A DNA stretch of 64,000 bases from contig NZ_JQMQ01000005.1 of NCBI RefSeq assembly GCF_000744815.1, forward strand, positions 2,860,055-2,924,054, given 5' to 3'. The DNA comes from Phaeacidiphilus oryzae TH49. GTDB lineage: Bacteria; Actinomycetota; Actinomycetes; Streptomycetales; Streptomycetaceae. The translations under genes and the position numbers were made by a program. The notes beneath the pieces were generated by a model that searched no databases, was not told the origin of the DNA, and saw only the letters and a program-made list of their open reading frames with translations. Positions 1 through 64,000 of this stretch are shown here, piece after piece; within the stretch, counting starts at the first letter, position 1; each line of letters opens with the position of its first letter.

Positions 1-371
1 TGGCGGGAGTGGTGTGCGGGTGTACCGACACGGTTGACCGACCTCCTCGTTCTTCCGCCCACCGCCGGATACCGACCGCTGGGCGACGCCGTTGATCGGA
101 TTATTCGTATGGAAAGATTTTTCGGTGGTGGCGGAGACCACTGAAAGGCATCCCACGCCCCGGACCGCGGAGACACGAGGCGACGCACCGCTCGCACCAC
201 TCGTAAGGAGTAGCGGGGGGCGCACGGATGACGGCCGTCGAGCCGCCATTACCGGTTGATCCGGCGCAAACCCCTTCCCTGCGGCAGTGATCCGCGCCAC
301 ACTCGCAGCCATCGGCTGACAGTGGATCAGATCTTCCCGCTCCCCCGCCGAACCCGCTCCCCCGCCCGGAG
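1..371. other. Gene-free left end of the window
   Basis: No open frame with streptomycete codon bias is supported on either strand. The stretch around 91-120 is unusually AT-rich for this genome and has a TTGATC hexamer at 92-97, so a promoter may lie here, but no convincing -10 partner is seen. Anything further upstream lies outside the window. Confidence 0.4.
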
Positions 372-383
372 GTGAACGAGCTC

Positions 384-725
384 GTGGCAACGGAACTCAC
401 CAGCGTCACCCGGCAGTTGGACGATCTCGACCGCGCCGTGCTCGCCGCCCAGCAGCGGCACGGCAGCTGTCTGGAGGTCCGCCGCGCCCGCGCCGACCTG
501 GAACATCTGCGGGAGAGCGTGGCTCTGCTGAGCGAACTGGACGGCCCGCAGAGGTCGGCCGAGCCGAAGGACCAGTACCGGCCGGGCGTCCTGCCCGGTG
601 CTCGCGGAGCCGGGGTTCCGGCGACGGATCCGCCGTTCGTCCCCGTTCCGGACACGCCGTACGACCCGTCGTTCTGGGCGGGCGCGGAGGACGAGGGCAT
701 CGGAGGGGCTTCCGCGACCCGCTAG
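384..725 (+). CDS. Small hypothetical protein, helical N-terminal half
   Basis: Encodes about 113 residues. The first 60 are predicted amphipathic helix rich in Leu, Arg and Glu (LDDLDRAVLAAQQRHG, then RRARADLEHLRESVALLSEL), a coiled-coil-like pattern. The C-terminal half is Pro/Gly-rich and ends DPSFWAGAEDEGIGG. I chose GTG 384 because GGAGG at 368-372 lies 11 nt upstream; an in-frame GTG at 372 would overlap that ribosome site. The gene precedes the succinate dehydrogenase operon in the same orientation, about 110 bp away. I do not recognise a family. Codon bias supports a real gene, but no function can be given. Confidence 0.55.
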   Translation: MATELTSVTRQLDDLDRAVLAAQQRHGSCLEVRRARADLEHLRESVALLSELDGPQRSAEPKDQYRPGVLPGARGAGVPATDPPFVPVPDTPYDPSFWAGAEDEGIGGASATR

Positions 726-763
726 CCTGCCGGGCCCCAGAGGAGTATGACGGTGCGTCAGGA

Positions 764-779
764 ACATCACGTGCGATGT
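764..779. promoter_or_regulatory. 16-bp dyad upstream of the sdh operon
   Basis: ACATC at 764-768 and GATGT at 775-779 are perfect inverted arms around a 6-nt centre (ACGTGC). The dyad lies about 55 bp before the membrane-anchor gene, where an operator would be expected. No known regulator consensus was recognised. Confidence 0.35.
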
Positions 780-834
780 CCTCGACGGCCGTCGGAGCCC
801 GCGGCCCGGCGAGGAGTTGGAGGATGAGGAGCAG

Positions 835-1689
835 GTGACCACCGACATCCGGCGCCCCGAGGGGCGAGGAGCAGAAGGCAGCGGGGGGCCCGGCCCCCAC
901 CGGGGGGTGCACACCCCGGGCCGGGCGAGCATCGCGGCCCGACATCTGCGGACCGACCGCTGGTGGGTCCCGCAGACAGCCACCCTGGTCGCTCTGCTGG
1001 CCTTCATCGGCTACTCGACCTGGCGGGCGTTCGACGGCGCGGACTACTACTCCGCGCCGTACGTGTCCCCGTTCTACTCCCCCTGCCTGGCGGCGAACTG
1101 CGCGCGGATCCCGGGCGGAGCCGACCTGGCGGTCTTCGGCGACTGGTGGCGGCTCTCGCCCGCCCTGATCGTGCTGATCTTCCCGCTGGGCTTCCGGCTG
1201 ACCTGCTACTACTACCGGAAGGCCTACTACCGGGCGTTCTGGTCCTCGCCGCCGGCCTGCGCGGTCGCCGAGCCGCACGCCAGGTACAGCGGTGAGACCC
1301 GCTTCCCGCTGATCCTGCAGAACATCCACCGCTACTTCTTCTACATCGCGGTGATCTTCGCGGTGATCCTCACCTACGACGTGGCGCTGTCCTTCCGGGA
1401 CAGCCACGGGCAGTGGGGGCACGCCGGCCTCGGCACCCTGATCCTCCTCGTCAATGTCGGCCTGATCTGGGCGTACACCGCGTCCTGCCACTCCTGCCGG
1501 CACATCATCGGCGGGCGGATGCGGCACTTCTCCAAGCACCCCGTCCGATACCGGATGTGGGGCTGGGTGTCCAAGCTGAACGCCCGTCACATGCTGCTCG
1601 CCTGGTGCTCCCTGGCCAGCATCGCGGTGTCGGACCTGTACGTGTACCTCCTCGCCAGCGGTGCCTTCAGCGACCCGCGGTTCTTCTGA
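835..1689 (+). CDS. Succinate dehydrogenase membrane-anchor subunit (Rv0249c-like)
   Basis: About 284 residues with a polar N-terminus and five hydrophobic segments (roughly residues 47-65, 105-125, 165-188, 198-218 and 250-275). It is much larger than a classical SdhC or SdhD and matches the single-subunit anchor of actinobacterial Sdh1-type complexes. His residues in QNIHRYFF and in SCHSCRHIIGG are candidate heme or quinone-site ligands; that role is inferred from the family. It should anchor SdhA/SdhB and pass electrons to menaquinone. GTG 835 has GAGGAG just upstream and GGAGG further up; a TTG at 817 is an alternative start. It is separated from sdhA by only 16 bp, so the three genes form one operon. 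Confidence 0.85.
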   Translation: MTTDIRRPEGRGAEGSGGPGPHRGVHTPGRASIAARHLRTDRWWVPQTATLVALLAFIGYSTWRAFDGADYYSAPYVSPFYSPCLAANCARIPGGADLAVFGDWWRLSPALIVLIFPLGFRLTCYYYRKAYYRAFWSSPPACAVAEPHARYSGETRFPLILQNIHRYFFYIAVIFAVILTYDVALSFRDSHGQWGHAGLGTLILLVNVGLIWAYTASCHSCRHIIGGRMRHFSKHPVRYRMWGWVSKLNARHMLLAWCSLASIAVSDLYVYLLASGAFSDPRFF

Positions 1690-1705
1690 AAGGGACGACA
1701 CAGAC

Positions 1706-3802
1706 ATGACCGAGGTCGAACGCCACACCTACGACGTGGTGGTCGTGGGTGCCGGCGGCGCCGGGCTGCGGGCCGCCATCGAGGCCCGCGAGCAGGGCAT
1801 GCGCACGGCGGTGATCTGCAAGTCGCTCTTCGGCAAGGCGCACACCGTGATGGCCGAGGGCGGCATCGCCGCCTCGATGGGCAACGCCAACTCGAACGAC
1901 AACTGGCAGGTCCACTTCCGCGACACCATGCGCGGCGGAAAGTTCCTCAACCACTGGCGGATGGCCGAGCTCCACGCCAAGGAGGCCCCGGACCGGGTCT
2001 GGGAGCTGGAGACCTGGGGGGCGCTCTTCGACCGCACCAAGGACGGCCGGATCTCCCAGCGCAACTTCGGCGGCCACGAGTACCCGCGGCTGGCCCACGT
2101 CGGCGACCGCACCGGCCTGGAGCTGATCCGCACCCTCCAGCAGAAGGTGGTCTCCCTCCAGCAGGAGGACTACAAGGAGTTCGGCGACTACGAGGCCCGG
2201 ATCAAGGTCTTCCAGGAGCGGACCGTCACCCGCATCCTCAAGACCCGCGACCCCAGCGGCTCCGCCGCGGGCGACCAGGTCAGCGGCGTCTTCGGCTACG
2301 ACCGGGAGAGCGGGCGGTTCTTCACCGTCGAGGCCCCGGCCGTGGTGCTGGCCACCGGGGGCATCGGCAAGTCCTTCAAGGTCACGTCCAACTCCTGGGA
2401 GTACACGGGGGACGGCCACGCGCTGGCGCTGCTGGCCGGGGCGCGGCTGGTCAACATGGAGTTCGTCCAGTTCCATCCGACGGGGATGGTCTGGCCGCCC
2501 TCGGTGAAGGGGATCCTGGTCACCGAGTCGGTCCGGGGCGACGGCGGGGTGCTGCGCAACAGCGACGGCAAGCGGTTCATGTTCGACTACATCCCGGACG
2601 TCTTCAAGGAGAAGTACGCGCAGAGCGAGGAGGAGGCGGACGGCTGGTACACCGATCCGGACAACCACCGCCGCCCGCCCGAGCTGCTGCCCAGGGACGA
2701 GGTCGCCCGGGCGATCAACTCCGAGGTGAAGGCCGGCCGGGGCAGCCCGCACGGCGGCGTCTTCCTGGACGTCTCCTCCCGGATGTCCGCCGAGGAGATC
2801 AAGCGCCGGCTGCCGTCCATGCACCACCAGTTCCTCGAACTGGCCGACGTGGACATCACGGCCGAGCCGATGGAGGTCGGCCCGACCTGCCACTACGTGA
2901 TGGGCGGCGTCGAGGTCGACCCCGATTCCGCGGCGGCGGTCGGCGTGACCGGCCTCTACGCGGCCGGCGAGGTGGCGGGCGGGATGCACGGCTCCAACCG
3001 CCTCGGCGGGAACTCCCTCTCCGACCTGCTGGTCTTCGGCCGCCGGGCCGGGCTGCACGCGGCTCGGTACGCCGCCGGACTGGGCGCCCAGCGTCCCGAG
3101 GTGGACGACGAGCAGCTGACCGCGGCCCGCCGGGAGGCGCTGGCCGCCTTCGGCGACCCGGCCGGCGAGCCGGCACCGGGCGCGGCGGCGGAGGGCGCGG
3201 CGGCGGAGGGCGCGGCGGCGGGGGCGGAAATCCCGGCCCCGGCCGTACCGGAGAACCCGTACGGGCTGCACCAGGAGCTCCAGCAGACGATGAACGACCT
3301 GGTCGGGATCATCCGGCGGCAGCCGGAGATGGCCGAGGCGCTGGAGCGGCTGAGCAGGCTGCGCGAGCGGGCGACCCGGGTGGCCGTGGAGGGCCACCGC
3401 CAGTTCAACCCGGGCTGGCATCTGGCGCTGGACCTGCGGAACATGCTGCTGGTCTCGGAGTGCGTGGCCAGGGCCGCGCTGGAGCGCCAGGAGTCCCGCG
3501 GCGGGCACACCCGGGACGACTACCCGGAGATGCTGCCCGAGTGGCGGAAGACGCTGCTGATCTGCGGCCTCGCCGAGAAGACCGAGCCGGGCGGCGGCCA
3601 GATCGAGCTGGTCAGGCAGGACTACCCCCGGTTCCGGGACGACCTGCTGGCGCTCTTCGAACTGAGCGAGCTTCAGAAGTACCTCACGGACGAGGAGTTG
3701 CCCCCGCCGGGAGCGGAACCGTCGGAAGCGGAGCCGTCGGCGCCGGTGCCGGGCGCGCGCGAGGCCGCACCGTCCGAGAACCCCGAGGAGAGCGCGAAGT
3801 GA
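1706..3802 (+). CDS. sdhA: Succinate dehydrogenase flavoprotein subunit
   Basis: A 698-residue FAD subunit that oxidises succinate to fumarate on the cytoplasmic side of the membrane. The FAD-binding VVVVGAGGAGLRAAIEA motif is near residue 12, the flavin-linking region AHTVMAEGGIAA near 47, and the active-site segment HGSNRLGGNSLSDLLVFGR near 430. The C-terminal helical domain follows. Between them (about residues 490-520; DNA about 3180-3220) is an Ala/Glu-rich insert made of repeated 12-bp units (AAAEG twice), which is absent from typical relatives and probably a surface loop. ATG 1706 has AAGGGA 10 nt upstream; the stop overlaps the sdhB start. The C-terminus is an acidic Pro-rich tail. 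Confidence 0.95.
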   Translation: MTEVERHTYDVVVVGAGGAGLRAAIEAREQGMRTAVICKSLFGKAHTVMAEGGIAASMGNANSNDNWQVHFRDTMRGGKFLNHWRMAELHAKEAPDRVWELETWGALFDRTKDGRISQRNFGGHEYPRLAHVGDRTGLELIRTLQQKVVSLQQEDYKEFGDYEARIKVFQERTVTRILKTRDPSGSAAGDQVSGVFGYDRESGRFFTVEAPAVVLATGGIGKSFKVTSNSWEYTGDGHALALLAGARLVNMEFVQFHPTGMVWPPSVKGILVTESVRGDGGVLRNSDGKRFMFDYIPDVFKEKYAQSEEEADGWYTDPDNHRRPPELLPRDEVARAINSEVKAGRGSPHGGVFLDVSSRMSAEEIKRRLPSMHHQFLELADVDITAEPMEVGPTCHYVMGGVEVDPDSAAAVGVTGLYAAGEVAGGMHGSNRLGGNSLSDLLVFGRRAGLHAARYAAGLGAQRPEVDDEQLTAARREALAAFGDPAGEPAPGAAAEGAAAEGAAAGAEIPAPAVPENPYGLHQELQQTMNDLVGIIRRQPEMAEALERLSRLRERATRVAVEGHRQFNPGWHLALDLRNMLLVSECVARAALERQESRGGHTRDDYPEMLPEWRKTLLICGLAEKTEPGGGQIELVRQDYPRFRDDLLALFELSELQKYLTDEELPPPGAEPSEAEPSAPVPGAREAAPSENPEESAK

Positions 3803-4656
3803 GCAGCACACCGACCGAGGCGGCCGAGGAGAAGGCCGCCGGCGCGAAGTCCGAGCAGCAGCCGGCGCCGGGGACGGCCGCCGCAGCGGGCGGCACCCGG
3901 GTCTTCCGGGTCTGGCGCGGGGACGCCGACGGGGGACGGCTCACCGAGTTCGAGGTCGAGGTCAACGAGGGCGAGGTGGTCCTGGACATCGTCCACCGGC
4001 TGCAGGCCACCCAGGCCCCGGACCTCGCGGTGCGCTGGAACTGCAAGGCCGGCAAGTGCGGCTCCTGCTCGGCGGAGATCAACGGGCGGCCGCGGCTGAT
4101 GTGCATGACCCGGATGTCCACCCTGCCGGAGGGCGAGCCGGTCACCATCACGCCGATGCGGACCTTCCCGGTGATCCGCGACCTGGTCACCGACGTGTCC
4201 TTCAACTACCGGAAGGCGCGCGAGGTCCAGGCCTTCGTACCGCCGCAGGGCCTCGGTCCCGGCGAGTACCGGATGCAGCAGGAGGACGTGAACCGGTCGC
4301 AGGAGTTCCGGAAGTGCATCGAGTGCTTCCTCTGCCAGAACACCTGCCATGTGGTCCGCGACCACGAGGAGAACAAGGAGGCCTTCGCCGGCCCGCGCTT
4401 CCTGATGCGGATCGCGGAGCTGGACATGCATCCGCTGGACGGCGCCGAGGAGTCCGGCCTCGACCGGAAGACGAACGCCCAGGAGGAGCACGGCCTCGGC
4501 TACTGCAACATCACCAAGTGCTGCACCGAGGTCTGCCCCGAGCACATCAAGATCACCGACAACGCGCTGATCCCCATGAAGGAGCGCGCGGTCGACCGCA
4601 AGTACGACCCCCTGGTCTGGCTCGGCTCCAAGATCTTCCGCCGCAGCGGAGACTGA
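3799..4656 (+). CDS. sdhB: Succinate dehydrogenase iron-sulfur subunit
   Basis: A 285-residue electron-transfer subunit. After a roughly 35-residue Ala/Pro-rich N-terminal extension comes a plant-type ferredoxin domain with the [2Fe-2S] ligands in WNCKAGKCGSCSAEI and a later MCMT. A C-terminal ferredoxin-like domain follows, with CIECFLCQNTCHVV and CCTEVCPEHIK supplying the [4Fe-4S] and [3Fe-4S] ligands. The GTG start overlaps the sdhA stop as GTGA, indicating translational coupling. It passes electrons from FADH2 in SdhA to the membrane anchor. Downstream is a convergent junction filled by a dispersed inverted-repeat element. Confidence 0.95.
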   Translation: MSSTPTEAAEEKAAGAKSEQQPAPGTAAAAGGTRVFRVWRGDADGGRLTEFEVEVNEGEVVLDIVHRLQATQAPDLAVRWNCKAGKCGSCSAEINGRPRLMCMTRMSTLPEGEPVTITPMRTFPVIRDLVTDVSFNYRKAREVQAFVPPQGLGPGEYRMQQEDVNRSQEFRKCIECFLCQNTCHVVRDHEENKEAFAGPRFLMRIAELDMHPLDGAEESGLDRKTNAQEEHGLGYCNITKCCTEVCPEHIKITDNALIPMKERAVDRKYDPLVWLGSKIFRRSGD

Positions 4657-4676
4657 CGCAGCGGGGCCCGCGAGTT

Positions 4677-4933
4677 GCGCCGCAGGCGCAAGACGGGGGC
4701 GCGGGGAACTGCGCGGCCCGCCGCGAACGGCGCCGCACCCGGCAACGGAGAACGGGTTGCAACCCAGTGGCCGGGCGCAGCGCCGCAGGCGCAAGACAGG
4801 GGCGCGGGGAACTGCGCGGCCCGCCGCGAACGGCGCCGCACCCGGCAACGGAGAACGGGTTGCAACCCAGTGGCCAGTGGCCGTTGCCGAGTGCGGCCGG
4901 GTGCGGCGCGGGCCGCGCAGTTCCCCGCGCCCC
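4677..4933. repeat. Dispersed inverted-repeat element, copy 1 (tandem left arm)
   Basis: A 96-bp block at 4677-4772 is repeated at 4780-4875 (period 103 bp) with a single mismatch (position 4692 against 4795+4). The core GGGGCGCGGGGAACTGCGCG of the second block (arm 4799-4821) is perfectly complementary over 23 nt to 4911-4933. Inside are a second complementary pair (GCGCCGCACCCGGC against GCCGGGTGCGGCGC) and the palindrome GGGTTGCAACCC in each block. Outer flanks (about 4777-4797 and 4937-4957) also pair imperfectly. The element lies between the convergent ends of sdhB and the SpoIIE-type phosphatase gene, so it may act as a two-way terminator. Related copies occur at five other places in the window. 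Confidence 0.85.
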
Positions 4934-4971
4934 TTACTTGCGACTTCGTCGCTGCGCCCGGGGCGGGCCGG

Positions 4972-7704
4972 TCAGCCGACCGGTATCGCTCGGCGTTCCG
5001 GCGCCGGGACCTCGAACCAGACGATCTTGCCGGTCGGCGTCCGGCGGGAGCCCCAGCGCTCGGCCAGCAGGGAGACGAGCTGGAGGCCGCGGCCCCCCTC
5101 GTCCGTCGCCCGCGCCCGCCGCCGCCGCGGCTGCGCGTACCCCTGGTCCCACACCTCGCAGGCCACCGTCCGGTCCCAGAGCATCCGCAGCCGGATGTCC
5201 CCGGTCCCATGCCGCAGCGCGTTCGTCACCAGCTCGCTGACCAGCAGCTCGACGGTGTCCACCGCCTCCCCGAGCCCCTGCTCGCGCAGCCACCCGCAGG
5301 CCAGCTCGCGCGCCTGGGCGACCGAGGTCGGCTCGGCCGGCAGCATCCAGTCCCCGACCGTGCCCTCCGGCAGCGCCCGCACCCGGGCCATCAGCAGCGC
5401 GATGTCGTCCTCGCCGTGGTGCGGGTCGAGCGAGGTCAGCACGTGGTCGCAGACGTCCTCCAGCTGCCGCACCGGACCCGACAGCACGTCGCGGAAGGCC
5501 TGCAGCCCCTCCTCCAGCTGGTGCTTGCGCGATTCGACCAGCCCGTCCGTGTAGAGGCCGAGCAGCGCCCCGTCCGGCAGCTCGACGGTGACCTCCTCGA
5601 ACGGCTCGCCGCCGACACCCAGCGGGATCCCCGGCGGGACGTCCAGCATCAGCGCCTGCTCGCCGTCCTGCACCAGCACCGGCGGCAGATGCCCGGCGTT
5701 GGCGAAGGTGCAGCGCCGGGTGACCGCGTCGTAGACGGCGTAGATGCAGGTCGCGAGGTAGACCTCGATCAGGTCGTCGCGCTCGCCCTCGCCGTCGCCC
5801 TCCTTGGCGGGGGTCATCCCGACCGTCACCCCCGCGCCGGCGCCGGCGCTCGACCCGGTCGGCACCGGCTCGTCGCCGCTGCCGAGCCCGCGGGCGATCT
5901 CGTCCAGCGCGCCCAGCACCTCGGCCGGCTCCATGTCCAGCATGGCCAGCGTCCGTACCGCCGTGCGGAGTTGGCCCATCGCCACGGCCGCCCGCAGCCC
6001 GCGGCCCATCACGTCGCCGATGACCAGCGCGGTCCGGTTCCCCGGCAGCGGGATGACGTCGAACCAGTCCCCGCCGACCTCGGTCCCGGACGAGCCGGGC
6101 CGGTAGCGGCAGGCGATGTCGAGCCCGGAGGCCGCCGGGTTGCCCGGGGGGAGCAGCGAGCGCTGGAGTATCAGCGCCCGCTCGTGCTCCCGCCGGTAGA
6201 GGCGGGCGTTGTCGATGCAGACGGCCGCCCGGGAGACCAGCTCCTCGGCGACGGCCAGGTCCCGTACGTCGAACGGCTCGCTGCCCTTCGCCCGGGAGAG
6301 GTGGACCAGGCCGAGCACGGTGCCGCGGGCCGCCATCGGGACCACCACCGAGCTCTGGATCACCGGGTCCGGCTCCGGGGTGCCGGTGCCCCGCAGGTTG
6401 AGCGACCGGCCGGTGCGCAGCGCCTTGGCCTGCGGGCTGCCGGCCGAGTAGCAGAAGGTCCCGCCGACCTCGGCGATCCCCACCCCGAAGCCGCCGTCCC
6501 CGAAGGCGCCGGCCCCGGCCGTGCTGGCGGCGGCGACCCGGCGCAGCTCGCCGGTTCCGTCGGGCGCGCCCCCGCCGCCGCTCCCGCCGCTCCCGCCGCC
6601 CCCTGAGCCGTTCCCGCTGTCGATCGGCGCGGTGTCCGCCGCGAGCAGCCCGGAGTAGAGGTCGACGGTGGCCACGTCGCAGAAGTGCGGGACGGTGACG
6701 TCCAGCAGCTCGCGGGCGGTGGTCTCCAGGTCGAGGGTGGAGCCGATGTGCGCGCCGGCCTCGTTGAGCAGCGCCAGCGAGCGCCGGGCGCTGGCCGCCT
6801 CGCGCTCGACCCGCTGCTGGCCGGTGATGTCGGCGATGTGCCCGGCGACGCCCATCGACCGGCCGTTGGGGCTCTCCAGCCGGTAGAGCGAGACGGCCCA
6901 GCGGCGGCGGCCAGGACGGGTCGGCACGGTCCCGGTGAACTGCAGGTCGACCACGGCGTCGCCGGTCTCCAGCACCTGGGCCAGCGCCTGCTGCAACTGG
7001 TCGGCCTCGGGCCGGGGCAGCAGGTCGGTGGCGGTCAGCCCGTAGAGGTCGGCGGCGGCCAGTCCGAGCCCGCGGGCGAACGCCTCGTTCACCCGCTGGA
7101 GCCTCAACTCCCGATTGAACAGCACGAATCCGGTGGGCGCCTGGCCGAAGACGGCCTCCGAGGCGGCCAGGTCGGTCTCCACCCGGCGCAGCGCGCGCAG
7201 GTCGGCGGCCATGCAGACGGCACCGCGCCGGCCGTCGTCGGAGCGGGCCGGCATCAGATAGACCTCGGCGACGCCCTCCCGGCCGTCCCGGTCGGTGTAC
7301 GGGCTGGAGCCAACCCATTCGCGGCCGTCCTCCAGCACCTCCTGGAGCCGCTGCCGACCGCGCCGCCAGAGTTCGCGGGGGATGAAGGTGGTCACCGGGT
7401 CGGCGCCGGCCGCCTCCTCGGCGGGGATGCCGAAGAACTCCGCGGCCCGGTCGCTCCACTGGCTGATCCGGCCGTCGGCGCCGATGGCGAAGGCGGCGAC
7501 CCGGATGAAGTCGTAGACCGAGCCGGCGGCGCTGCTGCCCCACTCCTCGGGCGCGGGCGCCGCCCCCCAGCCGCCGATCGGGGCCCCGCCGCTACCGCCG
7601 CCTCCGGCGGCACCGGCCGCCCCGGCGACGTCACCAGGCACGGAACCCTGATGCGGCACGGCGTCCGCTGCTCCGTGCGACGTCGCCGATGACGTATCGC
7701 TCAA
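4972..7704 (-). CDS. PAS-PAS-GAF-SpoIIE phosphatase with RsbW-type kinase domain
   Basis: About 910 residues, cytoplasmic. In order: Gly-rich N-terminus, PAS 1 (about 70-170), PAS 2 (about 175-290), GAF (about 300-480), PP2C/SpoIIE phosphatase (about 510-740) and HATPase_c (about 770-900). The phosphatase keeps the metal-site residues in GTEVGGDWFDV, GDVMGRG, YTDGLVE and EDDIALL. The kinase-like domain keeps an N-box (ELVTNALRHG), a DxG motif (VWDQGYAQP) and DEGGRGLQLV. Such proteins usually control partner switching of alternative sigma factors. TTG 7704 is preceded by GGAGGGG 9 nt away; an upstream GTG at 7800 has no ribosome site. A paralogue lies directly upstream. Confidence 0.9.
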   Translation of the reverse strand: MSDTSSATSHGAADAVPHQGSVPGDVAGAAGAAGGGGSGGAPIGGWGAAPAPEEWGSSAAGSVYDFIRVAAFAIGADGRISQWSDRAAEFFGIPAEEAAGADPVTTFIPRELWRRGRQRLQEVLEDGREWVGSSPYTDRDGREGVAEVYLMPARSDDGRRGAVCMAADLRALRRVETDLAASEAVFGQAPTGFVLFNRELRLQRVNEAFARGLGLAAADLYGLTATDLLPRPEADQLQQALAQVLETGDAVVDLQFTGTVPTRPGRRRWAVSLYRLESPNGRSMGVAGHIADITGQQRVEREAASARRSLALLNEAGAHIGSTLDLETTARELLDVTVPHFCDVATVDLYSGLLAADTAPIDSGNGSGGGGSGGSGGGGAPDGTGELRRVAAASTAGAGAFGDGGFGVGIAEVGGTFCYSAGSPQAKALRTGRSLNLRGTGTPEPDPVIQSSVVVPMAARGTVLGLVHLSRAKGSEPFDVRDLAVAEELVSRAAVCIDNARLYRREHERALILQRSLLPPGNPAASGLDIACRYRPGSSGTEVGGDWFDVIPLPGNRTALVIGDVMGRGLRAAVAMGQLRTAVRTLAMLDMEPAEVLGALDEIARGLGSGDEPVPTGSSAGAGAGVTVGMTPAKEGDGEGERDDLIEVYLATCIYAVYDAVTRRCTFANAGHLPPVLVQDGEQALMLDVPPGIPLGVGGEPFEEVTVELPDGALLGLYTDGLVESRKHQLEEGLQAFRDVLSGPVRQLEDVCDHVLTSLDPHHGEDDIALLMARVRALPEGTVGDWMLPAEPTSVAQARELACGWLREQGLGEAVDTVELLVSELVTNALRHGTGDIRLRMLWDRTVACEVWDQGYAQPRRRRARATDEGGRGLQLVSLLAERWGSRRTPTGKIVWFEVPAPERRAIPVG

Positions 7705-8069
7705 CTGAACCGACCCCTCCAGCCTCGGCGTCCGGAATGGCCCCCGCGCTCCTGAGTATTCATCATCCGGCCGGTGGGACGCCTCCCCCCTGCGGATCAC
7801 GAACCCACAATCCGGGGAGGTTTCGCCGAATCTCCCGATTACCGGGCTGATCTGCGCTTCTCCTCCGCCTCTCTCCCCACCTCTGCCCCAGGGGCGGCCA
7901 CCCTACTCCCGCCGCCCATGATCCGTAAGGGACCGCGGCGGAGCTCGGCCGGGTAAGTCCGCGCAAACCCGGACGGTCCTGACGGTAGTGCGCCGGCGGT
8001 AGCGGACCGGCGGTGGAGCGCCGGCGGTAGCGGGCCGGCGGTGGTGCGCCGCCGGGGCCGCCCGCGGCC
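7705..8069. other. Intergenic region between the two phosphatase genes, with a 28-bp tandem repeat
   Basis: No gene is supported. Positions 7989-8016 and 8017-8044 are two tandem copies of a 28-bp GC-rich unit differing at two bases; a partial third copy runs toward the 3' end of the upstream phosphatase gene. The rest should carry the promoter of the gene starting at 7704, but no clear hexamers were seen. Confidence 0.6.
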
Positions 8070-10853
8070 TCACCCGGGACGCTCGGCGTCCCCGTGCTGC
8101 TCGGCGGGCAGCGAGAGTTCGAACCAGACGACCTTGCCCGGCCCCTGCGCCCTGGTCCCCCACTGGTCGGCCAGCCGGCGCACCAGCTGGAGTCCGCGGC
8201 CGCCCTCGTCGGAGCGCCCGGCCCGGCGCTCCCGCGGCGGGTCCGGCAGCGGGTCGGCGACCTCCACCAGCAGCCGGTCCGGGCGGCGGATCAGCCGCAG
8301 CCCGATCGGCGCCACCGCGTACCGGACGGCGTTCGTCACCAGCTCGCTCACCAGCAGCTGCGCGGTCTCGGCCGAGGAGTCGTCAAGTCTCCACTCCTGC
8401 ACGGTGCTTCGCAGCAGCCGCCGGGCGCGGCCGACCGCGCTCGGTTCGGCGGGCAGTGTCCAGCCCGCGGTCCGGTCCTGGGGCGCCCCGCCGAGGCGGG
8501 CCAACAGCACAGCCACGTCGTCCGGCTCCTGTCCTTGCTCGAGCGTGCCGATCACCGTCTCGCAGGCCTCCTCCACCGACGCGTGCGGGCGTTCGAGCAC
8601 GCGGCGCACCCGGTCGATGCCGACGTCGATGTCGGCGGTCCGCGATTCCACGAGGCCGTCCGTGTAGAGCATCAGCAGGTCCCCTGGCGCGACGGTGAAC
8701 TCGGTTGCGGTGAAAGGGACTCCGCCCACCCCGATCGGCGCGCCGGAGTCCGTGGAGAGCACCCGGGTCCGCCCGCCCGGCAGCGGGCCGTTGAGCGAAC
8801 CGGGCTCGGTCGGCTCGACCAGCACCGGCGGGGTGTGCCCCGCCGAGGCGATGGTCAGCCTGCGCTGCTCCGGGTCGTAGACCGCGTAGACCACGGTCGC
8901 GATCAACGCCTCCTCCGGCCCCTGGGCGAGGTCGTCGGCGAGATCGTGGACATGCTGGAGCAGCTCCGCCGGCGGCAGGTCGAGTCCGGCGAGCGTGCGA
9001 ACGGCCGTACGCAGCCGGCCCATGGTGGCGGCTGCCCGCAGGCTGTGCCCCATAACGTCGCCGACCACCAGGGCGGTCCGCTCGCGCGGCAGCGGCACCA
9101 CGTCGAACCAGTCGCCGCCGACCTCGGTGCCGCTGGCCGCCGGCACATAGCGGTAGGCGACCTCGACGCCGGGTGGCTGCGGAACGGTCTGCGGCAGCAG
9201 CGAGCGCTGCAGCATCAGGGCCGCCGAGCGCTCCCGCGCGTACAGCCGGGCGTTCTCCAGGGAGGCGCCGGCCCGGTCGGCCACCTCGACGGCGAAGGCC
9301 TGCTCGTCCCGGTCGAAGGCCTCCCGGCGGCCGGCCCGGCCGAGCACCAGCAGGCCGAGCGCGATGCCGCGGGCGCGCAGCGGCACCACCAGGGTGGAGT
9401 GCACCCCGAGGTCGATGGCGGCCCGCACCCGCGGGTCGTCCTCCCCGCCGCCGGCCAACGAGAGCTGGATCGGCGTCTCCAGGTGCTCGGCCTGGCCGCC
9501 GGCCAGCACCCGGGCGAACGCCGAGCCCTCGGCGGCCTCGGAGAGCTCCACGGTCTCGCCGGGCTGCATCATGGTGTCCGCCCGCGAGCTGTCCCGGAAG
9601 GCCGAGGTGCCGAGCACCTCGAGCCGGGCCTCCCGGCCGCGCTGGTGCCGGGGCAGGTCCCCGCCCCGGGCGACGGAGTCCAGCAGCATCACGCCGGAGT
9701 AGTCAGCGAACCGGGGCACCAGCACGGCGGCCAGCTCCCGGGCGATCCTGGACACGTCCAGCAGGTCGCCGATCCGTGAACCGACCTCGTTGAGCAGAGA
9801 GAGCCGCTGCCGGGCCTGCTCGACCCGGGCCATCGCCCGGTACCGGTCCGTCACGTCCATGGTGATGCCGGTGAGGCCGAGCACCCGCCCGGCCCGGTCG
9901 GTCAGCCGGCTGTAGGACATCGACTGGAAGGACGCCCCGCGCGGGCCGGCCGCGGCCTGGCCGATGATCAGGTCGACCACCGGGGTCCCGGTGGCCAGCA
10001 CCTGCCGCTGGATCGCCACCGCCTCGTCGGCGGCCCGCTCGGGGAGGACCTCGCCGCTGGTGCGGCCGATGTGCTCCTCCGGCTCGATGCCGTTCATCCG
10101 GGCGAGGGTGCCGTTGACCCGGACGTAGCGGAGGTTCCGGTCGAGGAGGCCGATGCCGAGCGGGGACTGCTCGAAGAGCGCGTCCCGCACGGCCAGGTCC
10201 TGCTCCAGCTCACGCAGCGCGCCGGCCTCGGCGAACGCGAACTGCAGGTACGGCACGCCGTCCCCGTCCACCAGTGAGGACACCCGCGCCTCCACCTTCA
10301 CCGCATGGCCGTCCCGATGGTGCAGCCGCATCGAGCCGATCCAGACCTGACCGCGCATCACCTCCTCGCGAGCCGCGGCCGCCTCGTTCCTGGCGCCCTC
10401 GTCGAGCAGCTGCTCGGCGGCCGGGCGGCCGATCAGCGCCTGGCTCGGCCAGCCGAGCAGCCGCTCGGCCTCGGAGCTCCACAGCACCACCCGGCCGGAG
10501 GTGTCCAGCAGCGCGATCGCCAGGGACACCGCGTCCAGCAGCGTCCCGCCGCCACCGCCGGAACCCCCCGCCGGGGGCGGCTGGTTCGCCGGAGCGCCGC
10601 CGCCGGGGTACGGGCGGACGCCGGTGGCGCGGCGGCGGTGCGGCTGCCCGGGAGGCGGGCCCGACCTGGTCCGGTCGGCGAGGCGGCGCAGCTGCTCGGC
10701 GAGGACCCGCGGGGAGCGGACGGGGGCGCCGGGGCCGCCACCGTGCCGGCCCTGCCGCTTCCGGGCGCGGCGCAGCCGGAGGCGGGCGGCGGCGCGCCCC
10801 TGTGCGCGCGCGGCACCTGCCGCCCTGCTGCTGACGCGACCCTCCGGCCCCAA
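8070..10853 (-). CDS. Paralogous PAS-PAS-GAF-SpoIIE phosphatase with RsbW-type domain
   Basis: About 927 residues with the same order as the gene downstream: basic Gly-rich N-terminus (1-110), PAS 1 (about 120-230), PAS 2 (about 235-355), GAF (about 370-540), SpoIIE phosphatase (about 565-790) and HATPase_c (about 810-920). Phosphatase metal residues are present (GGDWFDV, GDVMGHS, YTDGLVE, PDDVAVLL), as are the N-box ELVTNAVRY and DEGGRGLQLV. The DxG box reads VADPLPD, so ATP binding may differ from the neighbour. It probably dephosphorylates an anti-sigma antagonist. TTG 10853 is the only supported start and lacks a strong ribosome site. A perfect sigma-B-type promoter lies about 45-70 bp upstream. 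Confidence 0.88.
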   Translation of the reverse strand: MGPEGRVSSRAAGAARAQGRAAARLRLRRARKRQGRHGGGPGAPVRSPRVLAEQLRRLADRTRSGPPPGQPHRRRATGVRPYPGGGAPANQPPPAGGSGGGGGTLLDAVSLAIALLDTSGRVVLWSSEAERLLGWPSQALIGRPAAEQLLDEGARNEAAAAREEVMRGQVWIGSMRLHHRDGHAVKVEARVSSLVDGDGVPYLQFAFAEAGALRELEQDLAVRDALFEQSPLGIGLLDRNLRYVRVNGTLARMNGIEPEEHIGRTSGEVLPERAADEAVAIQRQVLATGTPVVDLIIGQAAAGPRGASFQSMSYSRLTDRAGRVLGLTGITMDVTDRYRAMARVEQARQRLSLLNEVGSRIGDLLDVSRIARELAAVLVPRFADYSGVMLLDSVARGGDLPRHQRGREARLEVLGTSAFRDSSRADTMMQPGETVELSEAAEGSAFARVLAGGQAEHLETPIQLSLAGGGEDDPRVRAAIDLGVHSTLVVPLRARGIALGLLVLGRAGRREAFDRDEQAFAVEVADRAGASLENARLYARERSAALMLQRSLLPQTVPQPPGVEVAYRYVPAASGTEVGGDWFDVVPLPRERTALVVGDVMGHSLRAAATMGRLRTAVRTLAGLDLPPAELLQHVHDLADDLAQGPEEALIATVVYAVYDPEQRRLTIASAGHTPPVLVEPTEPGSLNGPLPGGRTRVLSTDSGAPIGVGGVPFTATEFTVAPGDLLMLYTDGLVESRTADIDVGIDRVRRVLERPHASVEEACETVIGTLEQGQEPDDVAVLLARLGGAPQDRTAGWTLPAEPSAVGRARRLLRSTVQEWRLDDSSAETAQLLVSELVTNAVRYAVAPIGLRLIRRPDRLLVEVADPLPDPPRERRAGRSDEGGRGLQLVRRLADQWGTRAQGPGKVVWFELSLPAEQHGDAERPG

Positions 10854-10897
10854 CCTGAACCCCAGTCACCTAGGCGTGCGCCATTCCAGATACTGAA

Positions 10898-10921
10898 ATA
10901 CCCCTTCAAACATCCGCATAC
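10898..10921 (-). promoter_or_regulatory. Sigma-B-type stress promoter of the SpoIIE phosphatase gene
   Basis: Read on the minus strand, GTAT (10921-10918), exactly 14 nt, then GGGTAT (10903-10898) match the S. coelicolor sigma-B consensus GNNT-N14-16-GGGTA[C/T]. The predicted start of transcription is near 10890, giving a leader of about 37 nt before TTG 10853. A stress-sigma promoter driving a phosphatase of the RsbU/RsbW type would form a feedback loop. Confidence 0.6.
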
Positions 10922-10955
10922 CGGTCCGTACGGGTCAACTTTCGCGAACGGCCCA

Positions 10956-11366
10956 TCAGCGGGCCGCGCGGGCGAGCAGCTCCCGGACGGCGGGCAGCGC
11001 GAACCGGTCCTGTTCCAACCAGTCCACTTCGAGTAGTTCACGCCCCGTCAGCCAGCGCAGCTCGGAATGGTCCTGCAGCGGGCGTGGCGCGCCCTCGATC
11101 AGCCTGGCGCTCCAGATGTGCAGCTCCAGCCCCGGGCGGACGGCGGCCGCGCCGGGCAGCCGGCGGCCGGCCTCGGCGAGCACCCCGAGCTCCTCGCGCA
11201 GCTCCCGCGCGAGCGCCTGCTCCGAGGACTCGCCGTCCTCGACCTTTCCGCCCGGGAACTCCCACCGCCCGGCCAGCGCAGCGGGCGCGCTCCGCCGAGC
11301 GGCGAGCACCCGGGAGCCGTCCGCGCTGATGAGGGCTGCCCCCACGACGATCCTCGGCCTCGGCAC
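10956..11366 (-). CDS. mutT: MutT-type Nudix hydrolase (8-oxo-dGTP diphosphatase)
   Basis: A 136-residue Nudix protein. The Nudix box is complete: GKVEDGESSEQALARELREE followed by LGV (about residues 40-62). The N-terminal strand PRIVVGAALIS and the WEFPGGK segment just before the box are typical of MutT, which hydrolyses 8-oxo-dGTP to keep oxidised guanine out of DNA; other nucleotides remain possible substrates. There is no ribosome site before GTG 11366, but TAGGAT (complement of 11373-11378) lies 6 nt upstream, so the mRNA is predicted to be leaderless. Confidence 0.88.
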   Translation of the reverse strand: MPRPRIVVGAALISADGSRVLAARRSAPAALAGRWEFPGGKVEDGESSEQALARELREELGVLAEAGRRLPGAAAVRPGLELHIWSARLIEGAPRPLQDHSELRWLTGRELLEVDWLEQDRFALPAVRELLARAAR

Positions 11367-11416
11367 CCGGGGATCCTAGCGCCGGGGCCGGCCGCCCGCG
11401 GCTGCGGACCCACCGC

Positions 11417-13000
11417 CTAGTCCACGCACGGGATGCCGCCCATCGTGACGGGGGTGCCGTAGAACTGGGAGGCGGTGGCCGGTGACGAGCCGGCCTCGTC
11501 CGGCGCCGCCGCCCGCGCCGAGCCGGCCGCCGTACCGCCGCCGGTGCCCAGGACGACCTGGACGTGTCCGGCCGGCACCGCGCCCGCCGGGGACGCCGTC
11601 ACCCCGTACCGCCGGGCGATCGCCGTCGCCGCCGCCTCCGCGCCCGCGCCGTAGGTGACCTTCGTCCGCCACCTCGACGCCGCGTTGCCGACCCAGCCGC
11701 GCCCGTAGCCCAGCGCCGCCAGCGCCGACGACTCGTCAGCCGCCGCTCCCCGCCTGCCGCTTCCGTTGAGGACGTCGACGACCGCCTGCCCGCCCGAGGC
11801 GGACGCGGGAGCGGAAGCGGCGGCGGAGGGCGAGGGCGAGGGCGAGGGGGCCCCGCCGGTGTACTGCGCCACCAGCGCCCGCACCCGCTCCGGGTCGATC
11901 AGGTTGACCGCCTCGCCGCCGCGTGTCGCGAACCCCGCCACCGGCAGGGTGTGGAACTCCACGTTCCCGCCGCTCAGCTCCGGGTTCCGCTGCGCGAAGT
12001 CCAGCACGTCCCAGCCCGAGTCGACGACCACGTCCTTCTTCACCACGTCCAGCAGGGATTGCAGCTTGCCGATGTCCCCCAGCACCCCGTCCTGCTTGAG
12101 CTTGCGCTCGACCGCCGCCAGGAACGCCTGCTGCCGCCGGGTCCGGTCCAGGTCGCCGCCGGCCAGGTTGTGCCGCTGCCGGACGAAGGAGAGCGCCTGC
12201 GAGGCGTCCAGGGTGTTCAGCCCGGCCCGGAAGTCCGCCCCGGAGCCCTGCCCGTCGACGGCCGGGTCCCTGGTCGCGTGCTTGAGGCAGACCGTGATCG
12301 GCTGGAGGACCTTCGCCACGTCGTAGAAGCCCAGCAGGTTGACCTCGGCGAAGTGGTCGATCCGGACGTCCAGCAGCTTCTGCACGGTGGCCAGGGTCGC
12401 CTCCCGCCCCACCTCCCGGCTCCGCCGCTCCAGCTCGGCCGGGTCGGTCACGCCCTGCTGCCGCAGGCCCGGCAGCGCGGCCGCCTTGGCCCGGCCGTAG
12501 GCCTCCTTGATCTTGTGCATCCCCTGCTCGGAGCCGTCGGGACCATAGGTCTCGACGTAGTCGTCCCGGGGGATGGAGAAGGCCTGCGCCTTGCCGCCCC
12601 CGGCGGGGATGTGCAGCAGGATCAGGGTGTTGGTGTTGTAGCCGCCGATCTCGCTGGACCCGGCGTGGAGCTCGTCGGTGACGAACTGCTTGGGCAGGTC
12701 GGCGCCGTTCTGGTCCTTCCGGCTGTCCAGGCCGATCAGCAGGACGTTGACCGAGCCGTCGTCCCGGCTGGGCGGGCTCCCCGGCAGATGGAGGGCGCGC
12801 AGCGCGTTCGAGGTGTTCAGCCCGGCGGTGAGGGTGTGGTACGCGCAGGACGAGATCCCGCTGGTGGCCAGGACGGCGAGGGAGAGCCCGAGGGCGGTCA
12901 GCCGGAGGTTCCGCCGGATGCGCGCGGTCCGCGAGAGCTCCCGCCCGCTCCGGTCGCCTCGCCCGAATTGTCGGGCTTCACCCGAGAATCGTCCCACCAC
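11417..13000 (-). CDS. LytR-CpsA-Psr family protein with C-terminal LytR_C domain
   Basis: About 527 residues. A basic cytoplasmic N-terminus is followed by one membrane segment (about residues 32-52, LTALGLSLAVLATSGISSC), then the extracytoplasmic LCP domain (about 80-330) with VNVLLIGLDSRKD, NTLILLHIPA, SIPRDDYVE and the Arg-rich SFVRQRHNLAGGDLDRTRRQ segment that binds the polyprenyl pyrophosphate. A Pro/Ser/Ala linker (about 385-410) leads to a LytR_C domain (VVDVLNGSGRRGAA). LCP enzymes transfer anionic glycopolymers to peptidoglycan. Tandem GTGs open the gene; TAGAGT (complement of 13007-13012) is 6 nt upstream, suggesting a leaderless mRNA. Confidence 0.9.
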   Translation of the reverse strand: MVGRFSGEARQFGRGDRSGRELSRTARIRRNLRLTALGLSLAVLATSGISSCAYHTLTAGLNTSNALRALHLPGSPPSRDDGSVNVLLIGLDSRKDQNGADLPKQFVTDELHAGSSEIGGYNTNTLILLHIPAGGGKAQAFSIPRDDYVETYGPDGSEQGMHKIKEAYGRAKAAALPGLRQQGVTDPAELERRSREVGREATLATVQKLLDVRIDHFAEVNLLGFYDVAKVLQPITVCLKHATRDPAVDGQGSGADFRAGLNTLDASQALSFVRQRHNLAGGDLDRTRRQQAFLAAVERKLKQDGVLGDIGKLQSLLDVVKKDVVVDSGWDVLDFAQRNPELSGGNVEFHTLPVAGFATRGGEAVNLIDPERVRALVAQYTGGAPSPSPSPSAAASAPASASGGQAVVDVLNGSGRRGAAADESSALAALGYGRGWVGNAASRWRTKVTYGAGAEAAATAIARRYGVTASPAGAVPAGHVQVVLGTGGGTAAGSARAAAPDEAGSSPATASQFYGTPVTMGGIPCVD

Positions 13001-13026
13001 GGCCGCACTCTAGGGCAGCCCGGGCG

Positions 13027-13488
13027 TCAACTCCCGGACGCGCGGCCGTCGGCGTCCAGCCTGGCCAGGTGTTCGATGTTCTGCTGGTCGCCGAGCTCCT
13101 GGCTGGGCGAGCCGTCGAACCAGGCGTCCAGGATCTCCCGCAGCAGGGCCGGCGAGGTCAGCCGGAGGCTGAGGGCGAGGACGTTGGCGTCGTTCCAGCG
13201 CCGGGCGCCGCCGGCGGTGTACGCGTCGGTGCAGAGCGCCGCGCGGACCCCGGGCACCTTGTTGGCGGCGATGCTGGCGCCGGTGCCGGTCCAGCAGCAG
13301 ACGACGGCCTGGTCGGCGCGGCCGTCCGCGACCTCCCGGGCGGCGGCCTCCGTGCAGTACGCCCAGTCGGGCGAGGCGCCGGGATCCAGCGCGCCGTGGG
13401 CACTGACCGTGTGGCCGCGGCGGCGGAGCTGCTCCACCACCTCGCGCGCGACGCCTTCGTCCATGTCCGCCGAGACTGCGATCCGCAT
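13027..13488 (-). CDS. RpiB/LacA/LacB-family sugar-phosphate isomerase
   Basis: A 153-residue protein. MRIAVSADMDEG opens the fold, VVCCWTGTGASIAANKVPGVRAALC carries the family's Cys and the GTG-x-x-I-x-ANK phosphate site, and WNDANVLALSLRL corresponds to the usual N-x-ANVL segment. The common DHAG motif is replaced by DMDEG, so it is a divergent member and the substrate could be ribose 5-phosphate or another aldose phosphate. No ribosome site; TACCCT (complement of 13495-13500) is 6 nt before ATG 13488, fitting a leaderless mRNA. Confidence 0.82.
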   Translation of the reverse strand: MRIAVSADMDEGVAREVVEQLRRRGHTVSAHGALDPGASPDWAYCTEAAAREVADGRADQAVVCCWTGTGASIAANKVPGVRAALCTDAYTAGGARRWNDANVLALSLRLTSPALLREILDAWFDGSPSQELGDQQNIEHLARLDADGRASGS

Positions 13489-13570
13489 ACCGGCAGGGTA
13501 GCCGCCGGATCCCGGCGCAGGACGGACCCGCACCTCCCGAACGGCGCCCAGCGAACCCTCGCAGCCGGCG

Positions 13571-15181
13571 CTACGCCCCGACGTCGACGGTGTCGCCGTC
13601 CTCCGCGGCGATGCGCTTGGCCTCCAGCAGCGCCGGGTTCAGCCACCCGCTGTTGTAGCCCCAGTAGTAGAACGCGAGCCCGGAGATCACGACCACGGCG
13701 ATGTCCACGCCGGCCGGCAGCCAGCCCAGCCCGCCGAACTCCTTGCCGCCGACGAGGGAGATGAACGCCATCCAGACCAGGTAGCAGACCAGCCAGGCCC
13801 CGGACTTGAGGTTCTGGCCCAGCTGGGTGCCGTTCTTCCACTCGTAGAAGGCGTACACCGGCAGCCCGACCGCCATGATCAGGATGACCTCGCCGGTCAG
13901 CGGCCACTTGGCCCAGTACAGCACCAGCGTGCCGAAGACGAAGCCGAGCGGAGCCAGCAGCGGCAGCGCCTTGATCCGCACCGGCCGGTGGAGCTCCGGC
14001 GCCAGCTTCCGCAGCACCGCGACCGCGACCGGGCCGGTGACATAGGAGATGACGGTGGCCACCGAGACGATGCTGGCCAGCGAGCCCCAGCCGCGGAAGA
14101 CGGCCAGGAAGACGAAGGCCACCCCCAGGTTGAGCAGCAGCGCCGGGCGGGGCACGCCGGTCCGCGGGTCGACCTTGCCGAAGATGCCCGGCAGGTGCCC
14201 GTTCCGCTGCACGCCGTGGATCATGCGGGAGGTGGTCGCGGCATAGGTCATGCCGGTGCCGGACGGGGAGACGAAGGCGTCCGCGTAGAGGAGGATCGCC
14301 AGCCAGTTCAGCATCAGCGCGCTCGCCAGGTCGGCGAACGGCGAGGAGAAGTTCAGTGCGGACCAGCCGCCGTGCGCCAGCGTGGTCGGCGAGACGCCGA
14401 GCAGGAAGGCGAACTGCAGGCCGATGTAGATCACCAGCGCGATGGCGATCGAGCCGAGGACGGCGATCGGCAGCGAGCGCTTGGGGTTGCGGGCCTCGGC
14501 GGCCATGTTGATCGGCGACTGGAAGCCGTTGAAGGCCCAGACGATGCCGGAGGTGGCGACCGCGGTGAAGACCGCGGAGACGCCCTTCGGCGCGAAGCCG
14601 CCGGCCGAGGTCAGGTTCGAGGTGTGGTGCGAGGTGACCAGCAGGCCGACCACCGTCAGGGTCGGGATGACCAGCTTGAAGACGGTGATGGCGGTGTTGG
14701 TCTTGGCGAACAGCGACACCGCGAACCAGTTCAGCGCGAAGTACACCAGCATCAGCACGGTGGCCGCGGCCACGCCGGTGAAGGTGAGCTGGCCGCTGCC
14801 GGCGTTGTAGAGCCCGTGGGTCCAGCCGAAGCTCCAGGAGCTCATGTACTGGATCGAGGCGGTGGCCTCGCCGGGGATCACCGAGACGATCGCGATCCAG
14901 TTCGCCCAGGCCGCCAGGTAGCCGGTCAGCGACCCGTGCGAGTACTGCCCGAAGCGGACCATTCCGCCCGCCTCCGGGAACATCGAGCCGAGCTCGGTGT
15001 AGGACAGGGCGATGACGAGCGCGACGACCGCGCCGATGACCCACGCGAAGATCGCCGCCGGGCCGGCGATCACAGCCGCCTTCTGTGCTCCGAAGAGCCA
15101 GCCGGAGCCGATGATCGAGCCGAGACCTGTGGCGGTCAGGGCGATGGTGCCCAGTGACCTCCGATAGTTCGAACCGGACAC
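13571..15181 (-). CDS. APC-superfamily amino acid permease (YveA-like)
   Basis: About 536 residues with about 12 hydrophobic segments. TM1 carries the APC glycine motif (TATGLGSIIGSGWLFGAQ) followed by ELGSMFPEAGGMVRFGQYSH. Sequence style is closest to aspartate-proton symporters of the YveA type, so an acidic amino acid is the likeliest substrate, by family inference. GTG 15181 has GGGAG 5 nt upstream; a TTG about 30 bp further up is possible. The cytoplasmic C-terminus ends in an acidic tail. It follows the NCS1 permease gene on the same strand but is separated from it by about 450 bp containing a dispersed repeat, so it is probably transcribed separately. Confidence 0.86.
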   Translation of the reverse strand: MSGSNYRRSLGTIALTATGLGSIIGSGWLFGAQKAAVIAGPAAIFAWVIGAVVALVIALSYTELGSMFPEAGGMVRFGQYSHGSLTGYLAAWANWIAIVSVIPGEATASIQYMSSWSFGWTHGLYNAGSGQLTFTGVAAATVLMLVYFALNWFAVSLFAKTNTAITVFKLVIPTLTVVGLLVTSHHTSNLTSAGGFAPKGVSAVFTAVATSGIVWAFNGFQSPINMAAEARNPKRSLPIAVLGSIAIALVIYIGLQFAFLLGVSPTTLAHGGWSALNFSSPFADLASALMLNWLAILLYADAFVSPSGTGMTYAATTSRMIHGVQRNGHLPGIFGKVDPRTGVPRPALLLNLGVAFVFLAVFRGWGSLASIVSVATVISYVTGPVAVAVLRKLAPELHRPVRIKALPLLAPLGFVFGTLVLYWAKWPLTGEVILIMAVGLPVYAFYEWKNGTQLGQNLKSGAWLVCYLVWMAFISLVGGKEFGGLGWLPAGVDIAVVVISGLAFYYWGYNSGWLNPALLEAKRIAAEDGDTVDVGA

Positions 15182-15440
15182 TTCACTCCCAAACCTGCGT
15201 GGTGCGGACGTCAAGGCGATGTGGTGATGTATCAGTCTGACACTCCGCCAAGCGAGACAAACGCGAGGAGTCTGTCCGAATAGCGGCGAGCTTGGCAACC
15301 CTTCAACAAGAATTCGTGAATGTGGGGTATCCCACGCTTCGCCCGCTTCCGGGAACCGACACGGCCGCTGGAGCGTCACTTGGCGGACCCGATTGCGCCC
15401 GGTCGGGGGATGCGGCCGGGGCCCGGGCCGACGCCTCTGG
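15182..15440. other. Upstream region of the APC permease gene
   Basis: No gene is supported. AT content rises at 15225-15335, the expected promoter position, but no hexamer pair is convincing. GTGGGGTATCCCAC at 15321-15334 is a perfect 14-bp palindrome that could be an operator. Confidence 0.35.
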
Positions 15441-15610
15441 CGCAGCGCCGCAGGCACGAGCAAGGGGCGCGGGGAACCGCGCGGCCAACCCGCTTCGGCG
15501 CCGCACTCGGCAACGTCCACCGGGTCGCAACCCGGACTCCGCTGCCGACCACAGACCGTAGACGGCTGGTCGCGCGGTTCCCCGCGCCCCTTACTCGGCC
15601 CTACGGGCCT
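15441..15610. repeat. Dispersed inverted-repeat element, copy 2
   Basis: The arm at 15464-15486 is perfectly complementary to 15568-15590 (GGGGCGCGGGGAACCGCGCG type). The enclosed 81 nt hold a GCCG-CACT-CGGC hairpin and the hairpin CCGGGTCGCAACCCGG. The second is homologous in place to the GGGTTGCAACCC palindromes of copies 1 and 4. Outer flanks (CGCAGCGCCGCAGGCACGAG) resemble those of copies 1 and 4. It sits just past the 3' end of the NCS1 permease gene. Confidence 0.8.
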
Positions 15611-15637
15611 GCGCTCGGGCGCGAATCCCGCAGCGTG

Positions 15638-17323
15638 TCACCCCCGCATCGCCGGCATCCCCATCAGCACCGGCTCCGCGGCCTCGCCGCGCTTGCAGGC
15701 CTCGCCGCACGCGGACTCCAGCGAGCAGCACAGCGAGCAGATGTCGCCCCCGTGGTGCGGGCAGTCGCCCGCCACGTCCGGGGACTCGTACCCGCCCGCG
15801 CAGACCACGCACTGCCGGGTCTCCGAACTGTCGTCCGCCGCAAGCGGGTTGGGCCGGGCGAGGTAGTACCGCCCGCGGGTCGCGAAGGCGATCAGCGGGT
15901 TCAGCAGCATCGCCAGCGCCAGCGCGACGAAGGGGCTGAACGCCTTGCCGTAGTCCCCGAAGGCGCCGAAGAAGCCGGCCAGCGACACCGCCGAGGCGAC
16001 GATCATCGCCCCGAACCCGGCCGGGTTGACCGAGCGGAGGTACGCCCGCTTGAACTCGATGTACTTGGGGCTGAGCCCCAGCGGCTTACTGATCATCAGG
16101 TCGGCGGCGACGGCGCCGATCCAGGCGATGGCCACGTTGGAGTAGAAGCCGAGCAGCGTGCTGAGCGCGCTGAACATGTTCAGCTCCATCAGCAGCAGTG
16201 AGACCCCGCAGTTGAGGAAGATGTACCAGACCCGGCCCGGGTGCCGGTGGGTGAGCCGGGAGAAGAAGTTCGACCAGGACAGCGAGCCGCTGTAGGCGTT
16301 GGTCGAGTTGATCTTCACCTGCGAGACGATCACGAAGAGCGCCGCCAGCGGCAGCGCCACCCCGCCGAACCACGGCCGCAGGGCGTGGAGGATCTGGTCG
16401 ATCGGCTCCAGTGCCCGCGCCTCGCCGACCGCGCCCAGCGCGGCCACCGCCAGCAGCCCGCCGCCGAGCTGCTTGATCGCCCCGATCACCACCCAGCCGG
16501 GCCCCGCGGCCAGCACCGCGAGGTTCCAGCGCCGCCGGTTCACCGCGGTCTTCCGCGGCATGAAGCGGAGGTAGTCGGCCTGCTCGCCGATCTGCGCGAT
16601 GAGCGAAAGGGCGACTCCGGCGCCCATCCCGAAGCCGTACCAGCTGAAGCCCCCGGCCCCGCCGCCCGTCCCGCCGAAGTGCGCGAACCGGGAGTACGCC
16701 CCGGGGTCGGCGACGGCCAGCGCGACGAACGGCAGCACCAGCCCGAGCAGCCAGACCGGCTGGGTCCAGGCCTGCATCCGGGCCAGCCAGTTCATCCCCT
16801 TGAAGACGATCGGGATCACGATCAGCGTGGTGATCAGATACCCGACCGGCAGCGGCACGTGGAGGGCCCGCTGCAGCGCCTGGGCCATGATCGAGCCCTC
16901 GGTGGCGAAGAAGATGAAGGTGAAGCTGGCGTAGATGACGGAGGTCAGTGTCGAGCCCAGGTAGCCGAAGCCGCAGCCGCGGGTCAGCAGGTCCATGTCG
17001 ATGCCGTTGGCGGCGCAGGCCCGGGCGATCGGTATCCCGGTCAGGAAGATCACCACGGCCGCGGCCAGCACCGAGGCGACCGCGTTGGTGAAGCCGTAGG
17101 AGAGGGCGATGGAGGCGCCGATCGCGTAGTCGGCCAGATAGGCGATGCCGCCGAGGGCGGTGGAGGCCACCGCGAGCGGGGTCCAGCGCCGGAAGGAGTG
17201 CGGGGCGTACCGCAGCGAGTAGTCCTCCAGGCTCTCGTCCGCGGCCGCCCTGGCGTACGAGCGGCGGCGGCCCTCGGCCTCCGGCGGGGTCCCGGGCTGG
17301 GTGGGGGTTCTCGGGATCGTCAT
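15638..17323 (-). CDS. NCS1-family permease with Cys-rich C-terminal tail
   Basis: A 561-residue protein with about 12 membrane segments of the nucleobase/cation symporter 1 type. It opens with ESLEDYSLRYAPHSFRRW, has the GFGYLGSTLTS re-entrant region, and QVKINSTNAYSGSLSWSNFF near residue 360. The unusual part is the last 55 residues: CVVCAGGYESPDVAGDCPHH, then CSLCCSLESACGEACKRG. These nine Cys and two His residues, in CxxC-like pairs, would form a zinc or redox site on the cytoplasmic side. Substrate may be a purine, pyrimidine, hydantoin or related ring. ATG 17323 is the chosen start although no good ribosome site precedes it. The gene is divergent from the GabP-like permease gene. Confidence 0.85.
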   Translation of the reverse strand: MTIPRTPTQPGTPPEAEGRRRSYARAAADESLEDYSLRYAPHSFRRWTPLAVASTALGGIAYLADYAIGASIALSYGFTNAVASVLAAAVVIFLTGIPIARACAANGIDMDLLTRGCGFGYLGSTLTSVIYASFTFIFFATEGSIMAQALQRALHVPLPVGYLITTLIVIPIVFKGMNWLARMQAWTQPVWLLGLVLPFVALAVADPGAYSRFAHFGGTGGGAGGFSWYGFGMGAGVALSLIAQIGEQADYLRFMPRKTAVNRRRWNLAVLAAGPGWVVIGAIKQLGGGLLAVAALGAVGEARALEPIDQILHALRPWFGGVALPLAALFVIVSQVKINSTNAYSGSLSWSNFFSRLTHRHPGRVWYIFLNCGVSLLLMELNMFSALSTLLGFYSNVAIAWIGAVAADLMISKPLGLSPKYIEFKRAYLRSVNPAGFGAMIVASAVSLAGFFGAFGDYGKAFSPFVALALAMLLNPLIAFATRGRYYLARPNPLAADDSSETRQCVVCAGGYESPDVAGDCPHHGGDICSLCCSLESACGEACKRGEAAEPVLMGMPAMRG

Positions 17324-17522
17324 GCCGTCGGACGGTAGGGAGGCCGGGTAACACGCTCCGTACCTGCGGCGTTTCGGAGAGGTAAGAGATCCCGCGGAGA
17401 AACGTGACATAGGCGCCGATATTCGGAATAGGGGTTACCGATTCCTGAACCGTCCACTAAGTTCTCGCCCCAACGTCTGCGCCGCGGCACCCCCGCGGCG
17501 CTGTTGGACGAAGGGAATCGAC

Positions 17523-18977
17523 ATGCACTCCCCCGTCACCGCCGGGTCCGCGGACGGCACCACAGCCGCCGGCGACGGCCTCAGGAGCGGGCTGAAGAGC
17601 CGCCATCTATCGATGATCTCGATCGGCGGCGTGATCGGTGCTGGCCTCTTCGTGGGCTCCGGCGCCGGGATCAATGCGGCCGGACCCGGAATCCTGATCT
17701 CCTACGCTCTCACCGGCCTGATGATCGTGCTGGTGATGCGGATGCTCGGCGAGATGGCCGCGGCGGACCCGCAGTCCGGCTCCTTCTCGGCCTACGCCGA
17801 CCGCGGCCTCGGCCGCTGGGCGGGCTTCTCGATCGGCTGGCTCTACTGGTTCTTCTGGGTCGTCGTCCTCGCCGTGGAGTCCACCGCGGGCGGCGCGATC
17901 CTCCACGGCTGGGTGCCGGGGGTGCCGCAGTGGGGCTGGACGCTGGCCGTGATGCTGCTGCTGACCGGCAGCAACCTGGTGTCGGTGGGCTCCTACGGCG
18001 AGTTCGAGTTCTGGTTCGCCGGGATCAAGGTGGCCGCGATCGCGGTCTTCCTGGTGATCGGCGTACTGGCCGCGTTCGGCGTGCTGCCGGGCTCGGACGC
18101 CGGATCGCACGCGGTCGGGATGGCCAACCTCACCGGGCACGGAGGGTTCCTGCCGCACGGCTCGGGGGCGATCCTCTCCGGCATGCTGCTGGTCGCCTTC
18201 TCCTTCATGGGCAGCGAGATCGTGACGCTGGCGGCGGGCGAGTCCAAGAACCCGGAGAAGGCCGTCACCAAGGCCACCAACAGCGTGATCTGGCGGGTCG
18301 CCCTCTTCTACCTGGGCTCCATCCTGATCGTGGTCGCCCTGCTGCCGTGGGACTCCTCGGCCGTCAAGGCCAGCCCGTACGTGGCCGTCCTGAACCACCT
18401 GGGGATCCCCGGGGCCGGCCAGGTGATGAACGTGATCGTGCTGACCGCCGTGCTGTCCTGCTTCAACTCCGGCCTGTACACGGCCTCCCGGATGGCGTTC
18501 TCGCTCTCGCTGCGCGGGGACGCGCCCAAGTCCTTCGCCAGGACCGGGAAGTCGGGCGTGCCGTGGGTCGCGGTGCTCGCCTCGGTGGTGGTCGGCTTCG
18601 TCGCCGTCATCTTCAACTACACCTCGCCGGACACCGTCTTCCAGTTCCTGCTGAACTCCTCGGGCGCGGTGGCGCTCTTCGTCTGGCTGGCGATCTGCGT
18701 GACACAGCTGCGGATGCGCAAGGTGATGGAGCGCGAGCGGAACGGCGACCTGCCGGTCCGGATGTGGCTCTACCCGTGGCTGACCTGGATCACCATCGCC
18801 TTCATCCTCTTCATCGTCGGCTACATGCTGACCGACTCGACCGGCCGCCCGCAGATGCTTCTCTCCCTGCTGGCCCTGGCCATCACCCTGGCCGCGTCGC
18901 TGATCGTCTCCCACCGCGCAAAGTCCCGCGAGCCCAAATCGCTGGACACAGCGACCCCACCAAGGATCGACGCCTGA
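17523..18977 (+). CDS. GabP/AAT-type amino acid permease
   Basis: A 484-residue APC permease with about 12 membrane segments. GLKSRHLSMISIGGVIGAGLF is the hallmark of the amino acid transporter (AAT) family that includes GABA, proline and aromatic amino acid permeases. Further matches are MRMLGEMAAADPQSGSFSAY and LAAGESKNPEKAVTKATNSV. ATG 17523 has AAGGGA 6 nt upstream. It is transcribed away from the NCS1 permease; the 199-bp divergent region is AT-rich around 17400-17460. A dispersed repeat follows the stop codon. Substrate cannot be fixed from sequence; GABA or another amino acid is likely. Confidence 0.9.
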   Translation: MHSPVTAGSADGTTAAGDGLRSGLKSRHLSMISIGGVIGAGLFVGSGAGINAAGPGILISYALTGLMIVLVMRMLGEMAAADPQSGSFSAYADRGLGRWAGFSIGWLYWFFWVVVLAVESTAGGAILHGWVPGVPQWGWTLAVMLLLTGSNLVSVGSYGEFEFWFAGIKVAAIAVFLVIGVLAAFGVLPGSDAGSHAVGMANLTGHGGFLPHGSGAILSGMLLVAFSFMGSEIVTLAAGESKNPEKAVTKATNSVIWRVALFYLGSILIVVALLPWDSSAVKASPYVAVLNHLGIPGAGQVMNVIVLTAVLSCFNSGLYTASRMAFSLSLRGDAPKSFARTGKSGVPWVAVLASVVVGFVAVIFNYTSPDTVFQFLLNSSGAVALFVWLAICVTQLRMRKVMERERNGDLPVRMWLYPWLTWITIAFILFIVGYMLTDSTGRPQMLLSLLALAITLAASLIVSHRAKSREPKSLDTATPPRIDA

Positions 18978-18989
18978 CACCCGCCCCCA

Positions 18990-19212
18990 CGCCCCGGAGG
19001 CAGCGCCACCAGGCGCGCCTCAGGGGCGCGGGCCGGGAACTACGGCCCGAAGGCAGTGCCGTCAGGCGCGCCTCAGGGGCGCGGGGAACTGCGCGCCCGG
19101 CCGACTACGGCGCCGCAACCGGCCAGCGGCGCTCGCGTGGCAACCCGGTGGCCGTCGCCGGCCGCGGCAGAAGCGCGGCGCCGACCGCAAAAGCTCCCCG
19201 CACCCCCTTGAG
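18990..19212. repeat. Dispersed inverted-repeat element, copy 3 (degenerate)
   Basis: The block CAGGCGCGCCTCAGGGGCGC occurs twice (about 19010 and 19065); the second instance runs into the family core GGGGAACTGCGCG. The opposite arm near 19185-19210 (CTCCCCGCACCCCCTTGAGA) is recognisable but diverged, so pairing is partial. The element fills the convergent gap between the GabP-like permease and the flavin-nucleotide-binding protein gene. Confidence 0.65.
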
Positions 19213-19218
19213 AGGCGC

Positions 19219-19905
19219 CTACGGCGCAGTCGCGTCGGTGCCGGCGCGGCCGGCGATCCAGACCGGGGCCGCCGCGGAGGCGCGCAGCGCCGGATCCGGC
19301 CGAGGCTCACCCCAGGTGCTCCGCAGCGGCAACACCCCCGCCCAGACCGGAAGTTCGCCGTCCGGCCCGTCCCCGTCCTCCGGCGGCCCGGAGCGCGACT
19401 TCACCGAGGCCTCGGCCACGTCCAGCGCCAGCAGCGCCGTCGCTGCCAGCTCCCTCCGGTTCGGCAGCCGGGCGTAGCCCCACTGGCCGGGAGCGGACTG
19501 CTCGGTCAGGCAGCGCAGCCCGGCGAGCAGCTCCTCCTCGTCCTCCACCGCCCGCGGGCGCCCGTACACCATCGCCGAGCGGTAGTTGACCCCGTGCTCG
19601 AAGACCGAGCGCGACAGCACGAGGCCGTCCACATGCGTCACGGTCACGCAGACCTCGCCGGCGCCCCCGTCGCGCAGCGACCGCGAGGCCACCGACCCGT
19701 GGAGGTAGAGGACCCGCCGCTCGCGGTCGTACCCGTACACCGTCGGCACCACCATCGGCGTGCCGTCCACCACCACCCCGAGATGGCAGAGGAAGCCGGC
19801 GCCGAGCACCGCGTCGACGTCCTCGGGGGCGTGGCTCCCCTGCTCCCGCAGCCGGCGCAGCCGGGTCCGCTCGCTGGGCGGTGCCGCGTGATTCCGTTCC
19901 ACCAT
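19219..19905 (-). CDS. Pyridoxamine 5'-phosphate oxidase-family FMN-binding protein
   Basis: About 228 residues with a split-barrel flavin fold: DAVLGAGFLCHLGVVVDGTPMV, PTVYGYDRERRVLYLHGS and VNYRSAMVYGRP are typical of the Pfam Pyridox_ox_2-like group, which binds FMN, F420 or heme. The true reaction is unknown; these proteins often remain simply flavin-nucleotide-binding proteins. ATG 19905 is preceded by TAGCTT (complement of 19913-19918) at 7 nt and no ribosome site, suggesting a leaderless mRNA. The gene converges with the GabP-like permease across a dispersed repeat. Confidence 0.8.
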   Translation of the reverse strand: MVERNHAAPPSERTRLRRLREQGSHAPEDVDAVLGAGFLCHLGVVVDGTPMVVPTVYGYDRERRVLYLHGSVASRSLRDGGAGEVCVTVTHVDGLVLSRSVFEHGVNYRSAMVYGRPRAVEDEEELLAGLRCLTEQSAPGQWGYARLPNRRELAATALLALDVAEASVKSRSGPPEDGDGPDGELPVWAGVLPLRSTWGEPRPDPALRASAAAPVWIAGRAGTDATAP

Positions 19906-19966
19906 GGCGCACAAGCTACCGATTCCGCCGCCGAACGGCCATAGCGCAAGCGAATCCGTCGGCGAG

Positions 19967-20414
<448 letters not shown>

Positions 20415-20418
<4 letters not shown>

Positions 20419-21626
20419 TGGCGGTATCCCTCCAGGAAGCGGCCGATCCGGCTGATCGCCGCCTCCAGGTCGTCTGCCCGCGGCAGGGTGAGGATGCGGA
20501 AGTGGTCCGGGCTGGGCCAGTTGAAGCCGGTGCCCTGGACGATGTGGATCTTCTCCCGGAGCAGCAGGTCCAGGACGAAGCGCTCGTCGTCGACGATCCG
20601 GTGGACGGAGGGGTCGAGCCGCGGGAAGGCGTAGAGGGCACCCTTCGGCTTGACGCAGCTGACCCCGGGGATGGAGTTCAGGCACTCCCAGGCGCGGTCG
20701 CGCTGCTCGCGCAGCCGCCCGCCGGGCAGGACCAGGTCGTTGATCGACTGATGGCCGCTCAGCGCGGCCTGGATCGCGTGCTGGCCGGGGACGTTGGCGC
20801 AGAGCCGCATCCCGGCGAGCATGTTGAGGCCCTCCAGGTAGTCGGCGGCGTGCTGCCGCGGCCCGGTGACGACCAGCCAGCCGCTGCGGAAGCCGGCCAC
20901 CCGGTAGGCCTTGGAGAGGCCGGAGAAGGTGAGCACCACCAGGTCCGGGGCCAGCGCGGCGGCGTGGTGGTGGACGGCCTCGTCGTAGAGGATCTGGTCG
21001 TAGATCTCGTCGGCCAGGACCATCAGCTGGTGCCGGCGGGCGAGGTCGAGCATCCCCTCCAGCAGCGGCTTCTGGTAGACCGCCCCGGTGGGGTTGTTGG
21101 GGTTGATGATGACCAGCGCCCGGGTGCGGTCGGTGATCTTCGACTCGATGTCGGCCAGGTCCGGCTGCCAGTCCGCCTGCTCGTCGCAGACGTAGTGCAC
21201 GGCCTTGCCGCCGGCCAGCGTCACCGCGGCCGTCCAGAGCGGGAAGTCCGGTGCGGGGACGAGGACTTCGTCCCCGTCGTCGACCAGCGCGGTGACCGCC
21301 ATGGAGATCAGCTCCGAGCAGCCGTTGCCCAGGTAGACGTCGTCCACCCCGACGCCCTCGACCCCGCGCTCCTGGTAGTGCCCGGCCACCGCCCGGCGCG
21401 CGCTGAGGATCCCGCGCGAATCGCTGTACCCGTGGGCGGCGGGCAGGGTCCGGATGATGTCCTGCAGGATCTCCGGCGGCGCCTCGAAGCCGAAGGCGGC
21501 CGGATTGCCCGTGTTCAGCCGGAGTACCGAATGCCCGGCCTCCTCAAGCGCGTTGGCGTGCTCGATGACCGGACCGCGGATCTCGTAGCAGACCTCGGTC
21601 AGCTTGCTCGACTGCTTGAACTCCAT
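20415..21626 (-). CDS. AlaA-like class I/II pyridoxal-phosphate aminotransferase
   Basis: A 403-residue aminotransferase of the alanine-synthesising group. LNTGNPAAFGFEAPPEI opens the catalytic domain, VIINPNNPTGAVY is the conserved NPNNPTG loop, LADEIYDQILYD contacts the cofactor ring, and FSGLSKAYRVAGFRSGW holds the catalytic Lys and the phosphate-binding Arg. It likely transfers amino groups between glutamate and pyruvate or similar keto acids. ATG 21626 is chosen because the family starts near MEFKQSSKLTEVCYEIRGP. The start is only 59 bp from the divergent HxlR regulator gene, within a palindromic array. Confidence 0.9.
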
Positions 21627-21653
21627 GCTTGGTTCTACCAAGCCGAAGCTTGG
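21627..21653. promoter_or_regulatory. Alternating half-site operator for the HxlR regulator
   Basis: GCTTGG (21627-21632), CCAAGC (21638-21643) and GCTTGG (21648-21653) alternate with spacers of 5 and 4 nt. They form two overlapping perfect dyads between the aminotransferase start codon and the regulator promoter. This fits a winged-helix repressor controlling both directions. Confidence 0.55.
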
Positions 21654-21677
21654 AAAGTCCAACTCTTTGCATAGACT
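21650..21677 (+). promoter_or_regulatory. Promoter of the HxlR regulator (leaderless)
   Basis: TTGGAA (21650-21655), a 16-bp spacer and TAGACT (21672-21677) resemble a housekeeping promoter. The -10 ends 7 nt before ATG 21685, so transcription should begin at or next to the start codon. The -35 overlaps the last operator half-site, consistent with autorepression. Confidence 0.55.
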
Positions 21678-21684
21678 GTTGCCC

Positions 21685-22323
21685 ATGCCACGACGGAGCT
21701 ACGACCAGTACTGCGCCCTGTCCCGCGCCCTCGACGTCCTCGGCGAGCGCTGGACCCTGCTGATCGTCCGCGAGCTGCTGGCGGGCCCGCGCCGGTACAC
21801 GGACCTCCACGCGGACCTGCCCGGGGTGAGCACCGACGTCCTAGCCTCCCGGCTGCGCGAACTGGTCTCGGACGGCCTGGTCACCCGCGAGCGGGTGACC
21901 AGGCCGGCCACCGCCTCGGTCTACGAACTCACCGACCGGGGGCGGCGGTTGCTGCCCGTACTGACCGCGCTCTCCGGCTGGGGCGCCCCGCTGCTGACCG
22001 AGCCGCATCCGACGGACGCGGTCCGCGCCCACTGGTTCGCCCTGCCCATGCTGGACCTGCTGCTGCCGCCGGTGGCCGCGGCCGGCCTGGCCGGCACCGC
22101 CGACCTGGTACTGGACGAGGTGGTCTGCCTCCTCCGCCTGGATCCGGCCGACCCCGGCTACGCGGACGCCCCGGCTGAGCGACCGGACGCCCGGCTCCAT
22201 CTCGACCTGGCCACCTGCCGGGCGCTCGCCGAGCGCCGGCTCACCCCGGCGGCGGCGATCGCCGAGGGCACTCTCCGGATCGAGGGCGACACCCCGCTGG
22301 CGAAGGCCCTGCGGGAGGCCTGA
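21685..22323 (+). CDS. HxlR-family winged-helix regulator with SCP2-like C-terminus
   Basis: A 212-residue protein. RSYDQYCALSRALDVLGERW followed by TLLIVRELLAGPRRYTDLHADLPGVS and LRELVSDGLVTRE is the HxlR winged helix (residues 5-100). The C-terminal part (about 130-212; LDEVVCLLRLD and LHLDLATCRALAERRLTPA) resembles a small sterol-carrier-protein-like ligand domain found in some actinobacterial HxlR proteins; this assignment is tentative. It probably represses itself and the divergent aminotransferase-acetyltransferase pair through the dyads at 21627-21653. Confidence 0.85.
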   Translation: MPRRSYDQYCALSRALDVLGERWTLLIVRELLAGPRRYTDLHADLPGVSTDVLASRLRELVSDGLVTRERVTRPATASVYELTDRGRRLLPVLTALSGWGAPLLTEPHPTDAVRAHWFALPMLDLLLPPVAAAGLAGTADLVLDEVVCLLRLDPADPGYADAPAERPDARLHLDLATCRALAERRLTPAAAIAEGTLRIEGDTPLAKALREA

Positions 22324-22346
22324 GGGGTCGAGCGGCGGGGAAAGCG

Positions 22347-22380
22347 AATGCCCCGGGACGGAGAACCGTTCCGGGGCATT
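22347..22380 (+). terminator. Strong terminator after the HxlR gene
   Basis: AATGCCCCGGGACGG (22347-22361) pairs over 15 bp, with one G-U, to CCGTTCCGGGGCATT (22366-22380) around the loop AGAA. It ends transcription before the HelD gene. Confidence 0.85.
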
Positions 22381-22481
22381 TCATCTGCGCGCCGATAAGG
22401 CGTATATTCGAGGCTTCGTATGCCGGAGGAGACCAAAAGAGTCTCAACTCCCAAGAAACACGATACCGGAGCGGGGCAGAA

Positions 22482-24815
22482 TTGTCAAACACCGAGTCAG
22501 GCAGGGATTCGCGGGAAATGCGGTCGGAGCAGGAATTCCTCGACCTGCTCCACGACCGGCTCGACGACCTGCGCGCGGAGGCCGAGGGCAGTCTGAGGTC
22601 GGCGCTGCCGGGCGAACCCGGCGGCACCATGCAGGCCCGGCTGGAGCGGGACATCCTGGTCGCGGAGCGGTCCGGCCTGCTGACCGCCCTCGAGTCCGGG
22701 GAGAACGGCCTGGTCTTCGGCCGGCTCTGGTTCGGCGCCGATGACGCCGATGACGCCGATGACACCGACGGGAACGCCGGCCGGCACTCCGGCGAGGACC
22801 GCCGGATCGGCCGGATCGGAATCCGCGCAGACGACGAGGAACGCACCCCGCTGGTCATCGACTGGCGCGCGGAGATCGCCCGCCCCTTCTATCTCGCCAC
22901 CGCCCACACCCCGATGGGACTGCGCCGCCGCCGGCACATCGCCACCGAGGGCCGAAAGGTCACCGGCCTCCACGACGAGATCCTCGACCTGACCGACACC
23001 CGCCGCACCGGCCACGAGGGCGCCGACGCCGACGCCGTCCTCCTCTCCGCCCTGGACTCGGCCCGCACCGGCCGGATGCACGACATCGTGGAGACCATCC
23101 AGGCCGAGCAGGACCGGATCATCCGCGCCCCCGAACACGGCGCCCTGGTCGTCGAGGGCGGCCCGGGCACCGGCAAGACCGTGGTCGCCCTCCACCGCGC
23201 CGCCTACCTCCTCTACGCCCACCGCGAGCGGCTGGCCCGCCGGGCGGTACTGATCGTCGGCCCCAACCCGGCCTTTCTGGAGTACATCTCCGAGGTGCTG
23301 CCCTCGCTGGGCGAGACCGGGGTGCTGCTGGCCTCCCCCGGCGAGCTCTTCCCCGGGGTCAGGGCCACCGGCTCGGACACCGAGCGGGCCGCCGCGGTCA
23401 AGGGCCATCCCGCGATGGCCGAGGCGCTGGCCGCGTACGTCCGCGACCTCCAGCGGCTCCCCGACCCCGAGACGGTGATCGCCCACGAGGACGGCGAACT
23501 GGTGCTGGACGCCCACACCGTGCGCGCGGCCCGGGACGACGCCCGCGCCACCGGCCTCCCGCACAACCTGGCCCGCCCGCACTTCGCCTTCCGGATCATC
23601 GACGCCCTCACCGACCAGCTCGTGGACCGGATCGGCGCCGACCCTCTCGGCGGCCCCAACCTCCTCGGCCCGGACGACGCCGCCCAGCTCGGCAAGGCCG
23701 TCGCCACCAGCCGCGAGGTGCACGCGGCGATCGAGGAGCTGTGGCCGCAGCTCACCCCGGAGCAGCTGGTCGCCCGTTTCCTGGAGGAGCCGGGCCCGCT
23801 GCCCGCGCCGCTGACCGGGGCGGACGCCGAGGCGATCCGCCGCGACCCGGCGGATCTCCTCCGCCCCGGCGGCCCGGACGAACCCTGGACCCCCGCCGAC
23901 GTCCCCCTGCTGGACGAGGCCGCCGAGCTGCTCGGCCGGGACGACTCCGCCGAGCAGGCCGCCGCCGAGGCCGAGCGGCAGCGGCAGATCGCCTACGCCC
24001 AGGGCGTGCTGGAACTCAGCTACGGCTCCCGTACCTACGAGTTCGAGGACCGGGACGACGAGGAGTCGGAGCTGCTGTCCGCGCACGACCTGATCGACGC
24101 CGAGCGGCTGGCCGAGCGCAGCGAGGAGGCCGACCACCGCACGGCCGCCGAGCGGGCCGCCGCCGACCGCGGCTGGGCCTTCGGCCACATCATCGTGGAC
24201 GAGGCGCAGGAGCTGTCGCCGATGATGTGGCGGCTGCTGATGCGCCGCTGCCCGACCCGGTCGATGACCCTGGTCGGCGACCCCGCGCAGACCTCCGAGC
24301 CGGGCGGCACCGGGAGCTGGGAGGCGATCCTCTCGCCGTACCTCGGCGACCGCTGGAAGCTGGTCCGGCTGGGCGTCAACTACCGTACGCCGCAGGAGAT
24401 CATGGACCTGGCGGCGGAGATCCCGCGGGCCCTCGACCCGGACTTCGAGCCGCCGCGCTCGATCCGCTCGACCGGCGTGCCGCCCTGGCGGAGGTCGGTG
24501 CCGGAGAGCTGGCTGCCGTGCGCGGTCGCCGAGGCGGCGCGCGCGGCCGCGAGCCCGGACCACCGCCACGCGGTGATCGCCCCCGAGCACCGGCTGGTCG
24601 CGCTCGCGGCCGCGCTGCCGGAGGCCTCGCACGGCCGGGCGCCCGACCTGACCAGGCCGATCGTGCTGCTGGGCGCACGCCAGGCGAAGGGCCTCGAGTT
24701 CGACACCGTGCTGGTCGCCGCGCCTGAGGAGCTGGCGCCGAGCGACCGCTATGTAGCCCTCACCCGCGCCACCCAGCGGCTGGGGCTGCTCGACCCGGAG
24801 CCTGCCGAGGGGTGA
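22482..24815 (+). CDS. helD: HelD-type RNA polymerase recycling ATPase (superfamily 1 helicase fold)
   Basis: A 777-residue UvrD/HelD-like protein. The N-terminal antiparallel helices (EQEFLDLLHDRLDDLRAEAE) would enter the RNA polymerase secondary channel. Walker A is VVEGGPGTGKTVVALHRAAY near 225, Walker B VDEAQELSPMMW near 575, and motifs LVGDPAQTSEPGGTGSW and LGVNYRTPQEIMDLA follow. Such proteins remove stalled polymerase from DNA, and some streptomycete homologues (HelR) protect against rifamycins. An in-frame triplet of the 9-bp unit GATGACGCC (22740-22766) gives an Asp-rich loop. TTG 22482 with GGAG 10 nt upstream is chosen; an internal ATG at 22518 is possible. No rifamycin-associated element was found upstream. 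Confidence 0.88.
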   Translation: MSNTESGRDSREMRSEQEFLDLLHDRLDDLRAEAEGSLRSALPGEPGGTMQARLERDILVAERSGLLTALESGENGLVFGRLWFGADDADDADDTDGNAGRHSGEDRRIGRIGIRADDEERTPLVIDWRAEIARPFYLATAHTPMGLRRRRHIATEGRKVTGLHDEILDLTDTRRTGHEGADADAVLLSALDSARTGRMHDIVETIQAEQDRIIRAPEHGALVVEGGPGTGKTVVALHRAAYLLYAHRERLARRAVLIVGPNPAFLEYISEVLPSLGETGVLLASPGELFPGVRATGSDTERAAAVKGHPAMAEALAAYVRDLQRLPDPETVIAHEDGELVLDAHTVRAARDDARATGLPHNLARPHFAFRIIDALTDQLVDRIGADPLGGPNLLGPDDAAQLGKAVATSREVHAAIEELWPQLTPEQLVARFLEEPGPLPAPLTGADAEAIRRDPADLLRPGGPDEPWTPADVPLLDEAAELLGRDDSAEQAAAEAERQRQIAYAQGVLELSYGSRTYEFEDRDDEESELLSAHDLIDAERLAERSEEADHRTAAERAAADRGWAFGHIIVDEAQELSPMMWRLLMRRCPTRSMTLVGDPAQTSEPGGTGSWEAILSPYLGDRWKLVRLGVNYRTPQEIMDLAAEIPRALDPDFEPPRSIRSTGVPPWRRSVPESWLPCAVAEAARAAASPDHRHAVIAPEHRLVALAAALPEASHGRAPDLTRPIVLLGARQAKGLEFDTVLVAAPEELAPSDRYVALTRATQRLGLLDPEPAEG

Positions 24816-24913
24816 TCGCCGGGGCGGCGGGAGCGGCGGGGGCGGCCGAGGGCCGGGGGCCGGGACGGCGTGACGCTCTCCGGCCGCCCCGCCCGCCCCT
24901 TGAGTTGGCACCC

Positions 24914-24919
24914 TTGACA
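24914..24919 (+). promoter_or_regulatory. -35 element of the GH18 gene promoter
   Basis: TTGACA is an exact consensus -35, located about 100 bp before the start of the secreted GH18-like protein. No equally good -10 is visible at the right spacing, where the DasR-like site begins. Confidence 0.4.
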
Positions 24920-24939
24920 GGAAACTGACACAGCCTCAG

Positions 24940-24955
24940 TTTGGTACAGACCAGT
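24940..24955. promoter_or_regulatory. DasR-like site (dre) upstream of the GH18 gene
   Basis: Read on the minus strand, ACTGGTCTGTACCAAA matches 12 of 16 positions of the dre consensus ACTGGTCTAGACCAGT, including a perfect left half and the ACCA of the right half. It lies just downstream of the TTGACA hexamer, where repressor binding would block initiation. DasR is the N-acetylglucosamine-responsive repressor of chitinase genes in Streptomyces. Confidence 0.5.
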
Positions 24956-25011
24956 CGCTCGCCCCTCGCCCTCGCCCTCGTCCCTCGCCCCGGCCGAGCC
25001 AGGAGGCCGCC

Positions 25012-26127
25012 ATGCGCGCTGCCCGGTACCGCACCCGTCTCCTGTCCCTCGCCGCCGCGGCGGCGCTCACCGCCGCCGCCGGCGCCCTCGCGCCCGCCGC
25101 CACTCCGGCGCGGGCCGCCACCGCGACCCCCCTCCAGGTCTACGGAGCCTGGCTGTGCGGCAACGACGCCTGCACCTGGGGGTCGGTCCGGGACATGACC
25201 GACTTCGACACCGCCAACCACTGGCTGATCGACCGCGGGGACGGCACCCCCTCGGTCAACCTGGTGGTGCTCAGCTTCGTCGACCCGCTGAAGCTGCTGG
25301 ACGGCACCACCGACGCCACCGACACCGACGGCGTCCCCAACGGCATGACCAGCGCCGTCGTCGACTACTTCACCAGCCATCAGATCCGGGTGATGCTCTC
25401 CGTCGGCGGCATCACCTACACCTCCGACTGGGACAGCGCCCTCGCCCAGAACCCCGCCCTCCTGGGCCAGAAGGCCGCCGCCCTGGCGACCAAGCTCGGC
25501 ACCGGCATCGAGATCGACTACGAGAACTCCTCCAGCCCGAACCTCACCGGACTGCAGAGCTTCGTCTCCGCCTACCGCGCCGCCCACCCCTACGACGCGA
25601 CCGGCGCCGACCCGGCCGCCCGCCTCACCATCGACCTCGCGGCCGGCGACCGCTGGCTGATCGGCATCGACCAGTACGCCACCGCGAACTGGCTCACCCC
25701 CGGGAACCCGGTGCTCGACTACGCCAACGCGATGGTCCCCAGCAAGCAGCCCTCGACCTCCACCGCCGAGTCCAACTGGCAGGAGCACATCGACGGCAAG
25801 CCCAACTACAGCCCCGCGATCCCGCCGCTGGCCCCGGCCAAGTTCACCGGCTCGGTCTACATAGACGACGGCAACAACCAGCCGCTGCCGGAGTGCACCG
25901 ACTTCGCCTCCTCGCTGGAGGACTCCACCGGCTCCTGGGTGGAGAGCGCCGCCCCGAACGGCGCGGGGACCACCCCGGGCCTCCTCGGCTACATGTTCTG
26001 GGCCGCGGAGAAGCCCTCCACCCGGGGCATCACCACCGACCCGCCCAACTCCTGCCAGGGCGGCGTGGGCGTGGGCTCCTCCACGTACTCCGTCCCCCTG
26101 CCGATGCCGCCGCTCAGGCAGCAGTGA
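25012..26127 (+). CDS. Secreted GH18-like glycosidase with altered catalytic motif
   Basis: A 371-residue protein with a signal peptide: basic start (MRAARYRTR), Ala/Leu core and likely cleavage after TPARA (about residue 36). RVMLSVGGITY holds the SxGG motif of GH18. The catalytic strand reads LGTGIEIDYENSSS: the acid/base Glu is kept, but the first Asp of DxxDxDxE is Thr and the second is Glu. Activity may therefore be weak or directed at another glycan. Three Cys lie in the mature part (WLCGNDACTW, PECTDF) with a further one near the C-terminus (NSCQGG). ATG 25012 has GGAGG 5 nt upstream. A DasR-like site upstream suggests chitin/GlcNAc control. Confidence 0.78.
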   Translation: MRAARYRTRLLSLAAAAALTAAAGALAPAATPARAATATPLQVYGAWLCGNDACTWGSVRDMTDFDTANHWLIDRGDGTPSVNLVVLSFVDPLKLLDGTTDATDTDGVPNGMTSAVVDYFTSHQIRVMLSVGGITYTSDWDSALAQNPALLGQKAAALATKLGTGIEIDYENSSSPNLTGLQSFVSAYRAAHPYDATGADPAARLTIDLAAGDRWLIGIDQYATANWLTPGNPVLDYANAMVPSKQPSTSTAESNWQEHIDGKPNYSPAIPPLAPAKFTGSVYIDDGNNQPLPECTDFASSLEDSTGSWVESAAPNGAGTTPGLLGYMFWAAEKPSTRGITTDPPNSCQGGVGVGSSTYSVPLPMPPLRQQ

Positions 26128-26136
26128 CGGACGGGC

Positions 26137-26580
26137 TCACCGCTCCCCGGCGGCGACGGCCAGCGGGCTGCGCTCGGTCCCGCCGCCGGGCACCGGCTCG
26201 GAGGGGTCCTCGCCGAGGGCGAGGATCCGGTTGTCCGCGTCCACATGCACCACCCGCGGCCGCAGCCGCCGGGCCAGCGAGTCCGGCACCTGGGCGTAGC
26301 TGATCAGGATGACCAGGTCGCCGGGGTGCACCAGATGCGCGGCGGCCCCGTTGATCCCGATCACCCCGGAGCCCCGCTCCCCCTCGATGACGTACGTCTC
26401 CAGCCGGGCACCGTTGCTGATGTCCACGATGTGCACCAGCTCGCCGGGCAGCAGGTCGGCGGCCTCCATCAGCTCGGCGTCGACCGTGACCGACCCGACG
26501 TAGTGGAGGTTCGCCTCGGTCACCGTGGCCCGGTGGATCTTCGACTTGAACATGGTGCGGACGATCTCGTCGCGAGACAT
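26137..26580 (-). CDS. panD: Aspartate 1-decarboxylase
   Basis: A 147-residue PanD, which makes beta-alanine for pantothenate and coenzyme [12 protein letters not shown] contains the Gly-Ser self-cleavage site that generates the pyruvoyl cofactor. [18 protein letters not shown] and [20 protein letters not shown] are highly conserved. It is slightly longer than usual, with about 8 extra N-terminal residues (MSRDEIVR) and a 25-residue Pro/Gly tail. ATG 26580 has GGAG 5 nt upstream. The gene converges with the GH18 gene with a 9-bp gap and stands apart from panB/panC. Confidence 0.95.
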
Positions 26581-26798
26581 GCGCGCTCCTCGGAACAGAC
26601 GGGATGACTCGACTTGCGCCCCGGAACGGGTGCGCAGTGGCCACCACCTCGTCGAGGGTGCCACATCCCCCCGACGAGGTCACCGCCCGTCCGCCCTGCC
26701 CCTGCCGGCCCGGCGGAGGCGCTCGGCCCGTCCCAGCTGTCCCGGGCGCCCCGGAAATCGGGATGCCCGGGCGGGTGGGGGCTGGCTAGGGTCGCGGC

Positions 26799-27473
26799 AT
26801 GCCGATCACCGACTCCGCTGCCGTCGGCGCTGCCGTCGGCGCTGCCGTCGGCGCTGCCGGCCGTCGTTCCGACGGTCCGTCCGCCGGTCCGAACGCCGGT
26901 CCTTCCGCCGTCCTCGCGCGGGCGGCCGAGGTACTGCTGGCGCTCGCCCATCCGCGTCGGCTGGCACTGCTGAACGCGGTGGCCGAAGCGGGGGCGGACG
27001 GATCGCCGGCGCGCCTCGCCGACCTCGCCGAGCGCAGCACCGGGCTGGACGCCAGGACGCTCTCCAAGGAGCTCGGCCGCCTGATCGAGGCCGGACCGGT
27101 CGTCCGCCAGGACGGCGGTTTCCGCGCCCGGTTCGACTCCCTCTCCGAACTCTCCTCGGAGCTGGGCGAGTTGACGGCCCTCGGCCGGATCGTCCCGCCG
27201 GGCTCGCCGCTCCGCCGGTACCTCACCCACGGCCGGCTGACCACCTATCCCCGGAACCCGGCCGACCTGCGGGCCGTCGCCGCCGCGGCCGCCGAACTGC
27301 TGCCGGACGACCGGTGCCTCACCGAGGCGGAGGTCAACGAGCTCCTCGCGCAGGCCGATCCGGACACCGCCCGGCTCCGGCGCCTCCTCGCCGACCTCGG
27401 CCTGGTGACCAGGACCGGTTCCGCCGAGTACCGCCGTACCGGCCCCGAAGGCCGCGGCGCTACTGGCGCTTGA
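26799..27473 (+). CDS. ArsR-like winged-helix regulator with DUF2087 domain
   Basis: A 224-residue protein. After a low-complexity N-terminus made of three 12-bp DNA repeats (26817-26852, AAVG units) comes a winged helix (about 38-110; LLALAHPRRLALLNAVAEAG, TLSKELGRLIEAG). A DUF2087 domain follows (about 140-210; YLTHGRLTTYPRNPADLRAV, RCLTEAEVNELLAQ). DUF2087 is common at the C-terminus of such regulators and its ligand is unknown. There is no ribosome site; TAGGGT (26787-26792) is 6 nt before ATG 26799, so a leaderless mRNA is predicted. Its 3' end overlaps the opposing gene by 14 bp. Confidence 0.8.
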   Translation: MPITDSAAVGAAVGAAVGAAGRRSDGPSAGPNAGPSAVLARAAEVLLALAHPRRLALLNAVAEAGADGSPARLADLAERSTGLDARTLSKELGRLIEAGPVVRQDGGFRARFDSLSELSSELGELTALGRIVPPGSPLRRYLTHGRLTTYPRNPADLRAVAAAAAELLPDDRCLTEAEVNELLAQADPDTARLRRLLADLGLVTRTGSAEYRRTGPEGRGATGA

Positions 27474-28446
27474 GCGCCTCCACCGCGAACGCGCCCAACT
27501 GCTCGGCCGCCGCCACCGACGCCGGATCCCCGGCCCCGGCGGCCGAGCCGACCGGACCCGCGATGACGTAGTAGGTGAACCGCCCGTAGGCGCCGTGCCG
27601 CAGCGCGCAGGGGACCTGGTCCGGGCAGAAGCCCGGCACGCTGCCGCCGTGCAGCGGCTCGACGTGCCCGGCGTACACCGCGTCGGCCGCCTGCGCGGCC
27701 GCCGCGTCCGGCAGCACCCCCACCCCGACGGTGACCGCCCGGTCGCCGGAGACCCAGGTGGCGCGCAGCAGTTGGGTGCAGCCGTCGGGCGCCAGGATGT
27801 CCCCCAGCAGCCCGGTGGTGGCGAGCCAGCAGGGACTCTTCTCGGCGGCCAGCTCCCGGGTGTACGTCCGCCCGCCCACCTGGATCGTCGAGGCGTACAG
27901 CACGTCCTCGGCGCTGAGCGCCTCCGGCCCCGCGACGCGGGTGGGGGTGGCCCCCGGGCTGGGCGCCGAGCCTCCCGCGCCGCCTGTGCCCCCGGCGCCG
28001 CCCTGGCTGCCCGTACCACTCCCCGCCGAGCCGGCACCGGCCGTCGCCGAGGCGGGCGGCGAGCCCGCCGCTCCCGTGCCGCCCCCGGAGGAGGCGCCCG
28101 GCGAGCCCCCCTTCTCCGCGGCGGAGCCGGCCCCGGCCGCAGCCGCGGACCCCGCCCCCGCGCCGGCGTCCGCCGAGCCCGCGGCGGTGGTCCGCTCCTG
28201 GGCGGTCACCCGGCTCCCCGACCCGGACCCGGGCCCGTCCACCAGCTGGGCTATCGCGACCCCGGTCCCGGCCAGCACCATGGCCGCGGCCACCGCCCCG
28301 ACCACGAAGGTCCGCCTGCGGTGCCGGTGGGCCGAGTCGCCCGTCTCCGCGAAGGCCTGCCGGCCGGACTCCGTACCGCGCGGATCACCCAGGTCACCCA
28401 GGCCACGCGGGTCGGGCCCGCGGCCCCCCGGCTGGTAGTACGACAA
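27460..28446 (-). CDS. Membrane-anchored hypothetical protein with Gly/Ala/Ser linker
   Basis: A 328-residue protein. A polar basic N-terminus (1-48) is followed by one membrane segment (TFVVGAVAAAMVLAGTGVAIAQL, about 46-68), a 100-residue Gly/Ala/Ser linker (about 75-165), and a conserved extracytoplasmic domain of about 160 residues. That domain has four Cys (SPCWLATTG, DGCTQLLRA, GFCPDQVPCALRH), likely two disulfides, and the segment YASTIQVGGRTYTREL. I do not recognise the family; the layout is like streptomycete cell-surface or sensor proteins. TTG 28446 has GGGGAGG 8 nt upstream. Confidence 0.75.
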   Translation of the reverse strand: MSYYQPGGRGPDPRGLGDLGDPRGTESGRQAFAETGDSAHRHRRRTFVVGAVAAAMVLAGTGVAIAQLVDGPGSGSGSRVTAQERTTAAGSADAGAGAGSAAAAGAGSAAEKGGSPGASSGGGTGAAGSPPASATAGAGSAGSGTGSQGGAGGTGGAGGSAPSPGATPTRVAGPEALSAEDVLYASTIQVGGRTYTRELAAEKSPCWLATTGLLGDILAPDGCTQLLRATWVSGDRAVTVGVGVLPDAAAAQAADAVYAGHVEPLHGGSVPGFCPDQVPCALRHGAYGRFTYYVIAGPVGSAAGAGDPASVAAAEQLGAFAVEALKRQ

Positions 28447-28690
28447 CCCTCACACCTCCCCGGCACCGGACGGCATGCTAGCCGAGCCCGGTCCCCGCGC
28501 CCGCCGATCGGCGAAGACCGCGCTTTCCCCCGGCGCCCCTCCTCCTCCCGCCTTTCCACCCCCTCCTCGGCCAAGTCATCCGACGACTATTCCGGAATCC
28601 CTTCCTTTAGCCGGGAGCGAACTGCTAACTTGCCGCAACATTCGCCATGTCATCGGACAACCCGTGCACCCCCCACCGTCGAGGACCACC

Positions 28691-30208
28691 ATGACGCGAA
28701 GAAAGTCGATCGCGGCGACCATCGCCGACGCCGATGCCGCGAGCACCCGGCTCACCCGGGCCCTGGGGCCGTTGCAGATGACGCTGATGGGCATCGGCGT
28801 GACCGTGGGAGCCGGCATCTTCGTGCTCACCGGCACCGCCGCGGCCCGCTACGCCGGGCCCAGCATCGTCCTCTCCTATCTGCTGGGCGCGGTGGCCACC
28901 TTCCTGGTCGCGCTCTGCTACACCGAGTTCGCCAGCACCGTCCCGGTGGCCGGCAGCGCGTACACCTACGCGTATGTGTCGCTCGGGGAGCTGGTGGCCT
29001 GGATCATCGGCTGGGACCTGATCCTGGACATGACGATGGGCGCCGGAGCGGTGGCCACCGGCTGGTCCCAGTACGTCACTGACTTCCTGGGCTCCTTCGG
29101 CGTCCACCTGCCCTCGGCGATCGCCGGCCCCACGGCCACCCTCAACGTCCCCGCGGTGCTGGTGGTCCTGGTGCTCACCGCCGTGCTGGCCGCGGGGATC
29201 CGCACCACCGCCCGGGCCAACCTGGTGATGACCTTCGTGAAGCTGGCCGCGGTGGCCCTCTTCCTGGTGATCGGCGTGCAGCACCTCCACAGCGCCAACT
29301 GGTCGCCCTTCGTCCCGGCGGGCAAGGCCGCCGCCGCGGGCGGCAGCCTCTGGCAGGAGCCGCTGCTGAGCAAGCTGGGCCTGGGGCTCAACGCCAGCTT
29401 CGGGGCGGCGGGCGTCCTCACCGGCGGGGCCATCGTCTTCGGCGCCTACTCCGGCTTCGACATCATGGCCTCCAGCGCGGAGGAGGCCCGCGACCCGCGC
29501 CGCACCATGCCCCGGGCGCTCAGCGCCACCGTCGCGGTCTGCGCCCTCCTCTACATGGCGGTCGCCGTCGTGGTCACCGGCATGGAGCACTACACCAGGC
29601 TCGACAACGCGGCGCCGATCACCGGTGCGCTGGAGGCGGTCGGCGCCCACTGGGCGAGCCGGGTCATCGGACTCGGCGCGATCTGCGGTCTCACCACCGT
29701 GGTGATGATCATGATGCTCGGGCAGTCCCGGGTCTTCCTGGCGATGAGCCGCGACCGGCTGATCCCGGAGTGGTTCTCGCACGTCCACCCGGTCACCCGC
29801 AGCCCGCGCCGGGTGGTCTGGCCGCTCGGCATCGCGGTCGCGCTGATGACCGCCCTGCTGCCGATCAACGACCTCGCCGAGCTCGGCAACATCGGCATGC
29901 TGATCTCGTTCGTGATCGTCTGCCTCGGCGTCATGCGGCTCCGGCGCACCCAGCCCGACCAGCCGCGGGCCTTCACCACCCCGTGGGTGCCGTTCGTCCC
30001 GGTGCTGGCCATCGTGCTCTGCGTGATCCTGGCGCTGAGCCTGCCCCTGGTCACCTGGGTCCGGTTCCTCGCCTGGATGGCCGCCGGACTGGTCCTCTAC
30101 TACTTCTACGGCCGCCGGCACAGCCGCGTCGCGTCTGCCGAGAACGCAGAGACCGCCGAGAACGCAGAGACGACCGCGTCCGCCCCGCTGTCCGAGCCCC
30201 GCCCCTGA
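28691..30208 (+). CDS. Cationic amino acid transporter-type APC permease
   Basis: A 505-residue permease with about 12-13 membrane segments. The sequence RALGPLQMTLMGIGVTVGAG followed by IFVLTG, then FVALCYTEFAS-like and VPVAGSAYTYAYVSLGELVAW, is characteristic of the CAT (YfnA/lysine-arginine) group; FDIMASSAEEARDPRRTMPRA is the conserved loop. The C-terminus carries two in-frame copies of an 18-bp repeat (30137-30172; AENAET units). ATG 28691 is preceded by GAGG. Import of basic or neutral amino acids is likely by family. A perfect two-way terminator follows. Confidence 0.9.
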   Translation: MTRRKSIAATIADADAASTRLTRALGPLQMTLMGIGVTVGAGIFVLTGTAAARYAGPSIVLSYLLGAVATFLVALCYTEFASTVPVAGSAYTYAYVSLGELVAWIIGWDLILDMTMGAGAVATGWSQYVTDFLGSFGVHLPSAIAGPTATLNVPAVLVVLVLTAVLAAGIRTTARANLVMTFVKLAAVALFLVIGVQHLHSANWSPFVPAGKAAAAGGSLWQEPLLSKLGLGLNASFGAAGVLTGGAIVFGAYSGFDIMASSAEEARDPRRTMPRALSATVAVCALLYMAVAVVVTGMEHYTRLDNAAPITGALEAVGAHWASRVIGLGAICGLTTVVMIMMLGQSRVFLAMSRDRLIPEWFSHVHPVTRSPRRVVWPLGIAVALMTALLPINDLAELGNIGMLISFVIVCLGVMRLRRTQPDQPRAFTTPWVPFVPVLAIVLCVILALSLPLVTWVRFLAWMAAGLVLYYFYGRRHSRVASAENAETAENAETTASAPLSEPRP

Positions 30209-30210
30209 CC

Positions 30211-30267
30211 CGGAAACGACAGGGCCCCGCCGCCGAACCTGCCGGCGACGGGGCCCTGTCGTTTCCG
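30211..30267. terminator. Two-way terminator, 19-bp perfect stem
   Basis: CGGAAACGACAGGGCCCCG (30211-30229) is the exact reverse complement of 30249-30267, with a 19-nt Gly/Pro-codon-like loop. Both sides have an A- or T-run at the base of the stem. It ends the CAT permease transcript and the convergent amidase transcript. Confidence 0.9.
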
Positions 30268-30271
30268 CAGG

Positions 30272-32701
30272 TCACTTCAGGACGACGATCCCGTCCGTCG
30301 TGATGGTGGGCCGGCCGCTGGTGCCGACGACCACGATCTTCAGGGTGTGGGTGCCGCTGCTCGACCAGGACTTGGTCCAGATCGCCTGGCGGTAGAGGGT
30401 GCTGGCGGACTTCAGGTCCACCGTGGACAGCTTCACCCCGTCCACGTAGACGTAGACCTGCCCGGAGGTGGAGGCCCGGGAGACCACCCAGGCCACCGAC
30501 CGGCCGGTGAAGGTCCAGCTGATCGAGGCGCCCTTGCTGCCGCTGCTGTACGAGTAGCCGCCCAGGTAGCTGGAGCTCGACCGCTTGGTCCAGGTGCCGG
30601 TCCGGGTGGTCGAGGTCTCCTGGACGATCGAGGTGCTGCGGGCCACCGAGGCGGTGGCGTAGTTGCCCGCCCAGTCGGTCGCCTTGAACGCCCAGGTGGT
30701 GCTGGCGCCGACCTTGGCCCAGGCGTTCCAGTAGGTGGTGCTCAGCGCGAAGTTGCCGGTGCTCGGGCTGGTCGCGGCGAAGGTGCGCAGCGCGGTGTTG
30801 TCCGTCGCCTTCCAGTTCACGCCGACCGGGGCCGAGGTGCTGGAGACCGTGCCGGTGCGCAGGGCCGCGTTCGGCGCGGTGGTGAAGACCGGCTTGGTGG
30901 TGTCCGCGACGACGGTGGCCGCCGCCGAGGTGCTGGTCCCGCCGCGGGCGTGCACCGCGCGGACGGTGACCGAGTGGGTGCCGGCCGCCAGGCTGAGCGC
31001 CAGCGAGCGGGTGCTCGCGCTCGGGCTGGCCACCACCTTGCCGTCGACCAGCACGTCGAACCTCCGCAGCAGCGCGGACGGCCAGCTCTCCGACCAGGTG
31101 ACGGTCGCCTTGCCGGTGGTGTACCAGGTGCTGCCGTTCTTGTTCGCCCCGGTCATCCCGGTGACCGCGGGCGCGGGCGCGGGGCCCTCGGCGTAGCTGC
31201 GGATGCTCGCCAGCTGCGCGTACAGGTCGTCGCCCGGGCACTCGGTGGCGTAGCCGTCGCGGTGGCCGGAGATCGCCGGGAAGTCGTAGACCTGGCCGGC
31301 GACGAAGTGCCGCGGCGTGGTGCTGGTGGACTTGTAGCCGTTGGTCGCGGCGTTCTGGGTGAAGCCGGCCGTCAGGTACGTCAGCTGCGCGGGGTCGATG
31401 CCGTACATGCCGAACTTCCAGTCGGCGAGCGCGGCGAGCGAGGTGAGGACGGCGGTCGGGGCGCTGGTGGTGGTGTAGGTGCCGAGGACGGCCACGCCCA
31501 TCGTGTCGGTGTTCCACCCGTAGGTGTGGGCGCCGATCACCGGCAGGGCCTCACCGCCGCCGTTGTCCAGGCCTCCCCAGCGGCCCTCGAAGATGGTGCC
31601 GCACTTGTCGACCATGAAGTTGTAGCCCAGGTCCCGCCAGCCGTTGACCTGCACGTGGTACGTGTAGTCGGCCTGGATCAGGGCGGCCGATCCGTTGGCG
31701 TTGGTCGGGTCGGTGCTGCAGACGTAGCTGTTGGTCTGGTCGGTGTGGTGGACCCACATCTCCTTGACGCCGTCCGGCGAGTAGTCCGGCAGCGTCTGCT
31801 CGCGCAGGGTCTCGTCGGCGCCCCAGCCGGCCCGGTCCACGATGGGCGGCTTGGGCGCGGTGGAGGTGGGCGCGGGCGGGACGGTCGCGGTGGGGCTGGT
31901 GGTGGCGCTGGCGGAGGCGGAAGCGCTGGTGCTGGTGCTCGCGCTCGCCGAACCGGTGTCGCTCGCCGAGGCGCTCGCGCTGGCCGACGCGCTGTCCGTG
32001 GCGGTGGCCGAGTCGGTGGCGGAGGCCGAGTCAGTGGCGGTCGCGGTCGCGTCCATCGCGTACCCGGCCGCCTGCATCCCCGATCCGGAGGGCGAGCCGG
32101 CGGAGGACGAGTCGGTGCGGGTCACCGTCCCCAGGTCGCCGGAGGAGACCAGGTTGAGCCGCAGCCCCTTGGGCAGCGCCCGGCCCGGCTTGTCGGAGAG
32201 CACCCGCACCTCGACGCCGTCGGACGGCCCGGTCCACAGCGGCTCGGTGGAGCCGTGCTCGGTCCGGCCCTCGGCGGCGCCCGGGTCCGGCGCGGTGTCG
32301 CTCGCGTCCACGGACTGCCAGTCCGTCCAGGCGCCGGTGGACATGCTCTTGGTGCGGATCTGGACGGTGCCCGAGATCTGCGCGTGCGGGTCCGTCCAGG
32401 AGACCCCGACCAGGTTGAACGGCGAGGTCGAGCGCTGCCCGAGACCCGCCGCCGGAGCCCCGGCGTACCGGCCGCCGAGACGCAGCGAGGAGCCGGAGGG
32501 AAGATCCGCGAGCGTGGTGGCCGCCAGCTTGGCGGCGACTCGGGCGTGGCCGCGCAGCGCCGCGTTCGCGCCGCTCCCGTCGGTGCCGGCGTAGGCGACG
32601 GCGGCGATCCCGCCGCCGGCTACCAGGACCGTGCCGACCCCGATCCAGGCCTTCGCCTTGAGCGGTATGGACCGCCGACCATGTGCACTCCCCTTTGGCA
32701 T
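30272..32701 (-). CDS. Secreted/anchored PGRP-domain N-acetylmuramoyl-L-alanine amidase
   Basis: An 809-residue protein. N-terminal signal or anchor (KAWIGVGTVLVAGGGIAAVAYA, about 17-38), an N-terminal beta-rich region (about 60-205), a Ser/Ala/Thr-rich linker (about 215-275), then a PGRP amidase domain (about 285-480). Zinc ligands are visible: His in MWVHHTDQTN, His in PAISGHRDGYA and Cys in ATECPGDDLY; Tyr/His helpers are likely. Two beta-sandwich repeats (about 490-650) and a C-terminal beta domain (about 655-809) follow and may bind wall glycans. It cleaves peptide stems from peptidoglycan outside the cell. ATG 32701 has AGGA about 6 nt upstream. Confidence 0.9.
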   Translation of the reverse strand: MPKGSAHGRRSIPLKAKAWIGVGTVLVAGGGIAAVAYAGTDGSGANAALRGHARVAAKLAATTLADLPSGSSLRLGGRYAGAPAAGLGQRSTSPFNLVGVSWTDPHAQISGTVQIRTKSMSTGAWTDWQSVDASDTAPDPGAAEGRTEHGSTEPLWTGPSDGVEVRVLSDKPGRALPKGLRLNLVSSGDLGTVTRTDSSSAGSPSGSGMQAAGYAMDATATATDSASATDSATATDSASASASASASDTGSASASTSTSASASASATTSPTATVPPAPTSTAPKPPIVDRAGWGADETLREQTLPDYSPDGVKEMWVHHTDQTNSYVCSTDPTNANGSAALIQADYTYHVQVNGWRDLGYNFMVDKCGTIFEGRWGGLDNGGGEALPVIGAHTYGWNTDTMGVAVLGTYTTTSAPTAVLTSLAALADWKFGMYGIDPAQLTYLTAGFTQNAATNGYKSTSTTPRHFVAGQVYDFPAISGHRDGYATECPGDDLYAQLASIRSYAEGPAPAPAVTGMTGANKNGSTWYTTGKATVTWSESWPSALLRRFDVLVDGKVVASPSASTRSLALSLAAGTHSVTVRAVHARGGTSTSAAATVVADTTKPVFTTAPNAALRTGTVSSTSAPVGVNWKATDNTALRTFAATSPSTGNFALSTTYWNAWAKVGASTTWAFKATDWAGNYATASVARSTSIVQETSTTRTGTWTKRSSSSYLGGYSYSSGSKGASISWTFTGRSVAWVVSRASTSGQVYVYVDGVKLSTVDLKSASTLYRQAIWTKSWSSSGTHTLKIVVVGTSGRPTITTDGIVVLK

Positions 32702-32948
32702 GCCCGTCCTTCACTCCGGTTTCACCGCGTGACTGCGCGGAAACCTGCGCGTGCAGGTACCGCCGGAGCCTACGCACAAAAAAGCAGCCAGGTTCTGTCG
32801 TAAACCGTTCCACAGGCCACTGATACGAAAGCGATATCCAACAGCCCCATCCACCCCGTCCGCCGTCTCCGGCCACACCCGTCCCGCGACCCCAACTTCC
32901 GCTCCGCCGACCCGACTTGACTGGCCGTCGGGAAATCGCGCAAACCCC
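32702..32948. other. Divergent intergenic region between amidase and PadR genes
   Basis: No gene is supported. AT content is high near 32745-32850, where the amidase promoter is expected; hexamers are ambiguous. The PadR promoter and operator begin at 32949. Confidence 0.4.
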
Positions 32949-32989
32949 TTGCCAGGTGTCCGCCTCCCTCGCATACTCGTCGACAAGTA
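32949..32989 (+). promoter_or_regulatory. PadR promoter overlapped by a 16-bp dyad operator
   Basis: TTGCCA (32949-32954), a 17-bp spacer and CATACT (32972-32977) form a housekeeping-type promoter. TACTCGTCGACAAGTA (32974-32989) is a dyad with one mismatched pair and overlaps the -10; a third TACTCGT follows at 32988-32994. This is where an autorepressing PadR protein would bind. Confidence 0.6.
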
Positions 32990-33023
32990 CTCGTGAACAA
33001 ATAAGAGCGAAGGAGCAGCGGCG

Positions 33024-33677
33024 ATGGCCAAGCGGCGCCCAGTGGCAAACCTCCTCGCCCTCGCGGTGCTGGCCACGGTCGTCCAACGGCCCATGCACCC
33101 CTACGAGATGGCCTCCCTGCTGCGCGCCCGCGGCAAGGACGCGGACATGCCGATCAAGTGGGGATCGCTCTACACGGTCGTGCGGAACCTGACCAAGCAC
33201 GGCTTCCTGGAGGTCGAGGACACCACCCGGGAGGGCGGCCGCCCGGAGCGGACCGTCTACCGGATCACCGAGGCCGGCCACGCCGAACTGGTGGACTGGG
33301 TACGCGAGTTGGTCTCCGTGCCGGAGACCGAGCACACCCGCTTCAAGGCCGGACTCTCCGTCCTGGCCACCCTGCCGCCGGACGAGGCGACGGAGCTGCT
33401 GCGCCGGCGGCTCGCCTCCCTGGAGCGGTCCACCGCCGAGGCCCGCGCCTCGATGGAGCGGTACGGCAGCACGGTCCCCCGCCTCTTCCTGATCGAGGAC
33501 GAGTACCAACTCGCCGTCCTTCAGGCGGAGTCGGACTGGATCCGCGGACTGATCGAGGAGCTGGAGTCCGGCTCCTTCCCCCAGCTGGCCGTCTGGCGGA
33601 CCTGGCACGAGACCGGCGAGCCCCCGGCCGAACTGGCCGAACCGGCAGAACCGGCGAAGCACGGCGGCACGGACTGA
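33024..33677 (+). CDS. PadR-family transcriptional regulator
   Basis: A 217-residue regulator. ALAVLATVVQRPMHPYEMAS, then IKWGSLYTVVRNLTKHGFLEVE and GGRPERTVYRITEAGHAEL, form the PadR winged helix (residues 8-90). The C-terminal helical half (about 95-205) is the Vir_C-like dimerisation domain. ATG 33024 has AGGAG 8 nt upstream. Members often repress a neighbouring transporter or oxidoreductase; here the FAD monooxygenase gene downstream, about 180 bp away, is the nearest candidate target. A dyad at its own promoter suggests autoregulation. Confidence 0.9.
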   Translation: MAKRRPVANLLALAVLATVVQRPMHPYEMASLLRARGKDADMPIKWGSLYTVVRNLTKHGFLEVEDTTREGGRPERTVYRITEAGHAELVDWVRELVSVPETEHTRFKAGLSVLATLPPDEATELLRRRLASLERSTAEARASMERYGSTVPRLFLIEDEYQLAVLQAESDWIRGLIEELESGSFPQLAVWRTWHETGEPPAELAEPAEPAKHGGTD

Positions 33678-33696
33678 ACCACCCGCAGACGAGAGA

Positions 33697-33737
33697 AGGC
33701 CCCGGCCAGGTGTTGCAGCACCGAGACCAGGGCCCCT
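33697..33737 (+). terminator. Possible terminator or attenuator after PadR
   Basis: AGGCCCCGG near 33697 and CCAGGGCCCCT ending at 33737 pair with a 2-nt bulge, and the loop contains the smaller dyad GGTGTTGCAGCACC (33708-33721). There is no strong T-run, so read-through into the monooxygenase gene is possible. Confidence 0.4.
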
Positions 33738-33861
33738 ACCCCGAACCGACCCCCGCGGTGAGCGGATCCCGGATCCGAAGTGGCACGGCAAGAATAACCG
33801 GGCTCCCTCCCCAGGACGGTTCCGAACCCACCGAAACCGAGTTCGCACCCTGGGAGCAGCA

Positions 33862-35085
33862 GTGTCCAACGCACCTTCCGTCCCCCCCTGCGTCCGCACC
33901 GCGCTGGTCGTCGGCGGCGGCATCGCCGGCCCCGTGACCGCCATGGCGCTGCGCCGCGCCGGCATCGAGGCGACGGTCCACGAGGCCTACCCGACCACCG
34001 CCGCGGGCGTCGGCGGGACCCTGGCGATCGCCCCCAACGGCCTGGCCGCGCTCGGCGTCGTCGGCGCCCGGGAGACCGTGGAGGGGATCGCCCTCCCGAT
34101 CACCGAGACCGCGTTGGCCTTCGGCCGCCGCCGCGAGATGGTCCTCCCCCGGCTCGCCGACCTGCCGCCGCTGCAGCTGGTGTACCGGCACGAGCTGCAC
34201 ACGGCCCTCCACGACCGCGCGGCGGCCGAAGGCATCCGCTTCGAGTACGGCAAGCGGCTGGTCTCCGCCGAGGAGAAGGAGGACCGGGTCGTCGCCCACT
34301 TCGCCGACGGCAGCACCGCGACCGCCGACGTCCTGATCGGCGCCGACGGCGTCCACTCCACCGTCCGCACCCTGATCGACCCGGAGGCGCCCGGCCCGGA
34401 CTACACCGGCACCCTCAGCTTCGAGGCCACTGTGGACCGCGAGGTCCCCACTCCGCCCTGCTCGATGCGGTTCACCTTCGGCAGGCAGGCCTACTACCTC
34501 TACTGGCGGCTCCCGGACGGCCGCACCCACTGGGGCGCCAACCTCCCGCAGCCCGAGCCGATGAGCCTCGCCGAGGCGCGGGCCGTCCCGGCCGAGGAGT
34601 GGCTGGCCCGGCTCCGCGAGGCCTACGGCGAGGACAGTCCCGCCGGCGACCTGGTCCGGAGCATCGAACCGGGGAAACTGCAGATCAACGGCTCGGCACA
34701 GATCATGCCGAAGGTGCCGCACTGGCACCGCGGCCGGATGGCGCTGGTCGGCGACGCCGTCCACGCCCCCTCCAACAGTTCCGGCCAGGGCGCCTCGCTG
34801 GCCGTCGAGAGCGCCGTCGAACTCGCCCGCTGCCTCCGCGACCTGCCCACCCCGGAGGCCGCCTTCGCCGCGTACGAGCACCACCGGCGCCCCCGGGTGG
34901 AGCGGATCGCCGCCTCCGCCGCCCGGATCAACCACGCCAAGGCCCCCGGCGCGGTGGCCACCGCGCTGATGCCCTTCCTGATGCGCCTGATGCTGGCCAC
35001 CGCCATGCGTCCGGAACGCAGCCTCGGCCCGGTCCAGCGCCACCGGATCCCCTGGGACACCCCGGCCGAGCCCGCCCCGCGCTGA
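33862..35085 (+). CDS. FAD-dependent monooxygenase (PHBH-like)
   Basis: A 407-residue flavoprotein of the Pfam FAD_binding_3 group. ALVVGGGIAGPVTAMALRRAG is the N-terminal dinucleotide-binding motif, VLIGADGVHSTVR is the DG motif, and MALVGDAVHAPSNSSGQGAS is the GD motif that closes the FAD site. These enzymes hydroxylate aromatic or polyketide-like substrates with NAD(P)H and O2. GTG 33862 has GGGAG 5 nt upstream. The C-terminal region shows HHRRPRVERIAASAARIN, typical of the group. Substrate unknown; PadR upstream may regulate it. Confidence 0.9.
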   Translation: MSNAPSVPPCVRTALVVGGGIAGPVTAMALRRAGIEATVHEAYPTTAAGVGGTLAIAPNGLAALGVVGARETVEGIALPITETALAFGRRREMVLPRLADLPPLQLVYRHELHTALHDRAAAEGIRFEYGKRLVSAEEKEDRVVAHFADGSTATADVLIGADGVHSTVRTLIDPEAPGPDYTGTLSFEATVDREVPTPPCSMRFTFGRQAYYLYWRLPDGRTHWGANLPQPEPMSLAEARAVPAEEWLARLREAYGEDSPAGDLVRSIEPGKLQINGSAQIMPKVPHWHRGRMALVGDAVHAPSNSSGQGASLAVESAVELARCLRDLPTPEAAFAAYEHHRRPRVERIAASAARINHAKAPGAVATALMPFLMRLMLATAMRPERSLGPVQRHRIPWDTPAEPAPR

Positions 35086-35265
35086 GCGGCGCGGGTCTGT
35101 CCCCCGCCCGGAGCCGGCTCCCGCCAGGGGGCCGGCTCCACCGCGTCGGCACCCGATCCGCACAGCGGAATCGCGGCGTGATCTCCTCAGCTCTCAACAT
35201 CCCCGGTTAGCATCCTGCCGCCGGGCCACACTGCGGAGCCCGTACGACCCAAGCTCGGAGATCCC

Positions 35266-35460
35266 GTGTCACGATCCACCCGACAGGCGATACCCACCGC
35301 GCACGGGCGGCGCCAGCCGCCCCAGCCGGGCCTCCTCCCGCGCTTCGTGGTGCGCACCTGCCAGCTCGCCCTTCTCTGCGCGGTCTGCACGGTGATCCTC
35401 CTCGTCATCGGCGCGGCGGTCGCGGCCGTCGCCTTCGGCGTCTACTCGCTGACCCACTGA
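35266..35460 (+). CDS. Small single-pass membrane protein
   Basis: A 64-residue protein with a basic N-terminus (1-25) and one or two adjacent hydrophobic stretches (VVRTCQLALLCAVCTVILLV, about 28-47, and IGAAVAAVAFGVYSL). GTG 35266 has CGGAG 5 nt upstream, a good ribosome site. I recognise no family. Confidence 0.6.
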   Translation: MSRSTRQAIPTAHGRRQPPQPGLLPRFVVRTCQLALLCAVCTVILLVIGAAVAAVAFGVYSLTH

Positions 35461-35479
35461 CGCGCGGGCCGGGCCCGCC

Positions 35480-35485
35480 TTGACA
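35480..35485 (+). promoter_or_regulatory. -35 of the TetR gene
   Basis: TTGACA is consensus; 17 bp further on, CACCAT (35503-35508) is a weak -10. The predicted start of transcription is about 35515-35516, which coincides with the ATG chosen for the TetR gene. Confidence 0.45.
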
Positions 35486-35509
35486 CCCCTCCGGCCCGGG
35501 ATCACCATG

Positions 35510-35544
35510 GAAACCATGGAAACGCGATCAGTTTCTGGAGTTTC
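35510..35544. promoter_or_regulatory. Four-half-site symmetric operator at the TetR start
   Basis: GAAAC at 35510-35514 and 35519-35523 face GTTTC at 35531-35535 and 35540-35544. The spacing is exactly symmetric (4, 7, 4 nt) about position 35527. Two TetR dimers could bind side by side and block the promoter and start codon. Confidence 0.6.
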
Positions 35545-36193
35545 CTCCGCCGAGGGGGGCGAGCCCGGCGCCGAGCCCCGGGTCGAGCCCCGCGCCGAGG
35601 CCATCGTCTCGGCCGCCGACCGGCTCTTCCTCGCACCCGGCTCCGGCCGGGTGAGCATGGACGACCTCGCCCGCGAGCTCGGCATGAGCAAGAAGACGAT
35701 CTACCGCCACTTCCCGGACAAGCGCAGCCTGCTGACCGCCGTCCTGGACCGCCGGTTCGCCGCCGTTGAGCGCACACTTGCGGCGGCGGAGAGGGAGGCC
35801 GAGGAGGGCCCCTTCGAGATCCGGGTGGAGCGCCTGCTGATCGCCGCGGGCGAGGAGATGGCGCGGATCGGCGCCCCCCAGCTCGCCACCGGCCGCGGCG
35901 AGACGGAGCTGCGCCGGTACGCGGAACAGCGCCTGGACGAGACCGTCTACCGGCGGCTGGACGAGCTGTTCCGCGAGGGCCACCGGCGGGGACTGCTGCC
36001 GGCCCCGCCGGAACTCCTCGGCGAGATCACCCGCGGGGCTCTGGAGCGGCTGCTCAACTCCCACCTGCCGCGCACCCTCGACCGCACCGCGGCCGACCTC
36101 CTCCGCGCGACCGTGGACACCGTGCTCCACGGGGCGCTCCGCCGCCCCCGGCCGGACCCCGGGGACGACGACCGGCGGGAGAAGCGCCGATGA
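35516..36193 (+). CDS. TetR-family regulator
   Basis: About 225 residues. The N-terminal helix-turn-helix (about residues 25-75) is clear: SAADRLFLAPGSGRVSMDDL, ARELGMSKKTIYRHFPDKRS, LLTAVLDRRF. The C-terminal ligand-binding region resembles TetR_C domains, with FREGHRRGLLPAPPELLGEI. The start is uncertain: ATG 35516 fits the promoter spacing (leaderless) while ATG 35507 is in frame 3 codons earlier; an upstream TTG belongs to the -35. Downstream lies the NmrA-like gene, its likely partner or target. Confidence 0.85.
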   Translation: METRSVSGVSSAEGGEPGAEPRVEPRAEAIVSAADRLFLAPGSGRVSMDDLARELGMSKKTIYRHFPDKRSLLTAVLDRRFAAVERTLAAAEREAEEGPFEIRVERLLIAAGEEMARIGAPQLATGRGETELRRYAEQRLDETVYRRLDELFREGHRRGLLPAPPELLGEITRGALERLLNSHLPRTLDRTAADLLRATVDTVLHGALRRPRPDPGDDDRREKRR

Positions 36194-36341
36194 CCGGGAC
36201 ACTCCACAGCGACAGGGCGGCGCTGGACCCGCTCGCCCGCCACCACAGCCACGGTTTCGAGCAACAGCGGCGCGAGGAACAGCCGCGAGGAACAGCCGGC
36301 GTGGACGAGTAGCGCCGACCGACCCGAAAGAGGGAACCACC

Positions 36342-37073
36342 ATGAAGTTCGCAGTCGTAGGCGGAACCGGACTGATCGGTTCGCAGGTCGTGAAGGACCT
36401 CGACGCCGCCGGCCACCAGGCCGTACCGCACTCCCTGTCCACAGGTGTGGACATCCTCTCCGGCGAAAGGCTGGACGCGGCGCTCGCCGGCGCCGACGTC
36501 GTCCTCAACCTGACCAACTCGCCGACCTTCGACGACGCCTCGCCCGCCTTCTTCCGTACCTCGATGGACAACCTGGTCGCGGCGAGCACGAAGGCCGGCG
36601 CCGGGCACTTCGTCATCCTCTCCATCGTCGGCGTGGACCAGGTGCCCGAGCTGGACTACTACCGGGCGAAGGTGCTCCAGGAGGACATCCTCAAGGCCGG
36701 CCCGATCCCCTACTCCATCGTCCGGGCCACGCAGTTCATGGAGTTCATGGACGCCACCCTGGCGATGACCACCGAGGGGGACACCGTCCGCCTGCCGCGC
36801 ACCCCGATCCAGCCGATCGCGGCCGCCGAGGTCGCCGCCGCCGTCGCCGAGGTCGCGGCGGGCAGCCCGCTGAACGGCGTGCGCAACATCGCGGGCCCCG
36901 ACGTCTACCCCCTCGACGAGCTCGGCCGGCTCACCGTGGCCGCCAAGGGCGACGGCCGCACCGTGGTCACCGACGACTCCGCGGGGATGTTCGCCGTCGT
37001 CCGCGGCGACGTCCTCACCGCCCCCGGCGACGCCCACATCGCCGCCACCCACTACACCGACTGGCTGTCCTGA
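36342..37073 (+). CDS. NmrA-like NAD(P)-binding atypical SDR
   Basis: A 243-residue Rossmann protein. MKFAVVGGTGLIGSQVVKDL has the GxxGxxG dinucleotide site of atypical short-chain reductases. HFVILSIVGVDQVPELDYYR holds a Ser/Tyr pair in the usual place, and VRATQFMEFMD is typical of the NmrA/NAD(P)H azoreductase-like group. It may act as a reductase or redox sensor. ATG 36342 has GAGGGA about 7-10 nt upstream. It follows the TetR gene by about 150 bp in the same direction and probably responds to it. Confidence 0.85.
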   Translation: MKFAVVGGTGLIGSQVVKDLDAAGHQAVPHSLSTGVDILSGERLDAALAGADVVLNLTNSPTFDDASPAFFRTSMDNLVAASTKAGAGHFVILSIVGVDQVPELDYYRAKVLQEDILKAGPIPYSIVRATQFMEFMDATLAMTTEGDTVRLPRTPIQPIAAAEVAAAVAEVAAGSPLNGVRNIAGPDVYPLDELGRLTVAAKGDGRTVVTDDSAGMFAVVRGDVLTAPGDAHIAATHYTDWLS

Positions 37074-37077
37074 GGCC

Positions 37078-37134
37078 GTGGACGTCTACCAGGCGGTGTC
37101 CACCCGGCGAGCGGTGCGCCGGTTGACCGACCGT
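37078..37134 (+). pseudogene. 5' remnant of a nitroreductase gene
   Basis: GTG 37078, four bases after the NmrA-like stop, begins MDVYQAVSTRRAVRRLTDR, a textbook nitroreductase N-terminus (compare the common VxxRRSVRxFTDxPV pattern). After about 19 residues the frame turns into Arg/Gly-rich sequence without any further similarity and then runs into the terminator of the opposing gene. The rest of the gene seems to have been deleted here. Confidence 0.55.
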
Positions 37135-37152
37135 GGCCGCGGACGGCGCCTG

Positions 37153-37192
37153 GGACGGCCCGGGTACGAGAGGTACCCGGGCCCGGCCGTCC
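37153..37192 (-). terminator. Terminator after the secreted-protein gene
   Basis: GGACGGCCCGGGTAC (37153-37167) pairs with 37173-37192 through GTACCCGGG and CCGTCC, with a 5-nt bulge and loop GAGAG. It lies 37 bp past the stop of the minus-strand secreted-protein gene and also caps the TetR-NmrA transcript. Confidence 0.65.
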
Positions 37193-37228
37193 TGGGCACC
37201 GCAGGATCCGCGCCGGCCGACCGGCCGG

Positions 37229-37780
37229 TCACTGATAGGCGAAGTTCTCGTCGAGGTGGCCGAGCCCGGTGTAGCCGCAGCTCTTCGAGCCCAGCCACGT
37301 CGTGCCGAGGTAACTTCCGGTCGCCGAGCCCGACTTGAAGAGGATGGCGAACTGCACCGTCCGGGACGCGTGGGCGGCCAGGTTGCCGATCCCCGAGTCG
37401 CCGCTGATCCAGTACGCGTCGCTGCCGCCCTTGACGGCGGCGTGCCAGGTCAGCGGCATGTAGTGCCAGGTGCCGCCCAGCACGTGCCACCAGATGTCCG
37501 GTGCCGTGGTGTGCCGGTTGGAGGGAGCGGCGATCTCGTAGTCGTAGAACACGCCGTTCTGCGCGTAGGCGGTCTCGTTCTTGATGGTCGCCTGCGTCCA
37601 GATCTTCTGGTTCAGCTTGCGGGCGACCGGGCTGCCCGAGAGGTTGCCCGTGCCGCCCAGGGTCTTGCCGGTACAGCTCACCGTCGCCGCCTCCGCGCTC
37701 TGCGCGGTAGCCAGCGGCACCATCCCGAGCAGGCCCGCCAACACGGCGGCCGTCGCGGAAACACGCACCGCAAGGCGCAT
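37229..37780 (-). CDS. Secreted hypothetical protein, about 183 residues
   Basis: Signal peptide: MRLAVRVSATAAVLAGLLGM, likely cleaved after AEA (about residue 32). The mature part has two Cys (VSCTGK near its start, GSKSCGYTG near its end), suited to one disulfide closing a beta-rich domain with many Trp/Tyr (PDIWWHVLGGTWHYMPLTWH). I do not recognise the family; the layout is reminiscent of small secreted beta-sandwich proteins. ATG 37780 has AGGGGAG 5 nt upstream. Confidence 0.75.
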   Translation of the reverse strand: MRLAVRVSATAAVLAGLLGMVPLATAQSAEAATVSCTGKTLGGTGNLSGSPVARKLNQKIWTQATIKNETAYAQNGVFYDYEIAAPSNRHTTAPDIWWHVLGGTWHYMPLTWHAAVKGGSDAYWISGDSGIGNLAAHASRTVQFAILFKSGSATGSYLGTTWLGSKSCGYTGLGHLDENFAYQ

Positions 37781-37841
37781 CCCCACTCCCCTTCTGACGA
37801 ATGCTCATGCGATTTCACGAGCCCGGGGAGTCTACGGCCAC

Positions 37842-37874
37842 CCCGCCGGAGGCTGCCCGGCAGCCTCCGGCGGG
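37842..37874 (-). terminator. Terminator after the SDR gene
   Basis: CCCGCCGGAGGCTGC (37842-37856) and GCAGCCTCCGGCGGG (37860-37874) form a perfect 15-bp stem with a 3-nt loop, 7 bp past the SDR stop. Confidence 0.8.
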
Positions 37875-37881
37875 CGCGGGA

Positions 37882-38622
37882 TCAGCCGACCGGGGACAGT
37901 CCGGCGCCGCCGATCCGGTACTCCGGACCGCTGTCCGGCGTCCCGGCGAGCTCCACCACAGCCCTGCCGATCCGCTCCAGGGTGAGGATCGGCTGCCGGC
38001 CCTCGATGAAGGCCTCCCGGCTCACCCCCGTCCGGGCCGCGTAACCGGTGACACCGGCCTCGCCGACCCCGCCGGCCGGGGTCATGTCCGGCAGCAGGGT
38101 GACGAACCGGATGCCCAGCCCGGCCCGCCGCGCCTCCTCGTCGCCGTACTGGCGCAGGTACCGGATGGCCGCCTTGGCGCTGGCGTAGCCGCCGCTGAGC
38201 GGGGAACCCCCCAGAGCGGCTCCGCTGGACACCGAGAGCACCACGCTGCCCGGGGCCAGCGGCGCCCGCAGTGCGGCCCCGGTCCAGGCGAAGACATGGC
38301 GGGTGTCGACCTCCCAGTTGCGGCTGAAGGACTCCCAGGTCTGCTCCTGCACGGGAGCCATCGGGGGCGTGGCCCCGGCGTTGAGCACCAGCAGACCGGG
38401 CCGGCGGGTACGGATCACCTCCTCGGCGAGGGCGTCGCCGGTGGCGTCCCCGGCGACGGGGGTGAACGCCGGACCGAGCTCGCCGCGCACGGCGTCCAGC
38501 TCCGGTCCGTTGCGGGCGATGCCGACGACGTCGGTGCCACCGGCCACGAGCGCGGCGGCGATCGCCCGCCCGAAGCCGCGGCTGGCCCCGGTGACGACGG
38601 CGGTCCTGAGGTGGTTCTGCAT
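37882..38622 (-). CDS. Short-chain dehydrogenase/reductase
   Basis: A 246-residue SDR. TAVVTGASRGFGRAIAAALV has the TGxxxGxG cofactor motif, LLVLNAGATPP the NAG motif, and SVSSGAALGGSPLSGGYASAKAA the catalytic Ser, Tyr and Lys (YxxxK as YASAK). The acidic or basic residue after strand 2 (GIARNGPELD) suggests NADP. It is divergent from the ECF sigma gene and ends at a strong terminator. ATG 38622 has GGAGA about 6 nt upstream. Substrate unknown. Confidence 0.9.
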   Translation of the reverse strand: MQNHLRTAVVTGASRGFGRAIAAALVAGGTDVVGIARNGPELDAVRGELGPAFTPVAGDATGDALAEEVIRTRRPGLLVLNAGATPPMAPVQEQTWESFSRNWEVDTRHVFAWTGAALRAPLAPGSVVLSVSSGAALGGSPLSGGYASAKAAIRYLRQYGDEEARRAGLGIRFVTLLPDMTPAGGVGEAGVTGYAARTGVSREAFIEGRQPILTLERIGRAVVELAGTPDSGPEYRIGGAGLSPVG

Positions 38623-38760
38623 TCGGGTCTCCACAGTGCCGGTCGGATTCGGCCGCCGAGCAGGGCCCCCGCACATCGGGGGTCTCAGCCGGCGGGGGCG
38701 GCTCCACGGCCCCGCGGTCGCCACGGTCCTTGTGTTCCGCGGCGGCCGCGAGTGATCGCC

Positions 38761-38904
38761 ATGGATCGGGCCCGCAAGGAAGAACACCGGATCTCCCGCC
38801 GATTCACCGATGAGTTCGGGCCGCCGCCGGGGTTTCACTTCCAGAGGCGCAAGCCGCCGGGCCGGGCGGGCGTCCGCCGGCCGGTGAAAGGAGCGGTGCC
38901 ATGA
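38761..38904 (+). CDS. Possible small ORF coupled to the ECF sigma gene
   Basis: A 47-residue reading frame (MDRARKEEHRISRRFTDEFG then Pro/Arg-rich) whose TGA overlaps the sigma-factor ATG as ATGA. No good ribosome site precedes ATG 38761 and codon bias is only moderate. It may be a leader peptide coupling translation to the sigma gene, or chance. Confidence 0.25.
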   Translation: MDRARKEEHRISRRFTDEFGPPPGFHFQRRKPPGRAGVRRPVKGAVP

Positions 38905-39866
38905 CCGACACGGCCCTCGCCCGTGCCCGGGCCGGCGACGGCGAGGCGTTCAGCGAACTGGTCGGCCCCTACCGCGGCGAGTTGCAGGCGCACTGCTACC
39001 GGCTGCTCGGGTCCGTGCAGGACGCCGAGGACGTCCTCCAGGAGGCTCTGTTGACCGCATGGCGCTCACTCGGCCGGTTCGACGGCCGGGCGCTTCGGGC
39101 GTGGCTGTACCGGATCGCCACCACCCGTTGCCTGAACCACCTGCGCGGCGAGTCCCGCCGCCCGCAACGGGCCACTCCGCCGGGGCCGGTGCGGTCCGAG
39201 GAGCCGTGGTGGCTGGAGCCCTACCCGGACGATCCGGACGGCGAGACCCGAGGCCCCGAGGCCCGGTACGCGGCCCGGGAGTCGATCGCCCTCTCGTTCG
39301 TGGCGGGCCTGCAGCACCTTCCGCCGCAGCAGCGGGCCGTCCTGGTCCTCCGGGACGTCCTCGGCTTCCCCGCCGCGGAGACCGCCGAGATCCTCGGCAC
39401 CACCCCGGCAGCCGTCAACAGCGCCCTCCTCCGCGCCCGGGGCAACCTGCCGCAGCCGCCCGACCCGCACGAGGTGCCGCTGCCGCGGTCCCCCGCCGAG
39501 GCCGCCGTCGTCGAGCGGTTCGTCACCGCCTTCGAACGGCTGGACCTGGACGCACTCGTCGCCACCCTCACCGAAGACGTGCGCCTCACCATGCCGCCGG
39601 AGCCCCTCGAACTGCGCGGCCCCGTGGCCGTCGCCGGCTTCCTCCGCCGGACCCACCGGGATCACGACCTCAAACTGCTGCCCACCCGGGCCAACGGCCA
39701 GCCCGCCCTGGTCCTCTACCTCCCCGACCCGGCCGCGCCCCTCTGGCGCGCCAACGGCCTGATCGTCCTCACCCTCCGAGGCGACCGCGTCCACGCCCTC
39801 ACCCGCTTCGGAAACCTGGGACTCCTCCCCCGCTTCGGCTTCCCCCGCACCCTCGACCGGGACTGA
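38901..39866 (+). CDS. ECF sigma factor with SnoaL-like C-terminal domain (SigG/SigX5 type)
   Basis: A 321-residue sigma factor. Region 2 (about 8-75): AFSELVGPYRGELQAHCYRL, QDAEDVLQEALLTAWR, ALRAWLYRIATTRCLNHLR. A linker contains PWWLEPYPDDP, typical of this group. Region 4 (about 125-180): LQHLPPQQRAVLVLRDVLGF, AAETAEILGTTPAAVNSALL. The C-terminal about 130 residues form a SnoaL/NTF2-like domain that replaces a separate anti-sigma factor in such proteins. ATG 38901 has AAGGAG 7 nt upstream. Confidence 0.9.
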   Translation: MTDTALARARAGDGEAFSELVGPYRGELQAHCYRLLGSVQDAEDVLQEALLTAWRSLGRFDGRALRAWLYRIATTRCLNHLRGESRRPQRATPPGPVRSEEPWWLEPYPDDPDGETRGPEARYAARESIALSFVAGLQHLPPQQRAVLVLRDVLGFPAAETAEILGTTPAAVNSALLRARGNLPQPPDPHEVPLPRSPAEAAVVERFVTAFERLDLDALVATLTEDVRLTMPPEPLELRGPVAVAGFLRRTHRDHDLKLLPTRANGQPALVLYLPDPAAPLWRANGLIVLTLRGDRVHALTRFGNLGLLPRFGFPRTLDRD

Positions 39867-39906
39867 GCCAGGCCCTGCCCCTCGCCCAGCCGCACACCCG
39901 AGGGAC

Positions 39907-40755
39907 TCAGCCGCTCACCACACCCAGCAGCGCCCGCACCGTCTCCGCCATGGCGTCGCGGCCGGGGGCGAGGTAGCCGCGGGGGTCGGTCAGGTCGGGC
40001 TTCTCCGCCAGGGTCTCGCGGACCGCGCGGGTGAAGGCGATGTTGAGGGCCGTACCGACGTTGACCTTGGCGATGCCCGCCCGGACGGCCCGGCGCAGTT
40101 CGTCGTCCCCGACCCCGGACGAACCGTGGAGGACCAGCGGTACGGGGACCGCGTCCCGGAGCCGTCCGATCAGTTCGTGGTCCAGGGCGGCCGACCGCTC
40201 CGTCATCGCATGGCTGCTGCCGACGGCGACGGCCAGCGCGTCCACCCCGGTGTCGGCGACGTAGGCCGCCGCCTCCCGCGGGTCGGTGCGCACCCCGGCC
40301 GCATGGGCGCTCGCGGGGGCGTCGGGCTTGCCGCCCACGTAGCCGAGTTCGGCCTCCAGCCACACCCCGGCGCCGTGGGCCCACTGTGCGGCGGCACGGG
40401 TGGCGGCGAGGTTCTCGGCGTACGGCTGGGCCCCGGCGTCGAACATCGCGGAGGAGAAGCCCGCCTCGGCCGCCGTGTGCAGCAGCCGCAGGTCGGTCAC
40501 GTGGTCCAGGTGGAGGGCGACGTCGACGTCGCAGCCGCGGGCGACCTCGGCCGCGGCCCGGGCGATCGGCGAGACCCGCCCGCCGTGGAAGCGCACGGCG
40601 TTCTCGCTGATCTGCAGGATCACCGCCGTCCCCGCCGCCGACGCGCCGGCGGTGATCGCCTCGGCGTGCTCCAGCGTGATCACGTTGAACGCCGCGGCGG
40701 CCCGGCCGGCCGCGGCCGCCTTCGAGACGAGATCACGGGTCGGTACCAGGGACAT
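39907..40755 (-). CDS. agaY: Class II fructose/tagatose-bisphosphate aldolase (GatY/AgaY type)
   Basis: A 282-residue zinc aldolase. AFNVITLEHAEAI opens the barrel, VALHLDHVTD and MFDAGAQPYAEN hold the zinc His and catalytic Asp, LEAELGYVGGK has the second metal Glu, VGSSHAM and LVLHGSSGVGDDELRRAV bind the metal and phosphate, and AKVNVGTALNIAFTRAV closes the site. As last gene of the amino-sugar operon it should split tagatose 1,6-bisphosphate into dihydroxyacetone phosphate and glyceraldehyde 3-phosphate; fructose 1,6-bisphosphate cannot be excluded. ATG 40755 has GAGGGG 9 nt upstream. It is about 120 bp from the permease gene, across a 14-bp tandem repeat. Confidence 0.88.
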   Translation of the reverse strand: MSLVPTRDLVSKAAAAGRAAAAFNVITLEHAEAITAGASAAGTAVILQISENAVRFHGGRVSPIARAAAEVARGCDVDVALHLDHVTDLRLLHTAAEAGFSSAMFDAGAQPYAENLAATRAAAQWAHGAGVWLEAELGYVGGKPDAPASAHAAGVRTDPREAAAYVADTGVDALAVAVGSSHAMTERSAALDHELIGRLRDAVPVPLVLHGSSGVGDDELRRAVRAGIAKVNVGTALNIAFTRAVRETLAEKPDLTDPRGYLAPGRDAMAETVRALLGVVSG

Positions 40756-40792
40756 GGGGCGATCCCCTCGCTTTCCTGTCACTTTGACGGTC

Positions 40793-40848
40793 GGTGGGGT
40801 GCGGCCGGTGGGGCGCGGCCGGTGGGGCGCGGTCGCTGGGGCGCGGCC
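40793..40848. repeat. 14-bp tandem repeat between permease and aldolase genes
   Basis: Four consecutive 14-bp units of the type GGTGGGGCGCGGCC (40793-40806, 40807-40820, 40821-40834, 40835-40848) differ by one or two bases. They fill half of the 121-bp junction in the operon. Confidence 0.85.
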
Positions 40849-40876
40849 GGTGTCCGCCGGCCGCGCCCCGGGTCGG

Positions 40877-41833
40877 TCAGAGCCTCTGCGCGGTGGAAGC
40901 AGCGCCGGCCGGGGTGTCGTCGTCCAGCGCGCCCGGGGCCACGGGGTCCTCGCCGCTCTTCTCGTCGCTGTAGACCATCAACGTCGAGCCGCCGAGGGCG
41001 AGGACGATGCCGATGGCGCCCCAGACGCTGGGCAGCGTCTGGTAGACCGCCAGGGACAGCGCGATGGTCAGCACCGGGGCCAGCGCGTTGGTGATCGGGG
41101 CCACCACCGAGGCCTTGCCCCGGCTGAACGCCATCACCAGGAACAGCGCGCCGACCGCGTTGAGGACCTGGGTGACGGCGGTGAGGGTCGGCGCCTGCCA
41201 GGGGTAGTGGGTGGGGAACCCGCCCATCATGGCGACAGCCACCGGAACCAGCAGCAGACCGCTGATGGTCATCCAGCCGAAGGTCGTCGCGTCGTTGACG
41301 CCGACGAGTGCCGCCTTGCGCATGCAGAAGGCCTGCACTCCCCAGGCGACGCAGATCCCGATCGCCATCAGCAGCCACGGGCCGTGCGCGGTGGAGCCGC
41401 CGCCGCCGCCGGGGATGCTCAGCAGCACGATCGCCACCAGCGCCAGCACCACGCCCACGACCGCGAGTCGGGTGATCCGCTCGCGCAGCAGTACCGTCGC
41501 CATCAGGACGGTGATCACCGGGGAGAGCGAGACCAGCGGGAAGACCAGGTACGCCGGGCCGTCGGCGAGCGCCCGGAACAGCAGCAGCTGCCCTCCGGCT
41601 CCGGTCAGGCCGGCGATCAGCCCGTAGACGGCGGCGATCGGCCGCCGGTCGAATCTGTTGCCGCGCATCGCGAAGTACGCGGGGATGAGCATCGTGAACG
41701 CCCAGATGATGTAGATCATCTCGTTGGGGTAGCCGTACCTGCTGTTCGGCTCGCTGGAGAAGGCCCCCCACACGCCCCAGAACAGGACCAGCAGCGACGC
41801 GTACAGGATCCAGCTGTTCTTGCCGTTCTTCAT
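40877..41833 (-). CDS. DMT-superfamily (EamA) permease of the amino-sugar operon
   Basis: A 318-residue protein with ten hydrophobic segments: the start MKNGKNSWILYASLLVLFWG, then AAVYGLIAGLTGAGGQLLLF, YLVFPLVSLSPVITVLMATV and VVGVVLALVAIVLLSIPGGG. It is arranged as two five-helix EamA repeats with a polar C-terminal tail. Its ATG overlaps the kinase stop as ATGA and has GAGAGGA 6 nt upstream. As the only transporter in the operon, and with no PTS or ABC system, it is the likely importer of the sugar, although DMT carriers more often move amino acids or nucleotide sugars; export is the alternative. Confidence 0.85.
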   Translation of the reverse strand: MKNGKNSWILYASLLVLFWGVWGAFSSEPNSRYGYPNEMIYIIWAFTMLIPAYFAMRGNRFDRRPIAAVYGLIAGLTGAGGQLLLFRALADGPAYLVFPLVSLSPVITVLMATVLLRERITRLAVVGVVLALVAIVLLSIPGGGGGSTAHGPWLLMAIGICVAWGVQAFCMRKAALVGVNDATTFGWMTISGLLLVPVAVAMMGGFPTHYPWQAPTLTAVTQVLNAVGALFLVMAFSRGKASVVAPITNALAPVLTIALSLAVYQTLPSVWGAIGIVLALGGSTLMVYSDEKSGEDPVAPGALDDDTPAGAASTAQRL

Positions 41834-42822
41834 CGGTCGTCCTCTCGGGAGGCGGGGGAGCCGGGGATCGCACGCAGCGCGTCGAGCGCGGCCGGCGGAA
41901 GCGGGGATCCGGCGAGTTTCGCCGCGTAGAGAGCGGCACCCACGACCGGCTCGTACAGAGGGTGACGCAGTTCGTAGGAGGAGAACCGATCCCGCAGCCC
42001 GGCGGTGAACGCCTCCAGGACCGGGCCGGCCCCGAACGTCCCGCCGGAGTAGGAGACCGGGACCGTCTCCTCCGGGCCGAACCCGAGCCGCTCGCGGGTG
42101 ACGTCGACGAGCCGGGCGAGCTCCTGGCCGGCCTCGCGGAGGATCGCGGCGGCGACCTCGTCGCCCGCCTCGGCCGCCTCGGCCACCGAGCGGCTGAGCG
42201 CGGCGATCCGGCCGCGGTCGCCCTGCCACCTGTTGTGGACGACGTCGATCACGTCGAGGTCGGAGGCGAGCTCCAGCCGGCGCCTCAACACCCCGCTCAG
42301 GGGGCCCTCCGGCAGCCGTCCGTCGCTCATCCGGGAGAAGGCGTTGAGGCCGCGGATCGCGATCCAGTACGCGGACCCCTCGTCGCCGAAGATCTCGCCC
42401 CAGCCGCCGATCCGGACGCCCTCGCCCCGCCGCTCGCCGTACGTCATCGAGCCGGTGCCGCTGATGACGTTGACGCCGTCGACGGCGCCGAGCGATCCCG
42501 CCCAGCCGCAGACCATGTCGTTGTCGCACGCGTAGCGGTCGTGCCCGAGCACCTCTCGCGGGGTGGCGTCCAGCACGGGCAGGTCGCCCGCGGCCTCGCC
42601 GTAGCCCGGCAGACCGAAGAAGGCGTACTCGAAGTCGCCCGGTGTGAGCCCGGACGCCGCGCAGATCGCGCCCACGCCCTCCTTCAGCACCCGGCCTACG
42701 AGGTCGATGCCCTGCGAGAAGTAGTACGAGCCTGGTGCCTCGGCCCTGGCCACCACCTCTCCGGACCGGTCGATCAGGCAGAACGCGGTCTTCGTACCCC
42801 CGCCGTCGACGCCTAGGAACAT
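41830..42822 (-). CDS. BadF/BadG-family ATPase, predicted amino-sugar kinase
   Basis: A 330-residue member of the ASKHA fold. MFLGVDGGGTKTAFCLID is the phosphate-1 motif, VNVISGTGSMTYGER phosphate-2, and GGWGEIFGDEGSAYWIAIRG matches the N-acetylglucosamine-kinase-like signature; PVSYSGGTFGAGPVL is the adenosine region. It likely phosphorylates the imported sugar (GlcNAc, GalNAc or galactosamine) at C6. ATG 42822 has GGAGG 7 nt upstream. Its stop overlaps the permease start, so uptake and phosphorylation are translationally coupled. Confidence 0.85.
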   Translation of the reverse strand: MFLGVDGGGTKTAFCLIDRSGEVVARAEAPGSYYFSQGIDLVGRVLKEGVGAICAASGLTPGDFEYAFFGLPGYGEAAGDLPVLDATPREVLGHDRYACDNDMVCGWAGSLGAVDGVNVISGTGSMTYGERRGEGVRIGGWGEIFGDEGSAYWIAIRGLNAFSRMSDGRLPEGPLSGVLRRRLELASDLDVIDVVHNRWQGDRGRIAALSRSVAEAAEAGDEVAAAILREAGQELARLVDVTRERLGFGPEETVPVSYSGGTFGAGPVLEAFTAGLRDRFSSYELRHPLYEPVVGAALYAAKLAGSPLPPAALDALRAIPGSPASREDDR

Positions 42823-42856
42823 CGTTGTACCTCCGTCCGGCGCACTCGTCTGCGCC

Positions 42857-42952
42857 GTCTGATCCGTCTGATCTGTCTGACCTGTCTCGGTCGGCCCTGC
42901 GGTTCAGTCCTGTGGTTCAGTCCTGTGGTCCAGTCCCGCGGTTCAGTCCCGC
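42857..42952. repeat. Two tandem repeats at the agaS-kinase junction
   Basis: Four 9-bp units (GTCTGATCC type) fill 42857-42892, and four 13-bp units (GGTTCAGTCCTGT type) fill 42901-42952. The last 13-bp unit contains the agaS stop codon. Together they make up most of the 120-bp gap between agaS and the kinase gene. Confidence 0.85.
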
Positions 42953-44106
42953 AGTTCGTGCAGTGTCACGCCCGCCACGACGCGGTTCACCTCACCCGCG
43001 GGGAAGGGGTTGTCCGGGCGCAGGCCCCGGGCCTGGGACGCGCGGAGCGCGATGAGCTGCGCGTACACCACCGCGGACAGCGCCAGGGCCACGTCCGGGA
43101 CGCCGCCGAGGCCGGGGAGCAGCCAGGCGTCGTCGCCGCTGCCCTCCGTGCCGTCGCCGAGGTCCGCCGAGACGGTGACGACGCTCCGCGGGGGGAGGTT
43201 CCCGCGCAGCTCCGCGGCGATGTCCAGGTCGTACCGGCGGGTGTACGGATCGTTCGACAGGTACACGACCGCCACCGTGCGGTCGTTGAGCACCGCCTTG
43301 GGACCGTGCCGGAAGCCCATCGAGGAGTCCGCGACGGTCACCAGGGCTCCCCCGGTGAGCTCGACCACCTTCAGCGCCGACTCCTCGGCGAGCCCCTTCA
43401 GCGACCCGCTGCCCAGGAAGACGATGCGCTCGGGGGCGCGATCGACGAGGGCGCCCGCGGTGCGGTCGACGGCCTCCTTGCCGGTGATCGACTCGACCGC
43501 CGCCGCCAGGCGTTCGGCGACCCCGGTGTACGCCTCACCGCCGAGGGCGAGCAGCGCGGCCAGCGTCATGCAGGTGAAGCTCGACGTCATGGCGAAGCCG
43601 CGGTCGTTGGCTGCGGGCGGCATCAGCAGCACGTGGGACGACGGCCGCCCGGTGTGCTCCCGCGCCAGCCGGCCCTGCTCGTTGCAGGTGATCACGAGGT
43701 GGTGGACCTCGGACAGCATCCGGTCGGCGAGGACAGTGGCGGCCACGGACTCCGGGCTGTCGCCCGACCGCGCGAAGGAGACCAGCAGTGTGGGCACGTC
43801 CTCGGCGAGGCAGCCGCGGGGGTCCGCCACCAGGTCGGTGGTGGCGACAGCGTCCACCCGCCGCCCCAGGTCCCGGGCCAGCGCCGGCTGGAGAACCCGG
43901 CCGGCGAACGCGGAGGTACCGGCGCCGGTGAGGACCACGCGCAGGTCACCGCGGGCGGTGAGCGGGCGGAGAAAGGCGTCCAGCGTCTCCCGGGAGGCGG
44001 CGACGATCCGGTCGACCTCCCGCCACAGATCGGGCTGCTGGGTGATCTCGCGGACGGTGTGGGCAGCGCCGTCGTCGACGGACAGCGTGCCGGTGGACGT
44101 GGTCAC
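42943..44106 (-). CDS. agaS: SIS-domain sugar-phosphate aldolase/deaminase-isomerase AgaS
   Basis: A 387-residue protein with two SIS domains. LRVVLTGAGTSAFAGRVLQP and LLVSFARSGDSPESVAATVL mark the first (about 50-200). VFLGSGSLKGLAEESALKVV, VADSSMGFRHGPKAVLNDRT and AVVYLSNDPYTRRYD mark the second (about 220-370). AgaS converts galactosamine 6-phosphate to tagatose 6-phosphate plus ammonia. The GTG start overlaps the agaZ stop as GTGA and has AAGGAG 5 nt upstream. The stop codon lies within a 13-bp tandem repeat. Confidence 0.9.
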   Translation of the reverse strand: MTTSTGTLSVDDGAAHTVREITQQPDLWREVDRIVAASRETLDAFLRPLTARGDLRVVLTGAGTSAFAGRVLQPALARDLGRRVDAVATTDLVADPRGCLAEDVPTLLVSFARSGDSPESVAATVLADRMLSEVHHLVITCNEQGRLAREHTGRPSSHVLLMPPAANDRGFAMTSSFTCMTLAALLALGGEAYTGVAERLAAAVESITGKEAVDRTAGALVDRAPERIVFLGSGSLKGLAEESALKVVELTGGALVTVADSSMGFRHGPKAVLNDRTVAVVYLSNDPYTRRYDLDIAAELRGNLPPRSVVTVSADLGDGTEGSGDDAWLLPGLGGVPDVALALSAVVYAQLIALRASQARGLRPDNPFPAGEVNRVVAGVTLHELRD

Positions 44107-45476
44107 ACCTGCTCCTTCGGGTTCGGGGTCGGGTTCGAGGTCGGGGTCGGGTTCTGGGCCGGGATTGGGTCCGGGGCCGGGATCGGGTCCGGGGCCGGGA
44201 TCGGGTTGGAGGCGCGGTCGTAGTCGCGCAGGACGTCGCGGACGTGATCCACGGCCAGTTCGCGCGGCCGGGCGGCGAGTTCGCCGCGGCGGACGCGGGC
44301 GTACTGGAGCGGAAGGTGGGCACTGAGCAGTGGCAGCGGGATGTCCACAGCAGAGAGGTTCCGCATCAACCGCCCCTGCGCCTCTTCGATCTCGGGGTCT
44401 GGCCAGTAGTAGCGCAGCCGGTCGCTGTAGCTGTAGCGGCGGGCCAGGCGCTGCTCCTCGGCGCTGCCGGGGTAGTAGCCCTGCCACTGGGCGGGCTCGG
44501 CGAGCATCCGCCGCTCGACGACCTCGGGAAGCCGGGACCGCTCGGCGACCGGCACCAGTTCGTCCTCGATCGCGGCCAGCGCGAACAGCGCCTCGCGCAG
44601 GGCGAAGGTCAGCCCCGGGCCCACCTTGAGGACCGCCCAGTGGTCCTCGACCAGTGCGGTGAGCGCCTCGGGGGTCTGGTAGTCGGTCGAGTGGGCCTCG
44701 TAGACCATGGCCGGCTCGCCGTCCAGCACCCGGCGCAGCTCCTCGGTCAGCTCCCGCCGGTAGTCGACGACCCGCAGGTGGTCGAACTCCACGGCCGGCT
44801 GGACCACGAGCGCCATGACGCGGGGCCATACCCCTTCGATCCCGTGCTCGGCGAACGCCTTGCGGTGCTGCTCCAGAGTCGCGCGCGCCGCCTCGGGCGC
44901 GGTCGGGCGGAGGGCGCCGAGCGTCTCGTGGGCGCCGCCGGGCGTGGGGACCTCGGTGCCGATCACATACCGGATCCGCTCCGCCCGGGCCGGACCCACC
45001 GCGTCCTCCACCGCCCGGATCAGCCGCGCGGCCCGGCCGGCGACGATCTCGTCGGTCAGCGGCACGGGGTCACCGGCGCAGGAGAAGCTGCAATCCAAGT
45101 GGATCTTCGTGAAGCCCGCCTCGGCGTAGCCGGTGACCAGACCGACGGCCTCCTCCATCGCCTTCTCGGGCGGGAGGGATCGCCACCGGTTCGGGCCGAG
45201 ATGGTCGCCGCCGAGGATCACCCGGTCCAGTGGCAGACCACCCGCGGTCGCGATCCCGTGCACCAGCTCGCGGAAGTCCGCCGGCCGCATCCCCGTGTAA
45301 CCGCCGTACTGGTCGACCTGGTTGGAGGTCGCCTCCACCAGCACGTGCCCGCCGGTCTCGCGGGCCTGGCGGACCGCCGCCTCGACGACCAGCGGGTGGG
45401 CCGAGCACACGGAGGTGATGCCTTGCGGCTGTCCGGCCTTCTGTCGCCGGACCACCTCGTCCAACGGGCTCTGCAT
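44103..45476 (-). CDS. agaZ: GatZ/KbaZ/AgaZ-family protein
   Basis: A 457-residue protein of the D-tagatose-bisphosphate aldolase class II accessory family. GITSVCSAHPLVVEAAVRQA, ATSNQVDQYGGYTGMRPADF, LGGDHLGPNRW and FTKIHLDCSFSCAGDP are diagnostic. Members were first called a non-catalytic aldolase subunit and were later proposed to be tagatose-6-phosphate kinases; either role fits here because no PfkB kinase is present. The last 35 residues are a Pro/Asn/Asp-rich tail (units DPIPAP) encoded by three 18-bp tandem repeats (44149-44202) plus shorter derivatives, not part of the usual domain. ATG 45476 has AAGGTG 7 nt upstream. Confidence 0.9.
   Translation of the reverse strand: MQSPLDEVVRRQKAGQPQGITSVCSAHPLVVEAAVRQARETGGHVLVEATSNQVDQYGGYTGMRPADFRELVHGIATAGGLPLDRVILGGDHLGPNRWRSLPPEKAMEEAVGLVTGYAEAGFTKIHLDCSFSCAGDPVPLTDEIVAGRAARLIRAVEDAVGPARAERIRYVIGTEVPTPGGAHETLGALRPTAPEAARATLEQHRKAFAEHGIEGVWPRVMALVVQPAVEFDHLRVVDYRRELTEELRRVLDGEPAMVYEAHSTDYQTPEALTALVEDHWAVLKVGPGLTFALREALFALAAIEDELVPVAERSRLPEVVERRMLAEPAQWQGYYPGSAEEQRLARRYSYSDRLRYYWPDPEIEEAQGRLMRNLSAVDIPLPLLSAHLPLQYARVRRGELAARPRELAVDHVRDVLRDYDRASNPIPAPDPIPAPDPIPAQNPTPTSNPTPNPKEQV
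44149..44202. repeat. 18-bp in-frame tandem repeat in the agaZ tail
   Basis: Three units (44149-44166, 44167-44184, 44185-44202) of the type GGGTCCGGGGCCGGGATC; the last two are identical. They encode the DPIPAP repeats at the AgaZ C-terminus. Confidence 0.9.
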
Positions 45477-45561
45477 GGTCAAACACCTTGCTTTCGTGCG
45501 TTTTGAGCCCTTCTGCCTCATTGGCCCCAAGCTCGCTGGAACCGTAACTGGTCTTTTTGGT

Positions 45562-45600
45562 GGTCGTCAATAGTCGTCTACTGGTATGCTTCTGGTATGC
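45562..45600. promoter_or_regulatory. Repeat-rich divergent control region of the GntR gene and amino-sugar operon
   Basis: GGTCGTC (45562-45568) and AGTCGTC (45572-45578) are followed by CTGGTATGC twice (45581-45589 and 45592-45600), giving a 10-11 bp periodic array, one helical turn. ACTGGTCT just upstream (45547-45554) equals a dre half-site. TATGCT (45585-45590) lies 6 nt before ATG 45597 and may be the regulator's -10. Confidence 0.5.
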
Positions 45601-46421
45601 CCACCTCGGAAACCGTGCCCCCGCGCCTCCCGCAGAGCCTGCTCACCGACGACGCGCTGCCGCTCTACGCCCAGGTGGCGGCACGTCTGTGGGCCGACGT
45701 CGCGGCCGACGGCGCCCGCCCCGGGGACCGCCTGCCGTCCGAACGGGCCCTCGCCGCGCGGTACGAGGTCTCGCGCGTCACCATGCGCGCGGCGCTCACC
45801 GATCTGGCCGCCCGGGGCATGCTCACCTCGGCCGCGGCCCGGGGCTGGTTCGTGGCGGAGACGGCGGTCCTCCCGGAGGCGGAGGAGAAGCAGACCGGGG
45901 CCCCCGAGATCCCGGGCACCGGCACCGGCGTCGGCACCCACACCGTGGAGGGCTTCGCCGACTACGCCGCCAAGCACGGACTCGTCACCCGCGCCCGGGT
46001 GCTCCACTCCGTGGTCCGGCCGGCGACCGTCGCGGAGGCCGAGACGCTGCGCATCGGGCCCGGCGCCGCCCTCTTCGAGATGCGCCGGCTGCGGTTCCTC
46101 GACGGCCAGGTGGTGGTGCTGGAGCACAACCGGCTGCCGCTCGCGCTATGCCCTGTCCTGGCGGAGACCGACTTCACCGAGGCATCCCTCTTCGCGACCC
46201 TCCGGGGCGCCACTCCGGCGCAGAACCCCCAGGTCGCGGACTACTCCGTGGAGGCCCGGCAGCCGGACGCCACCGAGCGCGAGCTCCTGGAGATCACCGA
46301 CGCCACCCCCGTCCTCGTCGCCTACCAGCTCGCCTACAACCAGGACAGCCGTCCCCTCGAACTGACCCTGGCCGCCTACCGCGGCGACCGCTACCACTTC
46401 CGCGCGTCCATCACCTCCTGA
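45597..46421 (+). CDS. GntR-family (HutC-type) regulator of the amino-sugar operon
   Basis: A 274-residue regulator. LPLYAQVAARLWADVAADGA, GDRLPSERALAARYEVSRVT and MRAALTDLAARGMLTSAAARG form the GntR winged helix (residues 20-88). The C-terminal UTRA effector domain (about 115-270) includes ALFEMRRLRFLDGQVVVLEH and LPLALCPVLAETDFTEASLF. UTRA domains bind sugar phosphates or similar ligands. It is divergent from agaZ, 120 bp away, so it most likely represses the operon and itself. No ribosome site; a leaderless mRNA is likely. Confidence 0.9.
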   Translation: MPTSETVPPRLPQSLLTDDALPLYAQVAARLWADVAADGARPGDRLPSERALAARYEVSRVTMRAALTDLAARGMLTSAAARGWFVAETAVLPEAEEKQTGAPEIPGTGTGVGTHTVEGFADYAAKHGLVTRARVLHSVVRPATVAEAETLRIGPGAALFEMRRLRFLDGQVVVLEHNRLPLALCPVLAETDFTEASLFATLRGATPAQNPQVADYSVEARQPDATERELLEITDATPVLVAYQLAYNQDSRPLELTLAAYRGDRYHFRASITS

Positions 46422-46506
46422 GCGGTCCGCTGACGAACCGTCAGACAAGGCGGGGCGACCACCACGCCGAGAACGCCGACCCCCGGGGGCGGGACGCGGC
46501 ACGGCC

Positions 46507-46530
46507 CCGGCCGACCTGCGGGTCGGCCGG
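46507..46530 (+). terminator. Terminator between GntR and the mycothiol-type gene
   Basis: CCGGCCGACC (46507-46516), loop TGCG, GGTCGGCCGG (46521-46530): a perfect 10-bp stem between two convergent genes. The rest of 46422-46655 holds no supported gene. Confidence 0.65.
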
Positions 46531-46655
46531 AGCTACTCGGTGCCGCCGCAATCCACGGGGGCGATCCACGCCGAGCCGACGAGTACGCCCCCACACCTTG
46601 CCCAGCGCCCATCAACCTGCGCCGGGAGTACACGAGTTGAGCTGGGTGGTGTCCC

Positions 46656-47447
46656 TTACGCGTTCGGGTCCCAGGCGAAGAGCCGCTCAAAGATTTCCCG
46701 GTCGCCGTCGATCTTCACCGACTCCAGCGGTGTGCGTCCGTAGAACCATAGGACCAGCTCACCGGCCGTGCCCCGGGCGGAGGCGTCGGCCGGGGCCTGG
46801 GCCTCGCCCTCACCGGCGGCCGGGAGGCGCACGACGCGGGCGCCGTCCGCCTCGACCGTAAAGCGCCAGGAGCGGCCCTCGGTGGCGTGGTAGTCGACGA
46901 CGGCCGGCTCGTGCGGCCAGACGCCCGACCACGCGCAGCAGGTGAACAGGAACTCCTCGACGCCGTCCAGCGCCACCTCCGCCGGCAGCGGCTGCGCGGT
47001 GCCGACGGTGAGCTGGGCGTCATAGGTGTGCATCGCGACCTCCTGAAGCTGGTGCCGGGCGACGGCACCGCTGGTCCGCGGCGACTGCGAGGCGCCCCAC
47101 CACGTCCAGCACTCCGCGTCCGGGCCGGCCTCCCGCAGGGTGTCCAGCAGCTCCTGCGTCGACGCGGCCAGCCAGGCCACCAGCGCCTCGCGCTCCCGGG
47201 GCGCCTGCGCCTCGTCGCGTGCCGCCACGGCCTCGGCCGGCGGGGCATCGGCCGGACCGGCCTTGACGACGGCGGCCCAGAACGGGCGGCCCGCGCCCAG
47301 ATGCCGCGCCAGGTCGAACAGCGTCCACTCGGGACAGGTCGGCACCTGCACGTCCAGGCTGGGCGCGGCGGCGATCGCGGCCCGGAAGGCCGCCGCCCGC
47401 TCGTCGATCAGACGCAGCAGGTCAGGAAGTTCAAGATTCGTCTGCAC
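46656..47447 (-). CDS. Mycothiol-dependent maleylpyruvate isomerase-family protein
   Basis: A 263-residue DinB-like protein. LLRLIDERAAAFRAAIAAAP, VPTCPEWTLFDLARHLGAG and AVARHQLQEVAMHTYDAQL give the MDMPI_N helical bundle with metal ligands (His in ARHLG, Glu/His in QEVAMHTYD). A C-terminal MDMPI_C-like domain ends GELVLWFYGRTPLESVKIDG. Family members use mycothiol or act as metal-dependent transferases; the real substrate is not evident. GTG 47447 lacks a ribosome site; TAGACA (complement of 47454-47459) is 6 nt upstream. Confidence 0.85.
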   Translation of the reverse strand: MQTNLELPDLLRLIDERAAAFRAAIAAAPSLDVQVPTCPEWTLFDLARHLGAGRPFWAAVVKAGPADAPPAEAVAARDEAQAPREREALVAWLAASTQELLDTLREAGPDAECWTWWGASQSPRTSGAVARHQLQEVAMHTYDAQLTVGTAQPLPAEVALDGVEEFLFTCCAWSGVWPHEPAVVDYHATEGRSWRFTVEADGARVVRLPAAGEGEAQAPADASARGTAGELVLWFYGRTPLESVKIDGDREIFERLFAWDPNA

Positions 47448-47578
47448 TGCGGCTGTCTATCACCACACCCCGGCGCCCGAAAGCGAATTTCCCCTCTCCC
47501 GCCTGCCGACGCGGCTGTCCGAACCGGCCGCCGACACCGATCGGGCATCCCGGCCACGGTTAACGGCACCGTCGACGG

Positions 47579-47983
47579 TCACCTGGGCAAAACGCGGGCA
47601 CGCACCCCTGGAAGGCCTTCGAAGCGGGCCTTCTCATCGGTCGTCACCACCGTCCGCCCGGTGGCGACCGCCGTAGCCGCGATCATCAGGTCATGGGCGC
47701 CACGTGGCTCGCCGCTGACCCGGCAGTGAGCCAGCAACCGGGCATGATGCCGAGCAACGGACAGATCGTAGGACTCGATCGGGATGTCGGACAGCACGCC
47801 CTCCACGAAAACCCGCCGCCGATCCCGGACCCTGCCCTCCCCCAGCTCGACCCCCTGCAGCAGCTCCGCCGCGGTCACCGCGGCAATCGCGGCATCGTCC
47901 TCCTCCCCGATCACCTGGCTCCACTCCAGCCGCCCCCGGTCCACCCCGGCGATGACCCCCGTATCGAGGATCACTCGCTCCAC
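47579..47983 (-). CDS. vapC: PIN-domain toxin (VapC type)
   Basis: A 134-residue PIN nuclease. The four acidic positions are present: Asp in ILDTGVIAG, Glu in TAAELLQGVELG, Asp in AHDLMIAATAVATG, and Asp in VVTTDEKARF. It should cleave RNA (often tRNA) when freed from its antitoxin. GTG 47983 overlaps the antitoxin by 13 bp; an alternative GTG at 47974 overlaps its stop exactly as GTGA. The downstream gene is the mycothiol-type enzyme, 130 bp away. Confidence 0.88.
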   Translation of the reverse strand: MERVILDTGVIAGVDRGRLEWSQVIGEEDDAAIAAVTAAELLQGVELGEGRVRDRRRVFVEGVLSDIPIESYDLSVARHHARLLAHCRVSGEPRGAHDLMIAATAVATGRTVVTTDEKARFEGLPGVRARVLPR

Positions 47984-48231
47984 GGGTCGCCCCCCTCGGT
48001 CAGCAGCTCCCGGGTGGCCAACACGTCCTCGTACCAGTCGTCGCCCTCGCCGGCACGCGGCAACCGGGAGAGCGAATCCAGCAGAGCCCTGCCGTTCGGG
48101 CGGGCCGTGGGCGGCCCCAGCTCGGCGACGAGCTTGCCATTGCGGATGATCTCGATGTGCTCGCCGGCCGCGGCCCGGTCGACCACCGCGGAGAAGTTCC
48201 GCGACACCTCGGAAGCACTCATCACAGCCAT
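47971..48231 (-). CDS. Phd/YefM-type antitoxin
   Basis: An 86-residue antitoxin. MSASEVSRNFSAVVDRAAAG, then EHIEIIRNGKLVAELGP, is the Phd/YefM DNA-binding fold. The C-terminal half (LLDSLSRLPRAGEGDDWYED) would wrap the toxin's active site. ATG 48231 has no ribosome site but a -10 6 nt upstream that lies inside a perfect dyad, so expression is predicted to be leaderless and autorepressed. Confidence 0.88.
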   Translation of the reverse strand: MAVMSASEVSRNFSAVVDRAAAGEHIEIIRNGKLVAELGPPTARPNGRALLDSLSRLPRAGEGDDWYEDVLATRELLTEGGDPWSE

Positions 48232-48232
48232 G

Positions 48233-48266
48233 GATTCAGAATATCTGAATCGTGGTTCGCTGCCAA
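48233..48266 (-). promoter_or_regulatory. Toxin-antitoxin promoter with overlapping dyad operator
   Basis: Minus strand: TTGGCA (complement of 48261-48266), 17-bp spacer, TATTCT (complement of 48238-48243), then 6 nt to ATG 48231. GATTCAGA (48233-48240) and TCTGAATC (48244-48251) form a perfect 8-bp inverted repeat with a 3-nt centre that covers the -10. Confidence 0.7.
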
Positions 48267-48582
48267 TCGAACGGCCTCACCGCGAACGAAGCCCCCACGC
48301 CGACCGGGGCGGGAGCACGGCATCAACTGTGCCCAGCGGGACTCCGAGGTCTGCTTACCGGACGGTGCACCCTCGCGCCGCTGCCAGCCCGGCGCCACGG
48401 CCACAGCGTCCGCGGCATCGGATTGCGTCAATCCTGAGCCAGGAGGTTGCGGCCCTTGTCCATATCGTCACTCAGCCGCGCACACCGACGAGCACCACCT
48501 CGGACAGGAGGCCGATCCGGGCGAGGCGCTGGAGGTCGGTCGTTCGGAGGGACGAGCGGGGGCTGAACAAAAATGGCCGATG
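48267..48582. other. Gene-free stretch upstream of the toxin-antitoxin pair
   Basis: No complete gene is supported. On the minus strand a short frame of about 32 residues ending RLARIGLLSEVVLVGVRG (about 48465-48565) has protein-like composition and may be the tail of a lost gene, but it has no domain or convincing start. Confidence 0.35.
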
Positions 48583-48615
48583 CCCGGCCGCGGAGCCCCC
48601 CTCCGCGAAGCCGGG
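48583..48615 (-). terminator. Terminator of ychF
   Basis: CCCGGC-CGCGGAG (48583-48595) pairs with CTCCGCG (48601-48607) and GCCGGG (48610-48615), loop CCCCC. On the minus strand a TTTTT run follows about 12 nt after the stem. Confidence 0.75.
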
Positions 48616-48644
48616 CCCCCGCCGATGTTGCGCAGCGGGACGTA

Positions 48645-49733
48645 TTACACGTTGAAGCGGAACTCCACCACGTCGCCGTCCTGCATGACGTAGTCCTTGC
48701 CTTCCATGCGGGCCTTGCCCTTGGCTCGGGCCTCGGGGACGGAGCCGAGTTCGACCAGGTCGGCGTAGGAGACGATCTCGGCCTTGATGAAGCCCTTCTG
48801 GAAGTCGGTGTGGATCACGCCGGCCGCCTCGGGCGCGGTGGCGCCCTTGCGGATGGTCCAGGCGCGGGCCTCCTTGGGGCCGGCCGTCAGGTAGGTCTGC
48901 AGGCCGAGGGTGTCGAAGCCGACCCGGGCCAGGGTGGCCAGGCCGGGCTCCTCCACGCCGACGGACTCGAGGAGCTCCATGGCCTCCGCCTCGTCCAGCT
49001 CGGCGAGGTCCGCCTCCAGCTTGGCGTTGAGGAAGATCGCCTCGGCCGGGGCGACCAGTGCCCGCTGCTCGTTCTTGAAGTCCTCGTCGACCAGCTCGTC
49101 CTCGTCCACGTTGAAGACGTAGAGGAACGGCTTGGTGGTGAGGAGGTGCAGGTCGTGGAGGAGCGGGCCGGTCTCGCTGTCGGCCGTGATCCCGGCGGAG
49201 AAGAGGGTGCGGCCCTCCTCCAGGATCGCCTTGGCCTCCTGGACGGCCTTCACCTTGGCCTGCTTGTCCTTCTGGATCCGGGACTCCTTCTCCAGACGGG
49301 GCAGCACCTTCTCGATGGTCTGGAGGTCGGCCAGGATCAGCTCGGTGTTGATGGTCTCGATGTCGTCCTTGGGCGAGACCTTTCCGTCCACGTGGACCAC
49401 GTCCGGGTCCTCGAAGGCCCGGATGACCTGGCAGATCGCGTCCGATTCGCGGATGTTGGCGAGGAACTTGTTGCCCAGCCCCTCGCCCTCGCTGGCGCCG
49501 CGCACGATGCCCGCGATGTCCACGAAGTCGACGGTCGCCGGGACCTTCCGCTCGGAGGAGAAGATCTCCGCCAGCCGGTCCAGCCGCGGGTCCGGCACGC
49601 CGACCACGCCGACGTTCGGCTCGATGGTGGCGAAGGGGTAGTTGGCCGCCAGCACGTCGTTCTTGGTCAAGGCGTTGAAGAGCGTCGACTTGCCGACGTT
49701 CGGCAGACCGACGATTCCGATCGTGAGCGACAC
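48645..49733 (-). CDS. ychF: Redox-regulated ATPase YchF (Obg-like)
   Basis: A 362-residue universally conserved P-loop protein. IGIVGLPNVGKSTLFNALTK is the G1 motif, FVDIAGIVRGASEGEGLGNK G3. The G4 motif is FLYVFNVDEDEL, the NxxE-type change that makes YchF prefer ATP. The coiled-coil (about 130-200) and C-terminal TGS domain (about 280-362, RAWTIRKGATAPEAAGVIHT) are complete. It binds ribosomes and affects translation and oxidative stress response. GTG 49733 is preceded by GGGAAG. Confidence 0.97.
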   Translation of the reverse strand: MSLTIGIVGLPNVGKSTLFNALTKNDVLAANYPFATIEPNVGVVGVPDPRLDRLAEIFSSERKVPATVDFVDIAGIVRGASEGEGLGNKFLANIRESDAICQVIRAFEDPDVVHVDGKVSPKDDIETINTELILADLQTIEKVLPRLEKESRIQKDKQAKVKAVQEAKAILEEGRTLFSAGITADSETGPLLHDLHLLTTKPFLYVFNVDEDELVDEDFKNEQRALVAPAEAIFLNAKLEADLAELDEAEAMELLESVGVEEPGLATLARVGFDTLGLQTYLTAGPKEARAWTIRKGATAPEAAGVIHTDFQKGFIKAEIVSYADLVELGSVPEARAKGKARMEGKDYVMQDGDVVEFRFNV

Positions 49734-49943
49734 GAGGCGACTTCCCGGAAGGTGAAGAGGGACAACGGGCGATCCCCCAGTCTACGGGTCGCCGCGAGGC
49801 CTCCGATCCCGCCGGCCCGCGCCTCGAACACGACTAGCACGACTAGCACGGCTCGCGGAGATGCGGGGCGATTCGGGTGACGCGTTCGCCCCAAGGTGTG
49901 TCCGTGGCCCCGGGTGGCGTTCATCGGACCGTACGTTGGTCCC

Positions 49944-50591
49944 GTGGAACAGCGAGAGATGCCCGGCAGCGGTACCGGCGCGGCGGACGGTTCGCGGCGG
50001 GCCGGCCGTGTGCCGCCGCCCGCGCGAGCGTCGGAGCGTCCCGCGGCGCGCGGCTCGGCGGCGCGCGGCTCGGCGGCGCGGCCGCGCGCGGGAGCGGCGG
50101 CGTCCGCCGCCGCTGCCGTTTCCGCGTCCACCTCGGCGTCCGCCCCCGCGGCCGCGCCGGAGCGCGGGCAGCAGATGCGCGCTCCCGGCCGGCTCACCGC
50201 CTTCGGCATCGCGGTGCTGATGGTCGGCGGGACACTGCTCGGCGCGCTCGTCGACCGCTGGCTCTTCGGCGGGCCGGGGATCCTCTTCGGCCTGGTCTTC
50301 GTGGTGACCTGCTTCCAGGCCGCCATCCGGGTCCGCCCGATCGACCTGGCCGCCGCGCCGGTGGCGGGTCCGATCGCCTTCGCGTTGGCCCTGCTGATCT
50401 GCGGCCAGCACTCCGGCGGCGGCTTCGGGGCACGGGTGCTCGGCCTGGTCACCGACCTCGCCCTGCAGGCCATCTGGCTCTTCATCGGCACGGGCGTCGC
50501 CGCCGCCATCACCCTGGCCCGCCACTTCGCCCTCCGCCGGGCGCGGCGGGCGCGCGCGGCAGGCACGGCGGGCGCGGCGGGAAGGCGCTGA
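49944..50591 (+). CDS. DUF6542-type membrane protein
   Basis: About 215 residues. A long Ala/Arg/Ser low-complexity N-terminus contains 12-bp in-frame repeats (ARGSA units, about 50050-50090). Four hydrophobic segments follow: RLTAFGIAVLMVGGTLLGAL, GILFGLVFVVTCFQAAI, AAPVAGPIAFALALLICG and ALQAIWLFIGTGVAAAITLA. It matches the conserved streptomycete membrane domain DUF6542 usually found beside ychF; function unknown. GTG 49944 has TACGTT (49932-49937) 6 nt upstream and no ribosome site, suggesting a leaderless mRNA. Confidence 0.75.
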   Translation: MEQREMPGSGTGAADGSRRAGRVPPPARASERPAARGSAARGSAARPRAGAAASAAAAVSASTSASAPAAAPERGQQMRAPGRLTAFGIAVLMVGGTLLGALVDRWLFGGPGILFGLVFVVTCFQAAIRVRPIDLAAAPVAGPIAFALALLICGQHSGGGFGARVLGLVTDLALQAIWLFIGTGVAAAITLARHFALRRARRARAAGTAGAAGRR

Positions 50592-50731
50592 ACAGAGCGC
50601 ACCTGGACGGCTGCTGCGGTGCCGCAGACGCCGCCTGCCAGCGAGTCGCCGCCTGACAGCGAGTCGCCGCCTGCCAGCGAGTCACCACCCGGCAGGCCGC
50701 CACCGCCCCCCGCACCCCGGCGCCGCCCGCC

Positions 50732-51475
50732 TCACAGCGCCAGCGACCGCGCCGCCATCGCCGCCCCCACGATGCCCGCGTCGTTCTGCAGCTCCGCGGG
50801 AACGATCTCCGCCCGCAGCGGCTTCAGCAGCGGCAGGAACTTGTCGTGCTTCCGGCTGACCCCGCCCCCGACCACGATCAGCTGCGGCGAGAACAGCGCG
50901 TCCACCATCCCGAAGTAGTCGTCCAGATGCTCCGCCCAGTGCTTCCAGCTCCACTCGTGCCGCTCGCGGGCCCCGCTTGAGGCGTGCTTCTCGGCGTCCT
51001 TGCCGTGCAGTTCGAGGTGGCCCAGCTCGGTGTTGGGGACCAGCACGCCGTCCGTGAAGAGCGCGCTGCCGATCCCCGTGCCCAGGGTGAGCAGCAGGAC
51101 GACACCCTTGCGGCCGCGCGCGGCGCCGAACGCCACCTCGGCGATGCCGGCCGCGTCCGCGTCGTTGACCACCGCGGTCTTGCAACCGGTCGCGGCGGCG
51201 AAGAGGGCCCGGGCGTCCTGGCCGATCCAGCCCTGGTCGACGTTGGCGGCGGTGAGGGTGCGTCCGTCCACCACCACCCCGGGGAAGGTGATCCCGATCG
51301 GGCCCTTCCACTGGAACTTGTCCACCACCTGGCGGACAGCGTCCACGACCGCCTCGGGCTCGGAGGGCTGCGGGGTCAGCACCTTGTAGCGCTCCTCGGC
51401 GAGAACGCCCCGATCGAGATCGACCGGGGCGCCCTTGATCCCGGAGCCGCCGATGTCCACGCCGAAGATTTCCAT
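50732..51475 (-). CDS. ppgK: Polyphosphate glucokinase (ROK family)
   Basis: A 247-residue kinase. MEIFGVDIGGSGIKGAPVDL is the phosphate-binding start typical of PpgK, VVNDADAAGIAEVAFGA holds the catalytic Asp, LLLTLGTGIGSALFTDGVLV is the glucose/phosphate loop, and NTELGHLELHGKDAEKHAS replaces the zinc motif of other ROK proteins. It phosphorylates glucose using polyphosphate or ATP in the cytoplasm and is a major glucose kinase in actinobacteria. ATG 51475. Confidence 0.95.
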   Translation of the reverse strand: MEIFGVDIGGSGIKGAPVDLDRGVLAEERYKVLTPQPSEPEAVVDAVRQVVDKFQWKGPIGITFPGVVVDGRTLTAANVDQGWIGQDARALFAAATGCKTAVVNDADAAGIAEVAFGAARGRKGVVLLLTLGTGIGSALFTDGVLVPNTELGHLELHGKDAEKHASSGARERHEWSWKHWAEHLDDYFGMVDALFSPQLIVVGGGVSRKHDKFLPLLKPLRAEIVPAELQNDAGIVGAAMAARSLAL

Positions 51476-51555
51476 GACAACAGGACAACACGGAGGGCTC
51501 CGCTCCGGCTACCGCACACTCACCTTCCGTGGCACGCCGCCGGCCTGACGCCGCC

Positions 51556-52527
51556 TCACTTCGAGGCGGCCTCCGCGCGCAGATCGCGGCGCAGCTCCTT
51601 GGGCAGCGAGAACTGCAGGTGCTCCTCGGTGGAGGTGACGACCTCCGGCTCCCCGAAGCCCCGCTCGGCCAGCCACTCCAGCACGCCCCGGACCAGCACC
51701 TCGGGGACGGACGCCCCGCTGGTCACGCCGACCGTGCGGACGCCGTCCAGCCAGGCCTCGTCGACCTCGTCGGCGAAGTCCACCAGGTGGGCGTCCTTCG
51801 CCCCGGCGCCCAGCGCGACCTCGACAAGACGTACCGAGTTGGAGGAGTTCTTCGAGCCGACCACGATCACCAGGTCGGCCTCGGCGGCGATCTGCTTGAT
51901 CGCGACCTGCCGGTTCTGGGTGGCGTAGCAGATGTCGTCGCTCGGCGGGGAGACCAGCGCCGGGAAGCGCTCCTTCAGCGCGTCCACAGTGGTCATGGTC
52001 TCGTCCACGGAGAGGGTGGTCTGGGAGAGCCAGACGACCTTGTTCTCGTCCCGCACCTTGACCTTGGCGACGTCCTCCGGGCCGTCCACCAGGTGGATCC
52101 GCTCGGGGGCCTCGCCCATCGTGCCGATGACCTCCTCGTGGCCCTCGTGGCCGATGAGGAGGATGTCGTAGTCCTCGTCCGCGAACCGGTTGGCCTCCCG
52201 GTGCACCTTGGTGACCAGCGGGCAGGTCGCGTCGATGGTGGCGAGGCGCCCGGCCTTCGCCTCGTCGTGGACGGAGGGGGCGACGCCGTGCGCCGAGAAG
52301 ACCACGATGGCGCCCTCGGGCACCTCCTCCGTCTCGTCGACGAAGATCGCGCCCTTCTTCTCCAGGGTCTGCACCACGTACTTGTTGTGGACGATCTGCT
52401 TGCGGACGTAGATCGGCGCCCCGTACTGCTCCAGGGCCTTCTCCACGGTGATGACCGCGCGGTCCACCCCCGCGCAGTAGCCCCGGGGGGCGGCGAGCAG
52501 GACGCGGCGCTCGGCAGTTGCAGTCAT
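51556..52527 (-). CDS. ispH: 4-hydroxy-3-methylbut-2-enyl diphosphate reductase
   Basis: A 323-residue [4Fe-4S] enzyme that makes IPP and DMAPP in the MEP pathway. The three cluster Cys are in [31 protein letters not shown] and [30 protein letters not shown] and [16 protein letters not shown] hold the substrate His and Glu, and [16 protein letters not shown] is conserved. ATG 52527 has TACGAT (complement of 52534-52539) 6 nt upstream and no ribosome site, so a leaderless mRNA is predicted. Confidence 0.97.
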
Positions 52528-52669
52528 GGCCCCATCGTAAGGGTGCGACCCGGGAAGATCGGGGGCGCGCCTCCCCCGTCCGCGCCCCCGGGGCGCGCGC
52601 AGGCGTGCGACACGCCAGTGCGCGGCCGAATCACCCGCCCCCGGCCGCGCCCGGCCCGATCATCCCGGC

Positions 52670-54082
52670 ATGGACGCAACCCCGACGCCGCCGCCCACGC
52701 CACCCACGCCGCCGACCCCGCCGGCCCCGCCCGGCGCCGGGGCGGGCGGCCTGCCCCCCTCGGAGCTGCGCCGCACCCTCCGCTTCCGCGACCTGGTCGT
52801 CTACGGGCTGCTCTTCATCGCCCCGATGGCCCCGGTCGGCGTCTACGGCGTCCTCGACGCCAAGAGCCACGGCGCGGTGGCGCTGGTGTACGTGGTGGCC
52901 ACCATCGCGATGGGGTTCACCGCGGTCTCGTACGCCCAGATGGTGCGGGTGGTCCCGCGCGCCGGCTCGGTGTTCGCGTACGCCCGGGTGGGCCTCGGCG
53001 AGGGCTTCGGCTTCATCGCCGGCTGGATGGCGCTGCTGGATTACCTGCTGATCCCGGCGGTGGCCTACGTCTTCTCCGGGATCGCCCTCAACGCGCTGGT
53101 GCCCTCGGTCAACCAGTGGATCTGGACCCTCCTCGCGGTGGTGGTGACCACCGCGCTCAACCTGGCCGGGGTCCGGCTCGCCGCCGTGGTCGGGCTGCTG
53201 GTGCTGGCCATGGAGATCGCGGTGCTGCTGGTCTTCGTGGTGGCGGCGGTCGTCGAACTGGCGCGGCACGGCGCGGTGCGGCCGCTGGGCTCGCCGTTCA
53301 CCGGGATCGGCGCCTTCGACTTCGCGGCGGTGCTCTCCGCGGTCTCCGTGGCCGTGCTGTCCTTCCTCGGCTTCGACGCGATCGCCTCCTTCGCCGAGGA
53401 GCACCAGGGGCCGGCCGCCGGGGTGGGCCGGGCGGTGCTGTTCTGCCTGGTCCTGGCCGGTGTGCTGTTCGTGGCGCAGACCTATCTGGCGGGGGTGCTC
53501 GACCCGCACAGCCCGCAGTACCTGGTCGCCCATCCGGAGGCGCAGGGCTCCGCCTTCTACGACACCGCGGAGGCGGCGATCGGCGGCTGGATGCACACCA
53601 CGGTCGCGGTCAGCAAGGCGATCGGCGCGGCCTTCGCGGCGCTGGCCGGGCAGGCGGCCGCGGGCCGGCTGGTCTTCGCGATGGCCCGGGAGCGGCGGCT
53701 GCCGCGCATCCTCGGCTCGGCGGACGGCGGGGTGCCGCGGCGGGCGCTGCTGCTCGCCGCGGTGATCACGATGGTGGCCGCGGTGTGGGGGGCGGAGGCC
53801 ACCAACGGACTCGACCACCTCACCTCGATCGTGAACGTGGGCGCGCTCAGCGCGTTCATCCTGCTGCACGCCTCCGTCCTCGGCTGGTACGCGGTCCGCA
53901 ACCGCAGCCGGGCCTGGCTTCCACACGTGGTCGTGCCGGTGCTGGGGATCGCCGTCATCGCCGCCGTGCTGTACGAGGCGACGGGGCAGGCGCTGCTGGT
54001 GGGCGCGGTGTGGCTGGGTCTGGGCGTGATCGCGCTGGGCGTGCAGCGCGGGACGCGCGGGACGGAGGGACAGCCCCGCTGA
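52670..54082 (+). CDS. APC-superfamily permease with Pro/Thr N-terminal repeat
   Basis: A 470-residue permease with about 12 membrane segments. The first 25 residues are a TPP-type repeat (TPPPTPPTPPTPPAPP). Then LRFRDLVVYGLLFIAPMAPV and YGVLDAKSHGAVALVYVVAT show the APC fold, with MVRVVPRAGSVFAYARVGLG and VLSFLGFDAIASFAEEHQG as conserved loops. It resembles putrescine/amino acid importers of the YbeC/PuuP kind; substrate unknown. Start ATG 52670 follows directly from the divergent ispH region. A long dispersed inverted repeat begins five bases after the stop. Confidence 0.87.
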   Translation: MDATPTPPPTPPTPPTPPAPPGAGAGGLPPSELRRTLRFRDLVVYGLLFIAPMAPVGVYGVLDAKSHGAVALVYVVATIAMGFTAVSYAQMVRVVPRAGSVFAYARVGLGEGFGFIAGWMALLDYLLIPAVAYVFSGIALNALVPSVNQWIWTLLAVVVTTALNLAGVRLAAVVGLLVLAMEIAVLLVFVVAAVVELARHGAVRPLGSPFTGIGAFDFAAVLSAVSVAVLSFLGFDAIASFAEEHQGPAAGVGRAVLFCLVLAGVLFVAQTYLAGVLDPHSPQYLVAHPEAQGSAFYDTAEAAIGGWMHTTVAVSKAIGAAFAALAGQAAAGRLVFAMARERRLPRILGSADGGVPRRALLLAAVITMVAAVWGAEATNGLDHLTSIVNVGALSAFILLHASVLGWYAVRNRSRAWLPHVVVPVLGIAVIAAVLYEATGQALLVGAVWLGLGVIALGVQRGTRGTEGQPR

Positions 54083-54086
54083 GCCG

Positions 54087-54274
54087 CCCCCGGCGCAGCG
54101 CCGCAGGCGCGAGACAGGGGGCGCGGGGAACTGCGCGGCCAGCCATCCACTCTGCCGCACGCGGCAGCGGAGTCCGGGTTGCAACCCGATAGCCGCTCCC
54201 GACTGCGGCGCCGTAGTCGCCTGGCCGCGCAGTTCCCCGCGCCCCGTCTCGCGCCTGCGGCGCTGCGCCGGGGG
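54087..54274. repeat. Dispersed inverted-repeat element, copy 4 (longest arms)
   Basis: The left arm 54087-54142 and right arm 54221-54274 are reverse complements over 54 bp except for a 2-nt insertion. The 78-nt interior holds three hairpins: CTGCCGCACGCGGCAG (54152-54167), CGGGTTGCAACCCG (54175-54188) and CGACTGCGGCGCCGTAGTCG (54200-54219). Outer stem plus three hairpins give a four-way, cloverleaf-like fold. It sits between convergent genes, the APC permease and the cyclase-family protein. Confidence 0.9.
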
Positions 54275-54311
54275 GGCGCGACCCTTCGGGCTCGCCGGGG
54301 CTCGCCGGTCC

Positions 54312-54977
54312 TCAGCGCGCCTCGCGTACCCGGGCGATCGCGCGGATCGGCGCCCCGTCGGCCCGGGGGCCGGCCAGGCGCAGCGGCAGCAGGGCGATCT
54401 CCAGGTCCGCCTCCGCCGGGAGCTCGCACAGCGCATCCAGGCCGCGGAGGTTCTCCGCGATCACCGCCCCCGCCCCGCACAGCACCCGATGCGCCGTCAA
54501 CTCGCGGGCCGGAGTGGCGTCCACGCTCATCGCGTCCACCCCGACCGTCTGCACCCCGCGCTCGACCAGGTACTCGGCCGACGCCCGGGAGAGGTACGGG
54601 TGCGCCTGGTACCGCTCGCTCCCCCAGTGCTCGGACCAGCCCGTGACCACCAGCACCAGCACCCCCTTCCGCAGCCGCTCCCCGTACCGGACGAAGTACT
54701 CCCGGCCGATCGGCGTCCGCGGCGCGAGGCCGCGGGCGTCCACCACCACGCCCGGCCCGAGGAACCGCTCCAGCGGCAGCTCGTCCAGCCGCGGCCAGCG
54801 GTCGTCCACGTGGTAGGGGGCGTCCACATGGGTGCCGGACTGCGAGCCCATGGCCACATGCAGCAGGTTGACGCCGTCCCGGGCGGCGGTCAGGGCCGGT
54901 CGCAGGGCCACCTCCGGATCGCCGGGGTAGACGGGCATGCCGGTGCGGACGGGGTGGGTGAGGTCGAACAGCCGCAT
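54312..54977 (-). CDS. Cyclase-family (kynurenine formamidase-like) metal hydrolase
   Basis: A 221-residue protein. DLTHPVRTGMPVYPGDP opens the fold, and MGSQSGTHVDAPYHVDD is the signature HxGTHxDxPxH, here with Gln for the first His; the remaining zinc ligands are kept. GREYFVRYGERLRKGVLVLV and GVDAMSVDATPARELTAHRV follow. Relatives hydrolyse N-formylkynurenine or cyclic polyketide/amide substrates. The start ATG 54977 has CAGACT 7 nt upstream and only a very close GGAG, so initiation may be leaderless. Confidence 0.85.
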   Translation of the reverse strand: MRLFDLTHPVRTGMPVYPGDPEVALRPALTAARDGVNLLHVAMGSQSGTHVDAPYHVDDRWPRLDELPLERFLGPGVVVDARGLAPRTPIGREYFVRYGERLRKGVLVLVVTGWSEHWGSERYQAHPYLSRASAEYLVERGVQTVGVDAMSVDATPARELTAHRVLCGAGAVIAENLRGLDALCELPAEADLEIALLPLRLAGPRADGAPIRAIARVREAR

Positions 54978-55036
54978 GCGCTCCAGTCTGCCGCGCGCCG
55001 GGCCGAGCTGTCGGCGGCTGGCCGTAGGCTCGTGGC

Positions 55037-56260
55037 ATGCCATTGCAGACGAGCGCCGAGTCCCCGCTGCCCGTGAGCAAGGTGTCCGCGCTGATCGGCG
55101 GCTGGATCGACCGGCTCGGGGCGGTCTGGGTCGAGGGCCAGATCACCCAGCTCTCCCGGCGCCCCGGGGCGGGCGTGGTCTTCCTGACGCTCCGGGACGC
55201 CTCCGAGGACGTCTCGGTCTCGGTGACCTGCTACCGCCGGGTCTTCGACGCCGTCGCCGACGTGGTCGCCGAGGGGGCGCGGGTGGTCGTGCTGGCCAAG
55301 CCCGAGTGGTACGCCCCGCGCGGGACGCTCTCGCTGCGCGCCGCCGAGATCCGCCCGGTCGGCCTCGGCGAGCTGCTGGCCCGCCTGGAGCGGCTGAAGC
55401 GCGTCCTCGCCGCCGAGGGGCTCTTCGCGGCCGACCGCAAACGGCCCCTGCCCTTCCTCCCCTCCCGCATCGGCCTGGTCACCGGCCGCGCCTCGGCCGC
55501 CGAGCGGGACGTCCTGCAGAACGCCCGGCTGCGCTGGCCGGCGGTCGCCTTCGAGATCCGCAACGTCCCCGTCCAGGGCGTCCACGCGGTCCCCCAAGTC
55601 ATCGCCGCCGTCCAGGAGTTGGACGCGGACCCAGAGGTGGACGTGATCATCGTCGCCCGCGGCGGCGGCAGCGTGGAGGACCTCCTGCCGTTCTCGGACG
55701 AGCAGCTCGTCCGCGCGGTCTCGGAGGCCCGCACCCCGGTGGTCAGCGCCATCGGCCACGAGCCCGACATGCCGCTGCTGGACTATGTGGCCGACCTCCG
55801 CGCCTCGACGCCGACGGACGCGGCGAAGCGGGTGGTCCCGGACGTCCGCGAGGAGCAGGCCCGGGTCCGCCAGGCCTGCGAGCGGGCCCGGTACGCGATC
55901 CGGTCCCGGATCGAGCGGGAGCAGGCCGGGCTGGACTCGGTGCGCAGCCGCCCGGCCCTCGCGGCCCCGTACCGGATGCTGAACGACCGCGAGGGCGAGC
56001 TGGAGCTCCTGCTGGACCGCGCCCGCCGCTGCCTCCACCACCGCCTGGACCGCGCCTCCGGCGAGCTGGAGCACACCCTCGCCCGGGTGGTGGCCCTCTC
56101 CCCCGCCGCCACCCTCCAGCGCGGCTACGCGGTCCTCCAGCGGGCGGACTACTCGGTGGTCCGCGATCCGGCCGCGGTGGGCCCCGGCGAAGCCCTCCGG
56201 GCCCGGGTCGCCGAGGGCGAGTTCACCGTGGAGGTGACCTCCGCCCCGCCCCGCGGCTAG
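55037..56260 (+). CDS. xseA: Exodeoxyribonuclease VII large subunit
   Basis: A 407-residue subunit. An OB fold (about 10-110; [35 protein letters not shown]) is followed by the catalytic domain (about 125-370): [76 protein letters not shown] coiled-coil and a short C-terminal segment ([10 protein letters not shown]) end the protein. With XseB it degrades single-stranded DNA in both directions. ATG 55037 has TAGGCT (55025-55030) 6 nt upstream and no ribosome site, suggesting leaderless translation. Confidence 0.97.
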
Positions 56261-56308
56261 CGCCGGGGCCTCGGCCGGAACGTCGGTGGGCGGCTCTAGG
56301 CTGGGCCC

Positions 56309-56602
56309 ATGGCAGATGAGAAGCAGGATGCCGGCGCGGCCGACGACGCCCTGGGTTACGAGCAGGCCCGTGAGGCCCTGCTGGAGGTCGTCCGGAATCT
56401 GGAGGCCGGCGGCAGCTCCCTGGAGGAGTCGCTCGCCCTCTGGGAGCGCGGCGAGCGCCTCGCCAAGGTCTGCCAGCGCTGGCTGGACGGCGCCCGCGCC
56501 CGCCTGGACGCGGCCCTCGCCGAGGATTCCGGCGACCCGGAGGAGGCCGACCAGGCCGACCAGGCCGAGGAGAAGCAGGGCGGGGCCACGGCCGCCCGCT
56601 GA
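56309..56602 (+). CDS. xseB: Exodeoxyribonuclease VII small subunit
   Basis: A 97-residue helical subunit: [40 protein letters not shown] and [18 protein letters not shown] match XseB throughout, and an acidic tail ([11 protein letters not shown]) follows. It lies 48 bp after xseA but carries its own TAGGCT (56297-56302) 6 nt before ATG 56309, the same hexamer and spacing as xseA, so it may also be transcribed separately as a leaderless mRNA. Confidence 0.95.
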
Positions 56603-56646
56603 GCCGGGCCCGGCTCGACGGCCCGGCCCCCCGGCCCCGGCTCGAC

Positions 56647-56666
56647 GTAGTTCAACTTTGTACTAC
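56647..56666. promoter_or_regulatory. 20-bp dyad upstream of the RutE/HadB-like gene
   Basis: GTAGTTCAACTTTGTACTAC is a near-perfect inverted repeat (8 of 10 base pairs; GTAGT and ACTAC arms exact). Its AT-rich core stands out in this genome. HxlR- or MarR-type repressors bind such sites, and it is about 45 bp before the start codon. Confidence 0.55.
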
Positions 56667-56709
56667 CCTGATCGTCGTCCCACCGAACGATCAGCGAGGT
56701 AGCCCCATC

Positions 56710-57312
56710 ATGTCCGACCCCGCCCTGGTACTCGACGAGGCCGCCCAGGACCTCCTCTTCCGCGAGGCGCACACCGCGAGCGCCTTCTCCCCGGAGCCCG
56801 TCTCGGACGAGCAGCTGCGCGCCGTCTACGACCTGGTGAAGTACGGCCCCACCGCCTTCAACCAGACCCCGCTGCGGATCGTCCTGGTCCGCTCCGCCGA
56901 GGCCCGCGAGCGCCTGGTGGCCCACATGGCGGACGGCAACAAGGCCAAGACCCTGGCCGCCCCGCTGACCGCGATCCTCGCCGCGGACTACGAGTTCCAC
57001 GAGGAGCTCCCGCGCCTCGTCCCGCACTTCCCGGGCCTCAAGGACGCCTTCTTCGGCGCCCGCGAGGTCCGCGAGGGCTCCGCCGCCCTCAACGCCGCCC
57101 TGCAGATGGGCTACCTGATCGTCGGCATCCGCGCGGCCGGCCTCGCCGCCGGGCCGATGACCGGCTACGACGCCGCCGGGATCGACAAGGAGTTCTTCCC
57201 CGAGGGCGACCACTCGGTGATCTCCGTGATCAACATCGGCAGGCCCGGCGACGAGGCCTACAAGCCCCGCGCCCCGCGCCTGGACTACGACGAGGTCGTC
57301 ACCACCGTCTGA
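56710..57312 (+). CDS. RutE/HadB-type nitroreductase (malonic semialdehyde reductase-like)
   Basis: A 200-residue FMN-dependent protein. AQDLLFREAHTASAFSPEPV, YDLVKYGPTAFNQTPLRIVL and ALNAALQMGYLIVGIRAAGL, with AGPMTGYDAAGIDKEFFPEG, are diagnostic of the RutE/HadB branch, which reduces malonic semialdehyde in the Rut pyrimidine pathway or related substrates. No other rut gene is near, so the true substrate is open. ATG 56710 has GAGGT 9 nt upstream. The dyad at 56647-56666 suggests specific repression. Confidence 0.88.
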   Translation: MSDPALVLDEAAQDLLFREAHTASAFSPEPVSDEQLRAVYDLVKYGPTAFNQTPLRIVLVRSAEARERLVAHMADGNKAKTLAAPLTAILAADYEFHEELPRLVPHFPGLKDAFFGAREVREGSAALNAALQMGYLIVGIRAAGLAAGPMTGYDAAGIDKEFFPEGDHSVISVINIGRPGDEAYKPRAPRLDYDEVVTTV

Positions 57313-57341
57313 CGCACCTCGGAAGTACCTCGGAAGCACCG

Positions 57342-57376
57342 CCGAAGCACCCGGCCGGCCGGCTCGGGTGCTTCGG
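57342..57376. terminator. Two-way terminator
   Basis: CCGAAGCACCCG (57342-57353) pairs perfectly with CGGGTGCTTCGG (57365-57376); the loop itself contains GCCGGCCGGC. It separates the nitroreductase gene from the convergent DUF4245 gene. Confidence 0.85.
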
Positions 57377-57976
57377 CTACTTCAGCGCCGCCGCGAACCT
57401 CGCCAGCTGCGCCCACGACTCGGTGCCCGTGACCACCACGGTGTCCTTGGCCTCCTGCCGTACCAGCGCCCGGTAACGGTCGCCCTGGTACCTGGCCCAC
57501 TGCTGCCCGCCGACCGTCTGGGCGCCGCCCGACCTGGCCGCGTTCGTCGTCACGTCGGCGAACCAGCTCTGCCGGTCCGACCCGGCCGGGGCGCCGCTCT
57601 GCTCCAGCGCGACGTACTGGCCGCCCGGGTCGATGAAGCCGAGGTGCCAGGTGGAGGCGCTGGGGTCGTAGTCCACCGAGGTCGCCCGGTAGCCGGAGGA
57701 CAGCCCGGCCGGCTCCAGGATCGGGTACGGCGCGGCCCGCTTCGCCGACAGGTACGAGTCCCGGTACGAGATCTCGTGGACGGCGCTCTTCCCGCTGTGC
57801 GGGATGAACGCGTAGATCACCGCGCCGAACGCCAGCACGGCGATCAGGGACAGCACCATGTCCCGCGATGACTTTGACAACATCCCCTTGCGCTTCGGCG
57901 GGGTCTGCTCCGACGGCGCCGCCGCCTGCGGGGACTGGATCGCTTCACTACTGGCCACGCCACCATGGTGGCCCAT
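57377..57976 (-). CDS. DUF4245-domain membrane-anchored protein
   Basis: About 199 residues. A polar N-terminus ([19 protein letters not shown]) leads to one membrane segment ([20 protein letters not shown], about 38-58) and an extracytoplasmic DUF4245 domain with [40 protein letters not shown] and [14 protein letters not shown]. The family is nearly always next to glpX in streptomycetes; function unknown. ATG 57976 is chosen because TATTCG lies 7 nt upstream; GTG 57958 is an alternative. Confidence 0.85.
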
Positions 57977-58141
57977 GCCCGGACGAATACCGCACACGGG
58001 GTTCGGGTACCGGCGCCGTACCGCCGCCCACCGGCCCGTAGCCGCCCGCGGGTGTGCGCGGCCACAGACGGTCCACGCAGGTCGGCGATACGATCGCAGG
58101 ACCCTCATTCCGGCCGTCGTCGCTCAGAAGGGCATGAATCG

Positions 58142-59182
58142 ATGACCGCGCAGAACCCGCACCACCTTCCCTCGTCGCTGGAGGTCGCCCCCGAGGCCCC
58201 CGACCGCAACCTCGCCCTCGAACTCGTCCGGGTCACCGAGGCCGCCGCGATGGCGGCCGGCCGCTGGGTCGGCCGGGGCGAGAAGAACGGCGCGGACGGC
58301 GCCGCCGTCAAGGCCATGCGCACCCTCGTCCACACCGTCTCGATGAACGGCGTCGTCGTCATCGGCGAGGGCGAGAAGGACGAGGCCCCGATGCTCTTCA
58401 ACGGGGAGCGGATCGGGGACGGCACCGGCGCCGAGTGCGACGTCGCCGTGGACCCGATCGACGGGACCACCCTCACCGCCAAGGGGATGCCGAACGCGCT
58501 GTCCGTGCTGGCCGTCGCCGACCGCGGCACCATGTACGACCCGTCCGCCGTCTTCTACATGGAGAAGCTGGTGGCCGGCCCGGAGGCCGCCGAGTTCGTG
58601 GACATCACCGCCCCCGCAGCGGTGAACATCCGCCGGGTGGCCAAGGCCAAGGGCTGCGCCCCGGAGGACGTCACGGTCGTCCTGCTGGACCGGCCGCGGC
58701 ACGAGCGGCTCGCCCAGGAGATCCGGGACGCCGGGGCCAGGATCAAGTTCATCTCGGACGGCGACGTGGCCGGCGCGATCATGGCCGTCCGCGACGGCAC
58801 CGGCGTCGACCTGCTGCTCGGCATCGGCGGCACGCCCGAGGGGATCATCGCGGCCTGCGCGATCAAGTGCCTGGGCGGCACCATCCAGGGCCGGCTGTGG
58901 CCGAAGGACGACGCCGAGCGCGCGAAGGCGGTCGACGCGGGCCACGACCTGGACCGGGTGCTGATGACCGACGACCTGGTCAGCGGCGAGAACGTGTTCT
59001 TCGTGGCGACCGGGATCACCGACGGCGAGCTGCTGCCGGGCGTCCAGTACCGCGCCGAGACGGCCACCACCAGCTCGCTGGTGATGCGGTCCAAGAGCGG
59101 CACGATCCGGCAGATAGACAGCCGCCACAAGCTGTCCAAGCTCCGCGCCTACAGCCAGATCGACTTCGACCGCCCGGCGTAG
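58142..59182 (+). CDS. glpX: Class II fructose-1,6-bisphosphatase
   Basis: A 346-residue Glp[21 protein letters not shown] opens the fold, [14 protein letters not shown] and [20 protein letters not shown] are the metal/phosphate motifs, [20 protein letters not shown] and [20 protein letters not shown] complete the active site. It is the gluconeogenic phosphatase of actinobacteria. ATG 58142 has AGAAGG about 11 nt upstream; TACGAT near 58089 may be the -10. It is divergent from the DUF4245 gene. Confidence 0.97.
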
Positions 59183-59195
59183 CCGGTCGCCCGTG

Positions 59196-59241
59196 CGGTT
59201 CCCCGCGATTCGCCGAGGAGTTCAAGGGGCGCGGGGAACCG
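59196..59241. repeat. Dispersed inverted-repeat element, copy 5 (short form)
   Basis: CGGTTCCCCGCG (59196-59207) pairs perfectly with CGCGGGGAACCG (59230-59241) across a 22-nt loop. It keeps the core of the family but not the inner hairpins. Located between convergent glpX and the whiB-like gene. Confidence 0.7.
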
Positions 59242-59321
59242 AACGGCAGGCCGCCCGCGGGCCGACGGCCGCCCCCGCGCGGCCGGCCCGGCTGGTGGAC
59301 GCCCCCGTGGCCCCGGAGCGC

Positions 59322-59750
59322 TCAGCCCGCGGCGGCGATGTGCCGCGCCTCCCGGAGCTCCAGCTCGCGGCGGCGGCGCCGGGCCAGCACCACCCGCCGC
59401 TCCGCCGCGGTCAGCCCGCCCCACACCCCGTACGGCTCGGGCATCAGCAGCGCGTGCTCGCGGCACTCCAGCAGCACCGGGCAGCGCGCGCAGACCCGCT
59501 TCGCCGCCTCCTCACGGGCCAGCCGCGCCGCGGTCGGCTCCTTGGACGGGGCGAAGAAGAGACCCGCCTCGTCCCGCCGGCAGGCCGCGCCCGCGTGCCA
59601 GGGGTTGTCGTCGCCGGTTCGCCCTCCGCTGGGGGTCCCTCCTGCCCGAATGGCTTGGGGGACGGCTCCGTCTGCGGCGCCTCCGGGCCCCCGCTGACTC
59701 ACCACTCGGGGGCGGGAAGCTTCCTGACGGGCTTCGATCGGATGCAGCAC
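59322..59750 (-). CDS. WhiB-family iron-sulfur regulator (WblI-like by position)
   Basis: A 142-residue WhiB protein. The four cluster Cys are in [15 protein letters not shown], then [17 protein letters not shown] (C-x2-C-x5-C). The turn [14 protein letters not shown] and the basic tail [15 protein letters not shown] complete the domain (about 60-142). The N-terminal 60 residues are variable. GTG 59750 has AGGAGT about 5-6 nt upstream; a GTG at 59795 lacks one. From memory the WhiB gene at this position in S. coelicolor is wblI. It should bind DNA with a sigma factor and sense redox. Confidence 0.9.
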
Positions 59751-60106
59751 GGCGCACTCCTGACGACGGCTAGGCGAGGGCTGACGTCGCTCCACGGCCG
59801 GTTGCAGTCGGTCGAGCGGCTGGAGGGGTTCCGGGGTGCGCCACTCGGCCGCACAGCCTCGCGGACGATGTGCCCCAGAACTACCCCGGCGGAATCTGAT
59901 TCATGCACACCGCACGGATTTCGATCATCCGGTCAAACGGCCCCGAACGAACACCGTCCGTTTCCCCGCCGGCGTCCGTCCGTTCCCCGCGAAGCCTCCG
60001 CCGGGTCGCCGTCCGGCCCCGGCCGGTCACCGCCCGATCGCCGTCCGGTCGCCGCCCAGCCGTCGTCCGCCCCGCGGGCCCCGTCGGCCCCGCGGGCAAC
60101 CGCCCG
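59751..60106. other. Long upstream region of the WhiB gene
   Basis: 356 bp without a supported gene. On the minus strand TTGACC (complement of 59931-59936) is a possible -35. A short minus-strand frame ending at 59883 ([15 protein letters not shown]) might be a leader peptide, but nothing confirms it. Confidence 0.3.
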
Positions 60107-60814
60107 CTACTCCTCCAGCTCCCCCCGGCGCTCCCGCCTCAGCTCCTGCTTGCGGCGCTTCCGCCGCTTCATCCGGCCCGCGACCCCGCCGAAGACCGCC
60201 GCCCCCTCGATCCGGACCACGGGTGCCGACGGCTCCGGCGCCTCCTCCTGCCGGATGTCGAAGCCGCCGAAGACGCCCGCGCCGCCGCCGTGGAGGGTGA
60301 CGTCCTCCGGCACCACCACGTTGATCCCGCCGAAGACCGCCACGCACCGGATCACCGTCTCCGGGGCCTCGAACACCGCGTCCGTGAAGTCGAAGTCGAT
60401 ACCGCCGAAGACCGCGACCGCGTTGATGTGCCGCCGTACCCGCCAGCGGCCCTTGCGCTCGGCGCCGCCGAAGATCGCCACGATCTTGGTGGCGGGCCCG
60501 TCGCCGGCGTCCGGCCCATACGCCCGCTCGACCTCGGGGCGGGCGGCCGGCCGCGACGCCCCCTCGGTCTGCGCGACATGCTCCTGATGCACCGGCAGGT
60601 CCCGGGTCAGCGGCACCAGTTCGCCCTGGGTGCGGGCCGCGTAGGCGGCGTCCACCCGCTCTGCGTGCTCGTCCATGGTGAGCCGCCCCTCGGCGAAGGC
60701 GTCGCGCAGCCAGCCGACCACCCGCTCCCGGTCCGCGTCCGAGGCCCGCAGCTCGACCCGCTGCTCCACCGGCTTCGCCGGCCTGTTCGGCTCTTTCTCC
60801 GCCTGGTTGTCCAC
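60107..60814 (-). CDS. DUF1707 / LiaF-like envelope-stress protein
   Basis: A 235-residue protein. DUF1707 (about 20-75): [40 protein letters not shown]. The second half is the cell-wall-active antibiotic response (LiaF C-terminal) repeat: [64 protein letters not shown], each with the FGG motif. A basic tail ([16 protein letters not shown]) may contact the membrane. GTG 60814 has TATTCT (complement of 60822-60827) 7 nt upstream, consistent with a leaderless mRNA. Confidence 0.9.
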
Positions 60815-60944
60815 GGGCCCGAGAATAGAGCGATGTGACGTGCGCTACCACGCCCGCCCACCTGCCGCGACCGGAGGGCGTTCTACCCTGTTTTCTGCCC
60901 GCCGACGCAGACGGGACCCAGCGACCCCAGTGAGGAAGCGACCC

Positions 60945-62597
<1,653 letters not shown>

Positions 62598-62637
62598 GCG
62601 CTGCCGGGCGGGTGCGGGTGCGGGTGAGTGGTGGGCT

Positions 62638-62752
62638 GGGCGCGCAGTTCCCCGCGCCCCTGATCTCGCGCCTTCGGCGCTGAAATCCGGGGCGCCCGGG
62701 ATTTGCGGCCCGAAGGGCCAGGCACATCAGGGGCGCGGGGAACTGCGCGCCC
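62638..62752. repeat. Dispersed inverted-repeat element, copy 6 (cloverleaf form)
   Basis: Perfect 27-bp arms at 62638-62664 and 62726-62752 (core CGCGCAGTTCCCCGCGCCCC). The 61-nt interior is filled by three hairpins: GCGCC-TTC-GGCGC (62668-62680), AAATCCGGG-GCG-CCC-G-GGATTT (62683-62704, one bulged G) and GGCCC-GAA-GGGCC (62707-62719). Together they form a four-way junction with almost no unpaired bases. It lies 41 bp after fumB and 64 bp before fumC. Confidence 0.92.
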
Positions 62753-62815
62753 GGCCGCTACGGCGCGACTCCCGCCGCGGGAACAAAACCCGCTGCCCAC
62801 CCCGCTGTGCGAAGC

Positions 62816-64000
62816 ATGAGCGAGTACCGCGTAGAGCATGACTCGATGGGCGAGATCCGCGTCCCGGCGGAAGCGAAATGGCGTGCGCAGACCCAGCGCG
62901 CCGTCGAGAACTTCCCGATCTCCGGGCGACCGCTCGACCCCGCCCACATCCAGGCCCTGGCCCGGATCAAGGCCGCCGCCGCCAAGGTGAACGCCGAGCT
63001 CGGCGTGGTGGACGCGGACACCGCCGAGGCCATCGCGGAGGCCGCCGGCGAGATCGTCGCCGGCCGCTGGCACGACCAGTTCCCGATCGACGTCTTCCAG
63101 ACCGGCTCCGGCACCTCGTCCAACATGAACGCCAACGAGGTGATCGCCACCCTGGCCGCCGAGCGCCTCCACCGCCCGGTGCACCCGAACGACGAGGTCA
63201 ACGCCAGCCAGTCGTCCAACGACGTCTTCCCGTCCTCGATCCACATCGCCGCGGCGACCGCCGTCACCGAGGACCTGATCCCCGCCCTGCGCCACCTCTC
63301 CGCCGCCTTCGACCGCAGGTCGGTGGTCTTCGCGGACGTGGTCAAGTCGGGCCGCACCCATCTGATGGACGCCACCCCGGTCACCCTCGGCCAGGAGTTC
63401 GGCGGGTACGCCGCGCAGGTCGCGCTCGGCATCGAGCGGCTGGAGTCCGCGCTGCCGCGGGTCGCCGAACTCCCGCTCGGCGGAACGGCGGTGGGCACCG
63501 GCATCAACACCCCGCCCGGCTTCGCCGCCAAGGTGATCGCCGAGGTCTCCCGGGCGACCGGGATCGAGTTCACCGAGGCCCGCAACCACTTCGAGGCGCA
63601 GGGCGCCCGGGACGCGCTGGTGGAGCTGAGCGGCCAGCTGCGTACCATCGCGGTCGGCTTCCTGAAGATCGCCAACGACCTCCGCTGGATGGGCTCGGGG
63701 CCGCGCACCGGCCTCGGCGAGATCAACCTGCCCGACCTCCAGCCCGGCTCCTCGATCATGCCGGGGAAGGTCAACCCGGTACTCCCGGAGGCGACCGCGA
63801 TGGTCGCCGCGCAGGTGATCGGGAACGACGCGACCATCGCCACCGGCGGGGCCAGCGGCAGCTTCGAACTGAACGTGATGATGCCGGTGATCGCCCGCAA
63901 CCTGCTGGAGTCGGTCCGGCTGCTGGCCAACGTGGCCAGGCTGCTGGCGGACCGGACGGTGGACGGGATCACCGCGAACGAGGAACGGCTGCGCGAGTAC
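62816..64000 (+). CDS. fumC: Class II fumarate hydratase, 3' end outside the window
   Basis: 395 codons are present without a stop; the family is about 460-470 residues, so about 70 are missing. [77 protein letters not shown] and the fumarase signature [19 protein letters not shown] are all present, including the catalytic Ser in the SS loop. It is oxygen-stable and so complements class I fumarase. ATG 62816 gives [20 protein letters not shown], the usual streptomycete start; no clear ribosome site. Confidence 0.96.

Follow-up and report, generated by a model that had tools for sequence, protein, structure and literature searches.

The question raised by this locus is why an actinobacterial membrane transporter should carry, beyond its last helix, a short tail crowded with cysteines, and whether such a tail makes the protein a sensor as well as a carrier. 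The gene lies in a stretch of 64,000 nucleotides from Phaeacidiphilus oryzae TH49 (contig NZ_JQMQ01000005.1, positions 2,860,055 to 2,924,054), called here the window, and its features are collected in Table 1. A preliminary description, made from the sequence alone, had presented the product as an NCS1 nucleobase permease whose tail could bind zinc or sense redox, giving a transporter-sensor (transceptor). The open reading frame begins at an ATG at 17321-17323; an alternative longer reading from 17410 would cross the GlnR-type box, which makes 17323 the likelier start. On either side lie permease-like genes of the amino-acid/polyamine type, named by reading of their ORF sequences (13571-15520, minus strand, and 17523-18977, plus strand), and the same genome encodes a paralogue, 46% identical, with the same Cys tail.

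Table 1. Features of the permease gene, in window coordinates.
Feature	Position	Strand	Basis
NCS1-type permease with eight-Cys tail, 561 aa	15638..17323	-	ORF, sequence; fold match to Mhp1/CodB; orthologues
Transporter core, about residues 38-490, LeuT/Mhp1-type helical fold	15854..17212	-	AlphaFold2 model; CodB alignment
C-terminal tail, residues 491-561, presumably on the cytoplasmic side	15641..15853	-	Sequence; pLDDT <50
Eight-Cys cluster, residues 505-543	15695..15811	-	Invariant in 16/16 rows of alignment A1
Short C-terminal end past the last Cys, PVLMGMPAMRG in the window protein	15641..15694	-	PVLLGMPT-type in some orthologues
GlnR-type box CTTACCTCTCCGAAAC, 8/9 consensus bases, 48 bp upstream of the ATG	17371..17386	-	

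The tail comprises about 71 residues after the last helix, with cysteines at positions 505, 508, 521, 529, 532, 533, 539 and 543 and histidines at 523 and 524. Nine Cys and two His had been announced; the tail and both histidines are there, eight cysteines are counted rather than nine, and the histidines are not conserved. In an alignment (A1) of 16 rows, comprising the window protein, four stand-alone actinobacterial proteins and eleven kinase-type proteins, the eight cysteines are invariant in every row and the histidines are not. The same eight are present in 29/29 of the best Streptomycetaceae orthologue loci (62-78% identical to the window protein; four come from genomes also in A1), in many of which the second His is replaced by Gln or Arg. 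The cysteines are thus strictly kept among orthologues, the point on which the preliminary description had staked its proposal, and judged from these alignments their conservation is far beyond chance. It was also right that no kinase is fused to the window protein, which ends 18 residues past its last Cys; in the 29 orthologue loci 18-28 residues follow that Cys, then a stop, with no kinase.

Across the wider family, all eight cysteines were found in 70/70 distinct kinase-type and 28/49 distinct stand-alone proteins. Three further kinase-type proteins, parsed separately (L191, L194 and L010), also have eight, which brings the count to 73/73; two loci cut by contig ends before the tail (L019, L020) lie outside every Cys count. 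Residue 524 is Tyr in 70/70 distinct kinase-type proteins and His in 78% of the 28 stand-alone full-tail proteins. In 299 Pseudomonadota genomes a profile of the tail (A2) matched 43 times, in 39 of them; 42 matches (E ≤6.8e-18) fall at the end of family members and one is weak (G879, E 0.005). In 246 Actinomycetota genomes it matched 10 times, in 9 genomes, and nine of these matches are on family members. The tenth (G237; L210 9417-9491) is an incomplete Cys tail whose frame holds no recognisable permease, and it sits between formamidase (FmdA/FmdB) and urease genes of an actinobacterial genome.

The transporter part was assigned by its predicted fold and through its relatives. With an AlphaFold2 model of the window protein (mean pLDDT 67.2, pTM 0.70), rows 1-5 of the Foldseek search are Mhp1 and CodB (best 2jln, E 1.9e-8). 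In VIA-align, whose ranking covers only the folds on its own list, Mhp1 and CodB hold four of the top five ranks, CodB with Z 28.3 and rmsd 3.7 over 386 aligned residues spanning residues 38-486, and Mhp1 with Z 27.0, 25.6 and 23.0. SLC5 and NCS1 folds are related, and SLC5-type structures rank below NCS1 in this comparison, CHT1 at Z 20.7 and NIS at Z 20.4 against 28.3 for CodB. The window protein itself has no match to PF02133 at E up to 1 and none in NCBIfam, and a PF02133 match is likewise absent in L042, L062 and the kinase-type L012; a Klebsiella relative about 51% identical to the window protein (L040) scores 37.7 bits and L061 scores 27.0 bits, with a cut-off of 23.5. The NCS1 label is therefore supported by modelled fold and by homology through relatives, and not by a family match of the window protein's own. 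Mhp1 (hydantoin) and CodB (cytosine) have the fold in common with it at 15-19% identity in the structural alignments, with the Cys tail outside the aligned core, and their substrates differ from the urea or amide proposed here. That ordinary permeases end within a few residues was borne out by four of five distant tail-less NCS1-like proteins, which stop 1-2 residues past position 490; the fifth ends 31 residues past the position aligned with residue 490, and all five comparisons are approximate, as the alignments are at 24-29% identity.

At E up to 1e-10 the protein has matches in 19/396 genomes of Actinomycetota and 57/398 of Pseudomonadota, and within the window's own family in 86/249 genomes; some of these are fragments or distant matches. 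Plasmid records that match at E up to 1e-5 number 531, of which 342 are from Klebsiella. Strong matches (E ≤8.7e-123) number 57 in the 398 Pseudomonadota genomes. Of these 55 were opened, leaving out G633 (already included as L017) and a second G863 copy, and each of the 55 is a fusion of this permease and tail with a histidine kinase. Of eight weaker Pseudomonadota rows, five were opened (L199-L203), and these have neither a tail nor a marker of urea genes; the other three are G700, G874 and a weak row of G952. The preliminary description had pointed to kinase- or cyclase-fused versions as something to look for: the kinase form is common in Pseudomonadota, and no cyclase form occurs among the loci examined. 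Among the first 18 loci, the proteobacterial ones long enough to judge continue into a hybrid kinase, as exemplified by L012, which has the Pfam domains HisKA, HATPase_c and Response_reg and no Pfam match in its tail part. By BLAST to L012, HisKA-like and HATPase-like regions are present in 72/73 kinase-type proteins and a receiver in 70/73; the exception, L011, ends with its contig before the kinase. Two hydrophobic stretches lie between tail and kinase in 72 of the 73 proteins, and three in the remaining one. Two shorter kinase-type relatives without a receiver (L160 8501-11182 and L178 7665-10361) each lie about 2 kb from an FmdA gene, with no LuxR-type regulator within 8 kb.

The substrate was approached through gene neighbours, by seeking urease, UrtA-E, FmdA, AmiE and AmiF as markers within 8 kb; the bit-score cut-offs and the 8 kb distance were chosen ad hoc, and the comparison loci for marker frequency are five tail-less loci only. 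A urease, urtABCDE, formamidase or aliphatic amidase gene lies within this distance in 53/55 Pseudomonadota kinase-type loci (51 of 53 loci counted together, plus L191 and L194), and the two marker-free loci (L173, L198) lie at contig ends. The 53 loci counted include 46 with urt, 36 with FmdA, 10 with urease and 51 with a LuxR-type regulator. A Klebsiella plasmid (L043) carries the order amiF-urtEDCBA, kinase-fused protein, regulator, and further annotated neighbourhoods come from B. vietnamiensis, Mitsuaria (with urease), Paraburkholderia and Methylosinus. In a Methylovirgula plasmid (L042 3287-9620), a kinase-fused protein, a regulator, a stand-alone full-tail permease, a formamidase and an amidase form one cluster, possibly a sensor plus transporter pair.

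Stand-alone members have such neighbours less often. A marker was found in 12/49 distinct ones (L040, L042, L044, L045, L049-L052, L058, L061, L129 and L140, the last by a weak 31% UrtA-like match), and within 8 kb none was found for the other 37, the window gene among them; in the window clade 2/20 distinct loci have one, including the weak match just named. The other is an orthologue 75% identical to the window protein (L129), which lies 174 bp from ureA, beside ureABC. Loci L049-L052 are also beside ureABC, the Klebsiella gene L040 adjoins urease genes, the Acinetobacter gene L044 lies beside urease genes, and that of Tsukamurella (L045) is near a zinc-ribbon gene and fmdA. The P. oryzae genome has two ureC-like genes, at C5:148821-150518 (64%) and C5:5778167-5779846 (48% identical to the query), both unlinked to the window gene, and its FmdA-like matches are weak. 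Judged by gene neighbours, the nucleobase label of the preliminary description probably hides a urea or short-amide substrate, and the kinase-fused relatives, with the same permease and tail, point to a little-described family for urea or amide uptake and sensing.

Nitrogen control is suggested by the region upstream of the gene. Passages in PMC10704036 and PMC3087709 give the S. coelicolor GlnR box as gTnAc-n6-GaAAc and place urease among the targets of GlnR in both S. coelicolor and S. venezuelae. The upstream regions of 15 of the 20 distinct orthologue loci were scanned (L130 and L137-L140 were left out, the anchor motif being missing), and GlnR-type boxes were seen in these 15 related, hence not independent, loci as follows: seven perfect and at a similar distance, three at 8/9 (the window gene, L135 and L129, the last on the other strand) and five at 7/9, which is background level. 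Over the whole window, both strands, five sites have at least 8 matches, the window gene's box among them. A perfect GlnR-type box, GTGACTGCGCGGAAAC, is present at 32729-32744 on the plus strand, between a peptidoglycan-amidase-like gene (30272-32701, minus strand) and a PadR-like regulator gene (33024-33677, plus strand), both named by reading of the ORFs. Parts of PMC4222082 and PMC4617892 list two M. smegmatis genes, msmeg_3402 (cytosine permease) and msmeg_3403 (formamidase), as induced by nitrogen shortage.

As to what the tail does, its two CxxC knuckles (C505-x2-C508 and C529-x2-C532) and the way in which cysteines have been lost are the most informative features. Among the 49 distinct stand-alone proteins, reduced tails are of the CHVC...C.TH...CSLC types, which lack the last three Cys (n=8 distinct), of the CVSC...S.KH...CSLCK type (n=2 distinct, Klebsiella and Acinetobacter) and of the CTSSAL type, with one of eight Cys left (n=4 distinct); L063 has two knuckles only, L052 has a frame-shifted tail, and five distant proteins have no tail. 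Members with four or five Cys retain both knuckles together. The losses come in blocks, C508, C529 and C532 together and C533, C539 and C543 together, and this joint loss argues for two metal sites, for which we propose C505, C508, C529 and C532 as site A and C521, C533, C539 and C543 as site B. The tail is most likely a zinc-binding module holding two Zn(II), as far as its sequence allows a judgement, and zinc would fit both the CxxC/CxxC pairs and the block-wise loss. In the CTSSAL members the tail is otherwise preserved, so the module can persist after its cysteines have gone, and a stand-alone group that has kept the tail and lost most or nearly all of them indicates that metal is not needed by every member. 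When the long rows are left off the tree, one change of state suffices to account for the reduced-tail members, a count that leaves out L052 and is made on a tree from which L061 and L063 are absent. In both structure predictions the pLDDT is below 50 over nearly all tail residues. The window tail has no Pfam match, and among 15 tails two families match 1/15 each (best E 0.044); a PDB profile search with the tail gave zinc fingers at a best E of 0.023 over 15 profile positions, so that no solved or Pfam zinc domain convincingly like the tail was found.

The order of events was read from two quick trees of the transporter part, with the tail left out, run with and without long rows; they have no bootstrap, long branches and an uncertain root, and in one of them five outgroup rows do not fall on one side of any branch. 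In both, a single branch with SH-aLRT 99 puts 49/49 kinase-type rows on the same side. Full tails occur in stand-alone members as distant as 34-35% identity, and both sides of the kinase branch carry the tail. This favours a tail that came first and a kinase that came later, on an insecure root.

Taken together, the account that we regard as having somewhat better than even chances is that of an NCS1-type permease that is under nitrogen control and takes up urea or a short-chain amide, with a tail that serves as a structural metal module and that later became the link between permease and kinase. Under nitrogen shortage GlnR would turn the gene on, the permease would import urea or the amide, and ammonium would be freed by a urease or amidase whose gene lies in another part of the genome. 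The tail would form a small cytoplasmic module with a zinc-ribbon-like site made of the four knuckle cysteines, the remaining four forming a second metal site, and it would probably pack beneath the permease, serving there as a platform for structure and regulation. In Pseudomonadota, the two hydrophobic stretches, membrane-like in character, connect permease and module to a histidine kinase, in most cases a hybrid one. This kinase probably informs the LuxR-type regulator of urea or amide binding, and the regulator in turn would control the adjoining urt-fmd or urease genes. The word transceptor fits these kinase-fused relatives, and the window protein is at most a candidate for that name.

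Other readings were weighed against this account. As regards the substrate, the permease might instead carry allantoin, hydantoin, a nucleobase or some other nitrogen compound, with a chance well short of even: public records name some relatives allantoin or cytosine permease and most stand-alone members are not beside urea genes, but those names look automatic, and genes for urease, Urt proteins, formamidase and amidase are neighbours of the fused members and of several that stand alone. As regards signalling, a comparably tentative reading is that of a separate class of NCS1 transceptors, in which a two-metal module reads the conformation of the permease and preceded a single kinase fusion, the kinase-less members regulating uptake or signalling in trans. 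It is unlikely that the stand-alone protein itself is a true transceptor whose metal tail docks onto a kinase or regulator encoded apart from it and reports the flux of transport in trans. The same module stands between permease and kinase in the kinase-type relatives, and in the window clade the cysteines are fully kept with no kinase attached; yet no partner kinase was identified among the gene neighbours, where the conserved genes, NUDIX-like, PP2C-like and RpiB-like by reading of their sequences, are present at fewer than half of the loci and do not belong to two-component systems.

The redox sensing proposed in the preliminary description would make the tail a switch: under oxidative stress, disulphides between paired cysteines would gate transport, a thought that eight clustered cysteines with an adjacent CC pair might invite. 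We consider this improbable, as the block-wise retention and loss, together with the knuckles kept in the four- and five-Cys members, fit metal sites, Cys loss was seen in none of the kinase-type proteins examined, and the neighbours concern urea and amides rather than redox; no support for it was found. That the window tail is a relic of a lost kinase fusion deserves hardly any credence. The fused proteins do carry the same module, but a single branch has all the fusions to one side (99% SH-aLRT, with and without long rows, the rooting being uncertain), full tails occur in stand-alone members outside it, including those at 34-35% identity, and no Cys decay is seen in the 29 orthologue loci.

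Among known systems, the closest parallel to the kinase-fused relatives is given by the SLC5/STAC kinases CbrA, CrbS and RpuS, described in parts of PMC13022988, PMC9100948 and PMC5715377, which likewise combine permease, small cytoplasmic module and histidine kinase and in some cases a LuxR-family regulator. The relatives described here appear to differ in having an NCS1 rather than an SLC5 fold and a 40-residue eight-Cys cluster in place of the four-helix STAC bundle; they also have two extra hydrophobic stretches before the kinase, and the window protein differs further in having no kinase. In CbrA, according to a section of PMC13022988, the STAC module docks under the permease, and by analogy the eight-Cys module could read permease conformation. 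Caution against taking the permease as the sensor comes from a passage in PMC9100948, where the permease part of CbrA is reported as not essential for signal perception. Another example is Ks-Amt5, in which a nitrogen-compound transporter domain is likewise fused to a kinase; that domain is of the Amt type, and the portions of PMC5764959 and PMC8534201 that describe it mention no Cys module. In Ectopseudomonas guguanensis G3 a hybrid kinase and a LuxR-type regulator lie by urtABCDE (PMC13296017), a likeness of gene neighbourhood, and the relevant part of that paper mentions neither an NCS1 domain nor a Cys module. The urea cluster of Klebsiella CG307 (UrtA, UrtB, UrtC, AmiF; PMC13060141) resembles the plasmid order amiF-urtEDCBA by gene names; L043 has a kinase-fused relative there, whereas the term "histidine kinase" is absent from the main text of that paper. 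GrtK of Burkholderia glumae was considered as a family member and rejected, since the PilS-like membrane domain and length of 427 aa given in part of PMC12918730 rule it out. Searches of the open-licence PMC literature brought up no description of an NCS1-kinase fusion or of the eight-Cys module.

If this account is true, a candidate sensor of urea or short amides stands beside the urt, urease and formamidase genes of many Pseudomonadota, and also on clinical Klebsiella plasmids, in whose records it is called "ATP-binding protein" or "ArcB". It would likewise suggest that some proteins recorded as "cytosine" and "allantoin" permeases are misnamed. Finally, the family would represent a second design for coupling a permease to a kinase, beside that of the SLC5-STAC proteins, with stand-alone and fused forms to compare.
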